Below are positions 1-64,000 of a stretch of 64,000 nucleotides of DNA, piece after piece. Numbering within the stretch: position 1 is the first letter of the stretch; each line of letters opens with the position of its first letter. The stretch covers positions 1-64,000 of the forward strand of contig JAGAKR010000022.1 in NCBI GenBank assembly GCA_017625535.1, read 5' to 3'. Under the pieces are notes generated by a model. That model was given only the letters and a program-made list of their open reading frames with translations, had not been told where the DNA came from and made no database searches. The translations under genes and the position numbers were made by a program. The stretch comes from Bacteroidales bacterium (GTDB taxonomy: Bacteria > Bacteroidota > Bacteroidia > Bacteroidales > UBA932).

Positions 1-272
1 AATCCCGGGATGATTTCTCCAGATTGCGATTCTACCCATACATTTGCCCCCAACGGCAATACTGCAGCATCTTCGGCAAGCGGTTCTGTGAGGCTTACCT
101 TAACTTTTGTAATTCCACCTACAATAATGTCCCCGTCTATGACCACAAGCGGTTTGCCAAGGCCCTGCACACGAGCATCCTTGGGTTCATAATCATATAC
201 GCAAGAACCCGCCAGCGCACAAACAGAAATGAGCGCCAGGAAGGATTTGAATATGGACATTATTGTGTGCAT
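1..272 (-). CDS. DUF4249-like lipoprotein, N-terminal part (runs off window)
   Basis: The reading frame starts at 272 (or at the in-frame ATG at 260) and continues off the left edge. Residues encode a lipoprotein signal ending in a lipobox of the form AGSC, followed by a beta-rich segment resembling the N-terminus of Bacteroidetes DUF4249 proteins, which are surface or periplasmic lipoproteins commonly found beside TonB-dependent receptors. It begins 8 bp after the stop of the TPR regulator, so it is probably the last visible gene of the operon that starts near 4341. The family call rests on about 85 residues only and is moderate; the lipoprotein call is stronger. Confidence 0.6.
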   Translation of the reverse strand, partial: MHTIMSIFKSFLALISVCALAGSCVYDYEPKDARVQGLGKPLVVIDGDIIVGGITKVKVSLTEPLAEDAAVLPLGANVWVESQSGEIIPG

Positions 273-280
273 ATGAGCTT

Positions 281-1993
281 TTATTTTTGCAATTGCTCCA
301 GCAGGATGCGGAGGTAAGTGTCTATATTCATGCTTCGGTTGAGTGAGAGTTTCCTTCTTATTACTTTGCTGAAATTGTAGAAGGATTTCATTTCAAGGTA
401 GTTGGAGATTTCACTTCCGTTCAGTCCCATGCAGTAGAGGCAGCAGCAGGAAACTTCTTTATCTGTGAGTCCCTTTTCATAGAGATGCTCTATAAATTTG
501 GGGTGTGACAGGGCGAATGAGATTCTTGTGGATTCCAGGAAACTGGCCCTATCCTGCATCAACTGGTCCAATTCTTCCAATGCCTCTTTTGAGAATGCAG
601 TTGAAATGTTTGCTGCAATGAATTTGTCCAGGATGGCAAGGCGCTGTGTAAGCAGCTGCAGGATATCGGGATTCAAGGTTATATTTGACCGGCCTTGTTC
701 AATTATGCTTTTCAATTCCTCCTGTTCCTTTATGGCATCCCTGCATTTCAATTGATAGTTTTCCTTTTCTGCGGCAAGGCACTCAAGTTCCTGCTGCTGC
801 CTTTTGGATTCTTCCTCCAATGCAAGAAGTTTCATCTGATGCTCAAGCGAAACGTTTTTGTAGTGCTTCTTTAGGAGGAACAGCACCAGTATGATTATTA
901 CAATTCCCATTACAAGGAATAGTATCAGATGTTTTTGCTTTACATCCTGAGCCTTGGCATCATACCTCTCTTCCAGAAATTTGGTATCGGACTTCACTGT
1001 CCTATAATATCTGTCACTTATAAGTTTTCTATTCTTTGACAAAAAATTATAAGCCTGCTCATATTCTCCATTTTTACTGTAAATCTTGGATAGTATTGAA
1101 TAATAAGTTGCATCCGTAATACTGCCGTCCAATTTATGCTTTTTGACAGATTTCAAGGACTCTTCAATATTCCCCACTTTTAAATATGCATCGGCTATAG
1201 ACAGCCAACTTATATTATCCTCCCCAAGATTTGAATTCAAATATTTGTTTATCATCAAATTTATTGCAACTGTATCTGTCTTGGGAATCATTTCAAGCTG
1301 AATAAAATAATAGGTATTCTTTTGAGATGGTGTCAATCTCTCCCAATATCTCTCCATTTGATTATTGTAGTCAGCCAAAGCCACTGAGTCCAACAAACTG
1401 TTAGTGCGCATTATTATGACAGTATTATTCAGACTATTTAAAAATCTGACAGTATCACCTCCTTGTAGGAAATACTGTGAAGCTAACCCCAATTGTTCAA
1501 TAGCAGACTGTCCATCAAAAATTATATTGTATAGAAGTGATTTTGCAGTGTATAATCTCCCTATTATAATATTATCATCACAATTCTTCACAAACTCCTC
1601 TGCATGAAGGTAATCATTCATGGCCTGTTCGTAGTCCTTGGCATTCTTATGTACTCTTCCACTATACAAATATGCCTTCAACCTTTCATCTGCTGTACCA
1701 TGCTTTTTATAGTATGAAACCGCTATTGATGTAAGGCTGTCGTCAGTTACATCAATATAGTTCTTGTCAAGGGCAATTGATTTAAGCAGGGCATACCTCG
1801 CCTTGTTGGCTTTGTTCTGGATTTGGTCAATCTTAAGGGTATTCAGGATGGCCATGGAACTGTCGGGATACTGCTCCAGACATTCCTCCGCTTTGTCCAG
1901 TATTCCGGATGTTTCATTTTCCTGTCTGTTACAACAGGTGAGTGAAACCATTATGCATAGTGATGCGGTAATAAGAGATGCAATTCTTTTCAT
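281..1993 (-). CDS. Membrane-anchored TPR protein with C-terminal helix-turn-helix-like domain
   Basis: A 570-residue protein. Residues 1-22 are an export signal ending in a Cys pair. Residues 30-335 are helical repeats of TPR type, residues 355-375 form one transmembrane helix, and 378-432 are a Glu/Lys/Gln-rich coiled coil. The last 75 residues (around the stretch LTDKEVSCCCLYCMGLNGSEIS) resemble a LuxR-like DNA-binding helix-turn-helix. This architecture is common in Bacteroidales and is thought to couple an envelope signal to transcription, but no target is visible here. Its ATG overlaps the stop of the preceding gene (ATGA), implying translational coupling. The middle third of the gene is noticeably AT-rich. 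Confidence 0.7.
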   Translation of the reverse strand: MKRIASLITASLCIMVSLTCCNRQENETSGILDKAEECLEQYPDSSMAILNTLKIDQIQNKANKARYALLKSIALDKNYIDVTDDSLTSIAVSYYKKHGTADERLKAYLYSGRVHKNAKDYEQAMNDYLHAEEFVKNCDDNIIIGRLYTAKSLLYNIIFDGQSAIEQLGLASQYFLQGGDTVRFLNSLNNTVIIMRTNSLLDSVALADYNNQMERYWERLTPSQKNTYYFIQLEMIPKTDTVAINLMINKYLNSNLGEDNISWLSIADAYLKVGNIEESLKSVKKHKLDGSITDATYYSILSKIYSKNGEYEQAYNFLSKNRKLISDRYYRTVKSDTKFLEERYDAKAQDVKQKHLILFLVMGIVIIILVLFLLKKHYKNVSLEHQMKLLALEEESKRQQQELECLAAEKENYQLKCRDAIKEQEELKSIIEQGRSNITLNPDILQLLTQRLAILDKFIAANISTAFSKEALEELDQLMQDRASFLESTRISFALSHPKFIEHLYEKGLTDKEVSCCCLYCMGLNGSEISNYLEMKSFYNFSKVIRRKLSLNRSMNIDTYLRILLEQLQK

Positions 1994-2901
1994 TTCAAGA
2001 ATTCTTTTTCCAGATAATCCTGATCAATACCCTCCGTAGTATTGCAGATAATTCCCTGCTCATTTATATAATGGCAAGTAGGTGTTGTCTGGTCATTATA
2101 CAGCCAATTCAATTTGCCGAATTTATTCTTGAATTCGCTTACAACAATGAAATCATGCAATCCGTAGAGTTCAATATCCTCTTGCAGTTCTTCTGGGGTA
2201 GCGCAGTTTACCACAATAAGCGGCAAGCAATCAGGATGTTTTCCAACTGTTCCGGCAAGGAACTTGCGCAGGGCTGAATTGTTGGTTCCGTGTGTCATAC
2301 ACCATAAACCGTCGTGAATCAGGAACACTTTTTTACCTTTAATAGTTTTCCAGTCAAAACGTTTTCCTTTGTTGTCATAACAAGTGAAAGTTCTGAAGCG
2401 CTCTCCTACAGTTATCTGACGGTTTGAAATGTAACTTTTCAGAGCTTTTCCGGTTTGGGATTTACGTATCTGAGGTGAAGCGGATTTGAGGATTTTGGAC
2501 AAAGTGTCCTTGTCCATTCTTTTTCTTAGGCGGAAATAAGGAAACGCTTCTTCAAAAACAAGTTCATACTCTTTTTCAAAAGCATTCTGTTCTGCAGTAA
2601 TACGGTTCATCTCACCCTGCAGGAACTTCATTTTCTCTTTTGCATAATTTCTCTTAGATGCTGCCAAAGCAAGCAAAGAATCCCTTTCCGCACTATCAGA
2701 AATAGACTTGGCAGCCTCTTCCAGTTTTCCAGCCTCAATGTTATACGGCGGTATTTCACGGTTCCATTCCTTCAGTACCGAGCTGAAAGCATTTTTCAAA
2801 GAATCCTGATGCGCCTTGAAATCTTCAAAAGAAGTGATTGATTGTGCACCCATAGTTGATGATACAATAACAGCCAGCAGTATCAAAACAATCTTTTTCA
2901 T
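1990..2901 (-). CDS. Exported thioredoxin-fold protein with degenerate active site
   Basis: A 303-residue protein with a signal peptide (residues 1-19), a charged helical segment (about 25-155) and a C-terminal thioredoxin/AhpC-like fold (about 160-303). The position of the redox CxxC reads WCMTHG (residues 200-205), so the second Cys is replaced by His and disulfide exchange is unlikely to be normal. A TTPT segment near residue 273 matches the usual cis-proline loop. The start is set by a strong Shine-Dalgarno AAGGAGG four bases upstream, rare in Bacteroidetes, that lies inside the last codons of the preceding 54-codon gene. Function is unknown; it may be a binding or chaperone-like relative of TlpA proteins. 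Confidence 0.65.
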   Translation of the reverse strand: MKKIVLILLAVIVSSTMGAQSITSFEDFKAHQDSLKNAFSSVLKEWNREIPPYNIEAGKLEEAAKSISDSAERDSLLALAASKRNYAKEKMKFLQGEMNRITAEQNAFEKEYELVFEEAFPYFRLRKRMDKDTLSKILKSASPQIRKSQTGKALKSYISNRQITVGERFRTFTCYDNKGKRFDWKTIKGKKVFLIHDGLWCMTHGTNNSALRKFLAGTVGKHPDCLPLIVVNCATPEELQEDIELYGLHDFIVVSEFKNKFGKLNWLYNDQTTPTCHYINEQGIICNTTEGIDQDYLEKEFLK

Positions 2902-3059
2902 AGCACCTCCTTGCCGTTCCAGGCATCAACCATATATATCCACTCTTCCCCTTCCACTCCCTGCAGATTACCTTCTACAATGCATTTATTCCCGGAACCT
3001 GCGGTGCAGCTGCACACAGAGACAGCAACAAAGGCTGCAAGCATTAAAGTTTTCACCAT
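2898..3059 (-). CDS. Short lipoprotein, truncated DUF4369-like N-terminus
   Basis: Starting at the ATG at 3059 (13 bp after the upstream gene's stop) the product is 53 residues: a lipoprotein signal, then a beta-strand segment (KCIVEGNLQGVEG...WNGKEVL) that matches the opening of DUF4369 domains. Such domains normally continue for about 100 residues and lead into a TlpA-like thioredoxin domain. Here the frame stops with TGA overlapping the ATG of the next gene, which carries the helical and thioredoxin parts but has its own signal peptide. It is either a remnant of a split DUF4369-thioredoxin gene or a small lipoprotein that couples translation of the next gene. An upstream in-frame ATG at 3083 would overlap the previous gene. 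Confidence 0.5.
   Translation of the reverse strand: MVKTLMLAAFVAVSVCSCTAGSGNKCIVEGNLQGVEGEEWIYMVDAWNGKEVL
2906..2912 (-). promoter_or_regulatory. Strong Shine-Dalgarno AAGGAGG before the 303-residue gene
   Basis: AAGGAGG followed by TGCT and the ATG at 2901. It is embedded in the Lys-Glu-Val codons at the end of the short lipoprotein frame. Bacteroidetes genes generally lack such sites, so it stands out and supports this start. Confidence 0.6.
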
Positions 3060-3072
3060 TATTGTATTCCTT

Positions 3073-4341
3073 TTATAAAGCAAGCAAATATTCTTCCACC
3101 TCTTTTGCAGACGGATCTATTTTTACAATCTTCCCTTCTTTATCTATAAGGAGTGTTCTGCCGGCAGAATTTGGGCATCCATATTGCGCCCAGATATTAT
3201 GATTCTCTTCAAGTGCCACCATATTTGGCCAAGGGTAAGCATCTTTCTCAAGAGCCTTCAGCCAACTGCCAGTCTCCTTATACTCCCTTGCCACACCTAC
3301 TACAATAAAGTTGGAATCTTTGTACTTCTCATACAAAGGCTTGAACGTTTTTGCCGTTAACCTGCAAGAAGCGCACCAGGAAGCCCACAATTCAAGCACT
3401 GCAACTTTACCATCAATAATTTTGGAAAGTGTCTGTTCTGCACCATCTGCATCCTTAAGGGTAAAATCTACAAACTGTTTACCCTCTCTCATTGCCACTG
3501 CCTCCTTTTCGGCTGCAATAAGTCCGTGTATCCTGTTATCGGGAAACAGTCCTTTATATTTCCTTTCATAAATATCAAGCCATTTTGAAATGTCTTCATA
3601 GTATTGCTTTGAAATACGGATATTGTCCAATAGAATATACATACAGGTTGGATCAGGTTCCGGACTATCCAAATGATTATAATCACACTCCTGTTTTGCT
3701 GCCTTATAGCGCCTATATTCCTGCATCCACATCTGCCCGGCCGGTGTCCTGTCTTCTCCACTCATCTGCAGTTTCTGTATCTCACGTCTCAAACTGTCCA
3801 CAACTGACTCCTGAAGATTTTCTTCCTGCAACTGTTCACCCAAATCATTAAAATGCCGGCTATACATTTGTCCAATATTGAAAAGGCTGTCCTGAGACTC
3901 CATCAAATCTGCAATCCACGCTGCATGCAAATTGCTTTTCCAGTTGTGATAATCACAATAAATCTTGTTGTAGCCTGTTGGTTCTGCCAATACAACATGT
4001 TTTTCATCCTGTATCAATTTATCTTCAAATCTTACACCATCTTTGGAGTAAAAAAATACGAAAGATCTGTACATGGAGAAACCATATTCAGGATCGGGAA
4101 TAAGAATTTCATAAGCCTGATTGGTGTCAAGAACCACTTTTGAATCAAAACATCCATCCTTTACATCCAGTTCCTGATAGGGGTCAAACCTTATATCAGA
4201 GAATGCGAGGGCAACCCTTACAATTTTTGTATCAAACCCTTTTCCACTTATATTGCATATTGCCTCATGATCTGCAAGGCCATTTCTGAAACTGCATGCA
4301 ACCAACGTAAACATTAATAGGATGTAAAAACAATGCTTCAT
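3073..4341 (-). CDS. TlpA-like thioredoxin lipoprotein
   Basis: A 422-residue lipoprotein. The signal ends in LVAC (Cys16), followed by a DUF4369-like beta domain (about 25-130), a helical linker rich in charged residues (about 130-270) and a C-terminal AhpC/TSA-type thioredoxin domain. The redox motif WCASC is at residues 322-326. Such proteins are periplasm-facing disulfide reductases or isomerases, widespread in Bacteroidales. It is the first gene of the operon running to the left edge, with a promoter at 4370-4401. The next gene starts 13 bp after its stop. The substrate cannot be told from sequence. Confidence 0.85.
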   Translation of the reverse strand: MKHCFYILLMFTLVACSFRNGLADHEAICNISGKGFDTKIVRVALAFSDIRFDPYQELDVKDGCFDSKVVLDTNQAYEILIPDPEYGFSMYRSFVFFYSKDGVRFEDKLIQDEKHVVLAEPTGYNKIYCDYHNWKSNLHAAWIADLMESQDSLFNIGQMYSRHFNDLGEQLQEENLQESVVDSLRREIQKLQMSGEDRTPAGQMWMQEYRRYKAAKQECDYNHLDSPEPDPTCMYILLDNIRISKQYYEDISKWLDIYERKYKGLFPDNRIHGLIAAEKEAVAMREGKQFVDFTLKDADGAEQTLSKIIDGKVAVLELWASWCASCRLTAKTFKPLYEKYKDSNFIVVGVAREYKETGSWLKALEKDAYPWPNMVALEENHNIWAQYGCPNSAGRTLLIDKEGKIVKIDPSAKEVEEYLLAL

Positions 4342-4369
4342 ACTTTTTCATGTTATATTGTAAGGTATA

Positions 4370-4401
4370 CAAATATAGGACTCTGGCAAATTCCCTGCAA
4401 A
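4370..4401 (-). promoter_or_regulatory. Bacteroidetes-type promoter for the TlpA/TPR operon
   Basis: On the minus strand TTTG (4398-4401), 20 bp, then TATATTTG (4370-4377), matching TTTG-N19-21-TAnnTTTG. It lies 29 bp before the ATG at 4341. Confidence 0.75.
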
Positions 4402-4578
4402 AGAAATCTCTACTCCAGATTGCTTTGTAATAGTCACATATTCAATCAATTCCAAAACAATGAATATTGCTCACAAGTATGAATAAGCACGTTTAATTTA
4501 CTGACATACTGCAATTTAAAGATGTTAAACTTTTTAATACCCACTATGTGTCACCAAATCCCGCACGCTGAACTGCGC
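4402..4578. other. Non-coding stretch before the hairpin array
   Basis: About 180 bp, AT-rich, between the operon promoter and the palindrome array. I see no gene, tRNA or convincing promoter in it. Confidence 0.5.
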
Positions 4579-4925
4579 CACAACTTCCGGTGCAGAAAAT
4601 GCCCCATTTGTGCACTATTTTCGGCCGGGGATGACTTTTGGTGCAGGAAAACACTCTTTCTTGCACCAAACCGGCCGCTCCACAACTTCCGGTGCAGAAA
4701 AACACTCTTTTTGACACCAAACTGTCTGCCCCTGCTGATTCCGGTGCAAAAAATGCCCAATTTTGACACCGAATCCCACACGCCACAACTTCCGGTGCAG
4801 GAAATGCCCCATTTGTGCACCAAGCCGGCCACGCCACAACTTCCGGTGCAGAAAAGCACTCTTTTTGGCACCAAATCCCGCACACTGAACTGCGCCACAA
4901 CTTCCGGTGCAGAAAATGCCCCCTA
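4579..4925. repeat. Tandem array of about seven palindromic ~50-bp units
   Basis: The core CACAACTTCCGGTGCAG occurs at 4579, 4681, 4784, 4835 and 4896, with degenerate forms near 4631 and 4735, so the period is about 49-61 bp. In most units the GGTGCA of the core pairs with a TGCACC or GACACC about 20 bases on, with complementary A-rich and T-rich tracts between, giving a hairpin. Two kinds of insert alternate: one containing AATGCCCCATTT, the other ACACTCTTTTT. The array sits between the 3' end of the histidine kinase gene (4932) and the promoter of the TlpA operon. Open frames through it are repetitive and not credible as genes. Confidence 0.8.
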
Positions 4926-4931
4926 AACCAT

Positions 4932-6125
4932 CTAAAACTCCACGCAGAAATGTGTTTCCCCGTCCTCCCGGGTCTGCAGGGAGAAGCGGCAGTTGTGGGA
5001 AGTAAGGACCTCACGGATAAAGGTGAGACCAAGGCCTTGCCCGTTGGGTTTTGTGGTAAAGAAGGGGGTAAACAGTTTTGCGGCAACATCTGGCAGTATG
5101 GGTGCCCCGTTGTTGGAAATGTCAAGAGCCGTAGAGTTGCAAAGAGTCTTGTATGTTGCAATCTTTATATGGGTTGGGGCCGACTCCACTGCATTTTTTA
5201 CAATGTTTATCACCACCTGCTCAAACAATACCGTATCCAGCATCACCTCCCCACAGTTGCCCTCCAGAGAGTACTCCAAGGAAATGTTTTTGCCGGAGCA
5301 GAGGCTCTCCAGAAACAGCCTGCTGCCACGCAGGAACTCCTCAAGATCCACTGCACGCAATTGCGGCTGGGGTATCTTGGCAATATCTGCAAACTTCTTT
5401 ACAAAAAGGCTCATCTCACGGGTCCTCTCCGTACAGGAATCAATCAGTTCCGCAGATTCCCCGCCAGGAGTCTCCTCCTTCAGCAAGGCCAAAGTTGAAA
5501 TAACCCCTGCAACTGTATTCTGCACCTCGTGGGCCATAATCCGTATGGCCTTGCCGTAAGCCCTCCTCTCTGCAAGCATCACCTCCTGGGTAAGATTCTC
5601 TATAAGAATAAAAGGCCGTACAAATCCCCTGTCCATAAACCCCAGCCTTGAGCAACGGTAAATCCTGGAATCCCCCAGCCTCACACTCTTCTCCTCCCCC
5701 ATCCCAATCGGCACAATTTCCCGCCCCAAAGGGGAGTCAATATCCTCTATCCTCTTCCCTGCAATTCCTTCCCCAACCTGCAGGAACCCCTCAGCAGCCC
5801 CATTGCACAGGGTAACCTTCCCGTCAAAATCAAGAATTATCACCCCCATAGGGGAATTCTCCACCAGCAGGTCCAAAAGATGGTTCTGCTCCTGCAATCT
5901 GAGTTTCTCACTCTTTAACTGCTCCATCATCCCGTTGAACAGCAGGATTATCTTGTCTGCATCCTTCTGCCCTACAGGAATTAGCCGGCTCGCAAAATCC
6001 TGCTCCTTAATAAGGTCTGTACCCCTTATTATAATGTTCATTGCCTTAATTTTCCTGTAATAGAGAAAAATGAGGCAGATGCACAGAATGGCCGTAACGG
6101 CAGTTGCAAGATATAGGGCAATCAT
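4932..6125 (-). CDS. NtrB-type sensor histidine kinase
   Basis: A 397-residue kinase. One transmembrane helix (residues 5-23) with almost no periplasmic part, a HAMP-like linker (about 30-80), a PAS domain (about 82-180), a phosphoacceptor helix with AHEVQN (His199), and a C-terminal ATPase domain with N-box NIVKNAVES (Asn311) and G-box NGQGLGL (361-367). It should phosphorylate the NtrC-type regulator encoded directly upstream, one base from its start. With no extracellular sensor domain, the signal is probably read in or near the membrane or by the PAS domain. It is the last gene of the efflux operon. Confidence 0.9.
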   Translation of the reverse strand: MIALYLATAVTAILCICLIFLYYRKIKAMNIIIRGTDLIKEQDFASRLIPVGQKDADKIILLFNGMMEQLKSEKLRLQEQNHLLDLLVENSPMGVIILDFDGKVTLCNGAAEGFLQVGEGIAGKRIEDIDSPLGREIVPIGMGEEKSVRLGDSRIYRCSRLGFMDRGFVRPFILIENLTQEVMLAERRAYGKAIRIMAHEVQNTVAGVISTLALLKEETPGGESAELIDSCTERTREMSLFVKKFADIAKIPQPQLRAVDLEEFLRGSRLFLESLCSGKNISLEYSLEGNCGEVMLDTVLFEQVVINIVKNAVESAPTHIKIATYKTLCNSTALDISNNGAPILPDVAAKLFTPFFTTKPNGQGLGLTFIREVLTSHNCRFSLQTREDGETHFCVEF

Positions 6126-6126
6126 A

Positions 6127-7482
6127 CTACTTTATGTTATATTTCTCCATCCTCCTGTATAGGGCAGCCCTGCTTATTCCAAGCGCCTGGGCAGTTTGGG
6201 AGATGTTATTGTTGAATTTCTCCAGATTCTCACAAATGGTGGCCTTCTCAATCTCCTCCAGTGACATCCCCTGCAATGAAACTCCACCCATAGCGGCTGA
6301 GGAAGAATACTGCCCCTTGAAATCCTCTGCCCCAAGTTCCTCCTTTCCGCTTATGAGTACAGTCCTCTCCACCAGATTCTTAAGTTCCCTTATATTTCCC
6401 GGATACGGCAAAGTGGAGAGCCACACCATAGCATCCCTGGAAACCCTCACCTTTGGAAGGGAATTCTCCCTGCAGGTCTGCGCCACAAAATGCTCCACAA
6501 GCAGCGGAATATCCTCTGCACGCTCCCTCAACGGCGGCAGATGAATTGAAATGAGATTAATCCTGTAAAGCAAATCCTCCCTGAACCCCTTCTCCTGCAC
6601 CATCTGCTGCAGATTGGCATTGGTGGCACTCACCACCCTCACATCCACCTTCCTGGGCCTGCTCTCCCCAAGCGGCTCAAAAGTCTGCTCCTGCAGCACC
6701 CTGAGCAGTTTAACCTGGCAACCCAGATCAAGATCCCCAATCTCATCCAAGAAGATTGTCCCCTTGTCCGCCATGGAAAAACGCCCCTCCCGGTCTGAAT
6801 ATGCATCTGTAAACGCCCCTTTCCTGTGCCCGAACATCTCACTCTCAAACAGGGAATGCGAAATGCCCCCCAGGTTAACCTTTACAAAAGGGGCCCCATT
6901 GCGCAGGCTGTTCCTGTGAATTGCCTCCGCAACAAGTTCCTTTCCGGTACCGCTCTCCCCCGTAATGAGCACAGAGGCATTGGTCCTGGCAATCCTCTTA
7001 ACCCTCTCCAGCACATCACATAACCCCTTGCTCTTCCCGATAATTTTTCCCCTGTCAAATCCATCCTCCCCATCACCGGCCGCAGAAGAGGCATTCCCTC
7101 CGGCAGCCCCATCCCCACTGAGTTGAAGTATCGTTTCAATCCTCTGCATAAGGGTATAATTGTCCCAAGGCTTGGTAATGAAATCCACCGCCCCCGCCTT
7201 CATCCCCTCAACCGCAAGGTTTATGGTTCCCCAGGCTGTAATGAGTATTACCGGCACCTTTGGGCGGAACACCTTAACCTGCCGCAGCAGGGTAAGCCCC
7301 TCATCACCTGTAGTGGAGAGAGAGAAATTCATATCCATAATTACAAGCTGAGGTTCAGTGCCCCGCACAACCTCCATTGCCTCCTGCTGGTTTGCGGCAC
7401 ACACAACCTCATACCCCCTCTTCTTAAGGAGAAAACTGAGCGAACTCCTTATAGCCTTGTCATCATCTGCAATCAGTATCAT
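6127..7482 (-). CDS. NtrC-family sigma-54-dependent response regulator
   Basis: A 451-residue three-domain activator. The receiver domain (1-120) has the acidic pair at residues 7-8, phosphoacceptor Asp50 and Lys104. The AAA+ domain has Walker A GESGTGKE (175-182), the sigma-54 contact loop GAFTDA (222-227) and Walker B IFLDEIGD. A Fis-type helix-turn-helix forms the C-terminus (about 410-451). It activates sigma-54 RNA polymerase from an upstream enhancer. Given the sigma-54 promoter in front of its own operon (13678-13693), the simplest reading is autogenous control of the linked efflux pump. Confidence 0.93.
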   Translation of the reverse strand: MILIADDDKAIRSSLSFLLKKRGYEVVCAANQQEAMEVVRGTEPQLVIMDMNFSLSTTGDEGLTLLRQVKVFRPKVPVILITAWGTINLAVEGMKAGAVDFITKPWDNYTLMQRIETILQLSGDGAAGGNASSAAGDGEDGFDRGKIIGKSKGLCDVLERVKRIARTNASVLITGESGTGKELVAEAIHRNSLRNGAPFVKVNLGGISHSLFESEMFGHRKGAFTDAYSDREGRFSMADKGTIFLDEIGDLDLGCQVKLLRVLQEQTFEPLGESRPRKVDVRVVSATNANLQQMVQEKGFREDLLYRINLISIHLPPLRERAEDIPLLVEHFVAQTCRENSLPKVRVSRDAMVWLSTLPYPGNIRELKNLVERTVLISGKEELGAEDFKGQYSSSAAMGGVSLQGMSLEEIEKATICENLEKFNNNISQTAQALGISRAALYRRMEKYNIK

Positions 7483-7483
7483 T

Positions 7484-8959
7484 CTACAAATTTAATGTTT
7501 TCTCAAAGTCAATGCCAATAGGCACATCATTAATATAATCCCACAAAGTGAGGCTCCTTATCCGGTAATAATAATACCACCACCAGAACATCTCATTTAT
7601 ATACTTCTGCCTTGCCTGGTCCTTTCTGGTCTGCGAATCATTCAGATCCAATGTGGATATCCTCCCAATCAGGTAGGTCTCCACATTTGTTGAATACCTC
7701 TTCACCGCAATGGAATCTGCCACAGAGGCATTCTCCAGCTGCATTGTCTGGTTGTTGAACTGCCCGGTAAGGATAAAAATGTTCTGGTTGAATTCCATCT
7801 CCTCCCGTTTCAGCCGGCTCTCAACCACCTGCTGGTTGCTCTGGGCCACCTTCACCCTACCCCTACGTTTCCCCCAGTCCAGGATAGGCACCTTCAATCC
7901 CACCTGTATAACCTGATTGTTCTTAAGATTGGAATAAGCCTCCCTGAATGCAGCATCGGTACCGGTATACCCTATCTGGGCAAACAGGGTTATGCTCCTC
8001 AGGTTCCCCTTTGCAGTTGCCGTATTGTACTGGGCCTCCAGTTGTCTGCGGAGAATATTTCTGGAAAAATAATTGTTCTCCCTGGCCTTCTCAAGCACAT
8101 CCTCATATACAAGCGGGCGGCACACCACGGTATTGGGAATTACCGGCTCTATCTCCACCTCTTCATCCAGCCCAAGGAATGAACGCAACTGGAACATTGC
8201 ACTTTTAAAATTGCTCTCATTGTCTGTAAGTTCAGACTGGGAGTCCAGCACATTCAGTTCCATCTGCAGCAGGTCATTCTCACTTATCTGCCCCATCTTC
8301 CGCTTTGCCTTTGCCACCTCATACAGTTTCCGGGCATTGGCAAGGTTCTGCCGGCTTATCCCCACATTCTCCCTTGCCAGCAGCAGGTTAAAATAATAGT
8401 TTATGGCCTGCATCTTCACCTCTTCCAGCGCCCCTACAAGTTTTGCCTGAGCCTCCCTGTACCTCACCGGTTCTATCTTCCTCTCCCACTTCATCCTGTT
8501 TGTACCAAAAATGGGCTGGTTAAGGGTAACGGCAAACGGTATGCTCATAAACCTCTCCCCTTTTTCATTATCCAGCTGCTTGAGGTAATCCAAAGAGGTG
8601 TTTATGGAGATTGTACCCCCTGTAAACGGTATGTTCTGGTCTATAGAAACAGTACCGTTCATCCCCAGATAATTGTTCCGCACGTATGTATAGCTGCCGT
8701 CTGCCTGCTGGTAGGTGGTATAGTTCCGGTTATAGTTGGGGAGCGAAGCGGAGAAATTTATCTCCGGCAACAGATCTGCCTTAAATGTACGGTACTCCCA
8801 ATACGCCCCAATGAACTCATTCACCGCAGCCACTGCATCCACACTCTGAACCTTTGCCAATGCTATGGCCTCCTGCAGGGTAAGCCTTCTGCTCTCCCCG
8901 GCAGCCGGCAGGGCAAGGAGCAGCACCACCACCACAAATATGAAGTGCTTCAGTTTCAT
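7484..8959 (-). CDS. TolC-family outer membrane efflux channel
   Basis: A 491-residue exported protein: signal peptide 1-21, then the two long alpha-helical repeats with coiled-coil heptads typical of the TolC/OEP family and short strand segments for the barrel. It forms the outer-membrane exit duct for the tripartite pump encoded by the four preceding genes. Its start codon shares a base with the stop of the ATPase gene at 8959, so the two are translationally coupled; the regulator starts one base after its stop. The ligand is not predictable from sequence. Confidence 0.9.
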   Translation of the reverse strand: MKLKHFIFVVVVLLLALPAAGESRRLTLQEAIALAKVQSVDAVAAVNEFIGAYWEYRTFKADLLPEINFSASLPNYNRNYTTYQQADGSYTYVRNNYLGMNGTVSIDQNIPFTGGTISINTSLDYLKQLDNEKGERFMSIPFAVTLNQPIFGTNRMKWERKIEPVRYREAQAKLVGALEEVKMQAINYYFNLLLARENVGISRQNLANARKLYEVAKAKRKMGQISENDLLQMELNVLDSQSELTDNESNFKSAMFQLRSFLGLDEEVEIEPVIPNTVVCRPLVYEDVLEKARENNYFSRNILRRQLEAQYNTATAKGNLRSITLFAQIGYTGTDAAFREAYSNLKNNQVIQVGLKVPILDWGKRRGRVKVAQSNQQVVESRLKREEMEFNQNIFILTGQFNNQTMQLENASVADSIAVKRYSTNVETYLIGRISTLDLNDSQTRKDQARQKYINEMFWWWYYYYRIRSLTLWDYINDVPIGIDFEKTLNL

Positions 8960-9630
8960 TACTCCACCTGCCTTCCGTCAAAGAACCTTATAATGCGGTC
9001 TGTCTGCTTGGCCTGGGCCTCATTATGGGTAACCATAACAATGGTGCGCCCCTCCTCTTTATTCAGTTTGTGCAGCAGTTCCATAACCTCCGCACCCATC
9101 TTTGAATCCAGATTTCCCGTAGGTTCATCGGCCAGAAGAATCTCCGGATTCCCCACAACAGCACGGGCAATGGCCACCCTCTGGCATTGTCCTCCCGACA
9201 GCTGTGAAGGGAAGTGATGCATCCTGTGGCTCAGCCCCACCTTCTCCAGAATCTCCTTGGCCAGCCTGGTGCGCTCCTTGGCAGGGATGTTCCTGTAGAG
9301 CAGCGGCACCTCCACGTTGTCCAGCACATTAAGGGAGCCAATAAGGTGGAAACTCTGGAACACAAACCCCAGATTCCTGTTCCTGAAGGCAGAAAGTTCC
9401 TTGTCCTTCATCCCCAGCACATCAACCCCATTGATTTCAATTTCTCCCCCTGTAGGGGCATCCAGCAGCCCAATAATGTTCAGCAGGGTGGATTTTCCGC
9501 ATCCCGACGGCCCCATAATGCTTACAAACTCCCCTTTCCGCACCTGAATGTTCACGTTCTCCAGTGCCTGGGTTTCAATTTCATCTGTGCGGTATACCTT
9601 GTTTATGTTCTTCAATGTTATAAGTGTCAT
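8959..9630 (-). CDS. ABC transporter ATPase, MacB/LolD type
   Basis: A 223-residue nucleotide-binding subunit. Walker A GPSGCGKST (about 40-48), Q-loop VFQSFHLI, signature LSGGQCQRVAIARA, Walker B LLADEPTGNLDS and the H-loop MVTHN are all present. This subfamily powers FtsX-like permeases that act by mechanotransmission (MacAB, LolCDE) rather than channel transport. It sits between two such permeases and tolC, so it energises this pump. All catalytic residues are intact. Confidence 0.95.
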   Translation of the reverse strand: MTLITLKNINKVYRTDEIETQALENVNIQVRKGEFVSIMGPSGCGKSTLLNIIGLLDAPTGGEIEINGVDVLGMKDKELSAFRNRNLGFVFQSFHLIGSLNVLDNVEVPLLYRNIPAKERTRLAKEILEKVGLSHRMHHFPSQLSGGQCQRVAIARAVVGNPEILLADEPTGNLDSKMGAEVMELLHKLNKEEGRTIVMVTHNEAQAKQTDRIIRFFDGRQVE

Positions 9631-9678
9631 ATCTGTATCTGTTTTTTGATGGTTTGTGATTATTTGTCGGGAAGAAAA

Positions 9679-10944
9679 TTACTCCTCCCTCAGCGCCTCT
9701 GAGGGCTGCAGGTTTGAATATTTGTGTACTGTAATGTATGTTCCAATGAATGCCGTTCCCATAAGGATGGCGTATGTAATGAGGCTCACAATTCCAAAAT
9801 GCGGTAGGAACCTCTTGTACAGGTATGGGGAGGTGTTGTCTATTGAGAGGTCAAACATTATGTTTGAGTACAGGAATTCATTGTTTCCCAGAATTATTGC
9901 TACCAGCGGCACAAGTGCAACCAAGTATGCCAAAGTTACAAGGATGGCAGATTCAAGGAAGAACATTCCCAATATCCCCCTTTTTGTGCTTCCCATAGCC
10001 CTGTAGAGACCTATTTCGCTGCGGCGGCTGTTGCATTTCATCCATATTGTCCCGGCTATTCCCAAAAATGCACAGGCAATGAAGAAGAAACTGAGTATAT
10101 ATTGGAGCCTCATCTGGCCATCTACACCAATCATAATGCGGTTTTCTGTATAAATGTCTCCAAAAGACTTTATACCCCTTATCCTGCATTTCTCCGTAGA
10201 TAGTTTTGCCGCGTCGTTCTCCATAAATGACTTTCTGAACAATACTTCATCTGCGTTTTCTTTCAATTTCACTATTGCATTTACCGAATACACCTTTTCT
10301 AAAAATGGTTCAAACCAGATTATCACAGGTTCATAGGTACCGAATGATGGAGTAACATCTTCAATCACACCTGCCACGGTAAAAGAGCCTCCGCCGCCTC
10401 TGGATACTTTTTGCCCTACCGGATTTGATCCGTCGGGAAAAAGCTTTGCTGCAGCCATTCTGGAAATGTAGCAGATGCTCTCTACCGGTATGCCTGCATC
10501 AATTACCGGCGGCATCCCTGTATTTATATCCCTGTATCCCACTATATTCATATAGTTCTGGGCATAGTTGGCAAACCCCAAGTATGTTGCCATTCCAATC
10601 CACTCCGGACATTGTTCGGACTTAATTGAATATAAAGACCTTACCGTTGAACCTGGGAATGAAAAGACTCCTGTGATTGCAGCATCCTGTACCATAGGGT
10701 TCAATTTTATTGCCTCTGCCACCCCATCCAGTGCCTCTTGGGTCTCCTCATCCATAGAGATCTCCACATCTATTGCCAATGCCTTCTCTGTATTGAATCC
10801 TTTATTGAAATTGTGCATTGTTACAATGGTGTATATGGGATCCATAGCCTTCCACAGGAAGAAGGAGATTATTGCCATTTCAAGGAATATCCAACCGTTC
10901 TCTTTGCGCTGGACCCACATCTGTTTGAGTATCATCTTTAACAT
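9679..10944 (-). CDS. FtsX/MacB-type ABC permease (second of pair)
   Basis: About 421 residues if started at the ATG at 10944, five bases after the previous stop; an in-frame ATG at 10998 would run into the upstream gene. One N-terminal transmembrane helix, a large periplasmic MacB-like domain (about 45-275), then three C-terminal helices with the conserved stretch RRSEIGLYRAMGSTKRGI that binds the ATPase. It probably forms a heterodimer with the preceding homologous permease. The ATPase gene follows 48 bp later. Confidence 0.87.
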   Translation of the reverse strand: MLKMILKQMWVQRKENGWIFLEMAIISFFLWKAMDPIYTIVTMHNFNKGFNTEKALAIDVEISMDEETQEALDGVAEAIKLNPMVQDAAITGVFSFPGSTVRSLYSIKSEQCPEWIGMATYLGFANYAQNYMNIVGYRDINTGMPPVIDAGIPVESICYISRMAAAKLFPDGSNPVGQKVSRGGGGSFTVAGVIEDVTPSFGTYEPVIIWFEPFLEKVYSVNAIVKLKENADEVLFRKSFMENDAAKLSTEKCRIRGIKSFGDIYTENRIMIGVDGQMRLQYILSFFFIACAFLGIAGTIWMKCNSRRSEIGLYRAMGSTKRGILGMFFLESAILVTLAYLVALVPLVAIILGNNEFLYSNIMFDLSIDNTSPYLYKRFLPHFGIVSLITYAILMGTAFIGTYITVHKYSNLQPSEALREE

Positions 10945-10949
10945 AACCT

Positions 10950-12296
10950 CTATTTTTTTGAGTTCAATGAATCTGCAATTGAATGTTTCAATGCCCAACG
11001 GGCAGGGAGCCAGGCCGAGGCAATATTTATTGTCATACAGAACAGGAATGCCGTAATGAAGATATACGGATTCATAAGCATATCCGCATTCAGTTCCCTC
11101 TGTGCAACTTCAAATATCTCCCCCTGGTCAAATATGGTAAGCACCCATTCGGCACCTGTATATACCAGCACAATTGTGAACAACAGCCCCACAACGCCAC
11201 CTATCCCTGTAAGGAGCATATTTTCCCATAGCACCTGTTTCATTACAGAACCTCTGGTTGCCCCAAACGCCAGACGCACCCCTATCTCCGCCTTACGTTC
11301 CTCCATGCGGCTGCTTATCATGCTGCTGAGATTTATTGCTGGAACAATGAGCAATGAGAATATGAGCAGGGCAAGTCTCTGCAGGGTTTCCATCATGGAG
11401 CCTTTTGCCGAGTCATTGTCCAGCTGCAATTTCCAGAACGGCTTTACATCAAATTCCTTTATCTGGCTCAGTTGCTCTCCCGCCAATCCCTTCTCAAATG
11501 CATCCTCTGCCTCAACATTCATCCTCTTTATCACATTGTCTATATCCTCCGATATCTTCTCTGTATATCTTCCCGCTTTTGCTGTAAAGTATATCCCATA
11601 CATTCCGTGTGCTGTTGATGTGGCAAAAGGCTTGTCTGTATTCAGATTGTTTTTGTGAGGGACAAACACCTCTCCATATGAATCCAATGCAAATGATGAG
11701 GGACTTTTTACAACTCCAACTATCTTGTAGGTACTGTTTTCTATTGTTATCTCCCTTCCTGCCACCTTAGTTGAGGCAAACAGTTTTTCTGCCAGTTTTG
11801 ATGAGATTATTGCAGATTGCGGGGGCTCCACCATATCCTCCTGCATAAAGGGGCGTCCGCACAGGAAATCAAATGTGAACACTTTCCAGAATGCAGGATC
11901 TGCATATCTCACCATAATTTTACCCTGATAACTTTTCCCGTTGTCTGCTGCAATATCATCTGCATAAAAAGTGCGTGTTGCAGTACAGGCATCAACATTC
12001 TCTATTTTTTCAAGTATATCGGGAATAAAAAATCTGTTTATTCCGGCATTATAACTTGCAAAAATCTTTGTTTCCCCGTCCTTGTTCTTCCCCTTTACCT
12101 CTATAAGCAGTTCCTTTATTACGGATGTCCTTCCTCTGTTGTACTCCGGATAAACCGGACCAATCTTTACATAATAGATTACAAACAATGTCATTGTAAT
12201 GGCAATTGCCAGGGCCGTTCCAATTATATAGATGGAACTGAAGAGCCTGTTCTGCCCTATTATGTTCCAGGCCTGTTTGAAATAGGTTTTTATCAT
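10950..12296 (-). CDS. FtsX/MacB-type ABC permease (first of pair)
   Basis: A 448-residue protein with the same plan as its neighbour: an N-terminal helix (about 18-40), a periplasmic domain, and three C-terminal helices. The coupling motif EERKAEIGVRLAFGATRG faces the ATPase. The two permeases have diverged from each other, implying a heterodimeric pump, an arrangement frequent in Bacteroidetes. It follows the adaptor gene by one base. Confidence 0.87.
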   Translation of the reverse strand: MIKTYFKQAWNIIGQNRLFSSIYIIGTALAIAITMTLFVIYYVKIGPVYPEYNRGRTSVIKELLIEVKGKNKDGETKIFASYNAGINRFFIPDILEKIENVDACTATRTFYADDIAADNGKSYQGKIMVRYADPAFWKVFTFDFLCGRPFMQEDMVEPPQSAIISSKLAEKLFASTKVAGREITIENSTYKIVGVVKSPSSFALDSYGEVFVPHKNNLNTDKPFATSTAHGMYGIYFTAKAGRYTEKISEDIDNVIKRMNVEAEDAFEKGLAGEQLSQIKEFDVKPFWKLQLDNDSAKGSMMETLQRLALLIFSLLIVPAINLSSMISSRMEERKAEIGVRLAFGATRGSVMKQVLWENMLLTGIGGVVGLLFTIVLVYTGAEWVLTIFDQGEIFEVAQRELNADMLMNPYIFITAFLFCMTINIASAWLPARWALKHSIADSLNSKK

Positions 12297-12297
12297 A

Positions 12298-13551
12298 TTA
12301 TAAGTGTTTTATCTTCAATGTTCCGCTTTTGCCGAATCTGGCCATATCGGAGAGTACTGCCTCCTCACCCTCGGCCAACCCTTCCAATACCTCTATATAT
12401 CCGCTCCCGGAGTTGCCGAGTTTTACATCTCTGAGTTCCAGACGGTCCTTTTTAGTCTTCACATACAGCTGGTACTCCCCTTTGCCAACATAGAACGGGC
12501 TGTACTTTATTCTAAGGACATCCTCCACTTTATGCAGTATTACGTGTATGGTTCCTTTAAGTCCGCTGCGCAAATCCTCATCCCTGGGATTCTCCAGCAT
12601 TACGGTAAATGCAACCGCCCCGTCCTTGGAGAGTGGATTCACACTGTTTATATACCCCTCCCTGGCGCTGCCGTTTATCTCTATCTTCACTCTTCCACCC
12701 GGTTTTACCCTGTTTGCATATATGTCTGTAATCTCCCCCTGCACCATAAAACTGCTCAGATCAGAGATGGTGGCAATATGGCTCCCGGCAGTAACCTGCC
12801 CACCAATCTGGCTGTTCACAAATGTAAGGATTCCTTTTGCCGGAGCCTTTACCTGCGCATCCTCAAAGGTACGTTTCATAAGGGCAAGATTCCTCCTGAA
12901 AATATCATACTCAAGTTCCTTTATCTTAAGGTCTGCCCCTTTGCTCTTTACTGCATTCTCATACTGTTTCTGCTGCTGCTCAAGTTCCAGGAGCCCCGTC
13001 TTGTATGCAAACTCCGCCTGCCTCACCTTGTCCGTGGTACCGGACCCTATGCTGTCCAAATACCGTTCATTCCTGTACTCCACCTCCAGACGCTGGAGAT
13101 TCATCCTGTCAACCTCCATCTTCATTGCCATATCCCCCAGGGCAGTCTCATTGTTTGCCCTCAACTGCTCCAGCTGATACCCCCTCATCTTCTCCTCATC
13201 CAGCAGTTTCCGGTACTCGCTCTCCGTACTCTGCAGATCCAGTTTCAGGATTGGAGTACCCTCCTCCAACAGGCTCCCCTGCTGGCAATACACCTCAAGG
13301 ATACGGCTGTTGATTGGGGAATTTATCACCTGTTCAAAAATAGGGACAACCGTACCGTTTGCCAAGGCGCTTATCTCTATCGGCCCCCTGTCTATTGCAT
13401 AAAACTCCAGATGCTTCCCATCCACACTCTTCTGCGAAAACCCTACCGTCCCCACTATCACCACAACCAATGCCACTGCCGCAGTTGCCCATTTGAGCCA
13501 CCTTCTCCTTCGCTCCCTTTGCCTTACCTCCCGGCTTATCTCTCTGTCCAT
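12298..13551 (-). CDS. Periplasmic adaptor (HlyD/MacA-type membrane fusion protein)
   Basis: About 417 residues from the ATG at 13551; an in-frame ATG at 13596 would add 15 residues. A single membrane anchor lies near residues 19-39 after a basic segment (RQRERRRRWLKW), followed by a biotinyl-lipoyl-like half motif, a long coiled-coil hairpin (about 100-215), the second lipoyl half and a beta-barrel domain. It bridges the inner-membrane permeases to TolC. First gene of the seven-gene operon, downstream of the sigma-54 promoter. Confidence 0.88.
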   Translation of the reverse strand: MDREISREVRQRERRRRWLKWATAAVALVVVIVGTVGFSQKSVDGKHLEFYAIDRGPIEISALANGTVVPIFEQVINSPINSRILEVYCQQGSLLEEGTPILKLDLQSTESEYRKLLDEEKMRGYQLEQLRANNETALGDMAMKMEVDRMNLQRLEVEYRNERYLDSIGSGTTDKVRQAEFAYKTGLLELEQQQKQYENAVKSKGADLKIKELEYDIFRRNLALMKRTFEDAQVKAPAKGILTFVNSQIGGQVTAGSHIATISDLSSFMVQGEITDIYANRVKPGGRVKIEINGSAREGYINSVNPLSKDGAVAFTVMLENPRDEDLRSGLKGTIHVILHKVEDVLRIKYSPFYVGKGEYQLYVKTKKDRLELRDVKLGNSGSGYIEVLEGLAEGEEAVLSDMARFGKSGTLKIKHL

Positions 13552-13677
13552 TGCTTTTAAGTTTTTAATTGTCTTGTTGTATTCCCGTTGCCGCACAGTT
13601 CCTCTGCTGTGCCCATCTACAATACCATCTCTTGTATCTCTTCCTTTTCTTGTGCCTTTACTTTTGCCCTTTCCTTT

Positions 13678-13693
13678 TGCAACATTGCTGCCA
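13678..13693 (-). promoter_or_regulatory. Sigma-54 (-24/-12) promoter of the efflux/two-component operon
   Basis: The minus strand reads TGGCAGCAATGTTGCA. This matches the consensus TGGCAC-N5-TTGCW at every fixed position but one (G for C at the sixth base), and the GG and GC dinucleotides are exactly 10 bp apart. Predicted transcription start is near 13667, about 116 bp before the ATG at 13551. The regulator encoded in the operon is of the class that activates such promoters. Confidence 0.85.
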
Positions 13694-13732
13694 CAAAACT
13701 AACTGGCTGTGTATCAGTACAGGCATAAAAAA

Positions 13733-13758
13733 AGCAGTGTCCGGAAACGGACACTGCT
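13733..13758 (-). promoter_or_regulatory. Perfect palindrome: candidate enhancer of the sigma-54 promoter, or second terminator
   Basis: Arms AGCAGTGTCCG and CGGACACTGCT (11 bp each) flank the loop GAAA. Its centre is about 79 bp upstream of the predicted sigma-54 start, a usual position for an NtrC-type enhancer. On the minus strand it is followed by a run of seven T, so it could also terminate transcription coming from the tRNA gene. That tRNA already has a separate terminator, which favours a regulatory role without excluding both. Confidence 0.55.
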
Positions 13759-13782
13759 GTACGATATTGCAGGTATAAAACA

Positions 13783-13810
13783 AAAAAACCAGCATTTCTG
13801 CTGGTTTTTT
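13783..13810 (-). terminator. Intrinsic terminator after tRNA-Leu
   Basis: Arms AAAAAACCAGCA and TGCTGGTTTTTT with loop TTTC, starting two bases past the tRNA 3' end. The symmetrical A/T tracts make it usable on both strands. Confidence 0.8.
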
Positions 13811-13811
13811 G

Positions 13812-13893
13812 TGCGGGCGAAGGGACTCGAACCCCCACGTCGCAAGACACTAGATCCTAAGTCTAGCGCGGCTACCAATTACGCCACGCCCGC
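13812..13893 (-). tRNA. tRNA-Leu (anticodon TAG)
   Basis: 82 nt on the minus strand. The acceptor stem GCGGGCG pairs with CGCCCGC; the anticodon stem CTAGA/TCTAG encloses the loop CTTAGGA with anticodon TAG. A long variable arm, typical of class II leucine tRNA, and the T-loop GGTTCGAGTCC are present. The 3' CCA is not encoded. A textbook promoter precedes it and a terminator follows. Confidence 0.95.
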
Positions 13894-13912
13894 ATTTCCG
13901 CGATTGGGATTG

Positions 13913-13943
13913 CAAAGGTAGGAATTATTTTTACAATTGCAAA
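13913..13943 (-). promoter_or_regulatory. Promoter of tRNA-Leu
   Basis: Minus strand TTTG (13940-13943), 19 bp, TACCTTTG (13913-13920): an exact match to the Bacteroidetes housekeeping consensus, 20 bp before the tRNA 5' end. Confidence 0.85.
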
Positions 13944-13969
13944 TTTTTATAGCTGCAAAGCAAAAATTC

Positions 13970-14887
13970 CTACTCTTTGTACAGAATTATGCTCGCCCAG
14001 TTGTCAATGTCCCTGGTCATCACCATCCCAAAGCCGCACTCAACTGCACGGGCCTCAAGAACCGGAATGTCTTCTGTGTAGAAGCCGCTCAAGACCAACA
14101 CACTGCCACTGCGCATACCCCTGTAGTAGGTATCCATATCCTGCAGCAGGATATTTCTGTTTATATTGGCCAGAATAAGGTCATATTTGTTTGCCTGTAT
14201 AAGCGAGCCGTCTCCATAAAGTGTATGTACCGCAGCACCAAGCCTGTTCTTGTGGGCATTCTCCCTTGCAGAGTTTACGGCAACAATGTCAACGTCAATT
14301 GCATGAACAGCCCTCTTTGCCTTCATCTTGGCAGCCAGAATTGCAAGCACGCCTGTGCCGGTTCCCATATCAAGCACCTGCTTGTTCCTCATACTCCTCC
14401 ATTTTCCTCCAAGCAAACCTGAAGCACCACAAAGCAGAGCACTCTTCTCACCCTCATTGTTAAGATCAAGCATAGCCTTCATCATCATTGTAGTTGTCTG
14501 GTGATGACCTGTACCGAAAGCCATTTTTGGCTCAATACGTATATTGTATTTTGTAAGTGGAAGATTCTTGTGGAACGGAGCCTTTACAGTTACGGCACCG
14601 TCTATGAATATGGGCTCAAAATCAGACTCCCAAGTCTTGTTCCAGTTCTCCTCCTGTATGAAGGATGTCTCATACGAGACTTCAAATCCCGAAGCCCCGC
14701 CGGCAAAGAAACTGAGTACAGTCTTAAGGTTCTGCTGGTTGAAATTATCCTGACCGATATAACCCTTCAAGAGAGGCTCCTCCGTAGAGAAGCTCTCAAA
14801 AGGGATATCATCCAACATAGCCATTACAATCTCAGCATTCTCCTCTGTGTAAGGGGTAATCTTTATTGCAACTTCTATGTAATTCAT
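13970..14887 (-). CDS. prmA: Ribosomal protein L11 methyltransferase
   Basis: A 305-residue class I SAM-dependent methyltransferase. It has an N-terminal substrate-recognition domain (about 1-90), the SAM-binding motif LDMGTGTGVLAI, and the downstream motif LANINRN where PrmA proteins have the catalytic-pocket Asn. It trimethylates L11 in the ribosome. There is a short extra segment (around residues 150-170, LLCGASGLLGGKWRSM) before the SAM motif that I do not recall from the usual family. It follows tpiA by 25 bp, probably in the same transcript. Confidence 0.88.
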   Translation of the reverse strand: MNYIEVAIKITPYTEENAEIVMAMLDDIPFESFSTEEPLLKGYIGQDNFNQQNLKTVLSFFAGGASGFEVSYETSFIQEENWNKTWESDFEPIFIDGAVTVKAPFHKNLPLTKYNIRIEPKMAFGTGHHQTTTMMMKAMLDLNNEGEKSALLCGASGLLGGKWRSMRNKQVLDMGTGTGVLAILAAKMKAKRAVHAIDVDIVAVNSARENAHKNRLGAAVHTLYGDGSLIQANKYDLILANINRNILLQDMDTYYRGMRSGSVLVLSGFYTEDIPVLEARAVECGFGMVMTRDIDNWASIILYKE

Positions 14888-14912
14888 TTCCTGGAAACTT
14901 TAATTGAACAGA

Positions 14913-15665
14913 TTAAAATGATTTTGCAATTGCTACAAAATCATCAGCAACCAAAGCCGCACCGCCAATAAGGCCGCCGTCAATGTCTTTCTGTGCAAAC
15001 AACTCTTTTGCATTTGAAGGTTTGCAGCTGCCTCCGTAAAGGATAGTAATCTCCTCTGCCAAAGCACCAAACTGCTCAGCCAAAGTTGCACGGATGAAAG
15101 CGTGGATCTCCTGTGCCTGCTCACTTGTAGCGGTTTTGCCTGTACCGATAGCCCAAACTGGCTCGTAAGCAATAACCACATTCTTCATCTGCTCTGCAGA
15201 AAGGGTGAACAACACCTCTTTGATCTGTGAACCAACAACCTCAAAGTGTTTGCCAGCCTCTCTCTCCTCAAGTTTCTCACCAACGCAATAGATTGGAGCA
15301 AGACCCTCGCCAAGAGCAAGACCTATTTTCTTTACAAGTTTCTCATTTGTCTCACCATAGTACTCCCTTCTCTCAGAATGGCCAAGGATAACATACTGTA
15401 CGCCAACAGAAGAAAGCATCTTTGCAGAAACCTCACCGGTGTAGGCACCTTTAACCTCATCAGCACAGTTCTGTGCAGACAAACCCACTGCAGAACCAGC
15501 AAGTACCTCTCCAACTGAAGAAATGTGCACAAATGGAGGTGCAACAACAAGTTTAACATCAGCAGGTACCTCTGATACCTTTGCCAAAACATCTTTAGCC
15601 AACTGTACACCCTCTGGAACTGTGGTGTTCATCTTCCAGTTGCCTGCAACAATTTTCTTTCTCAT
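14913..15665 (-). CDS. tpiA: Triose-phosphate isomerase
   Basis: A 250-residue TIM barrel of normal length. It carries the substrate Lys motif AGNWKMN, the electrophilic His motif ILGHSERR, the catalytic Glu motif YEPVWAIGTG and the phosphate-binding segments LYGGS and IGGAAL. It interconverts dihydroxyacetone phosphate and glyceraldehyde 3-phosphate in glycolysis. A promoter at 15710-15740 overlaps the terminator of the gene upstream. Confidence 0.97.
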   Translation of the reverse strand: MRKKIVAGNWKMNTTVPEGVQLAKDVLAKVSEVPADVKLVVAPPFVHISSVGEVLAGSAVGLSAQNCADEVKGAYTGEVSAKMLSSVGVQYVILGHSERREYYGETNEKLVKKIGLALGEGLAPIYCVGEKLEEREAGKHFEVVGSQIKEVLFTLSAEQMKNVVIAYEPVWAIGTGKTATSEQAQEIHAFIRATLAEQFGALAEEITILYGGSCKPSNAKELFAQKDIDGGLIGGAALVADDFVAIAKSF

Positions 15666-15709
15666 AATCTCTTTATTTCTTGTTATTTGTCAATTTTTCA
15701 AACAGGGTG

Positions 15710-15740
15710 CAAAAATAATAAAAGTATCCCGATAAAGCAA
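15710..15740 (-). promoter_or_regulatory. Promoter of tpiA-prmA
   Basis: Minus strand TTG (15738-15740), 20 bp, TATTTTTG (15710-15717). The -33 element lies inside the loop of the terminator hairpin 15724-15758. Confidence 0.65.
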
Positions 15741-15758
15741 CGTGCCTTACCGGGATAC
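15724..15758 (-). terminator. Terminator of the aminotransferase gene
   Basis: Arms GTATCCCG and CGGGATAC, with the T-rich tract TTTTATTATTTTT following on the minus strand. It lies 17 bp beyond the stop at 15776. Confidence 0.75.
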
Positions 15759-15775
15759 AAATCATTGTCACAAAA

Positions 15776-16972
15776 CTATTTTTTCATGAATATGAACTCT
15801 TCAATTGCAGAAGCCAGCCTCTTAACACCCTCAACAATTCCCTCATCATCCATAAACGAGTAGTTCACCCTGAAAGTGTTCTTTCCGCTTCCGTCGCAGA
15901 AGAAGGCCTCACCAATCACAAAGGCAACATTCTTCTTTATGGCAATGTCAAACAATTCCTTTGCATCACACCACTCAGGCAGTTTTACCAGCAGGAAGAG
16001 GCCACCATCGGGTTTTGTCCAGGTAACACCCGCAGGCATATACTCTTCAAGAGCCTTGAGCATAAGATCCCTCTTGCCCCTGTACATCTCCACTGTACCA
16101 ACAAGATTCTTCTCAAACAGCCCTTTCTTCATATATCTTGCAGCAACCATCTGGTCGAATGTAGGAGAACACAGGTCTGCAGACTGTTTTGCAATATTTA
16201 TCTTGCCTATGAATTCTTTTGGCGCAACAATCCAGCCCAAACGGAATCCCGGTGCAAAAGTCTTGGAGAATGTACCCAACAGGATTGTACGCTCCGGAGC
16301 CATTGAGTAGATGTAAGGCATATGCTCACCCTCAAAACGGATCTCCTTGTATGGGCTGTCCTCAAGAATGAGAATGTCGTACTTCCTTGCAATCCTTACC
16401 ATATACTCCCTCTGCTCAATTGTCATTGTAAGTCCTGTAGGGTTCTGGAAATCAGGTATTGCATAAATGAATTTAGGCTTCTTGCCTGCAAGGCACATTG
16501 CCCTTACAACAGCCTCAAGTTCCTCATCCTTCTCTGCACCAACCAGTTTGGCCTGGTATGTACCGAATGCCTGAAGCGCGCCAAGGTACGAAGGCAAACC
16601 GCAGATTACAATGTCACCCGGATCCAACAGCACCTTTGCAGTAAGGTCTATTGCCTGCTGCGAAGCAGTTGTAATTATTATGTTGTCCTTGTCTATATCA
16701 AGGCCGTCCCTCACGTATCTCTTTGCCAGCTCTTCACGCAACTGTGCATTTCCATCTGTACCTCCATACTGCAGCGCTTTTGTACCCTCCTCCTCAAGAA
16801 CCTCCATCATAATGTTCTTAAGATCCTCTATAGGGAATGTTGCCGGATTTGGGAAACCTCCTGCAAATGAGATTACACCCGGTTGGTTTACCACACTCAG
16901 CAAAGCCCTTATTGGAGAAGGCTTCATACCCTTTGCACTTGCTGAAAGGAACTCATTGAAATCAACTTGCAT
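15776..16972 (-). CDS. PLP-dependent aminotransferase, fold type I (2-aminoadipate/aromatic type)
   Basis: A 398-residue class I/II aminotransferase. Motifs visible: the substrate segment SFAGGFPNP, the PLP-contacting IPDFQNPTG, the Schiff-base lysine in GTFSKTFAPGFRLGW and a C-terminal FRVNYSFMD with the carboxylate-binding Arg. The opening and the Ser-Lys-Thr motif fit the LysN/MdlA-like branch (2-aminoadipate or multi-substrate transaminases). The natural substrate is uncertain. Monocistronic, with its own promoter-like element and terminator. Confidence 0.85.
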   Translation of the reverse strand: MQVDFNEFLSASAKGMKPSPIRALLSVVNQPGVISFAGGFPNPATFPIEDLKNIMMEVLEEEGTKALQYGGTDGNAQLREELAKRYVRDGLDIDKDNIIITTASQQAIDLTAKVLLDPGDIVICGLPSYLGALQAFGTYQAKLVGAEKDEELEAVVRAMCLAGKKPKFIYAIPDFQNPTGLTMTIEQREYMVRIARKYDILILEDSPYKEIRFEGEHMPYIYSMAPERTILLGTFSKTFAPGFRLGWIVAPKEFIGKINIAKQSADLCSPTFDQMVAARYMKKGLFEKNLVGTVEMYRGKRDLMLKALEEYMPAGVTWTKPDGGLFLLVKLPEWCDAKELFDIAIKKNVAFVIGEAFFCDGSGKNTFRVNYSFMDDEGIVEGVKRLASAIEEFIFMKK

Positions 16973-16997
16973 ATCCTTAGTTTTAAAAGTTACATTA

Positions 16998-17030
16998 CAA
17001 ATTTAGCAAAAACTCTAACATCATAAACAA
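16998..17030 (-). promoter_or_regulatory. Probable promoter of the aminotransferase gene
   Basis: Minus-strand TAAATTTG (16998-17005) with TTG 22 bp upstream, one base longer than the ideal spacing. Confidence 0.5.
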
Positions 17031-17106
17031 TTTTCAAACATTTTTATGAATAAAACTACAAATTATAACAATTTCACACTCCCTTCTATAAATGGGCAAA
17101 TTTGGT

Positions 17107-17114
17107 TAACTTTG
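17107..17114 (+). promoter_or_regulatory. -7 element of queD promoter
   Basis: TAACTTTG, matching TAnnTTTG, 18 bp before the chosen ATG at 17133. No clear -33 TTTG is seen. Its position argues against starting the gene at the in-frame ATG at 17046. Confidence 0.5.
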
Positions 17115-17132
17115 TCTTATAACACATTTCAT

Positions 17133-17576
17133 ATGCCAACACTTAGAATTACAAAGGAATTCAGATTTGAAGGGGCCCACGCCCTCCCGGGATATGACGG
17201 CAGATGCCGCAACATACACGGGCATTCATATATATTGTATGTTACAGTAAAGGGTGAACCTCTCAACGGCACAGATTCACCAAAAGAGGGGATGGTGGTG
17301 GATTTCAAGGAACTCAAATCCATTGTAAATGAAAATATAATAGACATCTATGACCACGCCCTCATCCTCCGCAACGGCGCAGTTGCGGCCCAGGAGATAG
17401 CAGAGGGCTACGGCAATGTGGTTATGGTTGATTTCCAGCCCACCACAGAGAACCTCATCTGCCATTTTGCCCGGGCCATTGCAGACAAACTGCCGCATGG
17501 GGTTGAACTCTTCAGCCTGAGGCTATATGAAACAGCAGGCTCATATGCAGAGTGGTTTGCATCAGACAACATTTAA
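17133..17576 (+). CDS. queD: 6-carboxytetrahydropterin synthase (queuosine pathway)
   Basis: A 147-residue member of the 6-pyruvoyltetrahydropterin synthase/QueD family from the ATG at 17133. The zinc ligands are His16 (FEGAHAL), His29 and His31 (NIHGHSY), with the nucleophilic Cys25 four residues before the HGH. The DHALIL motif and YETAGSYAEW segment complete the active site. It converts 7,8-dihydroneopterin triphosphate to 6-carboxytetrahydropterin for queuosine tRNA modification. polA starts 11 bp downstream. Confidence 0.9.
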   Translation: MPTLRITKEFRFEGAHALPGYDGRCRNIHGHSYILYVTVKGEPLNGTDSPKEGMVVDFKELKSIVNENIIDIYDHALILRNGAVAAQEIAEGYGNVVMVDFQPTTENLICHFARAIADKLPHGVELFSLRLYETAGSYAEWFASDNI

Positions 17577-17587
17577 AAAGAGGTTCA

Positions 17588-20326
17588 ATGAAGAAGATTT
17601 TCCTTATAGACGGACATTCCCAGATATTCAGGATGTATTATGCCTTTATGAGGCGCCCTATGGTAAACTCAAAAGGTGAAGACACATCCATATTGTTCGG
17701 ATTTACAAAGATGCTTCTGGAGCTCATTTCAAAAGAGCATCCCACCCATCTTGCTGTGGCATTTGACCCTCCGGCAAAGACATTCAGGCACGAGGCATAT
17801 CCGGAGTACAAGGCAAACCGCAGTGCCGCACCGGAACTGGTAAAGGCAGCCCTTGAACCTCTGCAGGAGATATTGGGTGCCCTCAACATACCGGTTGTAA
17901 TGATGCCCGGATATGAGGCGGATGATGTTATAGGTTCAATGGCAACCCAATGGGAAAATGAAGATTCACAGGTATATATGGTTACTCCCGACAAAGATTA
18001 CGGGCAGCTCATCTCCCCAAACATTTTCCAGTACAAACCGGGGAAAGGTGGGAATGAGGTGGAAATTATCGGGAAGAATGAAGTGTGTGCAAATTATGGG
18101 ATCTGTGAGCCCGATCAGGTGATTGACATCCTTACCATCTGGGGTGATGCATCAGACAATGTGCCGGGTATCCGCGGCATAGGCGAGGTTGGGGCAAAGA
18201 AGCTCATTGCAAAGTACGGTTCACTTGAGGGGATTATTGAGCACGTGGATGAACTTCCCCAGAAGCAGCAGGATTCCATAAAATCCTCCATGGACCAGAT
18301 AATGATGAGCCGGTTCCTTGTTACCATAAAGAAGGATATAGAACTCCCCCTCTCACTTGATGAAATACAGTTCAAGGGTACCGGAAACGCACAATTGCAG
18401 GGAATATTCAACAGGTATGAATTCAACTCCCTTAGGAAACTGGTTCCGCAGTGGATGATTTCAGATGATGGCAGCACTGCAACCGATGAGTCCCATACTG
18501 AAGAAGAAGTATGCACCTCCTGCAACATTCCCCAGGCAAAGGAGGTCTCTGCACAGGAATTTGCAGCCACAGCCGCATCTGAGGGGGAATTTGCAATATA
18601 TAATTTTAAGGAGAAGGGGCTTGTGGCAGGATGCGGCAACTCATATACGGTTGCCTCTGTTGCGCAACTGCAGCAGTTGAAGGGGATATTGGAGAACCCG
18701 GCCATTTCAAAAACAGGATATGGGTTCAAGGAACTGTACAAAACCCTTTGGGATGAAGGGATAAATCTCCGTGGCAATATAAATGACATTGAACTGATGC
18801 ACTATATCCTCAATCCGGAAAGGAACCACAAGGAGGATGCCCTCCTGAAAGGTTATCTTGGAGTGAATGTAGAGGATATTGCTGTGCAGGGAGAAGATTC
18901 TGCAAAGGAGGAAACTGCACCTGCAGAGATTGACCTCTTCTCAATGGCATCTGAACCGGATCTCTTCTCTGCTCCACAGGAAGAGGAGAAGGCCCTGGCT
19001 CCCGACAATTCTGCTGCCCAAACTGCAGGAATAAAATGCTGCCTGCTTGTACAGTTGCGCAGAAAACTTGAGGAGGAACTTTCCCAGGCAGGGCAACTCT
19101 CCCTGTACAGGGATATTGAGGCCCCTCTGGTTGAAGTCCTTGCCAATATGGAACATACAGGGGTAAAGATAGATACCGGTCAGTTGAAGGAATACAGCGC
19201 ATTGCTGTCGGGAGAACTGGCAGAAATTGAGGCTCAGGCTATGGAACTTGCAGGGGAAGGGGCAATAAACCTCTCCTCTCCAAAGCAAGTGGGTATACTG
19301 CTGTATGAAAAACTGCAGTTGAATCCAAAAGTGAAGAAGAGCGCAAAGGGGAGTTACCCTACAGATGAGGAGACTCTCAACGAGATGCTCCATCTCCACC
19401 CTATTGTGGGAAAAATCCTGGAATACAGGGGTATAAAGAAACTCCTCTCCACATATACAGATGCCTTGCCGCAACTTATAAATGCCAGGACAGGGAAGAT
19501 ACATACCACTTTCAACCAGTCACTTACCGCTACCGGAAGGTTGAGTTCCACCAACCCTAACCTCCAGAACATACCTATACGTACCCAGAGGGGAAGGGAA
19601 ATAAGGAAAGCTTTCATTCCTTCTGTGTCCGGCGGATTCATAATTTCTGCAGACTACTCGCAGATAGAACTGAGGCTTATGGCCCATATGAGCGGTGACC
19701 CTCACCTTATAGATGCCTTCAACAGGGGGATGGACATCCATACCGCCACAGCCGCAAAGGTGTTCAAGGTATCTGAAGATGATGTTACCAAGGAGCAGAG
19801 GAGCAGGGCAAAGGTAGCCAACTTCGGCATCATATACGGAATATCAGCATTCGGCCTCTCCCAGAGGCTGGGAATGAGCCGCACAGATTCAAAGGCCCTC
19901 ATAGAGGAGTATTTCCGCAGTTACCCGCAAGTAAAGGAGTATATGAACAATATGATTGCAATGGCAAAGGAGAAGGGATATGTAGAGACCATATACGGGC
20001 GCAAGAGGTTTCTTCCCGACATAAACTCCCGCAATGCTGTTGTAAGGAGTTTCAGCGAGAGGAATGCAATAAATGCCCCACTTCAGGGAAGTGCCGCAGA
20101 TATAATAAAGGTGGCAATGATAAATGTATACCGCCGTATGGCCGCCGAAGGGCTGCAGAGCAGGATGGTTCTGCAGGTGCACGACGAACTTGTATTTGAT
20201 GTGGCACCATCAGAGGCAGAAAAGGTATCTGCAATTGTGGTACAGGAGATGCAGAATGTGATAAAACTCCAGATACCCCTCATTGCAGAGTGCGGTAAAG
20301 GGGAAAACTGGCTGCAGGCACACTAA
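17588..20326 (+). CDS. polA: DNA polymerase I with degenerate proofreading domain
   Basis: A 912-residue family A polymerase; the start at 17588 gives MKKIFLIDGHSQIFR. The N-terminal 5'-3' nuclease (about 1-290) keeps its acidic residues (AFDPP, YEADDVIG, DKDYGQ). The central 3'-5' exonuclease-like domain lacks the DTET-type acidic motif expected near its start (the segment reads FAIYNFKEKG) and the later Asp motif, so proofreading is probably absent. The polymerase domain has motif A SADYSQIELR, the O-helix RSRAKVANFGIIYG and motif C VHDEL. An acidic, Ala/Glu-rich linker (about 435-490) joins the last two. Role: Okazaki-fragment processing and repair. Confidence 0.95.
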   Translation: MKKIFLIDGHSQIFRMYYAFMRRPMVNSKGEDTSILFGFTKMLLELISKEHPTHLAVAFDPPAKTFRHEAYPEYKANRSAAPELVKAALEPLQEILGALNIPVVMMPGYEADDVIGSMATQWENEDSQVYMVTPDKDYGQLISPNIFQYKPGKGGNEVEIIGKNEVCANYGICEPDQVIDILTIWGDASDNVPGIRGIGEVGAKKLIAKYGSLEGIIEHVDELPQKQQDSIKSSMDQIMMSRFLVTIKKDIELPLSLDEIQFKGTGNAQLQGIFNRYEFNSLRKLVPQWMISDDGSTATDESHTEEEVCTSCNIPQAKEVSAQEFAATAASEGEFAIYNFKEKGLVAGCGNSYTVASVAQLQQLKGILENPAISKTGYGFKELYKTLWDEGINLRGNINDIELMHYILNPERNHKEDALLKGYLGVNVEDIAVQGEDSAKEETAPAEIDLFSMASEPDLFSAPQEEEKALAPDNSAAQTAGIKCCLLVQLRRKLEEELSQAGQLSLYRDIEAPLVEVLANMEHTGVKIDTGQLKEYSALLSGELAEIEAQAMELAGEGAINLSSPKQVGILLYEKLQLNPKVKKSAKGSYPTDEETLNEMLHLHPIVGKILEYRGIKKLLSTYTDALPQLINARTGKIHTTFNQSLTATGRLSSTNPNLQNIPIRTQRGREIRKAFIPSVSGGFIISADYSQIELRLMAHMSGDPHLIDAFNRGMDIHTATAAKVFKVSEDDVTKEQRSRAKVANFGIIYGISAFGLSQRLGMSRTDSKALIEEYFRSYPQVKEYMNNMIAMAKEKGYVETIYGRKRFLPDINSRNAVVRSFSERNAINAPLQGSAADIIKVAMINVYRRMAAEGLQSRMVLQVHDELVFDVAPSEAEKVSAIVVQEMQNVIKLQIPLIAECGKGENWLQAH

Positions 20327-20334
20327 ATGCTGAA

Positions 20335-20949
20335 ATGGATACAGAGAAGACACATAAAGGACAGAACAGGCAGGATACTCCCGATATGGTGCTCATAAAT
20401 GCGGCACTTCAGGGAGACCAGAATGCATACACCCACCTTGTGCACAAATACAGGGAGGGGCTGAACCTTTATGTGCAGGAGTTCATAGGCACCCTAAAGA
20501 ATCAGGACGGAATAATTGAATTTGCAGAAGAGCCCCAAGATATTGTGCAGGAGGCCTTCCACAAGGCTTTCCAGTCGCTTCCAACATACAATCCGCAGTA
20601 CCGGTTCTCCACCTGGCTATACAATATAGCCAGGAACATAGCAATAGACTATACCCGCAAAAGGAAAATATCCATTGGGGCAAACATTACCCCCGAGAAT
20701 ATAAAGGATTTCACAAACATTGGAGGGGGGCTGAAGAACTCCCCGGAAGACAAACTCATAAGTGCACAGGAGTACCGGAGCCTCATAGAGATGATAGAAT
20801 CCCTTGATGAAAAATACAGGGAACCTGCAAGGCTCCGTTTCATTAAAGAGTATGAATATAACGAAATAGCCCAAGAACTTAATCTTGAGCTAAATACCGT
20901 AAGAACCCGCCTCAAGCGGGCCAAAGAAATCCTTAAAAAGATGTTCTGA
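20335..20949 (+). CDS. ECF-type RNA polymerase sigma factor
   Basis: A 204-residue sigma-70-family factor with region 2 (DIVQEAFHKAFQSL...RFSTWLYNIARN) and region 4 (EYNEIAQELNLELNTVRTRLKRAKEIL) and no region 1 or 3, the group 4 plan. It starts 8 bp after polA, so the two are probably co-transcribed. No anti-sigma gene is adjacent, unlike the usual sigma/anti-sigma pairs of Bacteroidetes nutrient loci. Its stop is immediately followed by the stop of the convergent gene. Confidence 0.88.
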   Translation: MDTEKTHKGQNRQDTPDMVLINAALQGDQNAYTHLVHKYREGLNLYVQEFIGTLKNQDGIIEFAEEPQDIVQEAFHKAFQSLPTYNPQYRFSTWLYNIARNIAIDYTRKRKISIGANITPENIKDFTNIGGGLKNSPEDKLISAQEYRSLIEMIESLDEKYREPARLRFIKEYEYNEIAQELNLELNTVRTRLKRAKEILKKMF

Positions 20950-21531
20950 TTATTTCAGCATCTCATCAATCTTCTGAACAAGTGATGCAAACTCATCCTC
21001 TTTGTAAAGGCGTGTCATCATCACAATCTTGCCCTCTTTGTCTATAAGCACATTACGGGTAATGCCAGCATCCCTTACTGCATATTTTGCAAAAATGTCT
21101 GCGCCTGGGTCAAGAGCCAAAGGATATGTTACACCTGTAGTCTCCGCAAATTTCAAAACTGTCTCAACCGGCTCGTCCCTGTCTATACCTATAAGTGCAA
21201 AGTTTGCATTGTCTTTATGTTTCTGCCAGATATCTTTCTCAATGAAAGGCATCTCTTTCCTACAGACTCCACACCAGCTTGCTGTAAACTGGAGCATTAC
21301 AACCTTGCCCCTCAAATCTGAAAGTTTAACCTCTTTACCATCTGTAAGAGTGCAGGTGAAATCTGGGGCAACATCTCCCAATTTTACAATATAGCCTACG
21401 CTGTCAGCTTCAACTGCTACAGTATCAGCCACGCTCTTGGTTTCAGCCGCTGCATTATTGCTGTTGTTTGAGCCGCAACTTGCAAAAAGAGCCAAAGCAG
21501 CCACTGCCGGAATCAATAGTTTTTTAATCAT
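20950..21531 (-). CDS. TlpA-family thioredoxin lipoprotein
   Basis: 193 residues from the ATG at 21531, chosen because it gives a clean lipoprotein signal (LFASC) and lies just after a perfect promoter; an upstream in-frame ATG at 21594 would fall inside the terminator. After an Asn/Ala linker comes an AhpC/TSA domain with the redox motif WCGVC. It probably reduces periplasmic disulfides. Convergent with the sigma-factor gene with no intervening base. Confidence 0.87.
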   Translation of the reverse strand: MIKKLLIPAVAALALFASCGSNNSNNAAAETKSVADTVAVEADSVGYIVKLGDVAPDFTCTLTDGKEVKLSDLRGKVVMLQFTASWCGVCRKEMPFIEKDIWQKHKDNANFALIGIDRDEPVETVLKFAETTGVTYPLALDPGADIFAKYAVRDAGITRNVLIDKEGKIVMMTRLYKEDEFASLVQKIDEMLK

Positions 21532-21557
21532 AAATCTGTGTTTTAAGTTAAGTTCCA

Positions 21558-21588
21558 CAAATATAAAAAAAGAATCCCTTGGGACAAA
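21558..21588 (-). promoter_or_regulatory. Promoter of the TlpA lipoprotein gene
   Basis: Minus strand TTTG (21585-21588), 19 bp, TATATTTG (21558-21565), an exact consensus match. The TTTG occupies the loop of the susD terminator and the -7 element lies just past its T-run. Confidence 0.8.
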
Positions 21589-21603
21589 ACCCAAGGGATT
21601 CTT
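21570..21603 (-). terminator. Terminator of the susC-susD operon
   Basis: Perfect 14-bp arms AAGAATCCCTTGGG and CCCAAGGGATTCTT with a 6-base loop, followed on the minus strand by a T-run. It lies 17 bp past the susD stop. Confidence 0.88.
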
Positions 21604-21620
21604 AACACACTCAAATAATC

Positions 21621-23111
21621 CTAGTAACCAGGATTCTGCTGAAGTTTTGGATGAACTGTAAACTCAGTGTCAGCAATAGGAAGAACAATGATATGGTCAT
21701 TCCAGGTGATAACACGTTTAGGGTCTCCGTCGTAGTCGCGTACGTCTACATCCATATCCCTTACAATCTCACCGCCTGTTCTCATAACGTCAAAGAATCT
21801 GTGGCCCTCACCAATGAACTCTTTGTGACGCTCAAGCATAATAAGCTCCTCTGTTGCTGCAACAGCCTCTGCAGTTACATCAGCCCTTTGTCTTACAGCG
21901 TTAAGGTAGTTGTCTGCAACTGACTGGTTGCCAGTCTTAAGTGCAGCCTCAGCAGCCATAAGATAAGCATCGGTAATTCTGAAGATTCTAGGGTTGTTCT
22001 GTCTGAAAGTAAGAGCCTCCCAAGCCTTGTTGCCTGTGAATTTCTTCAACCAGAAGCACTCCTCACTCACACCTGAAGCAGAAGGGTCGTTCTCAGTTAT
22101 GAACTGTGCGCGTACATCGTTAGGAGTCTCGCTGAACAAATCCATCCATTTCTTGGTAGGGATTACAGAACGGCCTGCGTTTGTGCTCTCAAACCACATA
22201 GAGTGATAGATAGTGTCGAAACCACCGTCACCGTCAATGTCTCCGTCTGGGCTTACAAGGAACTCAAGAACTGACTCATCGTTACCCTCTTCGCTCCAAT
22301 AAGCTATATAATCCTCATTGTCAACCATTTTATAAGGAGACTGCTCAACAACCTCCTGGTTTGCAGAGAATGCCAACTGATAGTCACCTTTGTAAAGAGC
22401 CATCTTGCCCTGAAGCATTTTGGCAGCCCAATAGTTGAAGTGGCCGGTGTTCTTTGATTTTGACAATACGCCCAATGCAACCTGGATATCAGACATTGCC
22501 TGTGCATAAGTCTCAGCAACTGTACCTCTGGTCATCTCTTTTGCCTCCTCTGGAGAAACAATACCCTGTTTCTCGTTAGAGTGGTCAAGGATAACTGCAC
22601 CAAGAGAAGCACCATTGTCCTTCAAGTATGGATAGCCGTACAATCTTGCCAAATCAAAGTAGCAAAGAGCCCTTACAGCATAAGCCTGTCCCATAAGGTC
22701 ATCCCTTACAGCCTCGTCTGAAGAGTTGCTTACCGGAATTGTATTTACGTTTGCAATGAAAGTACTTGCTTTCATTATAATGTTGTAGTAGTTCTGCCAC
22801 AAACCGAAGTAGTTGGTCTGTGAAGCCGAGAAGTTGTGGATATAGAATGAGTTGAATGAACCGTTAAGCTCCCTTGGATAAAGGTTGTCACCCCTCATAT
22901 CACCCAAACATATCATGTATGTACCATACATGTTGTAGTATTTCAAGTCTGTATAAAGACCGTTTGCCGCCACTTTGGCATCAGCCATAGTAACCATTGC
23001 ACTCTCAGCAACAACTGAATCTGTAGGCACTTTGTCAAGGAAGCCCTCGCAAGAAGACATACCCAAAACAACACCTGCGGCAATTGCTATATTGTATATA
23101 AATCTTTTCAT
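21621..23111 (-). CDS. SusD/RagB-family nutrient-binding lipoprotein
   Basis: A 496-residue surface lipoprotein: signal ending GMSSC, then the SusD-like fold with TPR-like helices (ALCYFDLARLYGYPY motif near residue 150) and the C-terminal RHKEFIGEGHRFFDVMRTGG motif. It acts as the lid that captures substrate for the SusC-type receptor encoded upstream. No glycosidase or peptidase gene is linked, so the substrate class cannot be inferred. Confidence 0.94.
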   Translation of the reverse strand: MKRFIYNIAIAAGVVLGMSSCEGFLDKVPTDSVVAESAMVTMADAKVAANGLYTDLKYYNMYGTYMICLGDMRGDNLYPRELNGSFNSFYIHNFSASQTNYFGLWQNYYNIIMKASTFIANVNTIPVSNSSDEAVRDDLMGQAYAVRALCYFDLARLYGYPYLKDNGASLGAVILDHSNEKQGIVSPEEAKEMTRGTVAETYAQAMSDIQVALGVLSKSKNTGHFNYWAAKMLQGKMALYKGDYQLAFSANQEVVEQSPYKMVDNEDYIAYWSEEGNDESVLEFLVSPDGDIDGDGGFDTIYHSMWFESTNAGRSVIPTKKWMDLFSETPNDVRAQFITENDPSASGVSEECFWLKKFTGNKAWEALTFRQNNPRIFRITDAYLMAAEAALKTGNQSVADNYLNAVRQRADVTAEAVAATEELIMLERHKEFIGEGHRFFDVMRTGGEIVRDMDVDVRDYDGDPKRVITWNDHIIVLPIADTEFTVHPKLQQNPGY

Positions 23112-23133
23112 ATCAAATTATATTCTTCAATTG

Positions 23134-26100
23134 TTAGAAACTTACCTCAACACCGAATGTTACAGTTCTCATTGCAGGCATGTTCATATTGTAGTAACCG
23201 CTCTGCTGGATCTCTGGATCTACGTGAAGGCCTGAGAAAGTAAGCAAGTTGGCACCGGCAACATATACACGTGCGCTGGTGATGCCTGCTTTGTTTACAA
23301 ATGTCTTAGGCAAGTTGTAAGAAACTGTTGCATTCTTAAGTCTCAAATAGTCACCTTTGAACAGGAAGTTGTCTGAGTCATAGTAGTTACCAGACTGGCT
23401 GTTGCTGGCAATACGTTTAGGATATTTTGCATCCTTGTTCTCTGGTGTCCAGCAGTCTACCTGCTCTTTCACAATGTTTCTGTAGTATGTCAAATAACCG
23501 TCTGAGAAGAAGTCATCTGTACAGTTGTCAAAGATATAGTGGCCGTATTTGTATGACCATGCCATTGAGAATGAAATGTCTTTCCATCTAAGGTCAACGT
23601 TGAAACCACCGAATCCCTTAGGAAGGGAAGTCTTGCCCTCAAGAATCATTGCAGAAGCAGTGTTTCTCCTTGTAGGAGCATAGTTGAAACCTGATTTAGG
23701 AACTGTCTGACCCTCCTGAACCTCAGTACCGTCCTTGAATTTGATGTACTGGTCAGCGATGTCACCTTTCTCATAGTATGAACCCTCAGCAAAGTAGTGG
23801 TCACCGGCTTTGATTGTCTTGCCATAAAGGTCAACGAAATCCTCCTGTGCAATACCCAAACAATCCCTTAGTCTGTACTGGTAGAAGCTGTATCCCTCAG
23901 TTCTGATCCAAGGTCTTGAAACCTGCTGCTCACCTGGCTCTGAAAGCGCAAGAATCTCATTGTCAAGAGTAGACCAGTTAACGCCTACTGACAAATCCCA
24001 ATCTTTCTTCTTAAGGATGTCAACGTTCAATGCCAACTCCCAACCTCTGTTCTTCATTGCACCAATGTTTGTAAGTGTGCTGGTGAAACCTGTAAGTGAA
24101 GGAATCTTGGCATTCAACAACAAGTCTGAAGTCTCTTTCTCAAAGTACTCAACTGAAAGGGTCCATTTGTCAAAGATTGTAGCATCAACTGCAACGTTCC
24201 AGTTCTTGTTCTTCTCCCAAGTAAGGTCTGAGTTTGCAAGGCTTGAAGGATAACTTGCACCTTCACCGCCGTATACCCAGTAGTCATACAATGACATATA
24301 GCCGAAACGGTCTGAAGGAAGAGTACCGCTGGTACCGTAAGATCCTCTGATTTTACCGTCATTCAACCACTCTACATCCTCAAGGAATTTCTCGTTTGAG
24401 AATCTCCAAGATCCTGATACCGACCAGAAATCGCCCCAACGGGTCTCAGGAGCAAGTCTTGAAGAACCGTCACGTCTGTAAGTACCTGTAATATAGTATT
24501 TTGAATCATAATCATAGTTCAAGCTTGCCAAAGCAGAAAGCAAACCTTCCTCACGGCTCCAAGAGTATGAAGTGTCATACTCTGCACCGAAGATAGACTC
24601 AGTTGCACCCTGGTAAGAGAAACCGGTCTTACCTGCTCTTGTCATATGGTAGTTCTCTTCCTCAGCCTCCCAACCTACCAATGCAGATACGTGGTGTTTG
24701 TCCCAAGTTTTGTCGAAGTTCAAGGTTGTTGAACTTACAAGTCTGTTCACATTCCTGTGACGGTCCGACATATAACCACCCTGGTCGCTGTATGCGTAGA
24801 AGTTAGGGTGCCCCTGCAACCACCCGAACCTGTCGTGTACGTTCAACCAGTCGTTGCTTATTGTAGATTTTGCGGTCAACCACTCAGTGAATGTAACCTG
24901 CATCCAACCTTTCAACAACAGACGGTTCTGTTTTGCGTCGTTGATCTGTTTGTCGTAATAAGTGATAGGGTTAACTGATGTAACACCTGAAATCCACTGC
25001 TCTGTATACAATGAACCGTCTGATGCATAAGCATAAGGCCATCTTGGGTTCAAAGATTTTTTCCAGATTGTGTAAGGGTCATCCTTACTGTGGTTCTCCT
25101 GGTGACCAGACTGTGAAGTACGTGAGTACTGCAAGTTACCGCCAACTTTAATGAATTTGTTAACTTTAGCCTCACCGTTTACAGTTGCAGAGAAACGGGT
25201 CAAGTACTCTATAGTGGTCATACCCTGCTGGTCTGAATATGCCACTGAAGCATATACACGGCCTTTCTCGCCACCGCCTGAGATGCTGTACTCATAGTTC
25301 TGGGCAATACCTTTACGGAACAATACATCCTCCCAATCCTTGTAGATATATTTGCTGTAGTCACGTTTAGGATAGATCTGGTTAACTTTTGCCTCAGCGT
25401 ATGCGTCAAGAGTAGCGTATGATTTGTTCCATGCACTTGGAGTATTCTCACCATAGTTGTACCAAGCCATTCTGATAAGGTCCTCAGTCTCCTGCTCGCT
25501 TGCCATCTCGTAGTTGTTGTATGCGAAGTAAGAAACACCCACGCTTGCTTTGAAGGTAGACTGTACTTTACCCTGCTGTCCTTTCTTGGTGGTAATCAAA
25601 ATTACACCATTTGATGCACGTGAACCGTAAAGTGAAGCGGCTGCAGCATCTTTAAGGATAGTGATAGACTCAATGTCTGAAGGGTTAAGGAATGACATCG
25701 CTGTAGTTGAAATGTTACCTGAAGACCAGTCACCGCTGGTTGCTGGAACACCGTCAATTACATACAAAGGCTGGTTGCCTGCGTTGAACGAACCGAAACC
25801 ACGGATAGAGATGTCGGCCTGGGCACCTGGCTGTCCTGAAGAAGCTGAAACCTGTACACCAGGAGCTTTACCTGCAAGTACAGACTCAAAACTCATTACA
25901 GGAGCGTCCTTGAGGGCGTCATCCTTTACAACAGCTGCAGAACCTGAATAAGATCCTTTTTTTACTGTTCCGTAAGCTACAACCATAACCTCATCAAGAG
26001 CCTGTGATTCAGTAGCCATAGTAATATTAAGCACTGCTCTGCCGTTAACAGCCACACTCTGGGTCTTGAATCCAACTGAAGATACTATAAGAGTTGCATC

Positions 26101-26295
26101 TTTTGGAACTTCAAGAACAAAGTTACCGTCAATGTCTGTAGATGTACCATTATTGGTTCCCTGTTGAAGAACATAGGCTCCAATGATTGGCAATCCGTCT
26201 TCCGCACCAACTACTGTACCTTTTACAGCAATTGGCTGTGCCAACAGCATTGCAGAACTGAATGCCATAAGCACAAGTAGAAAAAGTTTTTTCAT
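23134..26295 (-). CDS. SusC/RagA-family TonB-dependent outer membrane transporter
   Basis: A 1053-residue receptor: signal peptide 1-19, a carboxypeptidase-regulatory-like domain (about 22-97), the TonB-box region, a plug domain (about 115-225, containing SIRGFGSFNAGNQPLYVIDGVP) and a 22-strand beta-barrel ending in ...TFGVEVSF. It imports substrate using TonB-ExbB-ExbD energy, for which genes occur at 59.4-61.4 kb. The susD gene follows 22 bp downstream. Confidence 0.95.
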   Translation of the reverse strand: MKKLFLLVLMAFSSAMLLAQPIAVKGTVVGAEDGLPIIGAYVLQQGTNNGTSTDIDGNFVLEVPKDATLIVSSVGFKTQSVAVNGRAVLNITMATESQALDEVMVVAYGTVKKGSYSGSAAVVKDDALKDAPVMSFESVLAGKAPGVQVSASSGQPGAQADISIRGFGSFNAGNQPLYVIDGVPATSGDWSSGNISTTAMSFLNPSDIESITILKDAAAASLYGSRASNGVILITTKKGQQGKVQSTFKASVGVSYFAYNNYEMASEQETEDLIRMAWYNYGENTPSAWNKSYATLDAYAEAKVNQIYPKRDYSKYIYKDWEDVLFRKGIAQNYEYSISGGGEKGRVYASVAYSDQQGMTTIEYLTRFSATVNGEAKVNKFIKVGGNLQYSRTSQSGHQENHSKDDPYTIWKKSLNPRWPYAYASDGSLYTEQWISGVTSVNPITYYDKQINDAKQNRLLLKGWMQVTFTEWLTAKSTISNDWLNVHDRFGWLQGHPNFYAYSDQGGYMSDRHRNVNRLVSSTTLNFDKTWDKHHVSALVGWEAEEENYHMTRAGKTGFSYQGATESIFGAEYDTSYSWSREEGLLSALASLNYDYDSKYYITGTYRRDGSSRLAPETRWGDFWSVSGSWRFSNEKFLEDVEWLNDGKIRGSYGTSGTLPSDRFGYMSLYDYWVYGGEGASYPSSLANSDLTWEKNKNWNVAVDATIFDKWTLSVEYFEKETSDLLLNAKIPSLTGFTSTLTNIGAMKNRGWELALNVDILKKKDWDLSVGVNWSTLDNEILALSEPGEQQVSRPWIRTEGYSFYQYRLRDCLGIAQEDFVDLYGKTIKAGDHYFAEGSYYEKGDIADQYIKFKDGTEVQEGQTVPKSGFNYAPTRRNTASAMILEGKTSLPKGFGGFNVDLRWKDISFSMAWSYKYGHYIFDNCTDDFFSDGYLTYYRNIVKEQVDCWTPENKDAKYPKRIASNSQSGNYYDSDNFLFKGDYLRLKNATVSYNLPKTFVNKAGITSARVYVAGANLLTFSGLHVDPEIQQSGYYNMNMPAMRTVTFGVEVSF

Positions 26296-26328
26296 CAGAT
26301 TATTATTTAAGTTATTTCATTAACCTTG

Positions 26329-26360
26329 TAAAGGTATGAAAATTCCCCTAACCATCCAAA
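26329..26360 (-). promoter_or_regulatory. Probable promoter of the susC-susD operon
   Basis: Minus strand TTTG (26357-26360), 20 bp, TACCTTTA (26329-26336), one mismatch from consensus, 33 bp before the ATG. A second TAnnTTTG match (TATATTTG) overlaps the -33 element and could be an alternative -7. Confidence 0.55.
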
Positions 26361-26411
26361 TATAAAACTGTAACACACATATTTCCCCCATATAGTCAGG
26401 CATATATGAAC

Positions 26412-26449
26412 GACAAGCGGACCACCCTTTCAGGGGAGGTCCGCTTGTC
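26412..26449. terminator. Long hairpin between rpmH and susC
   Basis: Arms GACAAGCGGACC and GGTCCGCTTGTC (12 bp), with three further pairs (CCC/GGG) inside. It lacks a strong T-run on either strand but sits 19 bp beyond the rpmH stop, so it probably acts as its terminator. Confidence 0.55.
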
Positions 26450-26468
26450 ATTATCCAATGGGGTGAGA

Positions 26469-26621
26469 TTAGAATCTGTCCTCAGAAGATACTGTAAGTT
26501 TTTTTCTTCCTCTACGGCGTCTTGCAGCCAAAACTCTGCGACCGTTAGGAGTTGACATACGCTCACGGAATCCGTGTTTGTTACGGCGTTTGCGCTGTGA
26601 TGGTTGGAATGTGCGTTTCAT
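26469..26621 (-). CDS. rpmH: 50S ribosomal protein L34
   Basis: A 50-residue, highly basic protein beginning [20 protein letters not shown], with [20 protein letters not shown] near the end, the unmistakable L34 sequence. Ribosomal large-subunit component. Transcribed alone from a perfect promoter at 26656-26687. Confidence 0.96.
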
Positions 26622-26655
26622 ATTATGACAATTTTATAATTTTCAAATGGGAGTG

Positions 26656-26687
26656 CAAAAGTACGTTTTAAATTTTTAAATACCAAA
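26656..26687 (-). promoter_or_regulatory. Promoter of rpmH
   Basis: Minus strand TTTG (26684-26687), 20 bp, TACTTTTG (26656-26663), an exact consensus match. Confidence 0.82.
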
Positions 26688-26693
26688 CTTTTT

Positions 26694-27338
26694 TTACCTT
26701 GGAATGTAAATAACCCTCTTCTGCTCAAAGAACCCGTCCTTGAACCACTCGTCAATTGAGCAGAATGTTATGGTTTTCTTGTTTATACGGCATTTGTTGG
26801 CGGCATTTTCAATCTCTTTGTACAATTCTCCCCCCGGATTCAGTTCCCCTCCCTTCAGATAAATTATACCTTTCTCATATTTCCCCTTAACCCAAGGGAG
26901 GAAATTGCCCAAATCTGTAACCGCCCTGGAAACAATGAAATCAAACTTGCCGTCAATCTCCTCTGCACGGGCCTTTACAGCCTTCACATTCTCCAGCCCC
27001 AGAGACTGTGCCACAGCCTCCACAACCTTTATCTTCTTCCCGATGGAATCTACAAGCAGGAACTCCACCTGAGGATACATTATAGCCAGAGGAATACCTG
27101 GAAATCCGCCCCCTGTACCCACATCCATCACTTTGGTGCCCGGATGGAAGAGATCTGCCATATCCACAAACTTTGCAATGGCAAGGGAATGCAGCACGTG
27201 GTGCAGCATAAGTTTGTCTATATCCTTACGGCTCACCACATTAATCTTGCTGTTCCAATCTTCGTACAGCGGCTGCAGCATCTCAAACTGCTCCTGTTGC
27301 CTTGGGGAAATCCCCTTGAAATACTCGTTTATAATCAT
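26694..27338 (-). CDS. rsmG: 16S rRNA (guanine-527-N7)-methyltransferase
   Basis: 214 residues from the ATG at 27338, which overlaps the stop of the upstream gene (ATGA); the longer in-frame start at 27380 lies inside that gene. The SAM-binding motif KVMDVGTGGGFPGIPLAI and the downstream SRAVTDLGNFLPW are characteristic of RsmG/GidB. It methylates G527 of 16S rRNA. Last gene of the PASTA-rluD-rsmG operon. Confidence 0.93.
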   Translation of the reverse strand: MIINEYFKGISPRQQEQFEMLQPLYEDWNSKINVVSRKDIDKLMLHHVLHSLAIAKFVDMADLFHPGTKVMDVGTGGGFPGIPLAIMYPQVEFLLVDSIGKKIKVVEAVAQSLGLENVKAVKARAEEIDGKFDFIVSRAVTDLGNFLPWVKGKYEKGIIYLKGGELNPGGELYKEIENAANKCRINKKTITFCSIDEWFKDGFFEQKRVIYIPR

Positions 27339-28489
27339 TCTTCCTCCTCCAGAACTTTGCTCATTGAATAATTGCGCCACTTGGCAATAAGTGCCAGCAT
27401 ATCATCGGGAATATTATTCTCCAGAAATACATGCCTGCCCGTTACAGGGTGGGTGAATCCAAGTGTCTTTGCGTGCAGGGCATGGCGCGGAAGCAGTTTG
27501 AAACAGTTGTCTATAAACTGCTTGTACTTGCTGTATATGGTTCCGTTAAGGATACGGTCCCCGCCGTAGCGGTCATCATTGAACAGCGGATGCCCTATTG
27601 AATTCATATGCACCCTTATCTGGTGTGTCCTTCCGGTCTCCAGCCTGCACTCAATGAGGGTAACGTACCCGAACCTCTCCAGCACCTTGTAATGGGTTAC
27701 AGCGTGTTTTCCTATCCCGTTCTCAGGGTCAAATGCCTTGAACCTCATCCTGTCATTGGGATCCCTCCCTATATTGGCATTTATTGTACCTTCATCCTCC
27801 TTCACATTTCCCCATACAATTGCAATATATTTGCGTTCAATGGTATGGTCAAAGAATTGTTTGGCCAGCCCCATCTGCGCCTCATCATTCTTGGCCACAA
27901 CAAGAAGCCCCGATGTATTCTTGTCTATCCTGTGTACCAGGATGCCCATCCTCTCATCAGTTCCATCGGGACCCTGGCTTACACCCAGATGGAATGCAAG
28001 TGCATTGATGAGGGTTCCGCTGAAATGTCCGTGGCCCGGATGCACAACAAGTCCGGCAGGCTTGTTCACAACCAGCAGGTCATCATCTTCATACGCTATG
28101 TCCAACGGTATATTCTCAGGCCTTATCTCCATTCCACGCCTCTGGTAAGGCATTACAATGGTAATAAGTTCATTTGGCTTAACCTTGTAGTTGGCCTTTA
28201 CAATGCGCCCGTCCACCCTCACATACCCGGCATCAATTGCCAGCTGTATCCTGTGGCGTGAAGTCTTCTCCATATGCTGGGTAAGATACTTGTCTATCCT
28301 CAGCATTGTCTGTCCCTTGTCTACAGGAAACCTGTAGTGTTCAAACATGGAGTCAATCTCCCCTTCCCCATCCATCTCCCCCTCTTCCTGGTCCATTACA
28401 TCCAAGTCGGCATCTTTTGCCTCAATATAATCATCTATATTGGAGAAATTGTCAAATATATTATCTCTCTTCTTCCTCTGCTGGCTCAT
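27335..28489 (-). CDS. RluA/RluD-family 23S rRNA pseudouridine synthase
   Basis: A 384-residue protein. An acidic N-terminal extension of about 55 residues (DDYIEAKDADLDVMDQEEGEMDG region) precedes an S4 RNA-binding domain and the catalytic domain with HRIDKNTSGLLVVAK, whose Asp is the nucleophile. It is most like RluD, which modifies helix 69 of 23S rRNA. Its start lies 29 bp inside the 3' end of the PASTA gene. The acidic extension is longer than usual for the family. Confidence 0.9.
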   Translation of the reverse strand: MSQQRKKRDNIFDNFSNIDDYIEAKDADLDVMDQEEGEMDGEGEIDSMFEHYRFPVDKGQTMLRIDKYLTQHMEKTSRHRIQLAIDAGYVRVDGRIVKANYKVKPNELITIVMPYQRRGMEIRPENIPLDIAYEDDDLLVVNKPAGLVVHPGHGHFSGTLINALAFHLGVSQGPDGTDERMGILVHRIDKNTSGLLVVAKNDEAQMGLAKQFFDHTIERKYIAIVWGNVKEDEGTINANIGRDPNDRMRFKAFDPENGIGKHAVTHYKVLERFGYVTLIECRLETGRTHQIRVHMNSIGHPLFNDDRYGGDRILNGTIYSKYKQFIDNCFKLLPRHALHAKTLGFTHPVTGRHVFLENNIPDDMLALIAKWRNYSMSKVLEEEE

Positions 28490-29300
28490 CTGCTGGTATC
28501 AATGTTTTGTCCAAACTGAAATATACATCTATTGGGGTGCCAAGCCACACTGTAGTGTCACCGTCAGCCTTGAAAGGCTCCTGTCTGTATGCAAATGCAG
28601 AAAGGGAATCCTGCAGGTCCACAACCGTTGCATCAAAATAAACCTTTCCAAGATTCAGCGAATTGTCTATAAGATAATCCTTGATTATTGAATAAGGCTT
28701 GCCCAAAAGATTAGGCACAAAGGTAACGCTGTCGGCCTCATTCTGCCCAACCTTAAGATCAATGACGCTCTCTGTAGGTATCTCTGTACCCGGCTCTATC
28801 GGTTTCCCCTTATATAACTGCCCAAGCACATTGTTGGTTGCCAGGTCCGGCTCATAGATGAGCCTGCCCACCTTCAACTGTGCAGATGCCAGATCGGACT
28901 GTGCCTGTCTCAAAGAATATCCCGTAACAGAAGGCATCTTAACCATCTTCGGACTCTTTGCGTTTATGGTAAGGAGAATCCTCCTGTTCTTCTTCACCTT
29001 GCTTCCTGCAGCCGGATTCTGCCTGTAGATTGCCCCCGGCTCCATACGTGGTATATGCACAGAATCTGTAACCTCCAGCCTGAAACTGTAAGGGTCCGCC
29101 ATCTGCTGTGCCTGGGCAACAGACTGCCCCATAAATGAAGGGACCTCAAACTCCTGATTGTGCCTTGTAATTATGTTCAGTATCCAGAACAGCAGCAGCA
29201 CAACAATGCCCGCCGCCGCAACTGCCATATACAGATGTCTGGTAAACCAGTTCCAATACCATTTCTCCCCTTTTGCAGAAGAATTCTTTTTTCCTTTCAT
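28461..29300 (-). CDS. Membrane protein with three PASTA domains
   Basis: A 279-residue protein: basic cytoplasmic tail, one transmembrane helix (about 23-45), then three PASTA repeats (about 50-117, 118-190 and 192-265) facing the periplasm. PASTA domains bind peptidoglycan fragments or scaffold cell-wall enzymes. No kinase domain is present, unlike Firmicute PASTA kinases. Stand-alone PASTA proteins beside rluD are usual in Bacteroidetes. First gene of its operon. Confidence 0.88.
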   Translation of the reverse strand: MKGKKNSSAKGEKWYWNWFTRHLYMAVAAAGIVVLLLFWILNIITRHNQEFEVPSFMGQSVAQAQQMADPYSFRLEVTDSVHIPRMEPGAIYRQNPAAGSKVKKNRRILLTINAKSPKMVKMPSVTGYSLRQAQSDLASAQLKVGRLIYEPDLATNNVLGQLYKGKPIEPGTEIPTESVIDLKVGQNEADSVTFVPNLLGKPYSIIKDYLIDNSLNLGKVYFDATVVDLQDSLSAFAYRQEPFKADGDTTVWLGTPIDVYFSLDKTLIPADEPAEEEER

Positions 29301-29351
29301 ATTCCCGACAGATATCTTGTGAATAAATCTCCGCTAATATAACAATTTCCG

Positions 29352-29359
29352 CAAAGGTA
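29352..29359 (-). promoter_or_regulatory. -7 element for the PASTA-rluD-rsmG operon
   Basis: Minus strand TACCTTTG, directly after the T-run of the upstream terminator; a TTG occurs 23 bp further upstream, longer than the usual spacing. Confidence 0.55.
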
Positions 29360-29364
29360 CAAAA

Positions 29365-29395
29365 AAAGGGGGACTGCTGGTGCAATCTCCCCTTT
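29365..29395 (-). terminator. Terminator of the outer-membrane barrel gene
   Basis: Arms AAAGGGG and CCCCTTT separated by 17 bases, followed on the minus strand by TTTTTTTG. It abuts the -7 element of the next operon. Confidence 0.65.
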
Positions 29396-29414
29396 ATCAT
29401 TGAAGAATCCCTTT

Positions 29415-32252
29415 TTATCTTCTCATTCCGCCACCCATAGGTCCGCGTCCCATTCCTCTTCCAGGGCCTCCCATTCTCATTCCGCCTTTCTGGTTGCCGA
29501 AGTTTCCGAACCTCCAGGTAAGGGTAACCATAAAGTACTGGCCAAGGGTATTGTTTGTAACATTCTGCACATAGTTCTCTGTAGTTGTTACAGATGTATT
29601 GCGCGACTGCTTGAGTATGTCATACACCTTGAACTTCAAAGTTGCGGTATTCTTGAACAGGTTCTTTGCAAGAGAAGCGTTCCATACGGTTACAGGCTCA
29701 TTGTAACCCTCATCATAACCCACATAGAATGTATGGTTGATGTCTGAAACAAGGTTCAGTCCGCCAGGAATTGTAAAGTTGATGGAACCGTTTATTGAGT
29801 TTGTCCAGGTAGATACATCATCCATAGAACTTACGGTATACCAGGCGTTCCTGTAGTTCACCCTTCCACCTACTATAACCTCTGCCCAATCATTGCGGTA
29901 TGTGAACCTCAACATCTGCGAGATGTTCAGGTTGGAGGTCTCGTTCTCTGTCCAATCACCCGCATCCCTTACATAACTGTAGCCGTTGTTGTATCTCACC
30001 ATTGTAAATGAGTTTACAGAGAAGTTTGATTTTGCAATTGGAGTATTTACCATTATCCTACCGCTTGCAGAGTATACATTCTTGTCTGCATTCTCATAAG
30101 TGGAGATCTGCACACCCTCCTCTGTATAGTATTTCTTTGCAACAATGTCATTCTGTGTAAATGAGAAGTCTGCACTTGCACTGAAGAAACTGAAATTATG
30201 TCTGTTGTTGCTCCTGTACTCGGTAGAGAGGCTGTGTGTAAACTCAGGATCCAGGTTAGGGTTACCCACTGTCTGTTTCAGAGGGTCCGAGTTGTCATTC
30301 ACAGGCATCAACTGGTTGATGCTTGGCTGTGAAGTACGTCCGCGGTACCTTACCCTAAGGAATTTGTCATCCGAGAAACGGTAGTCAATTCTGGCTGCAG
30401 GCGAGAAGTTTGTTACTGTATAAGAAGTATCACGTCCCTCTCCCACACTCTTTGTATAACTTGGCTGCATGCTGGCACCAATTGTAATGTTGTACTTCTC
30501 CTCCTGTTTCATGAAGTTCAACTCAGCCTGCTGGGTAACAAAAGTATTGTCGTAATTTGTTGTATACCTCTCGTCCAGAATATTGTAGTTGCCGGCTGCA
30601 TCCCTGCTGTAAGTCTCCTTGTCTGAGTCTGTCTTCTTATAGTTGTACCTGTAGGTACCCTCAACAAAGAAGTTCTTTCCCAGAGGCTCAATATAAGAGA
30701 GTCGTGCACTTATATTGTTGCTTTTCTCCTGTCTCAACACATTCTGATCTATGATTGAAGTTGAATCAATCATATTGTTCTTGAAGTAATGTGTCTCAGA
30801 CTTGTTGTAACCGTCAGACTCGTTGTTTGAATAGTTCACATTCATATTCAACGACATTGTACGTCCCGGCTTGTTGAACCTGAATCTCCACAACATCATA
30901 CCGCCTATCCTCTCATTGTGGTTCTCACCATAATCACGGCTGTAACCCCTGTTGGTTGAATCTGCATTGGTACGGGTATTGAACTCATTGAACGACTCAT
31001 AATCACCACGTCCAATGTTTAAATTAGGCCTCAACAGGAATGACACATTCTTTGATAGTTTCATATCCCATTCACCGCCAAAACGGATACCATCGGAATA
31101 TGTCTTGTCATAACCGCTCTCGTGGTTGTAGAGGTTTTTGTCGGGAGCAAGCATTGTTGTCCTGTCTTTTGTCTCCTCTATAAGGCGGTCGCTTCCGCTG
31201 TACATAAGGTTACCCTGGATGTCTGAATTCTCCTGCTTCAGATTGGTGTTCGCATTTACACCGCCCATCCACGAAGTGGTTATACCACGGCCCATCCAGC
31301 CGCCTCCGCCGCCTCGCATGCCGCCCATCATTGAGCCTGCCATATCCGAGAAACCGCGGTTGTTGGTATTGTTTCCGTTTGCAATGATGCTTATCTGTGT
31401 TTTGTCTGTAAAGCGTCCTATCATTGCCGCACCCTCATATTTCATATCACCGCCGCTGGCAAGAGGATTGCCCAGACCGCCACTAAGGTTACCGAACCAT
31501 CCCTGCATCATACCGGCCTTAATGCCCAAATCAAGCACTGTCTCCTCATCACCGTCATCAATGCCGGTAAACTGTGCCTGCTCAGATTTTCTCTCCACTA
31601 CCCTCACCTTCTCTACAATCTTTGCAGGAATGTTCTTGGTTGCAAGGTTAGGGTCATCAAGGAAAAACTCCTTTCCGTCAATCATAACCTTGTTGATGGT
31701 TTTTCCGTTTGCAGTAATGTTTCCGCTCTCATCTATCTCAACACCAGGAAGTTTCTTTATAAGTTCCTCCAGCATGTCCGTATCCTGTATCTTGTAAGAA
31801 GAGGCATTGTACTCAATGGTATCCTTCTTAATCACCATCTGGTTTGCCACACCCGAAACAATTACGGCATCAAGCATCTGGTTATCCTCAGACACAAGCA
31901 GTTCGCCATACTCATTGGCACCTTTCTTAATGTCATAGGTAAACTTCTTGCTCTTGTATCCCATATACTCAAAAGTAATGGTTGCCCTTCCAACAGGAAG
32001 CCCCTGAAGCACGCCTACACCGGCAGAATCTGTAAGGGCATATTTCCTTGGCTGCTGGTCACCCACATACTTCGCGTGAAGGGTGGCAAACTCAATAGGC
32101 TCCCTTGTAAGTGAATCCAATACAATTGCCCTGAAATAGGTACCTTTTGCCTTTGTACCAACTTGCGGATCTGTTTCATCCGCATACGCCTCAACCCCCA
32201 TAAAACCCAGGCATAAGAGCGCTGCAATCAAAAATGTAAATTTTCTGAACAT
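29415..32252 (-). CDS. Outer membrane beta-barrel protein with carboxypeptidase-regulatory domain
   Basis: A 945-residue exported protein: signal peptide 1-24, a carboxypeptidase-regulatory-like domain (about 35-120), a TonB plug-like region including IKKLPGVEIDESGNITANGKTI, and a long barrel of the OMP_b-brl_3 type. The C-terminus is a Gly/Met/Arg-rich tail (GMRMGGPGRGMGRG...). These relatives of TonB-dependent receptors have no known substrate in most cases. A Gly/Met-rich loop also occurs near residue 310. Monocistronic with its own terminator. Confidence 0.82.
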   Translation of the reverse strand: MFRKFTFLIAALLCLGFMGVEAYADETDPQVGTKAKGTYFRAIVLDSLTREPIEFATLHAKYVGDQQPRKYALTDSAGVGVLQGLPVGRATITFEYMGYKSKKFTYDIKKGANEYGELLVSEDNQMLDAVIVSGVANQMVIKKDTIEYNASSYKIQDTDMLEELIKKLPGVEIDESGNITANGKTINKVMIDGKEFFLDDPNLATKNIPAKIVEKVRVVERKSEQAQFTGIDDGDEETVLDLGIKAGMMQGWFGNLSGGLGNPLASGGDMKYEGAAMIGRFTDKTQISIIANGNNTNNRGFSDMAGSMMGGMRGGGGGWMGRGITTSWMGGVNANTNLKQENSDIQGNLMYSGSDRLIEETKDRTTMLAPDKNLYNHESGYDKTYSDGIRFGGEWDMKLSKNVSFLLRPNLNIGRGDYESFNEFNTRTNADSTNRGYSRDYGENHNERIGGMMLWRFRFNKPGRTMSLNMNVNYSNNESDGYNKSETHYFKNNMIDSTSIIDQNVLRQEKSNNISARLSYIEPLGKNFFVEGTYRYNYKKTDSDKETYSRDAAGNYNILDERYTTNYDNTFVTQQAELNFMKQEEKYNITIGASMQPSYTKSVGEGRDTSYTVTNFSPAARIDYRFSDDKFLRVRYRGRTSQPSINQLMPVNDNSDPLKQTVGNPNLDPEFTHSLSTEYRSNNRHNFSFFSASADFSFTQNDIVAKKYYTEEGVQISTYENADKNVYSASGRIMVNTPIAKSNFSVNSFTMVRYNNGYSYVRDAGDWTENETSNLNISQMLRFTYRNDWAEVIVGGRVNYRNAWYTVSSMDDVSTWTNSINGSINFTIPGGLNLVSDINHTFYVGYDEGYNEPVTVWNASLAKNLFKNTATLKFKVYDILKQSRNTSVTTTENYVQNVTNNTLGQYFMVTLTWRFGNFGNQKGGMRMGGPGRGMGRGPMGGGMRR

Positions 32253-32331
32253 ATATCAATCTTAATTTTTTTCAACAGAACATTTGACACCCCAAATCTT
32301 GGAAAGTTTAACCCGCACAGGCAAAAAAAAG

Positions 32332-32919
32332 TCACTTTACCCGCCCCGGATTGGCCTCTACAAAATGTTCCCAACTTCCCGACAGTTTTTTTCCGCCCCT
32401 TTTTGCAGATGATACCGCCGCAACCGGATTCATCAGATGATAGTGGTGGCACAAGGCAATTGCCAGTGCATCTGTAGCATCGAGGTATTCCTGCGGAATA
32501 TCCACATCCAGCAACCTCTGGGCCATCATTGCAACCTGCTCCTTGGAGGCCGCCCCTTTTCCTGTAACCGCCAGTTTTATGCTCCTTGGGGCATACTCAA
32601 ATATGGGCATGCACCTCTCCAGTGCCGCTGCTATCGCCGCCCCCTGTGCCCTTCCCAACTTCAGCATCACCTGGGGATTTTTTCCGTAGAACGGTGATTC
32701 AATGGCAAGTTCGTCGGGATTATACTTCTCAATTATTGCCAGAACCTCCTTGTAGATTGTCTTAAGGGTAACAAAATGATCCTCAATCTTCTTCAGGTTC
32801 ACCACCCCCATATCCACATAATTGGCCTTCCTTCCAATAACGTGGACAACCCCAAAACCCAATATACGGGTTCCGGGGTCTATTCCAAGTATTATTTTGT
32901 CTGTGTTCTGGGGAGCCAT
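32332..32919 (-). CDS. ruvC: Holliday junction resolvase RuvC
   Basis: A 195-residue endonuclease with the RNase H-like acidic residues in ILGIDPGTRILGFG, AIESPFYGKNPQ and DATDALAIALCHH. It cleaves four-way junctions during recombination with RuvAB. It starts 9 bp after serS and is probably co-transcribed with it. Length is slightly above the usual 170-190. Confidence 0.93.
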   Translation of the reverse strand: MAPQNTDKIILGIDPGTRILGFGVVHVIGRKANYVDMGVVNLKKIEDHFVTLKTIYKEVLAIIEKYNPDELAIESPFYGKNPQVMLKLGRAQGAAIAAALERCMPIFEYAPRSIKLAVTGKGAASKEQVAMMAQRLLDVDIPQEYLDATDALAIALCHHYHLMNPVAAVSSAKRGGKKLSGSWEHFVEANPGRVK

Positions 32920-32928
32920 GGGGAAGAT

Positions 32929-34203
32929 TTAGTCTATCCACTCAAATCCTGTGTACTCCCTCAAGGCTGCAGGGATATGTATCCTGCCCTGCTCATCCTG
33001 GTGGTTCTCAATAAGTGCCGCAAGTATCCTTGGCAATGCAAGTGAACTACCGTTAAGGGTATGGGCAAGCTGTGTCTTGCCGTCATCATCCTTGTACCTG
33101 AGTTTGAGCCTGTTTGCCTGGAATGATTCAAAGTTTGAAACTGAACTTACCTCAAGCCAGCGCTGCTGTGCCTCTGAATAAACCTCAAAATCGTAGGTGA
33201 GTGCAGATGTGAAACTCATGTCACCACCGCAGAGCCTCAATATCCTGTATGGAAGTTCAAGAGCCTGTATGATGCCCTCAACGTGTTTTACCATACCGTC
33301 CAAAGCCTCATAAGATTTCTCAGGTAATGACAACTGCACTATCTCCACTTTGTCGAACTGGTGCAGACGGTTCAAGCCCCTTACATCCTTGCCGTATGAA
33401 CCTGCCTCCCTGCGGAAACACTGGGTATAGGCGGTCATCTTTATAGGGAAGTCTGCCTTGTTCACAATGCAGTCCCTATAGATGTTTGTAACAGGCACCT
33501 CTGCTGTAGGGATCATATAGAAGTTGTCGAGCCCAATGTGGTACATCTGCCCCTCTTTGTCGGGAAGCTGGCCGGTTGCATAGGCAGAAGCCTCATTCAC
33601 AACAAGCGGCGGCTGCACCTCCATATAACCTGCCTTTGTATTCATATCAAGGAAGAAGGCAATCAGCGCCCTCTGTATCCTTGCACCTTTGTCTTTATAA
33701 ACAGGGAAACCTGCACCTGTAAGCTTCACTCCAAGGTCAAAATCAATTATATCCAATGATTTTGCAAGTTCCCAATGAGGTTTTGCATTTGCAGGAAGTT
33801 CGGTCTTCTTTCCTCCCTCCTTCACAACCACGTTGTCCTCTGCACTCTTGCCTGCAGGAACCTCTGCACAAGGGATGTTTGGAAGCAGCACAAGATATTC
33901 GTTCATCTCTTTGTTGTGCTCCTCCATCTTAACCTCAAGTTCCTTCGATTTCTCCTTCAGGGATGCCACCAGTTTCTTTGCCTGCTCCGCCTCATCCTTC
34001 TTACCCTGCTTCATAAGCATTCCAATCTCCTTGGCCTTTGCATTCTGCTCTGCCAGAACACTGTCAAGGCTTGTCTGAGCCGCACGTCTTGCAGCATCAG
34101 CCTCAAGAATTTTTGCCACAATCTCCTTTGCGTCAAAATTCTTCACAGCCAGCCTTTCAATTACAAAATCAGGCTGCTCCCTCAAAAGTTTTAGTGTCAA
34201 CAT
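32929..34203 (-). CDS. serS: Seryl-tRNA synthetase
   Basis: A 424-residue class II synthetase. The N-terminal antiparallel coiled-coil arm (about 25-105) recognises the long variable arm of tRNA-Ser. Motif 2 (FRREAGSYGKDVRGLNRLHQFDKVE) and motif 3 (NGSSLALPRILAALIENHQ) are intact. Charges tRNA-Ser. No strong promoter is visible in the 85 bp upstream, although a terminator separates it from rpmA. Confidence 0.97.
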   Translation of the reverse strand: MLTLKLLREQPDFVIERLAVKNFDAKEIVAKILEADAARRAAQTSLDSVLAEQNAKAKEIGMLMKQGKKDEAEQAKKLVASLKEKSKELEVKMEEHNKEMNEYLVLLPNIPCAEVPAGKSAEDNVVVKEGGKKTELPANAKPHWELAKSLDIIDFDLGVKLTGAGFPVYKDKGARIQRALIAFFLDMNTKAGYMEVQPPLVVNEASAYATGQLPDKEGQMYHIGLDNFYMIPTAEVPVTNIYRDCIVNKADFPIKMTAYTQCFRREAGSYGKDVRGLNRLHQFDKVEIVQLSLPEKSYEALDGMVKHVEGIIQALELPYRILRLCGGDMSFTSALTYDFEVYSEAQQRWLEVSSVSNFESFQANRLKLRYKDDDGKTQLAHTLNGSSLALPRILAALIENHQDEQGRIHIPAALREYTGFEWID

Positions 34204-34238
34204 ATTGCGTTACAATTACTTGATGTTCTATAAAAGAA

Positions 34239-34264
34239 AAGGCATCCTTGTACAAGGATGCCTT
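34239..34264 (-). terminator. Terminator of rplU-rpmA
   Basis: Arms AAGGCATCCTTG and CAAGGATGCCTT with a 2-base loop, followed by TTCTTTTAT on the minus strand, 25 bp after the rpmA stop. Confidence 0.8.
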
Positions 34265-34288
34265 CCTATTGTGTATTCAGGTCAATCC

Positions 34289-34549
34289 TTAGTTCTGATA
34301 AGGCATTACCGAAACATAAGACTTACCCTCTGCTTTCTTCTTGAAAACTACTACGCCGTCAATAAGAGCGTATAGAGTGTGGTCTTTACCCATTCCAACG
34401 TTCAAACCTGGATTGTGTACTGTACCTCTCTGGCGAACAATGATGTTGCCTGCCTTGCAATTCTCTCCACCGAAAATTTTAAGACCTAGTCGTTTGCTTT
34501 GTGATTCACGGCCGTTCTTTGAACTACCGACACCTTTCTTGTGAGCCAT
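34289..34549 (-). CDS. rpmA: 50S ribosomal protein L27
   Basis: An 86-residue protein starting [22 protein letters not shown], the classical L27 N-terminus that reaches the peptidyl-transferase centre. There is no N-terminal cleavable extension of the Firmicute kind. It follows rplU by 20 bp. Confidence 0.96.
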
Positions 34550-34569
34550 AAACTTCTAAATTTTAAAAA

Positions 34570-34878
34570 TTAAGCAATTGATTCAATTTGGATTTGTGTC
34601 AAACACTGGCGGTGACCGTTCATTTTCTGATAGCCTTTACGACGTTTCTTCTTGAACACAAGCACCTTGTTTCCTTTTACGTGGTCAAGTACAGTTGCTT
34701 TAACAACTGCGCCCTCAACGTAAGGAGCGCCAACTTTAACAGCACCCTCATTGTCGGTTAACAATACTTTTTCGAAAGAGATTGAGGCACCTACCTCATC
34801 CTGTAGGCGGTGTACATAAATTTTTTTACCAGCCTCAACTTTGAACTGTTGTCCTGCAATGTCAACGATTGCGTACAT
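34570..34878 (-). CDS. rplU: 50S ribosomal protein L21
   Basis: A 102-residue protein with the L21 opening [17 protein letters not shown] and the basic C-terminal [14 protein letters not shown]. Assembly protein of the large subunit. Transcribed with rpmA from a perfect promoter, with a leader of roughly 88 nt. Confidence 0.96.
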
Positions 34879-34972
34879 TATAATTTGTTTTTACGGGTTA
34901 TGATAGCAAGCGGTTAATCACTAATTAACTCTTATTCAATAGCTTAACTACCTTTTTACTATTTATGGACCA

Positions 34973-35003
34973 CAAAAGTAACACTTTTTATCCATTACAC
35001 AAA
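34973..35003 (-). promoter_or_regulatory. Promoter of rplU-rpmA
   Basis: Minus strand TTTG (35000-35003), 19 bp, TACTTTTG (34973-34980), an exact match. The predicted start is near 34966, leaving a leader of about 88 nt before the ATG at 34878; it contains a small inverted repeat GTTAA...TTAAC. Confidence 0.82.
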
Positions 35004-35043
35004 AAATCTTTTGTAATTTCGCACAAAAATCCGGTTAGAGAAG

Positions 35044-36177
35044 ATGATGGAATCTCCCTTTGAGTATAACAAGTTTGTAAGTGGCACCCAATTCATTGGC
35101 AGAAACAAAGAAATGTCCCTTTTGTGCAACCTTTTGAGGGAGCGCAAGAACGTGCTTATGTACGGCCCTGCCAAAATTGGCAAAAAATCACTGGTATACA
35201 ACTCTATGGACCTGCTCAGGCACGACCATAGCGACATCACCTTCTGCGACATAAACCTCTTCAACATAAGGTGTATAGAGGCATTCATGCTCCGCTTTAC
35301 CAATGAGATAGTATCCCATTTTGCAGAATCGGAAACCGAGTGGAATGCCATAATGCACAGGTACATCCCGTCCGCACCATATGTGATGGACACATCATCC
35401 CTGCACAAGCAGTACACCTACACCACAAAAGACCTCCTCTCAGACAACCAGATAGAGGAGATTCTCCGTCTTCCCGACAGACTTGCCGCCGAATACGGCA
35501 CACACGTAATAATATACTTCCGACAGTTCCAGGACATCCTCCTGTTCGACAACCCGCACAGGATATTCCTCCTTCTGGAGAAAATATGGAAAGGGAACAG
35601 GAACACCAATTTCATAATAACAGGAGACAGGTTCAATGCAATGGAGGAGATTTTCCAGGAGAAGAAATACTTCTACCACTTTGCAGAACACCTTGAACTT
35701 GCCCCTATAGATGAGAAGATATTTGCAGACTACATAGTAAAAGGGTTCCAGAAGGGGGGTAAAGTGATACACCCTGAACAGGCCGCCTCCATATACAACC
35801 TTGTGGAAGGAGACCCTTGGTACACACAGCATCTGGCATCCATCTGCTTCAACCTTACCAAAGGATTTGTGAACGAGGGGATAATAAAACAGGCTGCAGA
35901 ACAACTTATAAACCTGCACGACTTTGAATTCCACTCCATAGTATACAGCCTCAGCAAATACCAGGTGCGTATGATAAAGGCCGCACTTGAAGGTGTTGTG
36001 AAATTCACCTCCGGCGATGTGCTGGACAAATACAGGCTCAACTCATCTGCCAATGTAAGCAGGCTGAAGGAGGCCCTTACCAAAAAGGAGATAATCACAT
36101 TCAACGAAAAGAAGCCGGCCACATTCCTTGACCCGCTGTTCAAACTGTGGTTCACAACCTATTTTTTCGCAGACTGA
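35044..36177 (+). CDS. ATPase_2/archaeal-type AAA ATPase with winged-helix C-terminus
   Basis: A 377-residue protein. FIGRNKEMSLL precedes the Walker A GPAKIGKKS (about 40-48), followed by a STAND/ORC-like ATPase core with HVIIYFRQFQ at the Walker B position (lacking the usual acidic pair) and IITGD as sensor 1. The C-terminal 80 residues look like a winged helix. Such ATPases are widespread in Bacteroidetes and their role is unknown; the weak Walker B suggests poor hydrolysis. The sirtuin gene follows by one base. Possible -7 element TAATTTCG at 35014-35021. Confidence 0.7.
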   Translation: MMESPFEYNKFVSGTQFIGRNKEMSLLCNLLRERKNVLMYGPAKIGKKSLVYNSMDLLRHDHSDITFCDINLFNIRCIEAFMLRFTNEIVSHFAESETEWNAIMHRYIPSAPYVMDTSSLHKQYTYTTKDLLSDNQIEEILRLPDRLAAEYGTHVIIYFRQFQDILLFDNPHRIFLLLEKIWKGNRNTNFIITGDRFNAMEEIFQEKKYFYHFAEHLELAPIDEKIFADYIVKGFQKGGKVIHPEQAASIYNLVEGDPWYTQHLASICFNLTKGFVNEGIIKQAAEQLINLHDFEFHSIVYSLSKYQVRMIKAALEGVVKFTSGDVLDKYRLNSSANVSRLKEALTKKEIITFNEKKPATFLDPLFKLWFTTYFFAD

Positions 36178-36178
36178 T

Positions 36179-36868
36179 ATGGAAAAACAGAACATTGTTG
36201 TACTCAGCGGCGCAGGCATAAGCGCCGAGAGCGGAATCCAGACCTTCCGCGGTGGAAACGGATTGTGGGACAACTACAACGTGGAAGATGTTGCCTCCAT
36301 AGACGGATGGCACCGCAACAGGGCACTTGTACTTGAATTCTACAACAAAAGGAGAAAAGAACTGGAGAAATCCCAGCCAAACTCAGCCCACAAGGCAGTT
36401 GCCAAACTGGAAGAGAAATACAATGTAACCGTAGTAACCCAGAACATAGACGACCTGCACGAACGGGGAGGCAGCACCAACATCATCCACCTGCACGGAG
36501 AAGCCACCAAAGCCCGCAGCGAATTCTCGGACTACGGCCCAACCTACAACATAGGCTACAAAGAACTGAACATAGGTGATTTGGCTCCCGACGGAGGCCA
36601 GCTCCGCCCCCACATTGTATGGTTCGGCGAGGCAGTACCCGAACTCAGCCGCGGTGCCAAGGCAGTTGAAAAGGCCGATATTCTCATTATAATAGGGACA
36701 TCATTGAATGTCTACCCTGCCGCCGGCCTTGTCCACTATGCAAAAAAAGGGTGCAGAATCTACCTCATAGACCCTGCCCCAATGAACCTGAACATCCCTA
36801 ACTTCCAACAGATCCAGGCTCCCGCCACAGAAGGGATGAAGCAACTGCTGGAGATACTTGATGCATAA
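36179..36868 (+). CDS. NAD-dependent sirtuin deacylase lacking the zinc cysteines
   Basis: 229 residues from the ATG at 36179. Sirtuin motifs present: GAGISAESGIQTFRGG, TQNIDDLHERGG, the catalytic His in HLHGE, and VWFGE. The small domain between HGE and VWFGE has no cysteine at all, so the usual zinc tetrad is missing. It carries A-x-x-A-R-S just after HGE, resembling the Zn-less sirtuin branch found in many Bacteroidetes. It removes acyl groups from lysines using NAD. Probably in an operon with the preceding ATPase gene. Confidence 0.9.
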   Translation: MEKQNIVVLSGAGISAESGIQTFRGGNGLWDNYNVEDVASIDGWHRNRALVLEFYNKRRKELEKSQPNSAHKAVAKLEEKYNVTVVTQNIDDLHERGGSTNIIHLHGEATKARSEFSDYGPTYNIGYKELNIGDLAPDGGQLRPHIVWFGEAVPELSRGAKAVEKADILIIIGTSLNVYPAAGLVHYAKKGCRIYLIDPAPMNLNIPNFQQIQAPATEGMKQLLEILDA

Positions 36869-36875
36869 AATGAAG

Positions 36876-36899
36876 CAGGTTGGCCGGACGGCCAACCTG
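36876..36899. terminator. Repeated hairpin, copy a
   Basis: Arms CAGGTTGGCC and GGCCAACCTG, loop GGAC. It lies 7 bp after the sirtuin stop and 7 bp from the stop of the convergent gene, so it likely terminates both. One of five copies of the same arms in this window. Confidence 0.75.
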
Positions 36900-36905
36900 T
36901 TCTTG

Positions 36906-37568
36906 TTATAGACTATTGAACATTTCTTCCTCAGAAAATGGGTTTTCCTCACCAAACAACCGGAGAATTTCCTGTTTTGACAAACTGGATGGGTAATTGA
37001 CATAAGGCATTGAATCTATATGTCCAAGAAGTTTGCCAATATACCTTAGCAATTCATATTCTTCAATTGTTGTTGATTCAACATCCTTTGATTTTGCCAC
37101 ATATCTGTCATCAAATGTCAGACTTGTCCAATATTTCACGCCACTTACAATAGTGTGTCCTATAGTGTTTATCCTAACTTTTGTCTCCTCAGGAGATACG
37201 GAAATCAAATCAATTGCAAGTTCATAATGCTGACGCGGATTTGGAGCAGATTCCCGTCTGTTTTTATTTCTATATGTATAGACATAAGAATACTTTGCAG
37301 GCACTATATCTCTCAATATTAAAGAATCCCCATCATAATCCATCATTCTCAAGCCCTTGAATTTACCATAATAGCCAATATGCAATATGCATTCCCTTAT
37401 ACTATCTATTGGAACAGGGAACGTATATTCGGTAGGGTTAGTACCAACATAGTCTATCCGTACAATATCCGACTCCTGATAGGTCCTGTAAATTCCATAA
37501 AGAATATATATGACAAGCAGGCAGGAAAGACAATACAATATCTTTTTAAAAAAAATATTTAATTTCAT
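36906..37568 (-). CDS. Hypothetical protein with N-terminal membrane anchor
   Basis: A 220-residue protein I cannot assign. A basic N-terminus leads into one hydrophobic helix (about 9-27); the rest is predicted periplasmic and mixed alpha/beta (segments TEYTFPVPIDSIRECILHIGYYG and EETKVRINTIGHTIVSG). No cysteine or catalytic motif stands out. It lies 73 bp downstream of the 216-residue exported protein of the duplicated module and has no counterpart in the other copy. AT-rich, with codon usage unlike the housekeeping genes around it. Confidence 0.6.
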   Translation of the reverse strand: MKLNIFFKKILYCLSCLLVIYILYGIYRTYQESDIVRIDYVGTNPTEYTFPVPIDSIRECILHIGYYGKFKGLRMMDYDGDSLILRDIVPAKYSYVYTYRNKNRRESAPNPRQHYELAIDLISVSPEETKVRINTIGHTIVSGVKYWTSLTFDDRYVAKSKDVESTTIEEYELLRYIGKLLGHIDSMPYVNYPSSLSKQEILRLFGEENPFSEEEMFNSL

Positions 37569-37641
37569 AAGCTTTAACTATTATATCCTTGAAGCCAGTT
37601 ATCAAAAATTTGTTCTAAAGCAATGCATGTCTTATCTGAAT

Positions 37642-38292
37642 TTATCTCTTAAATTGTTTCAGTTTTCTTTGTCCTCTTCGTTTATCCATTTTCTCTTTCA
37701 CTACTTTAGTGTGCTTTATCCATTCCTGCTTGTCATTATCATCCCAAAAGATTGTCTTTTCCCATTCCTTTCTCATATCCTCTACCTGGTATAGCTTGAT
37801 TTTACCATCAGGATGTTTCTCCGCCAAATCAATAACATAAATAGTCCTTTTTATTTTCTTTCCATCCGGCATTCTGTGAAATAGCAAAGATCCGATATAA
37901 TCTCTCGCATCTCCATAATCCAGATCCTTTATATCATCCCAATATAAGCATTCAACAATATTTAAGAAAGAACTGTCTTTGAGAAATGTCTTGTGTTGGT
38001 CTTTAGGGTTTATGGCTGACTCATAAGCTTTTGGCTTTATCATATAGAAGTGCCATAATCTCCAAAGACAAACATCTTTTGATTGGACATACAATTGAAA
38101 GATTTGAACTGAATCTTTATAATTGTCACTAACATAGGTTGTACGTACAGCGTATTCTGTCCTTTCAGATAAATCCTTTATCTTTTGCGCTCCTATAATT
38201 ATGTATATTCCATCTTTATCTTGCGCTTTGATATCAGTTGTAGTTAATATAACTAAAATAGTCATTATCAGCTTAATGTACTTTTTTATCAT
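37642..38292 (-). CDS. Exported protein of the duplicated HExxH-lipoprotein module, copy 1
   Basis: A 216-residue protein with a signal peptide (cleavage after IKAQ) and no recognised domain. It is clearly homologous to the product of 43956-44603: both have RLWHFY, KPK, KDQH, KDSSFLN, YW(D/E)DIKD, RTIY, GKIK-YQVE and a basic C-terminal tail with DKRR. Conserved Trp, His and Cys positions suggest a defined fold. It starts 12 bp after the stop of the HExxH lipoprotein, so the pair is co-transcribed. It may be a partner, inhibitor or immunity factor for the lipoprotein, which is inference from linkage only. Confidence 0.65.
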   Translation of the reverse strand: MIKKYIKLIMTILVILTTTDIKAQDKDGIYIIIGAQKIKDLSERTEYAVRTTYVSDNYKDSVQIFQLYVQSKDVCLWRLWHFYMIKPKAYESAINPKDQHKTFLKDSSFLNIVECLYWDDIKDLDYGDARDYIGSLLFHRMPDGKKIKRTIYVIDLAEKHPDGKIKLYQVEDMRKEWEKTIFWDDNDKQEWIKHTKVVKEKMDKRRGQRKLKQFKR

Positions 38293-38304
38293 ATCCGTGT
38301 TATT

Positions 38305-39894
38305 TTAATATAAGTTATTATTCTTTAGGTATTCAATAATAGAGACTTGGTTATCAATATCTAAATTTTCAAATTCTTTTGTTCTTGTAAGACTCCCCCA
38401 TTTTGCCTTTTCTGCATCTAAATTTGGCGCCACAGTTCTGATCATATCAGCTATTTGACTCAGATAGTTTCTAGCGAAAAATTCATGCTGCATTTCATTT
38501 TGATCATTTCCCCATAAACTATAACAGTAATTCATTCCAGGAATAGCTGTTTCTATTGTACTTGCGGAAGCTCCTTTTAGCATCGCGTAAATATTCAGAT
38601 GAAGTATTTCATGATATATAATTACTTTTTGAATGGCAGGATTAAGTGAATTAAAATCATAGCTGAATATGATTTTATATGGATTCCCGGCAAAAGCATT
38701 ATTGAGGCTGAATACACCGGCTGCAATAAGCCGTAATGTATCTGAGAAGGAGAGCTCAATCTCAATATTAGCATCTTCTACATTGGCAATAATTTCATCT
38801 ACTAAGGAGTTCTCAGTATCAAGCACATTTTGAAATGTAGCATTGAAAGAAGTGTTATTTGTCCAATTGATATTTAGAGAACTTGAACTGTTGTTGCTGT
38901 TGCCATTACCTCCGCCACCGGTTTGACATTCTCCATTACACCCAAGTAAGTGACAATAACTACACCCCGTACCAGGATTATCTTCAGGAGTGCATGTACA
39001 TATCAAAGAACCTGTGCTGAGACAATTACAATTGCCACCAGTACAAGTACAACCGCTTCCTCCTCCTTCATCACCTTTTGGCCACTCTCCGTCTACTAAT
39101 ACATCATCCAAAAATTCAGACTCGTCAAGACATTCTGCACATATATGGCCATAGTCAGGATATACATCTCCTGTTTTTCCGCACATATAACACACTCCAA
39201 ATATTGTACCTCCTCCGGCGGCTCTGGTTGTGAGTGATTTTACAAAACGGATACCTTTATAGTAACCTGCTGGGGATTCCGAATCGTCTGTCTTAAGGTA
39301 CATTACTGTACGCTCCCCGTTTATGTACTGGAAGATGTTAAGTATTTTCCCTGACACAGTAGATACTATCATAAATCCGGTAAAGGTTTCCCTGCTTCCC
39401 ATATAGCTGAATGCAGCACTTGATGTGTTACCTCCAGAATCATTGCCTACAATGGTGGCCATTATCTGGCGTCTGGTCCTTTTATCTCCCTGCTCAAATT
39501 CTTGGATAATCAGAGAACTGCTCATCTTGGCCGCTTCCGATGCATGATTGCCGTTTTTGAGCAATATTCCACCAATGCCGGCATCCATTTTCAGCGGAAC
39601 CTCATAGGTTCTGGCAATTTTGTCGGGGAAGCGGATTTCATGATATTTTGCATTTTCCCACAGAGGCTCATATTCTACTCCGCTATAGGACCTTGATTTG
39701 GAAAGTGGTGCAGATGATGGCATCTTAAAGTTGGTTGAATTCTGCAAGGAGTACTCCTTGGCCTGTTGAAGTGAAAATTGTTGATTTTCTGTGCTGTCCA
39801 GAAAATCGGCCTCACATGCAGTTATGACAAACATCACTAGAATGAGAATAACTGCAGGAGGCATCAATAGGTGTCTGATGCGTTTTCTTCTCAT
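38305..39894 (-). CDS. Cys-rich surface lipoprotein with C-terminal HExxH metalloprotease-like motif, copy 1
   Basis: A 529-residue lipoprotein: signal ending VITAC, a leader-proximal segment rich in Ser/Gln (to about 75), a central beta-rich domain, then a Cys-rich stretch starting with CYMCG and CAEC, which could form a zinc ribbon, and continuing with several CxC pairs and a Gly/Ser/Asn linker. The C-terminal 130 residues contain YHEILHLN, a zinc-protease HExxH, followed about 40 residues later by QHEFFARNY, a possible third ligand region. No known peptidase family is evident to me. The first 58 codons and the upstream region are nearly identical to those of the broken copy at 43384. Confidence 0.65.
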   Translation of the reverse strand: MRRKRIRHLLMPPAVILILVMFVITACEADFLDSTENQQFSLQQAKEYSLQNSTNFKMPSSAPLSKSRSYSGVEYEPLWENAKYHEIRFPDKIARTYEVPLKMDAGIGGILLKNGNHASEAAKMSSSLIIQEFEQGDKRTRRQIMATIVGNDSGGNTSSAAFSYMGSRETFTGFMIVSTVSGKILNIFQYINGERTVMYLKTDDSESPAGYYKGIRFVKSLTTRAAGGGTIFGVCYMCGKTGDVYPDYGHICAECLDESEFLDDVLVDGEWPKGDEGGGSGCTCTGGNCNCLSTGSLICTCTPEDNPGTGCSYCHLLGCNGECQTGGGGNGNSNNSSSSLNINWTNNTSFNATFQNVLDTENSLVDEIIANVEDANIEIELSFSDTLRLIAAGVFSLNNAFAGNPYKIIFSYDFNSLNPAIQKVIIYHEILHLNIYAMLKGASASTIETAIPGMNYCYSLWGNDQNEMQHEFFARNYLSQIADMIRTVAPNLDAEKAKWGSLTRTKEFENLDIDNQVSIIEYLKNNNLY

Positions 39895-39931
39895 AGAAAT
39901 TATGTTTTTAAGTTATGTTCTGGCAAGATAC
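39720..39931 (-). repeat. Inverted 212-bp repeat, arm 1 (promoter plus lipoprotein leader)
   Basis: Matches 43347-43558 in opposite orientation with eight differences that I could count over 212 bases (about 96%). It spans the core promoter, 5' leader and first 58 codons of the HExxH lipoprotein; similarity then drops. Confidence 0.9.
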
Positions 39932-39955
39932 AAAAAAATATCTGACTGTTGCAAA
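39923..39955 (-). promoter_or_regulatory. Promoter of the HExxH-lipoprotein module, copy 1
   Basis: Minus strand TTTG (39952-39955), 21 bp, TATCTTGC (39923-39930). The -7 deviates from TAnnTTTG in its last two bases; the same variant occurs before the GLPGLI gene, and TATCTTAC in copy 2. Confidence 0.55.
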
Positions 39956-39970
39956 TACCGATAAAGCACA

Positions 39971-39996
39971 ACAGGTTGGCCATCCGGCCAACCTGT
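39971..39996 (-). terminator. Repeated hairpin, copy b
   Basis: Arms ACAGGTTGGCC and GGCCAACCTGT, loop ATCC, 11 bp past the stop of the phosphoesterase gene (40008). Confidence 0.7.
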
Positions 39997-40007
39997 CTTT
40001 GTTTTTA

Positions 40008-41894
40008 TCAATACTCCAGTACCGTTACTATTCCGTCCATTGTACTTACCAGCAGCCTGTTCCCTTTCAATGGCTGTATGTAGTTTATTAGGGCAAATGA
40101 GACTTTGTGTTTCCAGGCAATTGAGCCGTCGGAGTGGTTGAGGGCAACAATGTTGCCTTTGTCTGTAGGGACAAATACCAGTCCTTTGTCCTCTTTGCCG
40201 CCGTATGGTACAGAGGTGATTGGGGTTGGGGCAATCTCATAGCCGAACTGGGCATTTGAGCCCCATTTTTTCTGCGGTGCAGTGCCTTCAATCTTTGTTG
40301 TGAAGGCATATACTGAGTCCTTCATTACCTTCACATAGTAGTGTTTGCTGTCGGGAGAAAGGCCTACTGATTCACGGCCTCCGCGGATTCTCCAGAGTTG
40401 TTTTCCGGTTTTGGCATCAAGGCCGTAGGTTACCCTCTCCGGAGTTGCAAAGATTATGTTGCCGTTGGCTTTGATTGGCCATACAGCTGCCGGTGAGAGC
40501 ATCCTGCTTCCTTTCACTTTCCATTCCCACTGCAGTTTGCCGTTTGTAGGGTTGAATGAGTAGAGCCTGTTGGCCCAGTCACCTATCACTACCTGCTCTT
40601 TATCCACGTATGGTTTTGCCTCTATGAAGCCCTTCACATCCTTGTTCTCCCAAATGAGTTTTCCGGTTTTGGCATTCAGGGCCCTGAAGGTGTGGTCTGA
40701 TGCCCCAATATATACTTTTCCTCCAAATACTGTAGGGGAGCCCAATACAGATTTTCCGCATTTGTATTTCCAGTTCACCTTGCCGTCCTTTATCCTTAAT
40801 GAATATATGTATGTATCGCAGGATCCTATTATTACAGATGCTGCATCACCGCTTCCGTAAACTGCAGGGGTTGAGAATACCTTGCCGTCTGTCCTGTATT
40901 TCCATATCTCATTGCCTGTGGCGGCATCAAGTGCATATACTATTCCCGATGTATTTGCATATACAACATATTTTCCACTCTGCACTGCAGCGGCTCCAAT
41001 GTCTGTATTGTCTGTACGTCTCCATACCTGTTTTACATTGGGCCAGTTTTCGTTCATTGAGAAATCGGGCCTTGGATACTCTATGTTTGTCTTGAACGGC
41101 TTGCCCTCGCTCATTCTGAGTGTGAACCAAGGGGTGCTTGTAATCTGCGGTTCTACAACCCTCTCCTGGAATGTTATTGTAGAGCCTTTTACCTTTACAA
41201 TATTGTATCCGGGGCCGCGTTTTCCGGCTTTCTGTGTAGAACGGCCAATCATACCAGGTATACCCTCATATACCATTGCACGATCCTGATGCCAATGCCC
41301 GTTCATAATGAGTTGGGTATTCATGTTTTTAAGGATGTCCAGCACCTGGGTATAGTTGAGCACAGATGTATCCATAGGATAGTGGTTTATGAATACCAGC
41401 GGCTGGGCAGGGTCAATTGCCTTTGAGAGGGAATCCAGCCATACTATTGTCTCCCTTGGGACAAGTGCAGGGGCCATCCTCATATTAGGGCCGCTGTTGC
41501 ACCCCACAAAACGGATACCGTCTTTCTCAAAATCAAACATCTCATACCCGAACACCTCAAGGAAGGTGTTGCATCCGCTCTCAGACCATTTTGCATCGTG
41601 GTTTCCTGCAACTATGTAGTATGGGATTGTAAGTTCATCAAAAATCTCCTTTGCAAGTTTTATCTCCTCATCAGAACCGAACTCGGTAATGTCACCCGCA
41701 AGGATTGCAAATGAGAGCCCTTTCTGGTTATTGATGTCCGCTACACATTTTCTGGCATCATCCACAGAGCCGGAACCTACGGAAATATGCACATCCGATA
41801 GATATGCAAACGAAAAATCCTGTGCATAAGCACCTGCTGCCAAGCATATTGCAGCAAGCAGCACAAGCAGTCTTTTTGTAAATGTCCTTAACAT
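40008..41894 (-). CDS. Calcineurin-like phosphoesterase fused to PQQ-type beta-propeller
   Basis: A 628-residue exported protein with signal peptide (1-24). The N-terminal metallophosphoesterase (about 28-260) has the full metal-binding set: YLSDVHI, AGDITEF, AGNHD, NHYPMD and NGHWH. From about residue 300 onward there are PQQ-like repeats (for example VYALDAATGNEIWKYRTDG and YGLDAKTGKQLWRIRG) forming a propeller. It is probably a periplasmic phosphoesterase whose propeller binds a partner or substrate. It is divergent from the dehydrogenase gene, and I see no pathway link. Confidence 0.88.
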   Translation of the reverse strand: MLRTFTKRLLVLLAAICLAAGAYAQDFSFAYLSDVHISVGSGSVDDARKCVADINNQKGLSFAILAGDITEFGSDEEIKLAKEIFDELTIPYYIVAGNHDAKWSESGCNTFLEVFGYEMFDFEKDGIRFVGCNSGPNMRMAPALVPRETIVWLDSLSKAIDPAQPLVFINHYPMDTSVLNYTQVLDILKNMNTQLIMNGHWHQDRAMVYEGIPGMIGRSTQKAGKRGPGYNIVKVKGSTITFQERVVEPQITSTPWFTLRMSEGKPFKTNIEYPRPDFSMNENWPNVKQVWRRTDNTDIGAAAVQSGKYVVYANTSGIVYALDAATGNEIWKYRTDGKVFSTPAVYGSGDAASVIIGSCDTYIYSLRIKDGKVNWKYKCGKSVLGSPTVFGGKVYIGASDHTFRALNAKTGKLIWENKDVKGFIEAKPYVDKEQVVIGDWANRLYSFNPTNGKLQWEWKVKGSRMLSPAAVWPIKANGNIIFATPERVTYGLDAKTGKQLWRIRGGRESVGLSPDSKHYYVKVMKDSVYAFTTKIEGTAPQKKWGSNAQFGYEIAPTPITSVPYGGKEDKGLVFVPTDKGNIVALNHSDGSIAWKHKVSFALINYIQPLKGNRLLVSTMDGIVTVLEY

Positions 41895-41934
41895 ATTTGA
41901 TTGTTTTTTGTATTGGCTTTTGTATATATACCTA

Positions 41935-41961
41935 CAAATTTACTCTTTTTTTCTAACTTTG
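41935..41961. promoter_or_regulatory. Divergent -7 elements for the phosphoesterase and dehydrogenase genes
   Basis: Minus strand TAAATTTG (41935-41942) serves the phosphoesterase gene; plus strand TAACTTTG (41954-41961) serves the dehydrogenase gene, 26 bp before its ATG. Neither has a clear TTTG at ideal spacing. Confidence 0.5.
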
Positions 41962-41987
41962 GAGCCGGTAAAACACAACAGAAAAGT

Positions 41988-43277
41988 ATGTACAGCAGAT
42001 TGGCAGAAAAGAAAGGAAGCATTGCGGTAATAGGATTGGGCTATGTTGGATTGCCATTGGCCCTTGAACTTGCAAAGAACTTTAAGGTTATAGGATTTGA
42101 CATAAACAAGAACAACATTTCCCTGCTCAACGGGCATACAGATCCAAGCCGCGAACTTGGACCTGAGGCTTTTGAAGGCTCGGACATCATATTTACAGAC
42201 AATCCTTCGGCATTGGATGAGGCGGTTTTCTTTATTGTTGCTGTACCTACCCCAATAGACAGCCACCGTGCGCCTGATCTTGCACCTCTGCTTGGAGCCA
42301 CCAGAACAGTTGCGGCACACCTTAAAAAAGGTGATTATGTAGTTTATGAATCAACTGTATTCCCGGGCTGCACAAGGGAAAGGTGTGTGCCGGTACTGGA
42401 GGAACTGAGCGGAATGAAAATGGGGGAAGATTTCTATGTGGGATACTCTCCAGAGAGGATAAACCCAGGCGATGTACAGCACAGCCTGCAGAATACAATG
42501 AAGATTGTATCTGCCTGCTGCCCACAGGCACTTGAAAACATTGCCAAAGTATATGAGAGGGTTGTAAAGGCAGGTGTGCACAAGGCCCCTACACTTGAGG
42601 TTGCGGAGAGTGCAAAAATTATGGAGAACACCCAGAGGGATGTGAACATTGCCCTTATGAATGAGTTCTCAATCATATTCGGCCGTATGGGGATAAACAC
42701 ATACGATGTCCTTGAGGCTGCCGGAACCAAGTGGAACTTCCTCAAGTTCTACCCCGGCCTTGTAGGCGGGCACTGCATAGGTGTGGATCCGTACTATATG
42801 GTGTACAAGGCAAACGAGATGAACTACCACCCTCACGTAATACAGAGCGGACGTTTTGTAAATGACTCTATGGGCGGTTACATTGGCAAGCACACCGTAA
42901 AGAAAATGATTGCAAACGGTATCTCCCCAATTGGTGCCAGGGTACTTGTACTGGGCATAACCTTCAAGGAGAATGTTGCAGACACCCGCAACTCAAAAGT
43001 GGCGGACATTGTAAAGGAACTAAAAAGTTTCAGCATAGAGGTGGATGTGGTGGACCCTCACGCAGACCCTGCAAAAGTTGAATGGGAATACGGCATAAAG
43101 ATGGCCTCTGCCCCACAAGGCAAATATCAGGCAGTAATAGCAGCCGTATCACATAAGGAGTATGAGAACCTTACGGAAGAGGATTTTGCACAATGGCTTA
43201 ATCCCGACGGCATACTCGTGGACATCAAAGGGAAATACAAAGGAAAGATATCCAGGTTCGGATACTGGAGTCTATAA
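41988..43277 (+). CDS. Nucleotide-sugar dehydrogenase (UDP-HexNAc 6-dehydrogenase type)
   Basis: 429 residues from the ATG at 41988, just after the -7 element; the in-frame ATG at 41901 would place the promoter inside the gene. Rossmann motif VIGLGYVGLPLAL, central PTPID, VYESTVFPG, and the catalytic Cys motif GGHCIGVDPYYM are intact. It closely resembles WbpO/TviB enzymes that oxidise UDP-N-acetylgalactosamine to the uronic acid for capsule or O-antigen. No other polysaccharide gene is adjacent, which is unusual for this family. Confidence 0.9.
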   Translation: MYSRLAEKKGSIAVIGLGYVGLPLALELAKNFKVIGFDINKNNISLLNGHTDPSRELGPEAFEGSDIIFTDNPSALDEAVFFIVAVPTPIDSHRAPDLAPLLGATRTVAAHLKKGDYVVYESTVFPGCTRERCVPVLEELSGMKMGEDFYVGYSPERINPGDVQHSLQNTMKIVSACCPQALENIAKVYERVVKAGVHKAPTLEVAESAKIMENTQRDVNIALMNEFSIIFGRMGINTYDVLEAAGTKWNFLKFYPGLVGGHCIGVDPYYMVYKANEMNYHPHVIQSGRFVNDSMGGYIGKHTVKKMIANGISPIGARVLVLGITFKENVADTRNSKVADIVKELKSFSIEVDVVDPHADPAKVEWEYGIKMASAPQGKYQAVIAAVSHKEYENLTEEDFAQWLNPDGILVDIKGKYKGKISRFGYWSL

Positions 43278-43282
43278 AATTA

Positions 43283-43309
43283 AACAGGTTGGCCGCCGGC
43301 CAACCTGTT
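43283..43309 (+). terminator. Repeated hairpin, copy c
   Basis: Arms AACAGGTTGGCC and GGCCAACCTGTT, loop GCC, followed by GTTGTTTT; just after the dehydrogenase stop. Confidence 0.78.
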
Positions 43310-43323
43310 GTTGTTTTAGGATA

Positions 43324-43355
43324 CTTGCAAAAGTTGTACAGTTTTTGTATCTTAC
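43324..43355 (+). promoter_or_regulatory. Promoter of the HExxH-lipoprotein module, copy 2
   Basis: CTTG (43324-43327), 20 bp, TATCTTAC (43348-43355). It is homologous to the copy 1 promoter and probably still drives the intact downstream gene at 43956. Confidence 0.5.
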
Positions 43356-43558
43356 CAGAACATAACTTAAAAACATAATTTCTATGAGAAGAAAACGCAT
43401 CAGACACCTAATGATGCCTCCTGCAGTTATTCTCATTCTAGTGATGTTTGTCATAACTGCATGTGAGGCCGATTTCCTGAACAACTCAGAGAATCAAAAA
43501 TTTTCACTTCAACAGGCCAAGGAGTACTCCTTGCAGAATTCAACCAACTTTAAGATGC
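43347..43558 (+). repeat. Inverted 212-bp repeat, arm 2
   Basis: Counterpart of 39720-39931 in opposite orientation. It ends at the ATGC where the internal deletion of the lipoprotein gene begins. Confidence 0.9.
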
Positions 43559-43952
43559 ATTTATTGGTGAAGATTATACGATATGGTTTAGAAGCAATAT
43601 ATCTTTATTAAGTTCATCTGCCCAAAAAGTTATAGTATTACACGAAATGCTTCACTTGAATATTTACGCCAAATTAGTAGGAGAAAATAGGAGTACGCTT
43701 GGTAATGTTCTTCCTAATTTTAACCAGTACTATATTGAAAATGAAGAAAATTTTAATGAAGCATCCCATGATTTTTTTGCTGCAAACTATTTAGATGAAA
43801 TAGCTAATATTATAAGTAGCCTACTGGGTGGTTCTGAGATTGATAAAATAAAATGGAGCAGTCTTACTGAAACTGAGGCATTTAATAATTTGCCAAAGGA
43901 TCAGCAAGAGAGTATAATAAATTATTTGATAATAAACGGTTTTTATCTATAA
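43384..43952 (+). pseudogene. Broken copy 2 of the HExxH surface lipoprotein
   Basis: The first 58 codons match copy 1 almost exactly (lipoprotein leader VITAC...). The sequence then jumps, after ATGC, to the region equivalent to copy 1 residue 400, in another reading frame, so the first frame ends at 43611. In the shifted frame the tail continues to the natural stop at 43952, with VLHEMLHLN in place of copy 1's YHEILHLN and the same ending (SLTETEAF...). Copy 1 has ATGC at one deletion edge and AATGC at the other, pointing to deletion of roughly 1 kb between short repeats. The central and Cys-rich domains are lost. Confidence 0.85.
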
Positions 43953-43955
43953 AAT

Positions 43956-44603
43956 ATGAAAAAGTTATATTTGATATTAGTGCTATGTCTAATAATTCCA
44001 AGAATAAAGGTATTTTCTCAAGATGAGAACGGATTATATTTTGTCGTAAAATCTGAATATAAGTCAAATGAAGGAAGTGTGTTAGGCAAAGTGATAAAAA
44101 GTAAGTATTTTGATAATACTTATTTTGCGTATCGGGATAGTGTAATTATTTTTAATGCATATTTAACAACAAGTGATAACCCAATATTAAGATTGTGGCA
44201 CTTTTATTTGGTTAAACCTAAATTAGGTAAAACAAAAATTGAGTCTAAAGATCAACACCGGGTGTATTATAAAGATAGTTCATTCTTAAACTCTGTTGAT
44301 TGTATATATTGGGAAGATATAAAGGATATGATACGCATAGATTTTAAGGAATATTTAGGACCTGAATTGAGAAATAAAATGCTTAATGAAAATAAAATGC
44401 AGCGGACAATATATCTTGTAGATTTATCGGAAAAGGAGCCAAATGGGAAAATAAAGATTTATCAAGTTGAAGATGTTATTAGACAATGGCACACAGGACC
44501 TCATATAGAAGGAGAAGAAGAGCGGGCCCAATATATGAAAACGGTAAAGGAAAAGATTGATAAACGTAGAGTTGAAAGGAAAGCAAAAACATTCAAGAAA
44601 TAG
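43956..44603 (+). CDS. Exported protein of the duplicated module, copy 2
   Basis: A 215-residue protein with a signal peptide (cleavage near VFSQ), intact and homologous along its length to the product of 37642-38292. Shared motifs include LRLWHFY, KDQHR, KDSSFLN, YWEDIKD, RTIYLVDLSEK and YQVEDV. It begins 3 bp after the broken lipoprotein frame. Very AT-rich. Its frame has been kept while its partner gene has decayed, which would suit a role independent of the partner, such as immunity or inhibition; this is inference. Confidence 0.65.
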   Translation: MKKLYLILVLCLIIPRIKVFSQDENGLYFVVKSEYKSNEGSVLGKVIKSKYFDNTYFAYRDSVIIFNAYLTTSDNPILRLWHFYLVKPKLGKTKIESKDQHRVYYKDSSFLNSVDCIYWEDIKDMIRIDFKEYLGPELRNKMLNENKMQRTIYLVDLSEKEPNGKIKIYQVEDVIRQWHTGPHIEGEEERAQYMKTVKEKIDKRRVERKAKTFKK

Positions 44604-44616
44604 TTTGTAAAATGAG

Positions 44617-44641
44617 ACAGGTTGGCCGTCGGCCAACCTGT
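44617..44641. terminator. Repeated hairpin, copy d
   Basis: Arms ACAGGTTGGCC and GGCCAACCTGT, loop GTC, between the convergent stops at 44603 and 44666. Confidence 0.75.
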
Positions 44642-44665
44642 TTCTGTTATAGACAATCTGTGACA

Positions 44666-47257
44666 TTACCAATTTAATGAAAAACCTATCAGATATTCAG
44701 CATCCCTAAGGACAGTTGCTTTGCTCACTGTTGATGCTCCGCTGAAATAAGTGTAATTGTACTCTTTGGTATCCAGCACATTCCTCAAAAGGGCATAGAC
44801 CTTCATCTTTGGTCCAAAACTGTACTCTGCTCTAAAATCCAGGAATGGCAGTGAGATATCTTCATATCTCTTGTCACTGGAGGTCTGCCAGTAATGGTAC
44901 AATTCCCCTTTAAGCAACAATTTCTCTACTGGGAACCAGTTTGCCGTTGCCTTTGCTGTTATGTGGTCTATCCCCTGTGATTTGCCGCTTTTGAATATAC
45001 TGTGGGTATATGAACCCGAACATACTGCCGAAAAGTTGTCTGATGGGGTGAACTCCATATCTGCACTGCAACTGACGCCCTCTGTATCATATTGGTAATA
45101 CTCCCCCTGCAAATATTGTTCTGCTCGGTTCAAGGAGTACTCAAATCCCCCCTTCAACGAGAACACATTGCCAAATAGTTTCTTCACATTGGCTCCAACT
45201 GAAAATCTCCTGTTATCGGTCCCTTCATCTATATAAGTTACAAGCGTGTAATCCTGCAGATACATATCCTGTTGTGCAACACTGGAATGGAAAACATTGT
45301 ATGACACATTAAGGTTCCAGAATATCATACTTGCAAAACTGCTGTGTGACAATGACAAATTGTAGAATTGGGAGATTCTCTCCGGTACCGCATCATATTT
45401 GTAAAGATTCCTGTATCCGGTGTATATATATCCTTTTCCCATAGTTCCAATTCCGCCCACACTGTTGCTTATGCTTGCCCTGCCCTTAATTGCAAGAGAA
45501 GTGGAAAGATTATGCTCTGCATATACAGAAGGGGCATAAATCAAATACATCCTGCTGTCTCCATCCAGGAAATCGCCCCTTAGTGCCAAAGGTGCACCAA
45601 AATCAATTTTGGTTTTCCGGTATTTCATAAAATAGGATACATCCGCATATGGCTGTACCATAAAAAGATGCAGGTTATTGTACATGGAATCTATATGTGG
45701 TGTAACTATAGATTCATATCCGTTATATTCCGCCTTTACACCTGGAGTAAAGGTAAATGTTCCGTTTCCCATCTGTCTGGAAAATGAAGAGTAGACATTG
45801 GCCCTTGCGTTGTCTGTATAGAAGTCCTGTACAACTTCATTTCCCCCGAACAAGGAACTTATATTATCTGAAAGCACAACCATAGACTGGTTTTGTCGGG
45901 AATAATGCATATCAACATTCAATTTCCGGACTTTTGAATTTTTCTTCCCGACAATTGACAGTTTGTTTTCTGCAATGAAATTTGGCAAATCATAATCCTG
46001 CACATAGCCTCCCTGCAAACTTTTACGCACACTTCCTGCCTCATTGAAAAGGGCTTTTATTGAGAATACATTCTCCACGTACTTTTGTTTGCCGTTGAAT
46101 GTGTAGGTTATCTCACCTTCCAGCAGTTTGTCTGAGCGTTTGCGCAACATACTGTCAGCAATGACAACAGGCTCCATATCTGCCGGAGTAACTACAGACT
46201 TTGTATACACTTCATCCCGTCTGATATCTGAAAAGAATACTACATTCTGGCGTAATGCGGCATCCGCAGAAAGCTTGTTCAAATTGTTCACAGAAACTGC
46301 ATTGGATTTGTTGTTGTAATAGTAGTTTTTGGGAACAGGGAGATTAACACTGTTCACAGGAAACAGATCTTCCAGTCCTCCCCCCTGGATTTCCGATAGT
46401 CTATATGCTCCAGGCTGCAGATTCTGGGTTCTTGTTTCCATTATTATATCTTCGCCGGAGTTGTCGGTCTTGGCAATTGCCATAGTCTGCCGGCCACTGC
46501 CAAAGTTCATTGCCGTTACCTTCCCCTGGTATAATATATCGGGAAGCCCTATATGTCCTCCTATAGTCCAGATCCACCTGTTTTTTGCCTTCTCTTTCAG
46601 TTTTATGTTCAAGGCTGCCTGATTGCTCTTTACAAGCCCCTCCAGTGCCCTGATTGGCTGGTGCTCATAATATACACTTACCGCAGAGATATCTTCAGGT
46701 CGTATATTCTTTATGGCCAGGCCATAACGGCCTCCCAACAAATCCATATCCTCTATATAGACCTTGTTCACATTAACGCCCTGGACCTTTACTTGTCCTG
46801 TGGTTGTAACCTGTACGTGTGGCAGACGGTTGAGAACCTCTTGCAGGGAATTGTCCTCTTTTCTTACAAATGTATTGGCATCGTATGTTACGGTATCCCC
46901 GGCAACCTTAATTGTAACAGGTTTTACTGTAATGGTTGGCAACTGTAAATTCTCCTCCTCCAGAACAACATCCTTCACAAGTGTTGTTGCCCCTTTCATA
47001 TCTACCCGTAGAGAGGTTCTTTTATACCCCATCAGATAAAAATCCAGATTTGTGAAACTCCCGGGTATTTTAAGGTCATATGCACCATTGTCTTGTGCAA
47101 TTGCATATGAGATAACCTTGTCGTTATTGTAGACTGTGACTATTGCACCGGGCAAAGGATTGCCCGCAACATCAGAGATATTGCCGCTTACCCTTGTCTG
47201 AGACAAAGCATGGAAACAGAAAAGGGTACAGATTATCAATAATAGCACTCTTTTCAT
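44666..47257 (-). CDS. Outer membrane beta-barrel protein (TonB-receptor-like) of a GLPGLI pair
   Basis: An 863-residue exported protein: signal peptide 1-19, a carboxypeptidase-regulatory domain (about 21-100), a plug-like domain with NRLPHVQVTTTGQVKVQGVNV, and a beta-barrel to the C-terminus (YLIGFSLNW). Proteins of this kind are regularly encoded next to GLPGLI proteins in Bacteroidetes; their substrates are unknown. It starts 9 bp after the GLPGLI gene. It resembles the barrel protein at 29415-32252 in plan. Confidence 0.83.
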   Translation of the reverse strand: MKRVLLLIICTLFCFHALSQTRVSGNISDVAGNPLPGAIVTVYNNDKVISYAIAQDNGAYDLKIPGSFTNLDFYLMGYKRTSLRVDMKGATTLVKDVVLEEENLQLPTITVKPVTIKVAGDTVTYDANTFVRKEDNSLQEVLNRLPHVQVTTTGQVKVQGVNVNKVYIEDMDLLGGRYGLAIKNIRPEDISAVSVYYEHQPIRALEGLVKSNQAALNIKLKEKAKNRWIWTIGGHIGLPDILYQGKVTAMNFGSGRQTMAIAKTDNSGEDIIMETRTQNLQPGAYRLSEIQGGGLEDLFPVNSVNLPVPKNYYYNNKSNAVSVNNLNKLSADAALRQNVVFFSDIRRDEVYTKSVVTPADMEPVVIADSMLRKRSDKLLEGEITYTFNGKQKYVENVFSIKALFNEAGSVRKSLQGGYVQDYDLPNFIAENKLSIVGKKNSKVRKLNVDMHYSRQNQSMVVLSDNISSLFGGNEVVQDFYTDNARANVYSSFSRQMGNGTFTFTPGVKAEYNGYESIVTPHIDSMYNNLHLFMVQPYADVSYFMKYRKTKIDFGAPLALRGDFLDGDSRMYLIYAPSVYAEHNLSTSLAIKGRASISNSVGGIGTMGKGYIYTGYRNLYKYDAVPERISQFYNLSLSHSSFASMIFWNLNVSYNVFHSSVAQQDMYLQDYTLVTYIDEGTDNRRFSVGANVKKLFGNVFSLKGGFEYSLNRAEQYLQGEYYQYDTEGVSCSADMEFTPSDNFSAVCSGSYTHSIFKSGKSQGIDHITAKATANWFPVEKLLLKGELYHYWQTSSDKRYEDISLPFLDFRAEYSFGPKMKVYALLRNVLDTKEYNYTYFSGASTVSKATVLRDAEYLIGFSLNW

Positions 47258-47266
47258 AGCCGGTGT

Positions 47267-48079
47267 TTATTTTATCAGGTATATAGGAATATAGTACCTC
47301 TTTTTGGGTGGTGCTGTAGAAGATGATGAAATGACGTTAAAATATATTTTCTCAAATTTTTGATGATCTGTTTCTGCCATACGTTCAGCCCTTAGCAGAT
47401 CTTTTATTTTCATCTCTCTAACATCCTTATTGTCTGCCGGCAAAAAGACTCTATATGGTTCAGCCAACTGCCCTACATTTTCACAAGTGAATTTGAAATA
47501 CCCGTTAGAGTCATTTGCCTGCATTACAAGCCCAGGCAATCCCCATAATAACCAAGGTCCGTCATTTACAGGTATCTGTGGTGCGTACCATACCTCCCAT
47601 AACCTCCCTGCAACAGTTGCTGCTGCCTTATGACACAGATAACCATTTATGGTAAGTGTATCCTGCTCCAATTTCCACTGTGGCATTTCCAAATCTTCAA
47701 CTGCTCTGTAGAAATTTATCATCAACTTGTTTGTATAATGATATTTGCCCTCCACAAATCTCTTGTCAAGATTCCAATTCACTCCTCTCGGAAGAGGCCT
47801 GATTTGCTCCACCACCTCCATCCAATGCATGCCTTCTGCAAACAGCGCTTTTGATACAGAATCTCTGTATTGGTTCGCCCTGCTGTAAAAATAAGAATGC
47901 CCGCTCTTGCAAATATCCAAAAAGTATGTATCCTTGTAATATCCTGTTTTGGTAGAATCTTTCTTAAACCTATAGGTATATTCAGCTCTGTAATATGCAG
48001 TATTATCCAGAATTTCCTGGGCAGATGAACTTATATGAAATACGCCCAAAAAAAGAATTGCAAATAAGGTCTTTTTCAT
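47267..48079 (-). CDS. GLPGLI-family exported protein
   Basis: A 270-residue protein with signal peptide (1-20) and the family's defining segment, here GPWLLWGLPGLVMQAND near residue 180, followed by the usual C-terminal pattern. GLPGLI proteins are Bacteroidetes-specific, periplasmic or outer-membrane-associated, and of unknown function. First gene of a two-gene operon with a promoter at 48155-48186. Confidence 0.88.
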   Translation of the reverse strand: MKKTLFAILFLGVFHISSSAQEILDNTAYYRAEYTYRFKKDSTKTGYYKDTYFLDICKSGHSYFYSRANQYRDSVSKALFAEGMHWMEVVEQIRPLPRGVNWNLDKRFVEGKYHYTNKLMINFYRAVEDLEMPQWKLEQDTLTINGYLCHKAAATVAGRLWEVWYAPQIPVNDGPWLLWGLPGLVMQANDSNGYFKFTCENVGQLAEPYRVFLPADNKDVREMKIKDLLRAERMAETDHQKFEKIYFNVISSSSTAPPKKRYYIPIYLIK

Positions 48080-48154
48080 AGTCTGTAATCTTTAAGTCAA
48101 TAATTAACTATAAGGTTGCTGAGAATGAAAAAATGGAAGTCACCACAACCATTG

Positions 48155-48186
48155 GCAAGATATGAAAATAATTGCATTTTCGCAAG
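48155..48186 (-). promoter_or_regulatory. Promoter of the GLPGLI operon
   Basis: Minus strand CTTG (48183-48186), 20 bp, TATCTTGC (48155-48162). It uses the same -7 variant as the HExxH module. Confidence 0.5.
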
Positions 48187-48206
48187 CCTGATAATTATAC
48201 TATAGC

Positions 48207-48300
48207 CCCTATCGGGATGATTTTAAAATAATTTTATTATTTTTGTACCCGATAAGGATGATTTTATATCCATTTGTTTTGAATTGTACCCGAAAGGGAT
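48207..48300 (+). promoter_or_regulatory. Three phased operators of the hipBST locus
   Basis: Three 12-bp imperfect palindromes, CCCTATCGGGAT (48207-48218), CCCGATAAGGAT (48248-48259) and CCCGAAAGGGAT (48289-48300), start exactly 41 bp apart, about four helical turns. Their form CCC...GGAT resembles HipB operators (TATCC-N8-GGATA in E. coli). A -7-like TATTTTTG (48238-48245) lies between the first two, so bound repressor would cover the promoter. The 41-bp units also share the bases after the box (GATTTTA in the first two). Confidence 0.7.
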
Positions 48301-48312
48301 AATAGATTGCGT

Positions 48313-48516
48313 ATGAAAATAGATGAGTATATAAGGAAAAAGCGTAAACTCCTTAATCTTACACAGCAGGAACTTGCAGAGAGAGCAGGGGTTGGTTATA
48401 GGTTTATTAGGGAACTCGAAAACGGGAAACCTACTGTGAGGATGGATAAAGTGAATCAAGTGTTGTTATTGTTTGGAGAAGAACTTCAACCTGGTAAAAT
48501 AAAAGATAATCTATGA
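48313..48516 (+). CDS. hipB: HipB-type antitoxin/repressor (Xre helix-turn-helix)
   Basis: 67 residues from the ATG at 48313. A single Xre-family helix-turn-helix covers most of it (LTQQELAERAGVGYRFIRELENGKP). It should bind the three upstream operators and repress its own operon. It overlaps the next gene by 4 bases (ATGA). Short length and context match HipB in three-gene hip loci. Confidence 0.85.
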   Translation: MKIDEYIRKKRKLLNLTQQELAERAGVGYRFIRELENGKPTVRMDKVNQVLLLFGEELQPGKIKDNL

Positions 48517-48833
48517 AACGGGCAAAAATATATATAGATGATATTTTTTGTGGAATACTTACTGAAGGTCCAGACGGCTATGGATTCAAATATACACCTG
48601 AATATCTGGCTATGAATAATGCAAAACCTGTAAGTCCTACAATGCCTCTCCAGAACGAGGAGTATGAGAAGGAAATAATGTTCCCGGTTTTTGACGGGCT
48701 GATTCCTGAAGGCTGGATGCTTGATATAGTGCATAATACGTGGAAAATAGATCCAAGGGACAGAATGTCTTTGCTGTTGGCATGCTGTAAGGATTGTATA
48801 GGTAATATTAGTGTAAGAAGCTATGATGATTGA
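48513..48833 (+). CDS. hipS: HipS-like protein (HipA N-terminal subdomain as separate gene)
   Basis: A 106-residue protein corresponding to the N-terminal subdomain 1 of HipA (the couple_hipA region), with TPEYLA and the segment MFPVFDGLIPEGWMLD typical of that domain. In the HipBST system of enteropathogenic E. coli the equivalent free protein is the antitoxin for the HipT kinase. Gene order hipB-hipS-hipT and overlapping starts and stops are the same here. Assigned by domain and order, not by experiment. Confidence 0.8.
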   Translation: MKRAKIYIDDIFCGILTEGPDGYGFKYTPEYLAMNNAKPVSPTMPLQNEEYEKEIMFPVFDGLIPEGWMLDIVHNTWKIDPRDRMSLLLACCKDCIGNISVRSYDD

Positions 48834-48834
48834 A

Positions 48835-49800
48835 ATGGAAAACAAGTGTTTATATTGTTATAGAGAATTAAAGAAGGGGGAGGCAGGATATCATGCTTCG
48901 TGCGCTTCCAAACTGTTTGGGAGCACAAAGGCACCCGTAATGCCATACTCCAGAAACAATATTGGAGATCTCGCACTTGAGATTCTGAAGTCAAGGACAT
49001 CCGTTACAGGTGTACAGCCCAAGTTATCATTGGATATAAATAAAGGTGCAAAGAATGAACCCGACCGCCTTACAATTGTGGGGCTATGGGGTAATTACAT
49101 ACTTAAGCCGCAAAGCCCAAAATTCAATTCTTTGCCAGAATTGGAGGATCTTACAATGAAGATGGCTTCTGCAGCAAAAATTGAAACGGCTGTACATGGT
49201 CTGATACGGATGTCAGACGGTGAGTTGGCCTATATTACCAAAAGGATGGACAGGAAAAGCAATGGCGCCAAAATTTCAATGCTGGATATGTGCCAATTGA
49301 GCAACAGACTCACAGAGCATAAGTATCTGGGGACATATACACAGTTGGCAGACATAATAAAAAGATATTCTGCAGTTCCTGTTTTGGATATACAGCGCTA
49401 TTGGGAAATAGTCATTTTCTCATGGATTACCGGTAATTCCGATATGCACTGCAAAAATTTCTCCCTTATGGAAAGGGACGGGATAGGTTATACTTTATCT
49501 CCCGCTTATGATTTGCTTGCTGTTCTATTGACAGGAATAGATGACAAAGATGAACTTGCCATGCCATTGACGGGATATAACTTTGAAAGCGACAAGAGTT
49601 TCTTGGGCTATAACAGAGCATCTTTTTTGGAAGCTATGGCCATTAGCGGGATAGACTCCGTAATAGCCAATAAACTTATTGGCAGGATGATAAAAAACAG
49701 AAGTAAATGGTTTGAATTGATAGAAAGTTCATTCTTGTCATTATCTTTAAAATATGCATATAAAGAGTTGATTGACGACAGGATAGAAAAATTGGGCTGA
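48835..49800 (+). CDS. hipT: HipT-like Ser/Thr kinase toxin with N-terminal zinc-finger-like motif
   Basis: About 321 residues from the ATG at 48835 (alternative ATGs at 48823 and 48826 overlap hipS). Kinase features: Gly-rich loop SVTGVQPKLSL (56-66), the catalytic loop ITGNSDMHCKNFSL and the metal-binding LSPAYDLL. The N-terminus has Cys5, Cys8, His20 and Cys23 in a zinc-finger-like arrangement before the kinase. HipA kinases inactivate aminoacyl-tRNA synthetases and cause dormancy; HipT of E. coli targets TrpRS. The target here is unknown. Compact kinase lacking the N-subdomain, which is encoded by the preceding gene. Confidence 0.85.
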   Translation: MENKCLYCYRELKKGEAGYHASCASKLFGSTKAPVMPYSRNNIGDLALEILKSRTSVTGVQPKLSLDINKGAKNEPDRLTIVGLWGNYILKPQSPKFNSLPELEDLTMKMASAAKIETAVHGLIRMSDGELAYITKRMDRKSNGAKISMLDMCQLSNRLTEHKYLGTYTQLADIIKRYSAVPVLDIQRYWEIVIFSWITGNSDMHCKNFSLMERDGIGYTLSPAYDLLAVLLTGIDDKDELAMPLTGYNFESDKSFLGYNRASFLEAMAISGIDSVIANKLIGRMIKNRSKWFELIESSFLSLSLKYAYKELIDDRIEKLG

Positions 49801-49804
49801 GATT

Positions 49805-49851
49805 GATATAAAGCAACAGGTTGGCCGCTGGCCAACCTGTTGCTTTATATC
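49805..49851. terminator. Repeated hairpin, copy e (22-bp stem)
   Basis: Copy of the same core extended to a perfect 22-bp stem (arms 49805-49826 and 49830-49851, loop GCT). It begins 5 bp after the hipT stop and includes the batE stop codon (49845-49847), so it terminates both convergent units. Confidence 0.85.
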
Positions 49852-50609
49852 ACCTCAACATCATTCATCTGCATCCACCCCTGTCTTCCGTCCGAGATCT
49901 CTATGCGGCACCATTTGCCGGCCTCTTCCAGAATTTCAACCTTTGAGCCTTCATGCAGGATGAACAGGTTGTTTCCCGTAGCATTTGGGGCACTCTTCAC
50001 ATTGCTCACCGGCACCATTACAATGGCTTCATCCTCACTGTTGGCATTTGCCCTCAGATTGGCTGCAAAAATTACTGCAAAGATTGCAAAGAGGAACACA
50101 ATGCAGGCCATTACAAAAGAGAACTTGCGCTGGCCGGTTGTAGGGGCAAACTTGAACAGCAGCATAAGCAGTGCAACAACCGCAAACAGTGCCACCGAAA
50201 CATATGCCCATCCGTTTGATGAAATCATATTGCGTATCTCCTTTATCCAGGTGGAAAGGATGAACTCCGGCACCACCTCTATTTTGTCAAGTGTCTGCAA
50301 CCTTGCAATCTGCAGGTTTGTCTTTGCATCCTCCCCGGCAGGATTGAGCTTAAGGGCCTTCTCATAATAGAGGATTGCCTTGCCCATACTGCCTGTCTTG
50401 TAATATGCATTGCCTATATTATAGTACAATTTGTATGAATGCACCCCGTTCTCCTCTATCTTAAGGTAATCATTGAGGGCTGTCTCATACTGCCCCATAG
50501 AGTAGGCATCATTTGCACTGTTCCACAACAGGCCGTTGCTGTTGGCGCTAAGGTTAACAGCAATCATAAGGCACAATGCCACAAAAACATATTTTATCTT
50601 ATGGTTCAT
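49845..50609 (-). CDS. batE: BatE: TPR and SH3 aerotolerance protein
   Basis: A 254-residue protein: signal peptide, TPR repeats (about 25-105), two transmembrane helices (about 135-155 and 165-185) and a C-terminal bacterial SH3 domain (about 195-254). It is the last gene of the bat operon, one base after batD. Bat proteins form a membrane complex linked to aerotolerance in Bacteroides fragilis; the molecular role is unsettled. Confidence 0.88.
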   Translation of the reverse strand: MNHKIKYVFVALCLMIAVNLSANSNGLLWNSANDAYSMGQYETALNDYLKIEENGVHSYKLYYNIGNAYYKTGSMGKAILYYEKALKLNPAGEDAKTNLQIARLQTLDKIEVVPEFILSTWIKEIRNMISSNGWAYVSVALFAVVALLMLLFKFAPTTGQRKFSFVMACIVFLFAIFAVIFAANLRANANSEDEAIVMVPVSNVKSAPNATGNNLFILHEGSKVEILEEAGKWCRIEISDGRQGWMQMNDVEVI

Positions 50610-50610
50610 A

Positions 50611-52458
50611 TTACAACTCTCCCTCCAAATTAGATATTACCGCTATTGCCTTTGCATACTGGGCAGACATCTCCCCTGCCCCGCCGTCCATAGAGTAACG
50701 GGCCATCTCGCAATCCTCAAGCAACTGCATGAACTCCTCTATATTGCCCTTAGAAACCTTCTTGGCCTCCATTGTCTCCTTAATGGTATCGCGCTGCATA
50801 TCCGCAAACTGTATGGCCAGTTTGTCACTTATATATCCAAGCAGTGCCTTGTGCATCTCTTCATAGAATGGTGAGCGCAAATTCTGCTGCATATACTGTT
50901 CGGCAAGTTTCAATCTCTTCCTTGCAACCTTGTTGGCCTTCCTGTTCCTGGTTCTCACCACATCGCCACGGAGTTTTGCCCTCCTGCGCAGGAACTGGTA
51001 TACCGCCGCATAAGCAGCAACTATAAGGGCCAGCACCACAAAATAGAGCACACTGCCCACAAAGAACCTCCCTTTGGCAGAGAAGCCTGCACCACCCTGC
51101 AGGATATACCTTATATCCTCGCCCAGAGAAGCCACAGCCTGTTTTGAAACACCCTGTATAAGGCTGCCGCCAGAAACCACATTGTCACCTTTTGTAACTT
51201 TAACTGCAACAGGAAGGCTCTTGAGCGTTACATACCTGTTTGACTTTACATCATAGTAACTGTACTCAACCGGAGGTATCTCAAACACACCCTCGCTTCT
51301 TGGTATGAACGGGTACTCAAAAGTCTTGCTCCCCTGTATGCCGTTCACTCCATACGAATAGTTGTTGGAGGTCTTCATATCATACAGTTCAAAATCTGCA
51401 GGCAGTTCCACCTTTGGAGCCTCTATAAGGTTAAGGTTGCCGCTGCCTTTTACAGTTACAACAAGAGAACCAGCCTCGTGAGCCTTAACGCTGTCCCTGC
51501 TCAATTTCACATCAAGTGAGAACTCTCCCACACCCTGTCCGAACGATGCCGGCGCACCTGCCGGAAGCGATGATACCTTTATGGTTGCCTGGCCGGAATT
51601 TATCCTCTTCTTTACAATCTGGTATCCCGAATCAAAGAAATCGTCAAAGATGGAGCGTCCGCCGCTTGGGGTTGTCCTCACCTGCACCTGGCATATCATC
51701 TCCGCAGGTTTTACGGTTACATCACCTGTCTGCTGCGGCAAGAGCATATATTTACGGAGTACAGCAGAATTATATATCTGGCCGTCCACATTCTCCCTTA
51801 CAAAATTTATGTTCTGCGGGGTCTCAATCTCCTGACTCCAGAAACCGTCAAATACAGGGAAGCGGATATCCTCAAAACCCGCAATAGGAACCCTGGTATA
51901 AAGTTTGAGTGTGGCAATTATAGGCTCACCCTTCACAACTTTGGTTTTGCTGAAAGAGAGTTTCAGGAACACATCCTTTGCAGAAATTTCCCCCTGGGAA
52001 CTTCTCTGCCCTGCCGGAGCATTGCCTGTAGCCTCAGCCTGGGAACTCTGCTGCCCACCCTGCTGGGCCTCACCCTTCACCACCTCAATGGAAATCTCCT
52101 TGGTTGTATATACTTTCTTCCCGATAGTGGCACTTGCTGGGGAAATCTTTGCAATCCCCTCCCCTGTAGGCCTCAGGATGAATGTATAACTTATCTCCAG
52201 CCGCTCTGTCCTCTGGCCGTTGATTATCTGGGTGCTCTGCATCCTGGATGGCGACGGACCCGCCAGAATCTCCGCACCTGTAACTGTAGGGTTTACAAAA
52301 TCCGAGATCTCCCCGTCTGCAGTATACACTACCCTGAAAATCTCATCCGCTCCAACTACCCTTGGGGCATCAACCGTAAAAGTGTTCTGGGCAAAAGCGC
52401 TGCCGCCCACAAAGAGCATCAGCAATAGAAGCACCTTTCTCAAATATCTCATATACAC
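50611..52458 (-). CDS. batD: BatD: large periplasmic aerotolerance protein
   Basis: A 615-residue protein with a signal peptide, a long beta-sandwich periplasmic region (including RPTGEGIAKISPASATIGKK) and one C-terminal transmembrane helix near residue 480 followed by a basic cytoplasmic tail. It matches the BatD/oxygen tolerance family. A Gln/Ala/Gly-rich linker occurs near residues 130-155. It lies between the fused batBC gene (25 bp) and batE. Confidence 0.9.
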   Translation of the reverse strand: MYMRYLRKVLLLLMLFVGGSAFAQNTFTVDAPRVVGADEIFRVVYTADGEISDFVNPTVTGAEILAGPSPSRMQSTQIINGQRTERLEISYTFILRPTGEGIAKISPASATIGKKVYTTKEISIEVVKGEAQQGGQQSSQAEATGNAPAGQRSSQGEISAKDVFLKLSFSKTKVVKGEPIIATLKLYTRVPIAGFEDIRFPVFDGFWSQEIETPQNINFVRENVDGQIYNSAVLRKYMLLPQQTGDVTVKPAEMICQVQVRTTPSGGRSIFDDFFDSGYQIVKKRINSGQATIKVSSLPAGAPASFGQGVGEFSLDVKLSRDSVKAHEAGSLVVTVKGSGNLNLIEAPKVELPADFELYDMKTSNNYSYGVNGIQGSKTFEYPFIPRSEGVFEIPPVEYSYYDVKSNRYVTLKSLPVAVKVTKGDNVVSGGSLIQGVSKQAVASLGEDIRYILQGGAGFSAKGRFFVGSVLYFVVLALIVAAYAAVYQFLRRRAKLRGDVVRTRNRKANKVARKRLKLAEQYMQQNLRSPFYEEMHKALLGYISDKLAIQFADMQRDTIKETMEAKKVSKGNIEEFMQLLEDCEMARYSMDGGAGEMSAQYAKAIAVISNLEGEL

Positions 52459-52483
52459 AAATTTTAATCTCTTTTAAGTAAAA

Positions 52484-54289
52484 CTACCAGTTCTTCTCCT
52501 TCTGTTTCGATTTAAGGGCCTTTGCCTTCTCCTCCTTCACCTTCTCCTGTGTCTGGTTCTCCTTCTCCTGCATTGCCTGCAGCATCTGCTCCGCAGCCTG
52601 AGGTGTTATCTTAGGCTGGTTGCCGTTCTGCGGCTGGTCCTGCTTGTCATTCTGATCTTTGTCGGGATTATTCTTGTTGTCCTGGTTCTGATCATTATTC
52701 TGGTCCTGCTTGTCCTGATTCTGGTCCTGGTTCTGGTTCTGCTGGTCCTGGTTGTTCTGCTGATCCTGGTTCTGGTTCTGTTGCTGTTGCTGCTGGTTCT
52801 GGTCCTGATTCTGCTGGTCCTCCAGTTTCTTCTTTGCGTAGATATAGTTCTCGCGTGTAAGATCATCTGCAGGGTTCCGCCTCAGGGCATTCTTGTATGC
52901 ATCCACAGCCTCCTGATACCTCTTCTGTGCAAGGAACGAGTTGCCAAGGTTATGGTAATAGTCAGACGGAAGGGTGTTCTTCCCAACCTCCACCGAACCT
53001 TTTTCCCAATCCACATTCTGCTGCACTCTGGAGATGGAGTCCCCAAGTTTCGCATAAATGAGTTCTGCATTTGCAGCATCCTCCTGCTGCATAAGGGTGT
53101 TGGCCAGATTGTAGTTTCCTGCCACAGAAAGTGAATCTTTTATAAGGGCCTTGCGGTACTCAACCTCAGCCTCCTTGTAATTGCCCTCCTTAAAGAACCT
53201 GTTGCCCTTGCGCACCTCCTTGCGGTCTGTCTGGGCATATGCCGATGCCACAGAGAAACCAAGCAGCAGCGCCACTGCAAACATTTTCTTTGCAACCCTG
53301 CGGTTGCCCACAAGGAACTCCAGCAACAAAAATACCAACGCTATAGCAAAGAAATACATATACTGCTCTTCAAAATCTTCAAAAACAACAGACTTGAACT
53401 GCTGCTCCTGCAACTGTTTGAGTTCATCAATTATTGGATTGAGGCCGAACTCGGCATTTCCGGCGCGAATATACGCACCCTCACCTGCCGCTGCAACTTC
53501 TTCCAGAATTTTTTCATCCAGTTTTGTTACAACTATGTTCCCCTCCCTGTCTTTCATAAGTTCCCCGTCCGGACCATAAGGGATAGGCTTGCCCTCCGGT
53601 GAGCCAACTCCAATGCAGAATACCCTTATTCCCACCTCTGCAGCCATACGGGCCGCCTCTACAGGGTCATCCTCGTGGTTCTCGCCATCTGTAATGAGTA
53701 TTATTGCCTTGTTGTCTTCCTGCATCTGGGCCTCGCTGCTGAAACTCTTTATGGCGGTGTTTATGGCATCGCCCAGCGCGGTTCCCTGCACCGGAACAGA
53801 TTCGGTTCCAATGGTATTGAGGAATATCTTGGCCGAAACATAGTCTGTAGTTATAGGCAACTGTACAAAAGACTGCCCTGCAAATACTATGAGTCCTATA
53901 CGGTCTCCGTGGAGTTTGTCCACAAGACGCGAAATGGCAAGTTTTGCCCTCTCAAGCCTGTTTGGGGAGTAATCCTGTGCAAGCATTGAGTTGGAGACAT
54001 CCAATGCAATCATTATCTCCGCCCCCTTGCGGTTGCTCTCCTTAATCTTTGCCCCCATCTGCGGCCTTGCAAGGCCTATGGCAAAGAAGAACCAGGCAAC
54101 TGCAAAAAACGAAACCCTCACCCATCCTTTTGCCTTTGAACGGGTTGGCATAAGTGCCGCCATAAGCTGAGGCGAACCTATTTTTGCAATTTTCCTGTTC
54201 CTGCCCCTGCGGAAAAGGGCATATCCCACAAAAAAGAACGGGATAAGAAGTATAAGCAATAAATATTGTGCCTGTGCAAAATGTATCAT
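52484..54289 (-). CDS. BatB-BatC fusion: von Willebrand factor A plus TPR protein
   Basis: A 601-residue protein. Residues 1-335 form a complete BatB: two N-terminal helices, a VWA domain with MIDAS ALDVSNSML (95-103) and a C-terminal membrane helix (about 318-335). Residue 336 then opens what looks like a second, BatC-type signal peptide (MFAVALLLGFSVASAYAQ), followed by TPR repeats (about 353-485) and a Gln/Asn/Asp-rich tail (about 492-557). In most Bacteroidales batB and batC are separate genes; here they are one frame. Internal re-initiation at residue 336 (53284) is possible. Confidence 0.85.
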   Translation of the reverse strand: MIHFAQAQYLLLILLIPFFFVGYALFRRGRNRKIAKIGSPQLMAALMPTRSKAKGWVRVSFFAVAWFFFAIGLARPQMGAKIKESNRKGAEIMIALDVSNSMLAQDYSPNRLERAKLAISRLVDKLHGDRIGLIVFAGQSFVQLPITTDYVSAKIFLNTIGTESVPVQGTALGDAINTAIKSFSSEAQMQEDNKAIILITDGENHEDDPVEAARMAAEVGIRVFCIGVGSPEGKPIPYGPDGELMKDREGNIVVTKLDEKILEEVAAAGEGAYIRAGNAEFGLNPIIDELKQLQEQQFKSVVFEDFEEQYMYFFAIALVFLLLEFLVGNRRVAKKMFAVALLLGFSVASAYAQTDRKEVRKGNRFFKEGNYKEAEVEYRKALIKDSLSVAGNYNLANTLMQQEDAANAELIYAKLGDSISRVQQNVDWEKGSVEVGKNTLPSDYYHNLGNSFLAQKRYQEAVDAYKNALRRNPADDLTRENYIYAKKKLEDQQNQDQNQQQQQQNQNQDQQNNQDQQNQNQDQNQDKQDQNNDQNQDNKNNPDKDQNDKQDQPQNGNQPKITPQAAEQMLQAMQEKENQTQEKVKEEKAKALKSKQKEKNW

Positions 54290-54328
54290 CTCAAAATCCT
54301 TTTTCTCTTTCCGTTAAAAAGCATAGGA

Positions 54329-55318
54329 TCAATCCGGAATCTGCTTTGTTACAAACATCCTAAGGAGAAGTTCCAGCACAAGTGCCGCAAGTGCCGCAAG
54401 TGCAAAGTTCATGAAGAGTTCCTTATAGATAGGGAAACTGTCTACAAGGGTCTTGTTCTTCTCCATCTTGTTTATCTCACCGTAAATCTCCAGCAGTTTG
54501 GAGTTGTCTGTAGCCCTGAAATATTTGCCGTCTGTCTCCTGTGCAATATCCTGCAGAAGCGGCTCATCTATCTGCACCTCAACCTGCTGTATGTCTATAC
54601 CGAACGGGGTCATTACCGGATACGGTGCAGTACCCTCTGCACCTACACCAATGGTATACACCCTTATGCCGTAAGTTTTGGCAATCTCTGCAGCCATCTG
54701 GGGTGAAATCTCACCTGAGTTGTTCACACCGTCTGTAAGGAGGATCACCACACGGCTCTTTGCCTGTGAATCCTTCAGCCTTGCCACAGCGGTTGCCAGT
54801 CCGTTTCCTATGGCTGTTCCATCTTCAATTATGCCGCACTCAATCTCCTTAAGCAGGTTTATGAGGGTTGCCCTGTCTGTTGTAAGGGGTGACTGTGTAT
54901 AACTCTCCCCTGCAAACACCACAACTCCTATCCTGTCCGAAGGCCTCTCTGCAATGAACTGTATTGCAATGTCCTTTGCAGCTCCAATTCTGTCGGGATT
55001 AAAATCCCTTGCCAGCATACTGGTAGAGACGTCAAGTGCCAGAACTATATCTATACCCTCCGTGTCTATCCTCTCAAAACTGGAAGATGACCTTGGGCGT
55101 GCAATGGCCACAATAATTGCGGCAAGAGCCACAATCCTTAGTATGAACGGCAGATGCCTTGCAGCCTTCTTCACACCCCCTCCGCTGTATTTCCACGGAG
55201 CAACGGAAGAAACCAGCAGGTAAGGCCTGCGCCCCTTTGCTTCCCGATAGATATAAATTGCAACTACAGGGACAAGCAGCAGCAGGAGCCATAATAAATT
55301 GGGATATTCAAAAAACAT
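54329..55318 (-). CDS. batA: BatA: von Willebrand factor A membrane protein
   Basis: A 329-residue protein with two N-terminal transmembrane helices, a VWA domain with MIDAS ALDVSTSML and later TDGVNNSGE, and a C-terminal helix (about 305-322). It probably forms a membrane complex with the fused BatB and is remodelled by the MoxR ATPase. It follows the upstream gene by two bases. Confidence 0.9.
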   Translation of the reverse strand: MFFEYPNLLWLLLLLVPVVAIYIYREAKGRRPYLLVSSVAPWKYSGGGVKKAARHLPFILRIVALAAIIVAIARPRSSSSFERIDTEGIDIVLALDVSTSMLARDFNPDRIGAAKDIAIQFIAERPSDRIGVVVFAGESYTQSPLTTDRATLINLLKEIECGIIEDGTAIGNGLATAVARLKDSQAKSRVVILLTDGVNNSGEISPQMAAEIAKTYGIRVYTIGVGAEGTAPYPVMTPFGIDIQQVEVQIDEPLLQDIAQETDGKYFRATDNSKLLEIYGEINKMEKNKTLVDSFPIYKELFMNFALAALAALVLELLLRMFVTKQIPD

Positions 55319-55320
55319 AA

Positions 55321-56319
55321 CTACTTCTCCTCCTTTTGTTTATCTTCCTCCAGAGTCTGTTCGAATGTGGAGTTCACAAACCTTACAGCCACCGGAATGG
55401 CCTCTTCATTCTCGTGCACCTGAGGTATATATTTTGCAAACTTCACAAGGTCTGCAGTCTTGAAGAGTTCATCCAGTTCCCCGTATTGCTTCTCTTCAAT
55501 TGATTTATCCTTCAGGCTCTCCATAATTTCACCCGAAGTCTTCTCCATTGCGCTTACATTGTACCTTGCCTCAATGTACTCCCTCAATGTATCTGTAATG
55601 CCGGTATAGAAGAGTTTCTCCTTGCCGTTCTGCCACAATTTTTCGCTGCGGAGTTTGTCCAGAGCCCTTAGGGCAATGATATGAGGAGGATCCTTTACAA
55701 CAGGTTTTCCAAAGAAATCCCTGTTCTCCCTCCTGTATTTTATGTATCTGTACAGCAGATATGCCGCTGCAATTACAAACAGGCCAAGGAGAATCCAAGG
55801 CAATACCTCCTTGAATGTGAGCGGATACCTCATCTGCCCCTTTATGGGATGCATTGTAAAGTTTGCGGTGTCTATCTGTATATTGGTTACATCAAGGAAA
55901 GGGGAATCCAGATATATTGTATCACCCTGCGGGGTAAGCGCCACCATAAGGGGCAACTTGTAGTAGCCGCTGTCAAATGATGTAAGGAGCAGCCTGGCCT
56001 CCAGTTCCTTTATGCCGTTCTTTATGGAAAGGGTATCAAGCCTGAAGTCGCGCACAACGTCTACAGGGGCCTGCTCCGCCTCCACAACTGCAGCATATGG
56101 GAGGAATGCTATCTCCTGCTGCTGCGGCATTGCCATAACCGTGCTCCACACAACCTGCTCACCCACAAGGATTGAGTCTTTGGAGAGTGAAGAACTCTTC
56201 ACCTCAAGCCACTGGGGCAGCGATATTGGAATCATCTGTTCCTGTGCGTGGAGAATCCCCCCTCCACAGAAGAGAAGCACCGCCAAAAATATCTTTGCAA
56301 AATGTCTCATCAGTTTCAC
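55321..56319 (-). CDS. Membrane protein of the bat operon, DUF4381-like
   Basis: A 332-residue protein: signal peptide (1-25), a beta-rich periplasmic domain (about 30-170), one transmembrane helix (about 174-194), and a cytoplasmic helical domain of about 135 residues. It occupies the usual place between the DUF58 and batA genes. Its molecular function is not known; it is probably a structural partner of the VWA proteins. Confidence 0.75.
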   Translation of the reverse strand: MKLMRHFAKIFLAVLLFCGGGILHAQEQMIPISLPQWLEVKSSSLSKDSILVGEQVVWSTVMAMPQQQEIAFLPYAAVVEAEQAPVDVVRDFRLDTLSIKNGIKELEARLLLTSFDSGYYKLPLMVALTPQGDTIYLDSPFLDVTNIQIDTANFTMHPIKGQMRYPLTFKEVLPWILLGLFVIAAAYLLYRYIKYRRENRDFFGKPVVKDPPHIIALRALDKLRSEKLWQNGKEKLFYTGITDTLREYIEARYNVSAMEKTSGEIMESLKDKSIEEKQYGELDELFKTADLVKFAKYIPQVHENEEAIPVAVRFVNSTFEQTLEEDKQKEEK

Positions 56320-56325
56320 TCTAAA

Positions 56326-57204
56326 TTATCTGCTCTTGAAAAGGGAAATGAGCCCCTTTACATAATCGTCGCTTGTGCTTATGTTCACACTGTCCACCTT
56401 GAACTTGTTGAAAAGGCTCTTTGCCTCCCTCAACACCCCGGTACTCCAGTTGTTGTAATGCTCCCTTACAGCCTTGCTTGATGTATCCACCCACAACTGC
56501 TCGCCGGTCTCGGCATCACACACCCTTACAAGCCCCACATCCGGAATCTCCCTTTCACGCGGGTCATAGATGTTTATTACGGAGAGGTCGTGCCTGTTTA
56601 CTGCAATCTTAAGGGCCTCCTCATAGTTTGGCCTGCTCTGCTGGTCCACATCCATAAGGTCCGAGAGGAGGAACGCGGTGCATTTCCTCTTTATGGCATT
56701 GGTAAGGAACCTCAACGCCTCGGAGATGTCTGTCCCCTGTGTCTGCGGCCTGAACTCCAACAGTTCCCTTATTATCCTAAGCAGATGGCTCCTTCCCTTC
56801 TTTGGAGGGATGAACTTCTCCACCTTTGAACTGAAGAACAGGGCTCCCACTTTGTCATTGTTTGCAGATGCGGAAAATGCAAGCACCGCCGCAATCTCTG
56901 CAAGCAGTTCCCTCTTGGTCTTTGTGGTTGTACCAAATATGCCGGATGCACTTACATCAATAAGGAGTACAACTGTCATCTCCCTCTCCTCCTCAAACAC
57001 CTTCACATATGGAGAGCGGAGGCGGGCTGTTACATTCCAGTCCATATTCCTCACATCATCCCCAAACTGGTACTCCCTTACCTCGCTGAAGGCCATACCA
57101 CGCCCCTTGAAGGCAGAATGGTACTCTCCGGCAAAGATCTGGTGGGAGAGGGATTTTGTCTTTATCTCTATCTTCCTTACTTTTTTCAGCAACTCATTAT
57201 CCAT
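56326..57204 (-). CDS. DUF58 protein of the MoxR/bat operon
   Basis: A 292-residue protein with the DUF58 signature around GRGMAFSEVREYQFGDDVRNMDW and a VWA-like segment with LIDVSASG. It has no transmembrane helix. DUF58 proteins are constant partners of MoxR ATPases and probably act as adaptors to the VWA clients. It begins 20 bp after moxR. Confidence 0.9.
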   Translation of the reverse strand: MDNELLKKVRKIEIKTKSLSHQIFAGEYHSAFKGRGMAFSEVREYQFGDDVRNMDWNVTARLRSPYVKVFEEEREMTVVLLIDVSASGIFGTTTKTKRELLAEIAAVLAFSASANNDKVGALFFSSKVEKFIPPKKGRSHLLRIIRELLEFRPQTQGTDISEALRFLTNAIKRKCTAFLLSDLMDVDQQSRPNYEEALKIAVNRHDLSVINIYDPREREIPDVGLVRVCDAETGEQLWVDTSSKAVREHYNNWSTGVLREAKSLFNKFKVDSVNISTSDDYVKGLISLFKSR

Positions 57205-57224
57205 TGCAAATCCTCCGCACGCTG

Positions 57225-58217
57225 TTATGGAACCTCAACTGTATTTATTATATCTGTAATGATATTCTCTGTGGTAATATTCTCCGCCTCAGCCTCATAT
57301 GTAAGACCTATCCTGTGTCTGAGCACCTCATAGCATACGGCCCTCACATCCTCAGGAATCACATAACCCCTTCTCTTTATGAAAGCATATGCCTTTGAAG
57401 CCATTGCCAGAGAAATGCTGGCACGTGGTGATGCTCCGTACTGGATAAGGTCCTTCAATTTGCCAAGGCCATACTCCTCTGGTGTTCTGGTAGCATATAC
57501 TATATCCACAATGTATTTCTCAATCTTCTCATCCATATACACATCCTTCACAACCTCACGTGCCCTTACTATATCTTCAGGCTTGAGTACTGCCGATGCT
57601 TTCGGGAACTCCCTTGCATTGTGCATCTTAATGATGAGTTTCTCCTCCTCCTTCTTCGGATAACTTACAACAACCTTAAGCATAAAACGGTCTACCTGTG
57701 CCTCAGGAAGCGGATATGTACCCTCCTGCTCAACAGGGTTCTGGGTTGCCATTACAAGGAAAGGCTTTGGAAGTTTATATGTGTTGTCACCTATGGTAAC
57801 CTGTCTCTCCTGCATTGCCTCAAGAAGGGCAGACTGTACTTTTGCAGGGGAACGGTTTATCTCATCCGCAAGTACAAAGTTTGCAAAGATTGGTCCCTGC
57901 TTAACCTGGAACTGCTCGCTCTTCTGGCTGTAAATCATTGTTCCTATAACATCTGCAGGGAGAAGGTCAGGAGTAAACTGAATCCTGTTGAACTTTGCAT
58001 CCACTATGTTTGCAAGAGTGTTTATGGCAAGGGTCTTTGCAAGTCCCGGCATACCCTCAAGCAGAATATGTCCGTCTGCAAGCAATCCTATAAGGAGATT
58101 CTCCACCAGGTGCTTCTGTCCAACAATCACCTTGTTCATCTCCATTGAAATGATATCCACAAAGGCACTCTCCTTCTGGATCCTCTCATTCAATTCCTTA
58201 ATGTTAACAGTTTCCAT
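57225..58217 (-). CDS. MoxR-family AAA+ ATPase
   Basis: A 330-residue AAA+ ATPase with Walker A EGMPGLAKT, Walker B FVLADEINR, sensor 1 VMATQNPVEQEGTYPLPEAQVDRF (a MoxR hallmark) and a C-terminal lid domain. It is thought to act as a chaperone that assembles or activates VWA-domain proteins such as BatA and BatB. First gene of the operon 58217-49845; I see no strong promoter in the 120 bp shared with truA. Confidence 0.93.
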   Translation of the reverse strand: METVNIKELNERIQKESAFVDIISMEMNKVIVGQKHLVENLLIGLLADGHILLEGMPGLAKTLAINTLANIVDAKFNRIQFTPDLLPADVIGTMIYSQKSEQFQVKQGPIFANFVLADEINRSPAKVQSALLEAMQERQVTIGDNTYKLPKPFLVMATQNPVEQEGTYPLPEAQVDRFMLKVVVSYPKKEEEKLIIKMHNAREFPKASAVLKPEDIVRAREVVKDVYMDEKIEKYIVDIVYATRTPEEYGLGKLKDLIQYGASPRASISLAMASKAYAFIKRRGYVIPEDVRAVCYEVLRHRIGLTYEAEAENITTENIITDIINTVEVP

Positions 58218-58263
58218 ATGAACCTTATATATTTTTAATTTTTATAATATTGTTCCAATTCAC

Positions 58264-58271
58264 TAATTTTG
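58264..58271 (+). promoter_or_regulatory. -7 element for truA
   Basis: TAATTTTG, 66 bp before the ATG at 58338. A small hairpin GCCCA/TGGGC follows in the predicted leader. Confidence 0.4.
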
Positions 58272-58337
58272 CTGTTGTGCCAACAGGCCCATCCTTTGGG
58301 CGGCACCGCTTTTGCAACCTGCAAATTTACAATTTTT

Positions 58338-59240
58338 ATGAGATATTTCATCTGTTTGTCTTACAACGGTTCTGCCTTCAGCGGCTGGCAGATACAGGAG
58401 AATGCCAACAGCGTACAGGCAGAACTCCAGAAAGCCCTTTCAACACTCCTCCGCCAACCCATAGAGGTTGTTGGAGCAGGGAGGACAGATGCCGGTGTAA
58501 ATGCAAGGAACTACATAGCCCACTTCAACTATAACGGCAACATGCCGGACCAACCCCATACCATTTACAAATTGAATGCCATTCTACCAAAAGAGATAAG
58601 CATACACTCGATATGGCCGGTTGCTGAGGATATGCACGCCCGTTTCAGTGCCACAAGCAGAACTTACAAATACTATATACATACAGAAAAAGACCCGTTT
58701 TGTTCTCAATTTTCTTACTTTGTTCCGGCCCGCAAACTGAACATTGAAAAAATGAATGAGGCCTGCCGGTATTTCCTGGGAGAACAAGACTTCAGCAGTC
58801 TGGAAAAAGTGAACGGAGGAAACAAGACCTCCATCTGCAATGTGACATATGCCCGTTGGGAACCGTTTTATCCCAACAATGCCGGTGCCCCGGGAACCGC
58901 CGGTGCATCAGGAACAACCTCAGCCACAGGAACCTCCGGTATCTTGGGAACTGCTGAAACACAGGGAACCGCCGGTGCATCAGGGACATCAAATGCTCCT
59001 GAGCCCACACACTACGTATTCACCGTTACCGCCAACCGCTTCCTGCGCAATATGGTAAGGGCAATGGTAGGCTCGCTGCTTGAAGTTGGCTCCGGCAAAA
59101 GGGAACCCGAATGGATAAAACAGATGCTGAAGCAGAAGAACCGAAGCGCAGCAGGCCACTCCGTTCCCGGCAATGCCCTGTTCCTGGTAGATGTAGGATA
59201 CCCCGAAGAGGCCACAAGACCTCGCACACCAAGAGGTTAG
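58338..59240 (+). CDS. truA: tRNA pseudouridine(38-40) synthase with low-complexity insert
   Basis: 300 residues from the ATG at 58338 (MRYFICLSYNG). The catalytic Asp is Asp51 in GAGRTDAGVNAR, and the C-terminal ANRFLRNMVRAMVG motif is intact. Between residues 181 and 222, in a surface loop before YVFTVTANRF, there is an insert of Gly/Thr/Ala/Ser repeats (GAPGTAGASGTT, GTSGILGTAE, GTAGASGTS). It accounts for most of the excess over the usual 245-250 residues. Encoded by short GC-rich tandem repeats (58878-59000). Modifies the anticodon stem-loop of many tRNAs. Confidence 0.93.
   Translation: MRYFICLSYNGSAFSGWQIQENANSVQAELQKALSTLLRQPIEVVGAGRTDAGVNARNYIAHFNYNGNMPDQPHTIYKLNAILPKEISIHSIWPVAEDMHARFSATSRTYKYYIHTEKDPFCSQFSYFVPARKLNIEKMNEACRYFLGEQDFSSLEKVNGGNKTSICNVTYARWEPFYPNNAGAPGTAGASGTTSATGTSGILGTAETQGTAGASGTSNAPEPTHYVFTVTANRFLRNMVRAMVGSLLEVGSGKREPEWIKQMLKQKNRSAAGHSVPGNALFLVDVGYPEEATRPRTPRG
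58878..59000 (+). repeat. Imperfect tandem repeats inside truA
   Basis: Repeated blocks such as GGAACCGCCGGTGCATCAGG occur twice about 85 bp apart, with related GGAAC... units between, all in frame. They encode the Gly-Thr-Ala-Ser insert. Confidence 0.75.
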
Positions 59241-59412
59241 TCACGTCTACCCCCTCAGAAACTCGTACAAGCCACATTGCCTCACTTAACCTCAACATAA
59301 AACCGGAGGTTAAGCGAGCATACCACCGATACAAAGCATATATGCAGGGTGTAGTCTCTTAACCTCTTGGGCACCTCGTGGTCACCTCGTGGGCGCCTCA
59401 ACAATCCACCAA
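59241..59412. other. Intergenic region between truA and tonB
   Basis: Holds a 9-bp inverted repeat CTTAACCTC/GAGGTTAAG (near 59284-59313) without a T-run, and a direct repeat CACCTCGTGG repeated twice near 59371-59393. Convergent genes end on either side; the first hairpin may act as a weak terminator. Confidence 0.4.
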
Positions 59413-60213
59413 TTACTTAAGTTTGAAAACATATGTGATTGTCCCCTCCTGCACTACATCTGCAGCGGCACTCACATTGAACTGTGCCTTCAGGGCCGCC
59501 TCTTTGGCAGCCTCCCAGAGGGTCTTGTCCTGAACCGTTGTGCCAGCAACACCCGGAGTTGCACCCACAACCTTTCCATATTGGTCTACAAGAATCCTTA
59601 CAACAACTTTCCCCGCCTTGTTTACAGTATATTCAGGGAACGGGAGCGCACCAACCGTATTCCTCCCTTGCAGACGTGCTGTAGGCATTCCATCGGTATC
59701 CCCCACCCTTGTGTTGCCCTGCGGATGTCCGGCTGCCAATGCATCCGAAACCCTCTGGGCTGTCTGAGGGGCAAGTGTATCCTTTTTCTTGGATCCTGCA
59801 GCCGAAAAGAGAGCCCTCTTGTCTATAGGTTTTGGCCTCGGCGGTTCAGGTTTTGCCACATCCCCTTCATTCCCCATGGTTGTCTCCTGGGGCTGCACTG
59901 GTTTCTGTCCCACCTCCTGTGCCTGTGCCTGCTGCACCAGCCTCACCTCCTCTTCAGGGGTTGCAACTTGTGCCTTAGGCTCATTCCCCGCCTTCACCTC
60001 AATGGGTTTTGGAGGCTCGGGCTGCACCTGGGGTTCTGTAAAATCCAGAAGTATTATGGAATTGTCGGGAAGAGAATATTCAGGTTCAAGGGCCACATTA
60101 AGAAAAACAAAAAACAGGGCTGCGTGTGCTGCAACGGTAAAAAGGAGACCAACCCTGCGGCCAGCCCTTTCGTTTTTTCTGTTGCTCTGTTCAGTCCTGT
60201 TCATAATGCACAA
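59413..60213 (-). CDS. tonB: TonB energy-transducing protein
   Basis: A 266-residue protein: short cytoplasmic tail, one membrane anchor (about 21-42), a Pro/Glu/Lys-rich periplasmic spacer (about 55-125) and a C-terminal TonB domain with VRILVDQYGKVVGATP and YVFKLK. It transmits proton-motive energy from ExbB-ExbD to outer-membrane receptors such as the SusC protein at 23.1-26.3 kb. An in-frame ATG three codons in (60204) is also possible. Last gene of exbB-exbD-tonB. Confidence 0.9.
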   Translation of the reverse strand: MCIMNRTEQSNRKNERAGRRVGLLFTVAAHAALFFVFLNVALEPEYSLPDNSIILLDFTEPQVQPEPPKPIEVKAGNEPKAQVATPEEEVRLVQQAQAQEVGQKPVQPQETTMGNEGDVAKPEPPRPKPIDKRALFSAAGSKKKDTLAPQTAQRVSDALAAGHPQGNTRVGDTDGMPTARLQGRNTVGALPFPEYTVNKAGKVVVRILVDQYGKVVGATPGVAGTTVQDKTLWEAAKEAALKAQFNVSAAADVVQEGTITYVFKLK

Positions 60214-60251
60214 ATTTCAGCCATTGCCAAGGCAATAACTGTGCCGTTCCA

Positions 60252-60665
60252 CTACTCCGGAGAGGTGGCCAGAATCACCTTGTACTTGTTGCGCTTGCCT
60301 ATATTCATCATATTCACAACCTGCTCAATTGGAACAGTCTTGTCTGCATATATGGAGAATGTAGGATCATCACTCTCCTGCAGCAATTCCTGCAGGCGCG
60401 GCTCTATCTCATCAACCCTCACCGGCTTCTTGTTTCCGTTTATATGGAATGAGAAAGTGTTCTTGTCTGTATAATGCTTTATGGAAACACTCACCTGCTG
60501 CTTTGCCGATATCTGGTTTGTGCTCTTTGGAAGGAGCAGTTTAAGGGCATTGGGATTTATAAGTGTAGATGTAACCAGGAAGAAAATGAGCAGCAGGAAC
60601 ACTATATCTGTCATTGAAGACATACTGAACCCAGCCTCTGCCTTAGCCCTCTGTTTGATTGCCAT
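60252..60665 (-). CDS. exbD: ExbD/TolR-type energizer
   Basis: A 137-residue protein with one N-terminal transmembrane helix containing the proton-carrying Asp (SSMTDIVFLLLIFF) and a periplasmic domain. It works with ExbB as the stator-like complex for TonB. Many Bacteroidetes loci have two exbD genes in a row; only one is present here. Confidence 0.9.
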   Translation of the reverse strand: MAIKQRAKAEAGFSMSSMTDIVFLLLIFFLVTSTLINPNALKLLLPKSTNQISAKQQVSVSIKHYTDKNTFSFHINGNKKPVRVDEIEPRLQELLQESDDPTFSIYADKTVPIEQVVNMMNIGKRNKYKVILATSPE

Positions 60666-60683
60666 AACTCTCTGTTTTAAATG

Positions 60684-61370
60684 TTATTGTCTTCCCGCAG
60701 GCTCGTGCAGCATATCCATAAACTCCACAGTTGTATTCTGCATCTTGAACACCACATCAGAAACCTGAGCTGTAAGGAAATTGTACCCGAAGTATGCCAT
60801 AATACCCACAATAAGACCGGCAACAGTAGTAACCATTGCAGTATATATTCCTCCCGACAGCAAAGTGATGTCTATATTGCTCCCCGCCTGGGCCATATTG
60901 AAGAAGGCCTGCACCATACCCATAACTGTACCAAGGAATCCTATCATAGGGGCACCACCGGCAATTGTTGCAAGCATAGGGAGCCCTTTCTCAAGACGGG
61001 CAACCTCCACATTTCCCATATTCTCCACAGCAGTCTGGATATCCTGCAGCGGACGGCCCATCCTCTCTATGCCTTTCTCTACAAGCCTTGCCACAGGGGT
61101 ATCTGTCTGCTGGCACAATGCAACTGCAGACTTCACCTTTCCGTTATGTACAAAGTCACGTATGTCCTTCATGAAATTGGGATCAATCTTGGTTGCCTTC
61201 CTTATTGCCCACCATTTCATTCCAAACAGGTAAATTGTAATTATGGAAAGGATGAAAAGGGGAATCATAAGCCAGCCCCCTTTGAATGCCATATCAATGA
61301 GTGAAAAATTCAGTTCCTGCGCTGCAACAGCCTCTGCTGCCACATCTGCCTGTAAAAGTGTAAATAGCAT
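60684..61370 (-). CDS. exbB: ExbB/TolQ/MotA-type proton channel
   Basis: About 228 residues. The start at 61370 (third codon after the in-frame ATG at 61379) is preferred because the promoter at 61393-61424 leaves only a very short leader otherwise. Three transmembrane helices (near residues 30-50, 125-145 and 165-185) with the conserved APMIGFLGTVMGMVQAF segment. Pairs with ExbD to form the proton channel. exbD follows by 18 bp. Confidence 0.88.
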   Translation of the reverse strand: MLFTLLQADVAAEAVAAQELNFSLIDMAFKGGWLMIPLFILSIITIYLFGMKWWAIRKATKIDPNFMKDIRDFVHNGKVKSAVALCQQTDTPVARLVEKGIERMGRPLQDIQTAVENMGNVEVARLEKGLPMLATIAGGAPMIGFLGTVMGMVQAFFNMAQAGSNIDITLLSGGIYTAMVTTVAGLIVGIMAYFGYNFLTAQVSDVVFKMQNTTVEFMDMLHEPAGRQ

Positions 61371-61392
61371 AATGTTCATTTTTTAACGGGCA

Positions 61393-61424
61393 CAAATGTA
61401 ATGATAATTAAGATAACGGAGAAA
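61393..61424 (-). promoter_or_regulatory. Promoter of exbB-exbD-tonB
   Basis: Minus strand TTTC (61421-61424), 20 bp, TACATTTG (61393-61400): exact -7, one mismatch at -33. Confidence 0.6.
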
Positions 61425-61441
61425 TTGTTGCACCATAAATT

Positions 61442-62698
61442 CTACTCGTAGCGGAGGGCCTCAATAGGGTCCAGCCTGGAGGCCTTTACAGCCGGAAGAT
61501 AACCGCTTGCAACCCCCACAAACAGACAAACCACAATTGCTGCAAACATCCACAGCCACGGAATTATGAACGGCGCACCCATTGCCGCTGCAACAATGTT
61601 GCCAATCAGTATTCCGGCTACAATTCCTGCAGCACACCCTATCTGGCTTATGGCCACAGACTCTATCAGGAACTGCTCCTTTATGGTTTTGGAAGAGGCT
61701 CCCAACGCCTTTCTGGTACCTATCTCCCTTGTCCTCTCCTTAACTGAAACCAGCATTATGTTCATAAGTCCCACAGCCGCCCCCAGAAGGGTAATGAGTC
61801 CTATCACCGCAGAAACAACGGTTATCACCCCCATAACCTCAGAGAGTTCTGTAATCATTGCCTCACTGCTGCTTATCCTGAAGTCAGTTTCATCTATAGG
61901 GGAAAGCCTCCTTACTGCACGCATCACCTGCTCTGCCTTGCCCTGGTAATCCCCATCTGCATCAAACTCCATTGGCACCACCCCTATTGTAAACGAACTG
62001 TTCTCCCCCATAAAATACCCCCTTGCTGCAGGTATTGGAATTATCACGTGACTGTCTGCACTTCCTCCGAATGCACCGCCCACAGACTCCAGCACCCCCA
62101 CAATTTCAAACCTCACCCCCTGAACGGAAATTATCTTCCCCAAAGGCTCCTCATTGTTCTTGAAAAGTGTATTCACAATGCCGTTTCCCACCACGCATAC
62201 AAAAGAGGAGGTCTTCATATCAGTCTCACCTATCCCTCTCCCTTTTGAAACCTGTGTATTTGTATATGTGAGGTAATTTTCATCCGCCGCAAACACTGTT
62301 GCTGTAGGATTGGTGCTCTCACCTTCATACTTTATTGTAGCATTTGAAACGGCCCTGGAATAAAGGGATACTGTACAGTTCTCCTTAAAATTCTCCTTGA
62401 ACATCCTGGCCTGGGAATAGGTGATTGCCATAGCATTCCTCACACGTGGACGTATCCCACCCTCAACAGAGAAATACTTTGGCACTATAGAGAAAGATGT
62501 GGTGCCGAACTTTTCAAAACTGGAAAACACCTCCCTCTTGAGGGCATCCGTAGCTGTAAGGATCCCCACCAGAGATGTAATTCCCACCGCAATTATAGCA
62601 ATTGTAAGGAGAGACCTTAGCCTGTTGCTCCTTATGGATTTCATTGCCACACTTATATTCTCCCTCACAAGAGGCGAAAAAAGAGATTTTATTTCCAC
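61442..62698 (-). CDS. MacB/FtsX-type ABC permease without linked ATPase
   Basis: A 418-residue permease: N-terminal helix (about 28-50), a periplasmic MacB-like domain (about 55-280) and three C-terminal helices. The coupling motif VKERTREIGTRKALGAS and the LDPIEALRYE terminus are typical. The two flanking genes encode neither an ATPase nor an adaptor, so its ATPase is either elsewhere or shared with another system, such as the one at 8959-9630. Divergent from the pseudouridine synthase gene. Confidence 0.88.
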   Translation of the reverse strand: MEIKSLFSPLVRENISVAMKSIRSNRLRSLLTIAIIAVGITSLVGILTATDALKREVFSSFEKFGTTSFSIVPKYFSVEGGIRPRVRNAMAITYSQARMFKENFKENCTVSLYSRAVSNATIKYEGESTNPTATVFAADENYLTYTNTQVSKGRGIGETDMKTSSFVCVVGNGIVNTLFKNNEEPLGKIISVQGVRFEIVGVLESVGGAFGGSADSHVIIPIPAARGYFMGENSSFTIGVVPMEFDADGDYQGKAEQVMRAVRRLSPIDETDFRISSSEAMITELSEVMGVITVVSAVIGLITLLGAAVGLMNIMLVSVKERTREIGTRKALGASSKTIKEQFLIESVAISQIGCAAGIVAGILIGNIVAAAMGAPFIIPWLWMFAAIVVCLFVGVASGYLPAVKASRLDPIEALRYE

Positions 62699-62782
62699 GT
62701 CCGTTCCTCCACAAATTATTGGGTAAAAGTAGGAAAATCTGATAGATTAACATAACTTTGCGCCCTATTTTTACTTATATAG

Positions 62783-63991
62783 ATGAGAAACAACACTAAC
62801 AACAAACGTACCACCGGTACAAGAGGTACAGGACGTACAGGCGCACCAAGCGGCAGAAGAGCTTCATCTCCTGCAAAAGGTGCTGCGCAGGGAAGACCTG
62901 CAAGACGCTACTCAGCCGCAGAAGGCTCAGTTTATGGCTCAGTTGAAGAGAACTCAGCAAAGCGTAATTTTTCATCTGCAAGAGGAGGCAAATCCTTTGA
63001 TAAACCATCAAGGGACAGCAGACCTGCAGGCAAATCATTCAGGGATGAGAAACCATTCGGCAAACCTTCATCGGGAAGATCATTTGACAAAGGGGGCAAA
63101 GGCAGCTTCCGCGGTGATAGGGATTTTGAAGAGAAGGGGAACAGAAGTTTCGCAGAGAGGGAGTTTACCGGAAAGAGGGCTTACGGTATGGTAGGCAAAT
63201 CCCTTGAAGAGAGGAAGAACTACAGAGGCGTACAGAACTACACCCCTGCACAGCGTGCCCCTAAGGCAAAGGCTGATGAGGGTGTAAGGCTCAACAAATA
63301 CATTGCAAACTCAGGTATCTGCTCAAGAAGGGAGGCAGATGACTATATAGTGGCAGGTCTTGTAAGTGTAAACGGCGTTACAATTACAGAACTCGGTACA
63401 AGGGTATACCCTAACGATGTTGTAAGGTTCAACGACGAGCGCATCAAAGGAGAGCAGAAAGTTTACATTGTAATGAACAAGCCCAAGGATTTTGTAACTA
63501 CAATGAGCGACCCTCACGCAGAGCGCACCGTAATGCAGCTTGTAGAGGGCAAGTGCCAGGAGAGAGTTTACCCTGTAGGCAGACTGGACAAAGCCACCAC
63601 AGGTGTGCTGCTCCTTACCAACGACGGCGAATTGGCAGACAAACTTACCCACCCTTCATTTGAGAAGAAGAAGATTTACCACGTGTTCCTTGACAAGAAC
63701 TTCAAGCGTACAGATATGGATGCCCTTCTTGAGGGTATAAAACTTGAGGACGGCTTCATCCAGGCAGATGCCCTCTCATACATAGATGAGGACAAGGCTC
63801 AGGTTGGAGTTGAAATCCACTCCGGCAGGAACAGGATTGTAAGGAGAATGTTCGAGCACTTCGGTTACAAGGTGAAGAAACTCGACCGTGTATACTTTGC
63901 AGGCCTCACCAAGAAGAACCTCCGCAGAGGACAGTGGAGATTCCTTACAGACCTTGAGGTTTCAATGTTGAAAATGGGATCATTTGAGTAA
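62783..63991 (+). CDS. RsuA/RluB-family pseudouridine synthase with long basic N-terminal extension
   Basis: A 402-residue protein. Residues 1 to about 165 are low-complexity, rich in Gly, Arg, Ser, Lys and Phe (RGTGRTGAPSGRR, GGKSFDKPSRD, GRSFDKGGKGSFRGD), reminiscent of RGG-type RNA-binding tails. Then an S4 domain (RLNKYIANSGICSRREAD) and the catalytic domain with the nucleophilic Asp in VGRLDKATTG and GRNRIVRRMFEHFGY. It modifies 23S or 16S rRNA. The extension is a common but variable trait in Bacteroidetes. A -7 element TAACTTTG lies at 62753-62760. Confidence 0.93.
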   Translation: MRNNTNNKRTTGTRGTGRTGAPSGRRASSPAKGAAQGRPARRYSAAEGSVYGSVEENSAKRNFSSARGGKSFDKPSRDSRPAGKSFRDEKPFGKPSSGRSFDKGGKGSFRGDRDFEEKGNRSFAEREFTGKRAYGMVGKSLEERKNYRGVQNYTPAQRAPKAKADEGVRLNKYIANSGICSRREADDYIVAGLVSVNGVTITELGTRVYPNDVVRFNDERIKGEQKVYIVMNKPKDFVTTMSDPHAERTVMQLVEGKCQERVYPVGRLDKATTGVLLLTNDGELADKLTHPSFEKKKIYHVFLDKNFKRTDMDALLEGIKLEDGFIQADALSYIDEDKAQVGVEIHSGRNRIVRRMFEHFGYKVKKLDRVYFAGLTKKNLRRGQWRFLTDLEVSMLKMGSFE

Positions 63992-64000
63992 AACTCCGCT

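What the first reader, a model, noticed from the sequence alone, without database searches (positions are those of the whole stretch)
36876..44641. Inverted duplication of an undescribed two-gene module: HExxH surface lipoprotein plus small exported partner
Two divergent copies occur on opposite strands (38292-39894 with 37642-38292, and 43384-43952 with 43956-44603). Seen directly: a lipoprotein signal, Cys-rich region and HExxH in the first gene, and strong motif conservation between the two partner proteins (RLWHFY, KDSSFLN, YW(D/E)DIKD, YQVE). I recognise no family for either. A secreted metalloprotease-like protein with a tightly linked, duplicated small partner fits a toxin/immunity, protease/inhibitor or surface-antigen system; which one is inference.
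Basis: partly seen in the sequence, partly recalled or inferred. Interest (0 to 1): 0.8.

Follow-up and report, generated by a model that had tools for sequence, protein, structure and literature searches.

The report
Lipoprotein toxin cassettes with swappable ends
A Bacteroidales bacterium carries what look like lipid-anchored protein weapons whose business ends are swapped between relatives, each next to a matching protection gene; one copy here looks complete and the other has lost its weapon but kept its protection gene.

Summary
The features are real but are not a simple inverted duplication of a two-gene module. Copy B (43384-44603, plus) is a broken lipoprotein gene, in two pieces in different reading frames, followed by an intact partner.

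The lipoprotein belongs to a modular family without a Pfam or NCBIfam name, found in 29 of 299 sampled genomes of its taxonomic family. The N-terminal region is shared and the C-terminus is swapped: the window's HExxH type, a second HExxH-like type, C39-like, JAB-like, M23 and others. In the 24 effector-type loci examined the next gene looks exported, and its family tracks the C-terminal type (28 of 28 same-family pairs; 0 of 100,000 shuffles). The third gene is 46% identical to the gene behind a different C-terminus in a relative: a probable orphan immunity gene.

Best reading: a lipoprotein polymorphic toxin/immunity system acting in the envelope. Toxicity, delivery, protease activity and fold are untested (structure prediction was off). 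A lipobox/cystatin-like toxin system published in 2025 may be the same; this could not be tested.

The parts
36876..36899 (.). palindrome P1, terminator-like, outer end of module A
   Evidence: one of only five exact-stem copies found in the 2.18 Mb assembly (88.6% complete)
36906..37568 (-). third gene, 220 aa, membrane-anchored/exported; probable orphan immunity gene
   Evidence: 46% identical to the gene directly behind the lipoprotein with a different C-terminus in L004/L068; found in 3 of 388 family genomes including this one
37642..38292 (-). partner A, 216 aa, exported; proposed cognate immunity protein
   Evidence: 12 nt behind the lipoprotein gene, signal-like N-terminus; 42% identical to partner B
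38305..39894 (-). lipoprotein of 529 aa; proposed polymorphic toxin, copy A, open throughout
39814..39894 (-). signal peptide and lipobox Cys27 (VITAC, then EADFLD)
   Evidence: the Cys column is kept in 12 of 13 aligned rows, window included; the 13th row lacks the N-terminus
38926..39813 (-). conserved N-terminal domain and Cys-rich zinc-ribbon-like region (aa 28-323), ending in the motif CSYCHLLGCNGEC (38926-38964)
   Evidence: the closing motif is present in 20 of 42 N-domain ORFs
38308..38865 (-). variable C-terminal HExxH-1 domain (aa 344-529); HEILH at 38599-38613, candidate third ligand Glu467 of the NE motif at 38494-38496
   Evidence: no Pfam or NCBIfam hit and no convincing PDB sequence hit
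39972..39995 (.). palindrome P2, upstream end of module A
43285..43307 (.). palindrome P3, upstream end of module B
43384..43611 (+). copy B, N-terminal piece (59 codons like copy A, then out of frame, stop)
43560..43952 (+). copy B, C-terminal HExxH-1 piece in another reading frame (ORF listed as 43647-43952)
43956..44603 (+). partner B, 215 aa, open; proposed immunity gene kept behind a broken toxin gene
44618..44640 (.). palindrome P4, downstream end of module B
49817..49839 (.). palindrome P5, next to the TPR/SH3 gene 49845-50609, which in G011 and G007 lies directly beside the metallophosphoesterase gene

Best explanation
The locus holds two cassettes of a lipoprotein polymorphic toxin/immunity system. 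A constant lipoprotein N-terminus with a Cys-rich zinc-ribbon-like region carries a swappable C-terminal effector to the cell envelope; here the effector is a HExxH (zincin-like) domain. By contact or by outer-membrane vesicles the effector reaches the envelope of a competing cell and damages it there. The exported gene directly downstream encodes the immunity protein that protects the producer and its kin. The third gene is an orphan immunity gene against a different effector type, and copy B is a cassette whose toxin gene has broken while its immunity gene was kept. Shown: modular N/C architecture, C-type-specific exported-looking neighbour genes, orphan and tandem neighbour genes, mosaic divergence of copies A and B. 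Inferred: toxicity, proteolysis, surface display, delivery route, neutralisation.
For: (a) The first ~350 residues match proteins in 12 of 39 same-genus genomes (own included); outside the own genome no listed match goes past residue 349. The N-domain profile matches 29 of 299 family genomes, own included. (b) C-termini of relatives: C39-like (Pfam PF13529, 1.3e-5 in L072, above cut-off; 1.5e-4 in L092, below), M23 (PF01551, 1.8e-12 in L095); JAB-like with H-x-H..S-x2-D (weak Prok-JAB, best 0.0013, in 2 of 7); a second HExxH-like type. The JAB, C39 and second-HExxH groups hold up in leave-one-out HMM tests among the tails (members 2.4e-7 or better, best non-member 0.01). (c) 24 of 24 effector-type loci have a closely spaced downstream gene with a signal-like N-terminus (gaps -44 to +24 nt). 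(d) Neighbour family tracks effector type: 28 of 28 same-family pairs, 0 of 100,000 shuffles. All 7 JAB-type loci examined are followed by a Pfam DUF6705 gene above cut-off. (e) Tandem copies: 4 in L082, 4 in L092, 3 in L078; orphans: two DUF6705 genes in L069 downstream of a non-JAB head and the window's third gene. (f) In A versus B the HExxH piece and the partner have diverged equally (44% and 42% aa) while the 5' end is 95% identical in DNA.
Against: No toxicity or neutralisation is shown. The HExxH-1 head and its partner co-occur only in this genome among those searched, so their pairing rests on two copies, one broken. Distant partner relatives in G121 and G083 stand without a detected HExxH-1 head. 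12 of 42 N-domain ORFs examined end in an InlB-like repeat or nothing, with no effector domain, so the N-domain is not used only for toxins. A shared neighbour family was found for 7 of 7 JAB loci but only 3 of 8 second-HExxH and 3 of 5 C39 loci, and those three C39 loci are close relatives. The export rule is loose: it also passes 160 of 295 background ORFs. None of the 24 effector-type ORFs fits the published C-X-K-(D/E)2 surface signal strictly; the 7 rows that do are short or truncated members. No fold was obtained.
Confidence: 0.77

Rival explanations
1. Lipoproteins with swappable enzyme or binding heads used on nutrients or host material rather than on competitors; the neighbour is a periplasmic inhibitor or chaperone that keeps the head inactive during export.
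For: N-domain proteins also occur without effector heads, ending in InlB-like repeats (PF18998), next to large exported-looking genes without a Pfam hit or O-antigen-ligase genes. An inhibitor for an exported protease would also be exported and co-diversify.
Against: Does not predict orphan and tandem copies of the neighbour without the matching head or retention of an intact partner behind a broken head (copy B).
Confidence: 0.13
2. Surface antigen under diversifying selection, with the small gene an anchoring or assembly partner.
For: Lipoprotein features and lineage-restricted variability.
Against: C-termini fall into unrelated groups, several enzyme-like (C39, M23, JAB-like, HExxH), not variants of one domain, and the neighbour changes with them.
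Confidence: 0.04
3. A decaying mobile or genomic-island remnant: copies A and B are passengers of a recombination hotspot, with no present function in this strain.
For: Copy B is broken; the palindrome brackets both modules; G011 and G007 have the site without the module. L067 and L094 also carry N-domain genes split over two frames, which could be decay or assembly error.
Against: Copy A's three genes and partner B are open over their full lengths, and third codon positions differ most between the copies (74 of 129 and 121 of 212 codons), as expected under coding constraint in the past.
Confidence: 0.06

Closest known systems
Lipobox + cystatin-like N-domain polymorphic toxins (PMC12419801; section 29 read whole; passages)
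   Same: Lipobox N-terminus fused to several different C-terminal toxin domains, including a papain-like one, each coupled to an immunity gene that seems to act at the membrane or periplasm.
   Different: Organisms and sequences of this subsystem are not named in the text read; the other heads listed there (lipocones, ColM-like, START-like, VanY-like) were not recognised here. Whether our N-domain has a cystatin fold could not be tested (structure prediction off). It could be the same system.
APD1/APD2, Microscilla-N and MAFB-N lineage-specific N-domains (PMC3482391, passages)
   Same: Constant lineage-specific N-terminus after a signal or lipobox, highly polymorphic C-terminus; Tox-JAB-1 with an exported immunity protein (Imm65) in Bacteroidetes; polyimmunity loci.
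   Different: APD proteins are predicted there to be aimed at a eukaryotic host; these N-domains were not available for a sequence comparison here.
SitA/SitI of myxobacteria (PMC5562445 outline and section 9; PMC8546572 passages)
   Same: Polymorphic lipoprotein toxins with a constant escort domain, a modular C-terminus and a linked immunity gene.
   Different: SitA heads are typically nucleases acting in the cytoplasm after outer membrane exchange in Myxococcales; here the recognisable heads are peptidase-like and the proposed immunity genes look exported.
TANFOR polymorphic toxins of Bacteroidetes (PMC7073777, outline and section 6)
   Same: Bacteroidetes, constant N-domain, variable toxins, downstream immunity.
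   Different: No TANFOR hit among NCBIfam results; heads there include nucleases, peptidoglycan hydrolases and ADP-ribosyltransferases.
BSAP antibacterial lipoproteins of Bacteroidales (PMC12853789, passages)
   Same: Surface-exposed lipoproteins of Bacteroidales that kill relatives.
   Different: BSAPs are MACPF pore formers; no MACPF hit for the window lipoprotein.

Membership tests
polymorphic toxin systems | conserved N-terminal trafficking region with variable C-terminal domains | tested here: met
polymorphic toxin systems | C-terminal domains belong to known toxin classes | tested here: inconclusive
   C39-like and M23 by Pfam in relatives, JAB weak; the window's own HExxH-1 domain matches no library searched
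polymorphic toxin systems | linked downstream immunity gene specific to the toxin type | tested here: met
   (comparative association only, no protection assay)
polymorphic toxin systems | orphan or tandem immunity genes | tested here: met
   (by homology)
polymorphic toxin systems | toxicity neutralised by the cognate immunity protein | not testable with these tools
   needs bench work
zincin-like metallopeptidase (window C-domain) | HExxH plus a third zinc ligand | tested here: inconclusive
surface lipoprotein with export signal (LES) | lipobox Cys followed by X-K-(D/E)2 | tested here: not met
   window EADFLDS and all 24 effector-type ORFs fail the strict pattern; looser acidic signals of other Bacteroidetes were not modelled
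SitA | TraAB-dependent outer membrane exchange, Myxococcales | not tested
   no TraAB or SitA search was run; the order is Bacteroidales by the titles of two same-genus records
TANFOR toxins | TANFOR domain | tested here: inconclusive
   no such hit in NCBIfam; that the library holds a TANFOR model is recalled, not checked
BSAP | MACPF domain | tested here: not met
   no Pfam hit at E up to 1 for the window lipoprotein
lipobox/cystatin-like toxin system (PMC12419801) | cystatin-fold N-domain | not testable with these tools
   structure prediction switched off; no convincing PDB sequence hit to the N-domain, only weak zinc-ribbon-type hits

The most novel reading that the evidence does not exclude
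A previously unnamed, lineage-specific lipoprotein weapon of Bacteroidales. A constant N-domain and Cys-rich stalk, in this genus usually ending in a C-x2-C-x4-C-x-G-x-C motif, carries interchangeable envelope-acting peptidase heads. DUF6705 is the immunity family for its JAB-type heads. In this lineage cassettes accumulate at one chromosomal site as inverted pairs bracketed by a palindrome found nowhere else in the assembly, which may be where cassettes recombine.
Probability: 0.33. Interest if true: 0.75.

Novelty: new variant of a known kind. Interest (0 to 1): 0.62.

Why it matters
It adds a candidate contact or vesicle weapon for Bacteroidales, beside T6SS, BSAPs and TANFOR toxins. It gives a testable function (immunity to JAB-type toxins) to Pfam DUF6705 and proposes immunity roles for several unnamed families. 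The recognisable heads are peptidase-like and the neighbour genes look exported, which points to targets in the envelope rather than nucleic acids. It also gives one locus where an intact pair, an orphan immunity gene and a broken toxin with a kept immunity gene sit within 8 kb.

Tried and rejected
Simple inverted duplication of a two-gene module: rejected, because copy B is a mosaic with a broken lipoprotein gene.

HExxH-1 and the second HExxH-like type as one family: profile comparison gave 2.6% probability (E 0.018) over 23 columns around the motif, and an apparent link vanished when low-complexity linkers were trimmed. Likewise a merged neighbour cluster separated when the first 28 residues were trimmed.

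Phage or plasmid origin: no match of the window lipoprotein in 72,556 plasmid records, of its relative in L007 in 50,697 phage records, or of the partner in viral contigs. Partner in genome contigs: no relative. These scans may leave out the window's own genome. Not run: window lipoprotein against phages, partner against plasmids.

Anti-phage defence: PADLOC gave nothing for the window proteins, only a weak JAB hit in L082 (0.0079). PDB hits of the C-domain (retron effectors) were at E 0.32 or worse and taken as chance. PHROGs gave one weak tail-protein hit for L068 (0.003) and one of unknown function for partner B (0.0056); not followed.

O-antigen ligase as a required partner: a Wzy_C-type gene lies near the N-domain gene in 12 of the 35 fetched loci that hold one (clusters; Pfam confirmed for L071 and L063, L069, L084, L096, weak for L088), but the window's assembly has none (88.6% complete). 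L064 and L065 share closely similar neighbour genes, so they are not independent.

HipA (48823-49800), the TonB-type gene and UDP-glucose dehydrogenase near the modules: treated as neighbours, not parts.

Not in print: no paper found for DUF6705, for Bacteroidales + surface lipoprotein + immunity gene + polymorphic, or for lipoprotein toxin + Bacteroidota + interbacterial + immunity; broader searches gave the comparators listed (only the top rows of each list were seen). Only open-licence PMC papers are searched.

Changes after the filing check: closing motif restated as 20 of 42 ORFs, short members recounted as 12 of 42, surface-signal fits shown to be absent from effector-type members, G013's TPR gene confirmed; confidence lowered slightly for the surface-signal result.
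Full report
What is there. Copy B on the plus strand holds a 75-aa ORF (43384-43611), a separate 101-aa ORF (43647-43952) and an intact 215-aa partner (43956-44603). No Pfam, NCBIfam, PADLOC or PHROGs model matches these convincingly.

Copy B is a mosaic and its lipoprotein gene is broken. Its first 59 codons, with 42 nt upstream, are a 95-96% DNA match to copy A; then everything up to about 27 residues before HExxH is absent, and the rest lies in another reading frame. The C-terminal piece (129 codons) and the partner (212 codons) have diverged equally: 44% and 42% identical in protein, 56% in DNA for each. So a head and its partner have diverged together, while the 5' end is shared and recent. 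This is what cassette exchange onto a common N-terminus would leave; the exchange itself is inferred.

The N-terminus is constant and the C-terminus is swapped. The whole lipoprotein matched proteins in 12 of 39 genomes of its genus (own included), but outside the own genome no listed match passed residue 349. A profile of 13 N-terminal regions (A1) matched 29 of 299 sampled family genomes in 7 of 25 genera and 4 of 393 genomes sampled across the order, one of them the own. In 13 of the 14 loci (window included) the protein has a C-x2-C-x4-C-x-G-x-C motif, in 12 of them at the start of the variable part and in L017 near its end; L016 lacks it. Over the wider set it is present in 20 of 42 N-domain ORFs, and in 9 of the 24 effector-type ORFs, so it marks this genus more than the family. 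Behind the shared part come: HExxH-1 (window A and B only), a PLC/S1-like head by eye only (L068), C39-like heads (PF13529 at 1.3e-5 in L072), an M23 head (PF01551 at 1.8e-12 in L095), JAB-like heads, and a second HExxH-like type in which the first His is often replaced. The JAB, C39 and second-HExxH groups were drawn by eye and then held up in leave-one-out HMM searches among the tails (members 2.4e-7 or better, best non-member 0.01).

Counts. One search examined the window and 37 fetched loci; L059 and L060 hold no N-domain gene, the other 35 and the window hold 42 N-domain ORFs. I class them as 24 effector-type, 12 short (InlB-like repeat PF18998 or nothing), 5 remnants or ORFs cut by contig ends, and 1 that is the N-terminal half of the split gene in L067. 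Of the 51 matches, six (L008, L009, L010, L012, L013, L017) were seen only and are of the short type, and two (G027:C3, G013:C47:147) were not examined. The three order-level relatives were not examined.

The neighbour gene tracks the head. In 24 of 24 effector-type loci the next gene has a hydrophobic, signal-like N-terminus and lies -44 to +24 nt away. The rule is simple and also passes 160 of 295 background ORFs, which include these genes; the L086 neighbour is cut by the contig end. All seven JAB-type loci examined are followed by a DUF6705 protein above Pfam's cut-off. Pairs of loci sharing a neighbour family share the head type in 28 of 28 cases; none of 100,000 shuffles reached 28 (largest 25). 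Relatedness lowers the weight of this: 21 of the 28 pairs are JAB loci, and the three C39 loci that share a neighbour are close relatives. For second-HExxH heads only 3 of 8, and for C39 heads 3 of 5, share a detectable neighbour family.

Orphans and arrays. The window's third gene is 46% identical to the gene behind L068's different head and was found in 3 of 388 family genomes (this one, G013 at 83%, G008 at 48%). L069 carries two DUF6705 genes downstream of a non-JAB head. Tandem copies occur in L082 (4), L092 (4) and L078 (3). These are marks of immunity genes like those described for polyimmunity loci (PMC3482391, passages).

The site. Eight relatives were fetched at the metallophosphoesterase gene. 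In G011 and G007 the Sir2 gene is followed after 32 and 34 nt by the metallophosphoesterase gene and then by the TPR/SH3 and BatD genes; in G020, G037 and G024 other genes lie between Sir2 and the metallophosphoesterase; G008, G006 and G019 are rearranged or cut there. In the window module A lies between the first two genes, and UDP-glucose dehydrogenase, module B and further genes lie between the metallophosphoesterase and the TPR gene. That the short arrangement is ancestral is inferred. A perfect palindrome (CAGGTTGGCC, 3-4 nt, inverse) occurs five times in this assembly, all here: at both ends of module A, both ends of module B, and beside the TPR gene. It was absent from 8 of 9 relatives searched; the ninth, G013, has one (5-nt loop) between its TPR-gene homologue (70% identical) and its third-gene homologue (83%). 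In G013 two contigs end inside the partner gene with 283 nt 99% alike, one coming from the Sir2 side and one from the TPR side, which suggests an inverted pair of partner copies at the same site there too. In G008 the metallophosphoesterase and dehydrogenase genes have the opposite orientation relative to the TPR gene, as if the segment between inverted copies had flipped. The palindromes also look like two-way terminators, so a recombination role is a guess.

Mechanism. Export by Sec and lipidation at Cys27 are read from the sequence. Surface display is inferred: the published C-X-K-(D/E)2 signal (PMC5080379, passages) fits 7 of 31 rows, but all seven are short or truncated members, and no effector-type ORF fits it strictly. 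That the head then reaches another cell's envelope, cleaves something, and is blocked by the exported partner is inferred from the architecture and from precedents (SitA, APD, lipobox/cystatin-like systems). The HExxH of both copies is followed 35 residues on by a conserved Glu, a spacing found in many zincins (recalled), but with two sequences and no fold this is a lead.

Against. The HExxH-1 head with its partner is seen only in this genome. The partner profile matched 5 of 398 family genomes (own included): G013 with 66-aa ends at contig edges, two distant genes in G121 and G083 without such a head detected, and a weak partial match in G391 (E 9.8e-4). Short family members without heads show that the N-domain has other uses. 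No activity is shown.

Novelty. The general kind, a polymorphic toxin with a lineage-specific lipoprotein N-terminus, is known. The nearest text, PMC12419801 section 29, describes lipobox proteins with a cystatin-like N-domain and several envelope-acting heads; it may be the same system, and I could not test that. I therefore file this as a new variant of a known kind.

Noticed in passing
window 36876, 39972, 43285, 44618, 49817: A 23-24 nt perfect palindrome was found only at these five places in the 2.18 Mb assembly, bracketing both modules; one copy in G013, none in 8 other relatives searched.
   Followed up: partly
L059, L060 (G013 contig ends): Two contigs of a same-genus genome end inside the partner gene with 283 nt 99% alike, from opposite sides of the same chromosomal site, suggesting an inverted pair there too.
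   Followed up: partly
L122 (G008): The metallophosphoesterase and UDP-glucose dehydrogenase genes are flipped relative to the TPR gene, as expected from an inversion between inverted 5' copies like those in the window.
   Followed up: partly
L058, L063, L064, L065, L068, L069, L071, L073, L084, L088, L094, L096: An O-antigen-ligase-like (Wzy_C) gene lies near the N-domain gene in 12 of 35 fetched loci that hold one, though the window assembly has none.
   Followed up: partly
L066, L067, L069, L082, L087, L089, L090, L093: Pfam DUF6705 follows each of the 7 JAB-type heads examined and occurs as extra copies in L069 and L082; no paper in the library names it.
   Followed up: partly
L063, L064, L065, L070, L073, L084, L085, L091, L097: Short N-domain members without a head, ending in InlB-like repeats or nothing; several sit beside 850-880 aa exported-looking genes (one scanned, no Pfam hit) or small genes that look TonB-C-like by eye.
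   Followed up: no
window 48823-49800: HipA_C domain gene (PF07804, 1.5e-41) in the palindrome-bounded stretch next to module B.
   Followed up: no
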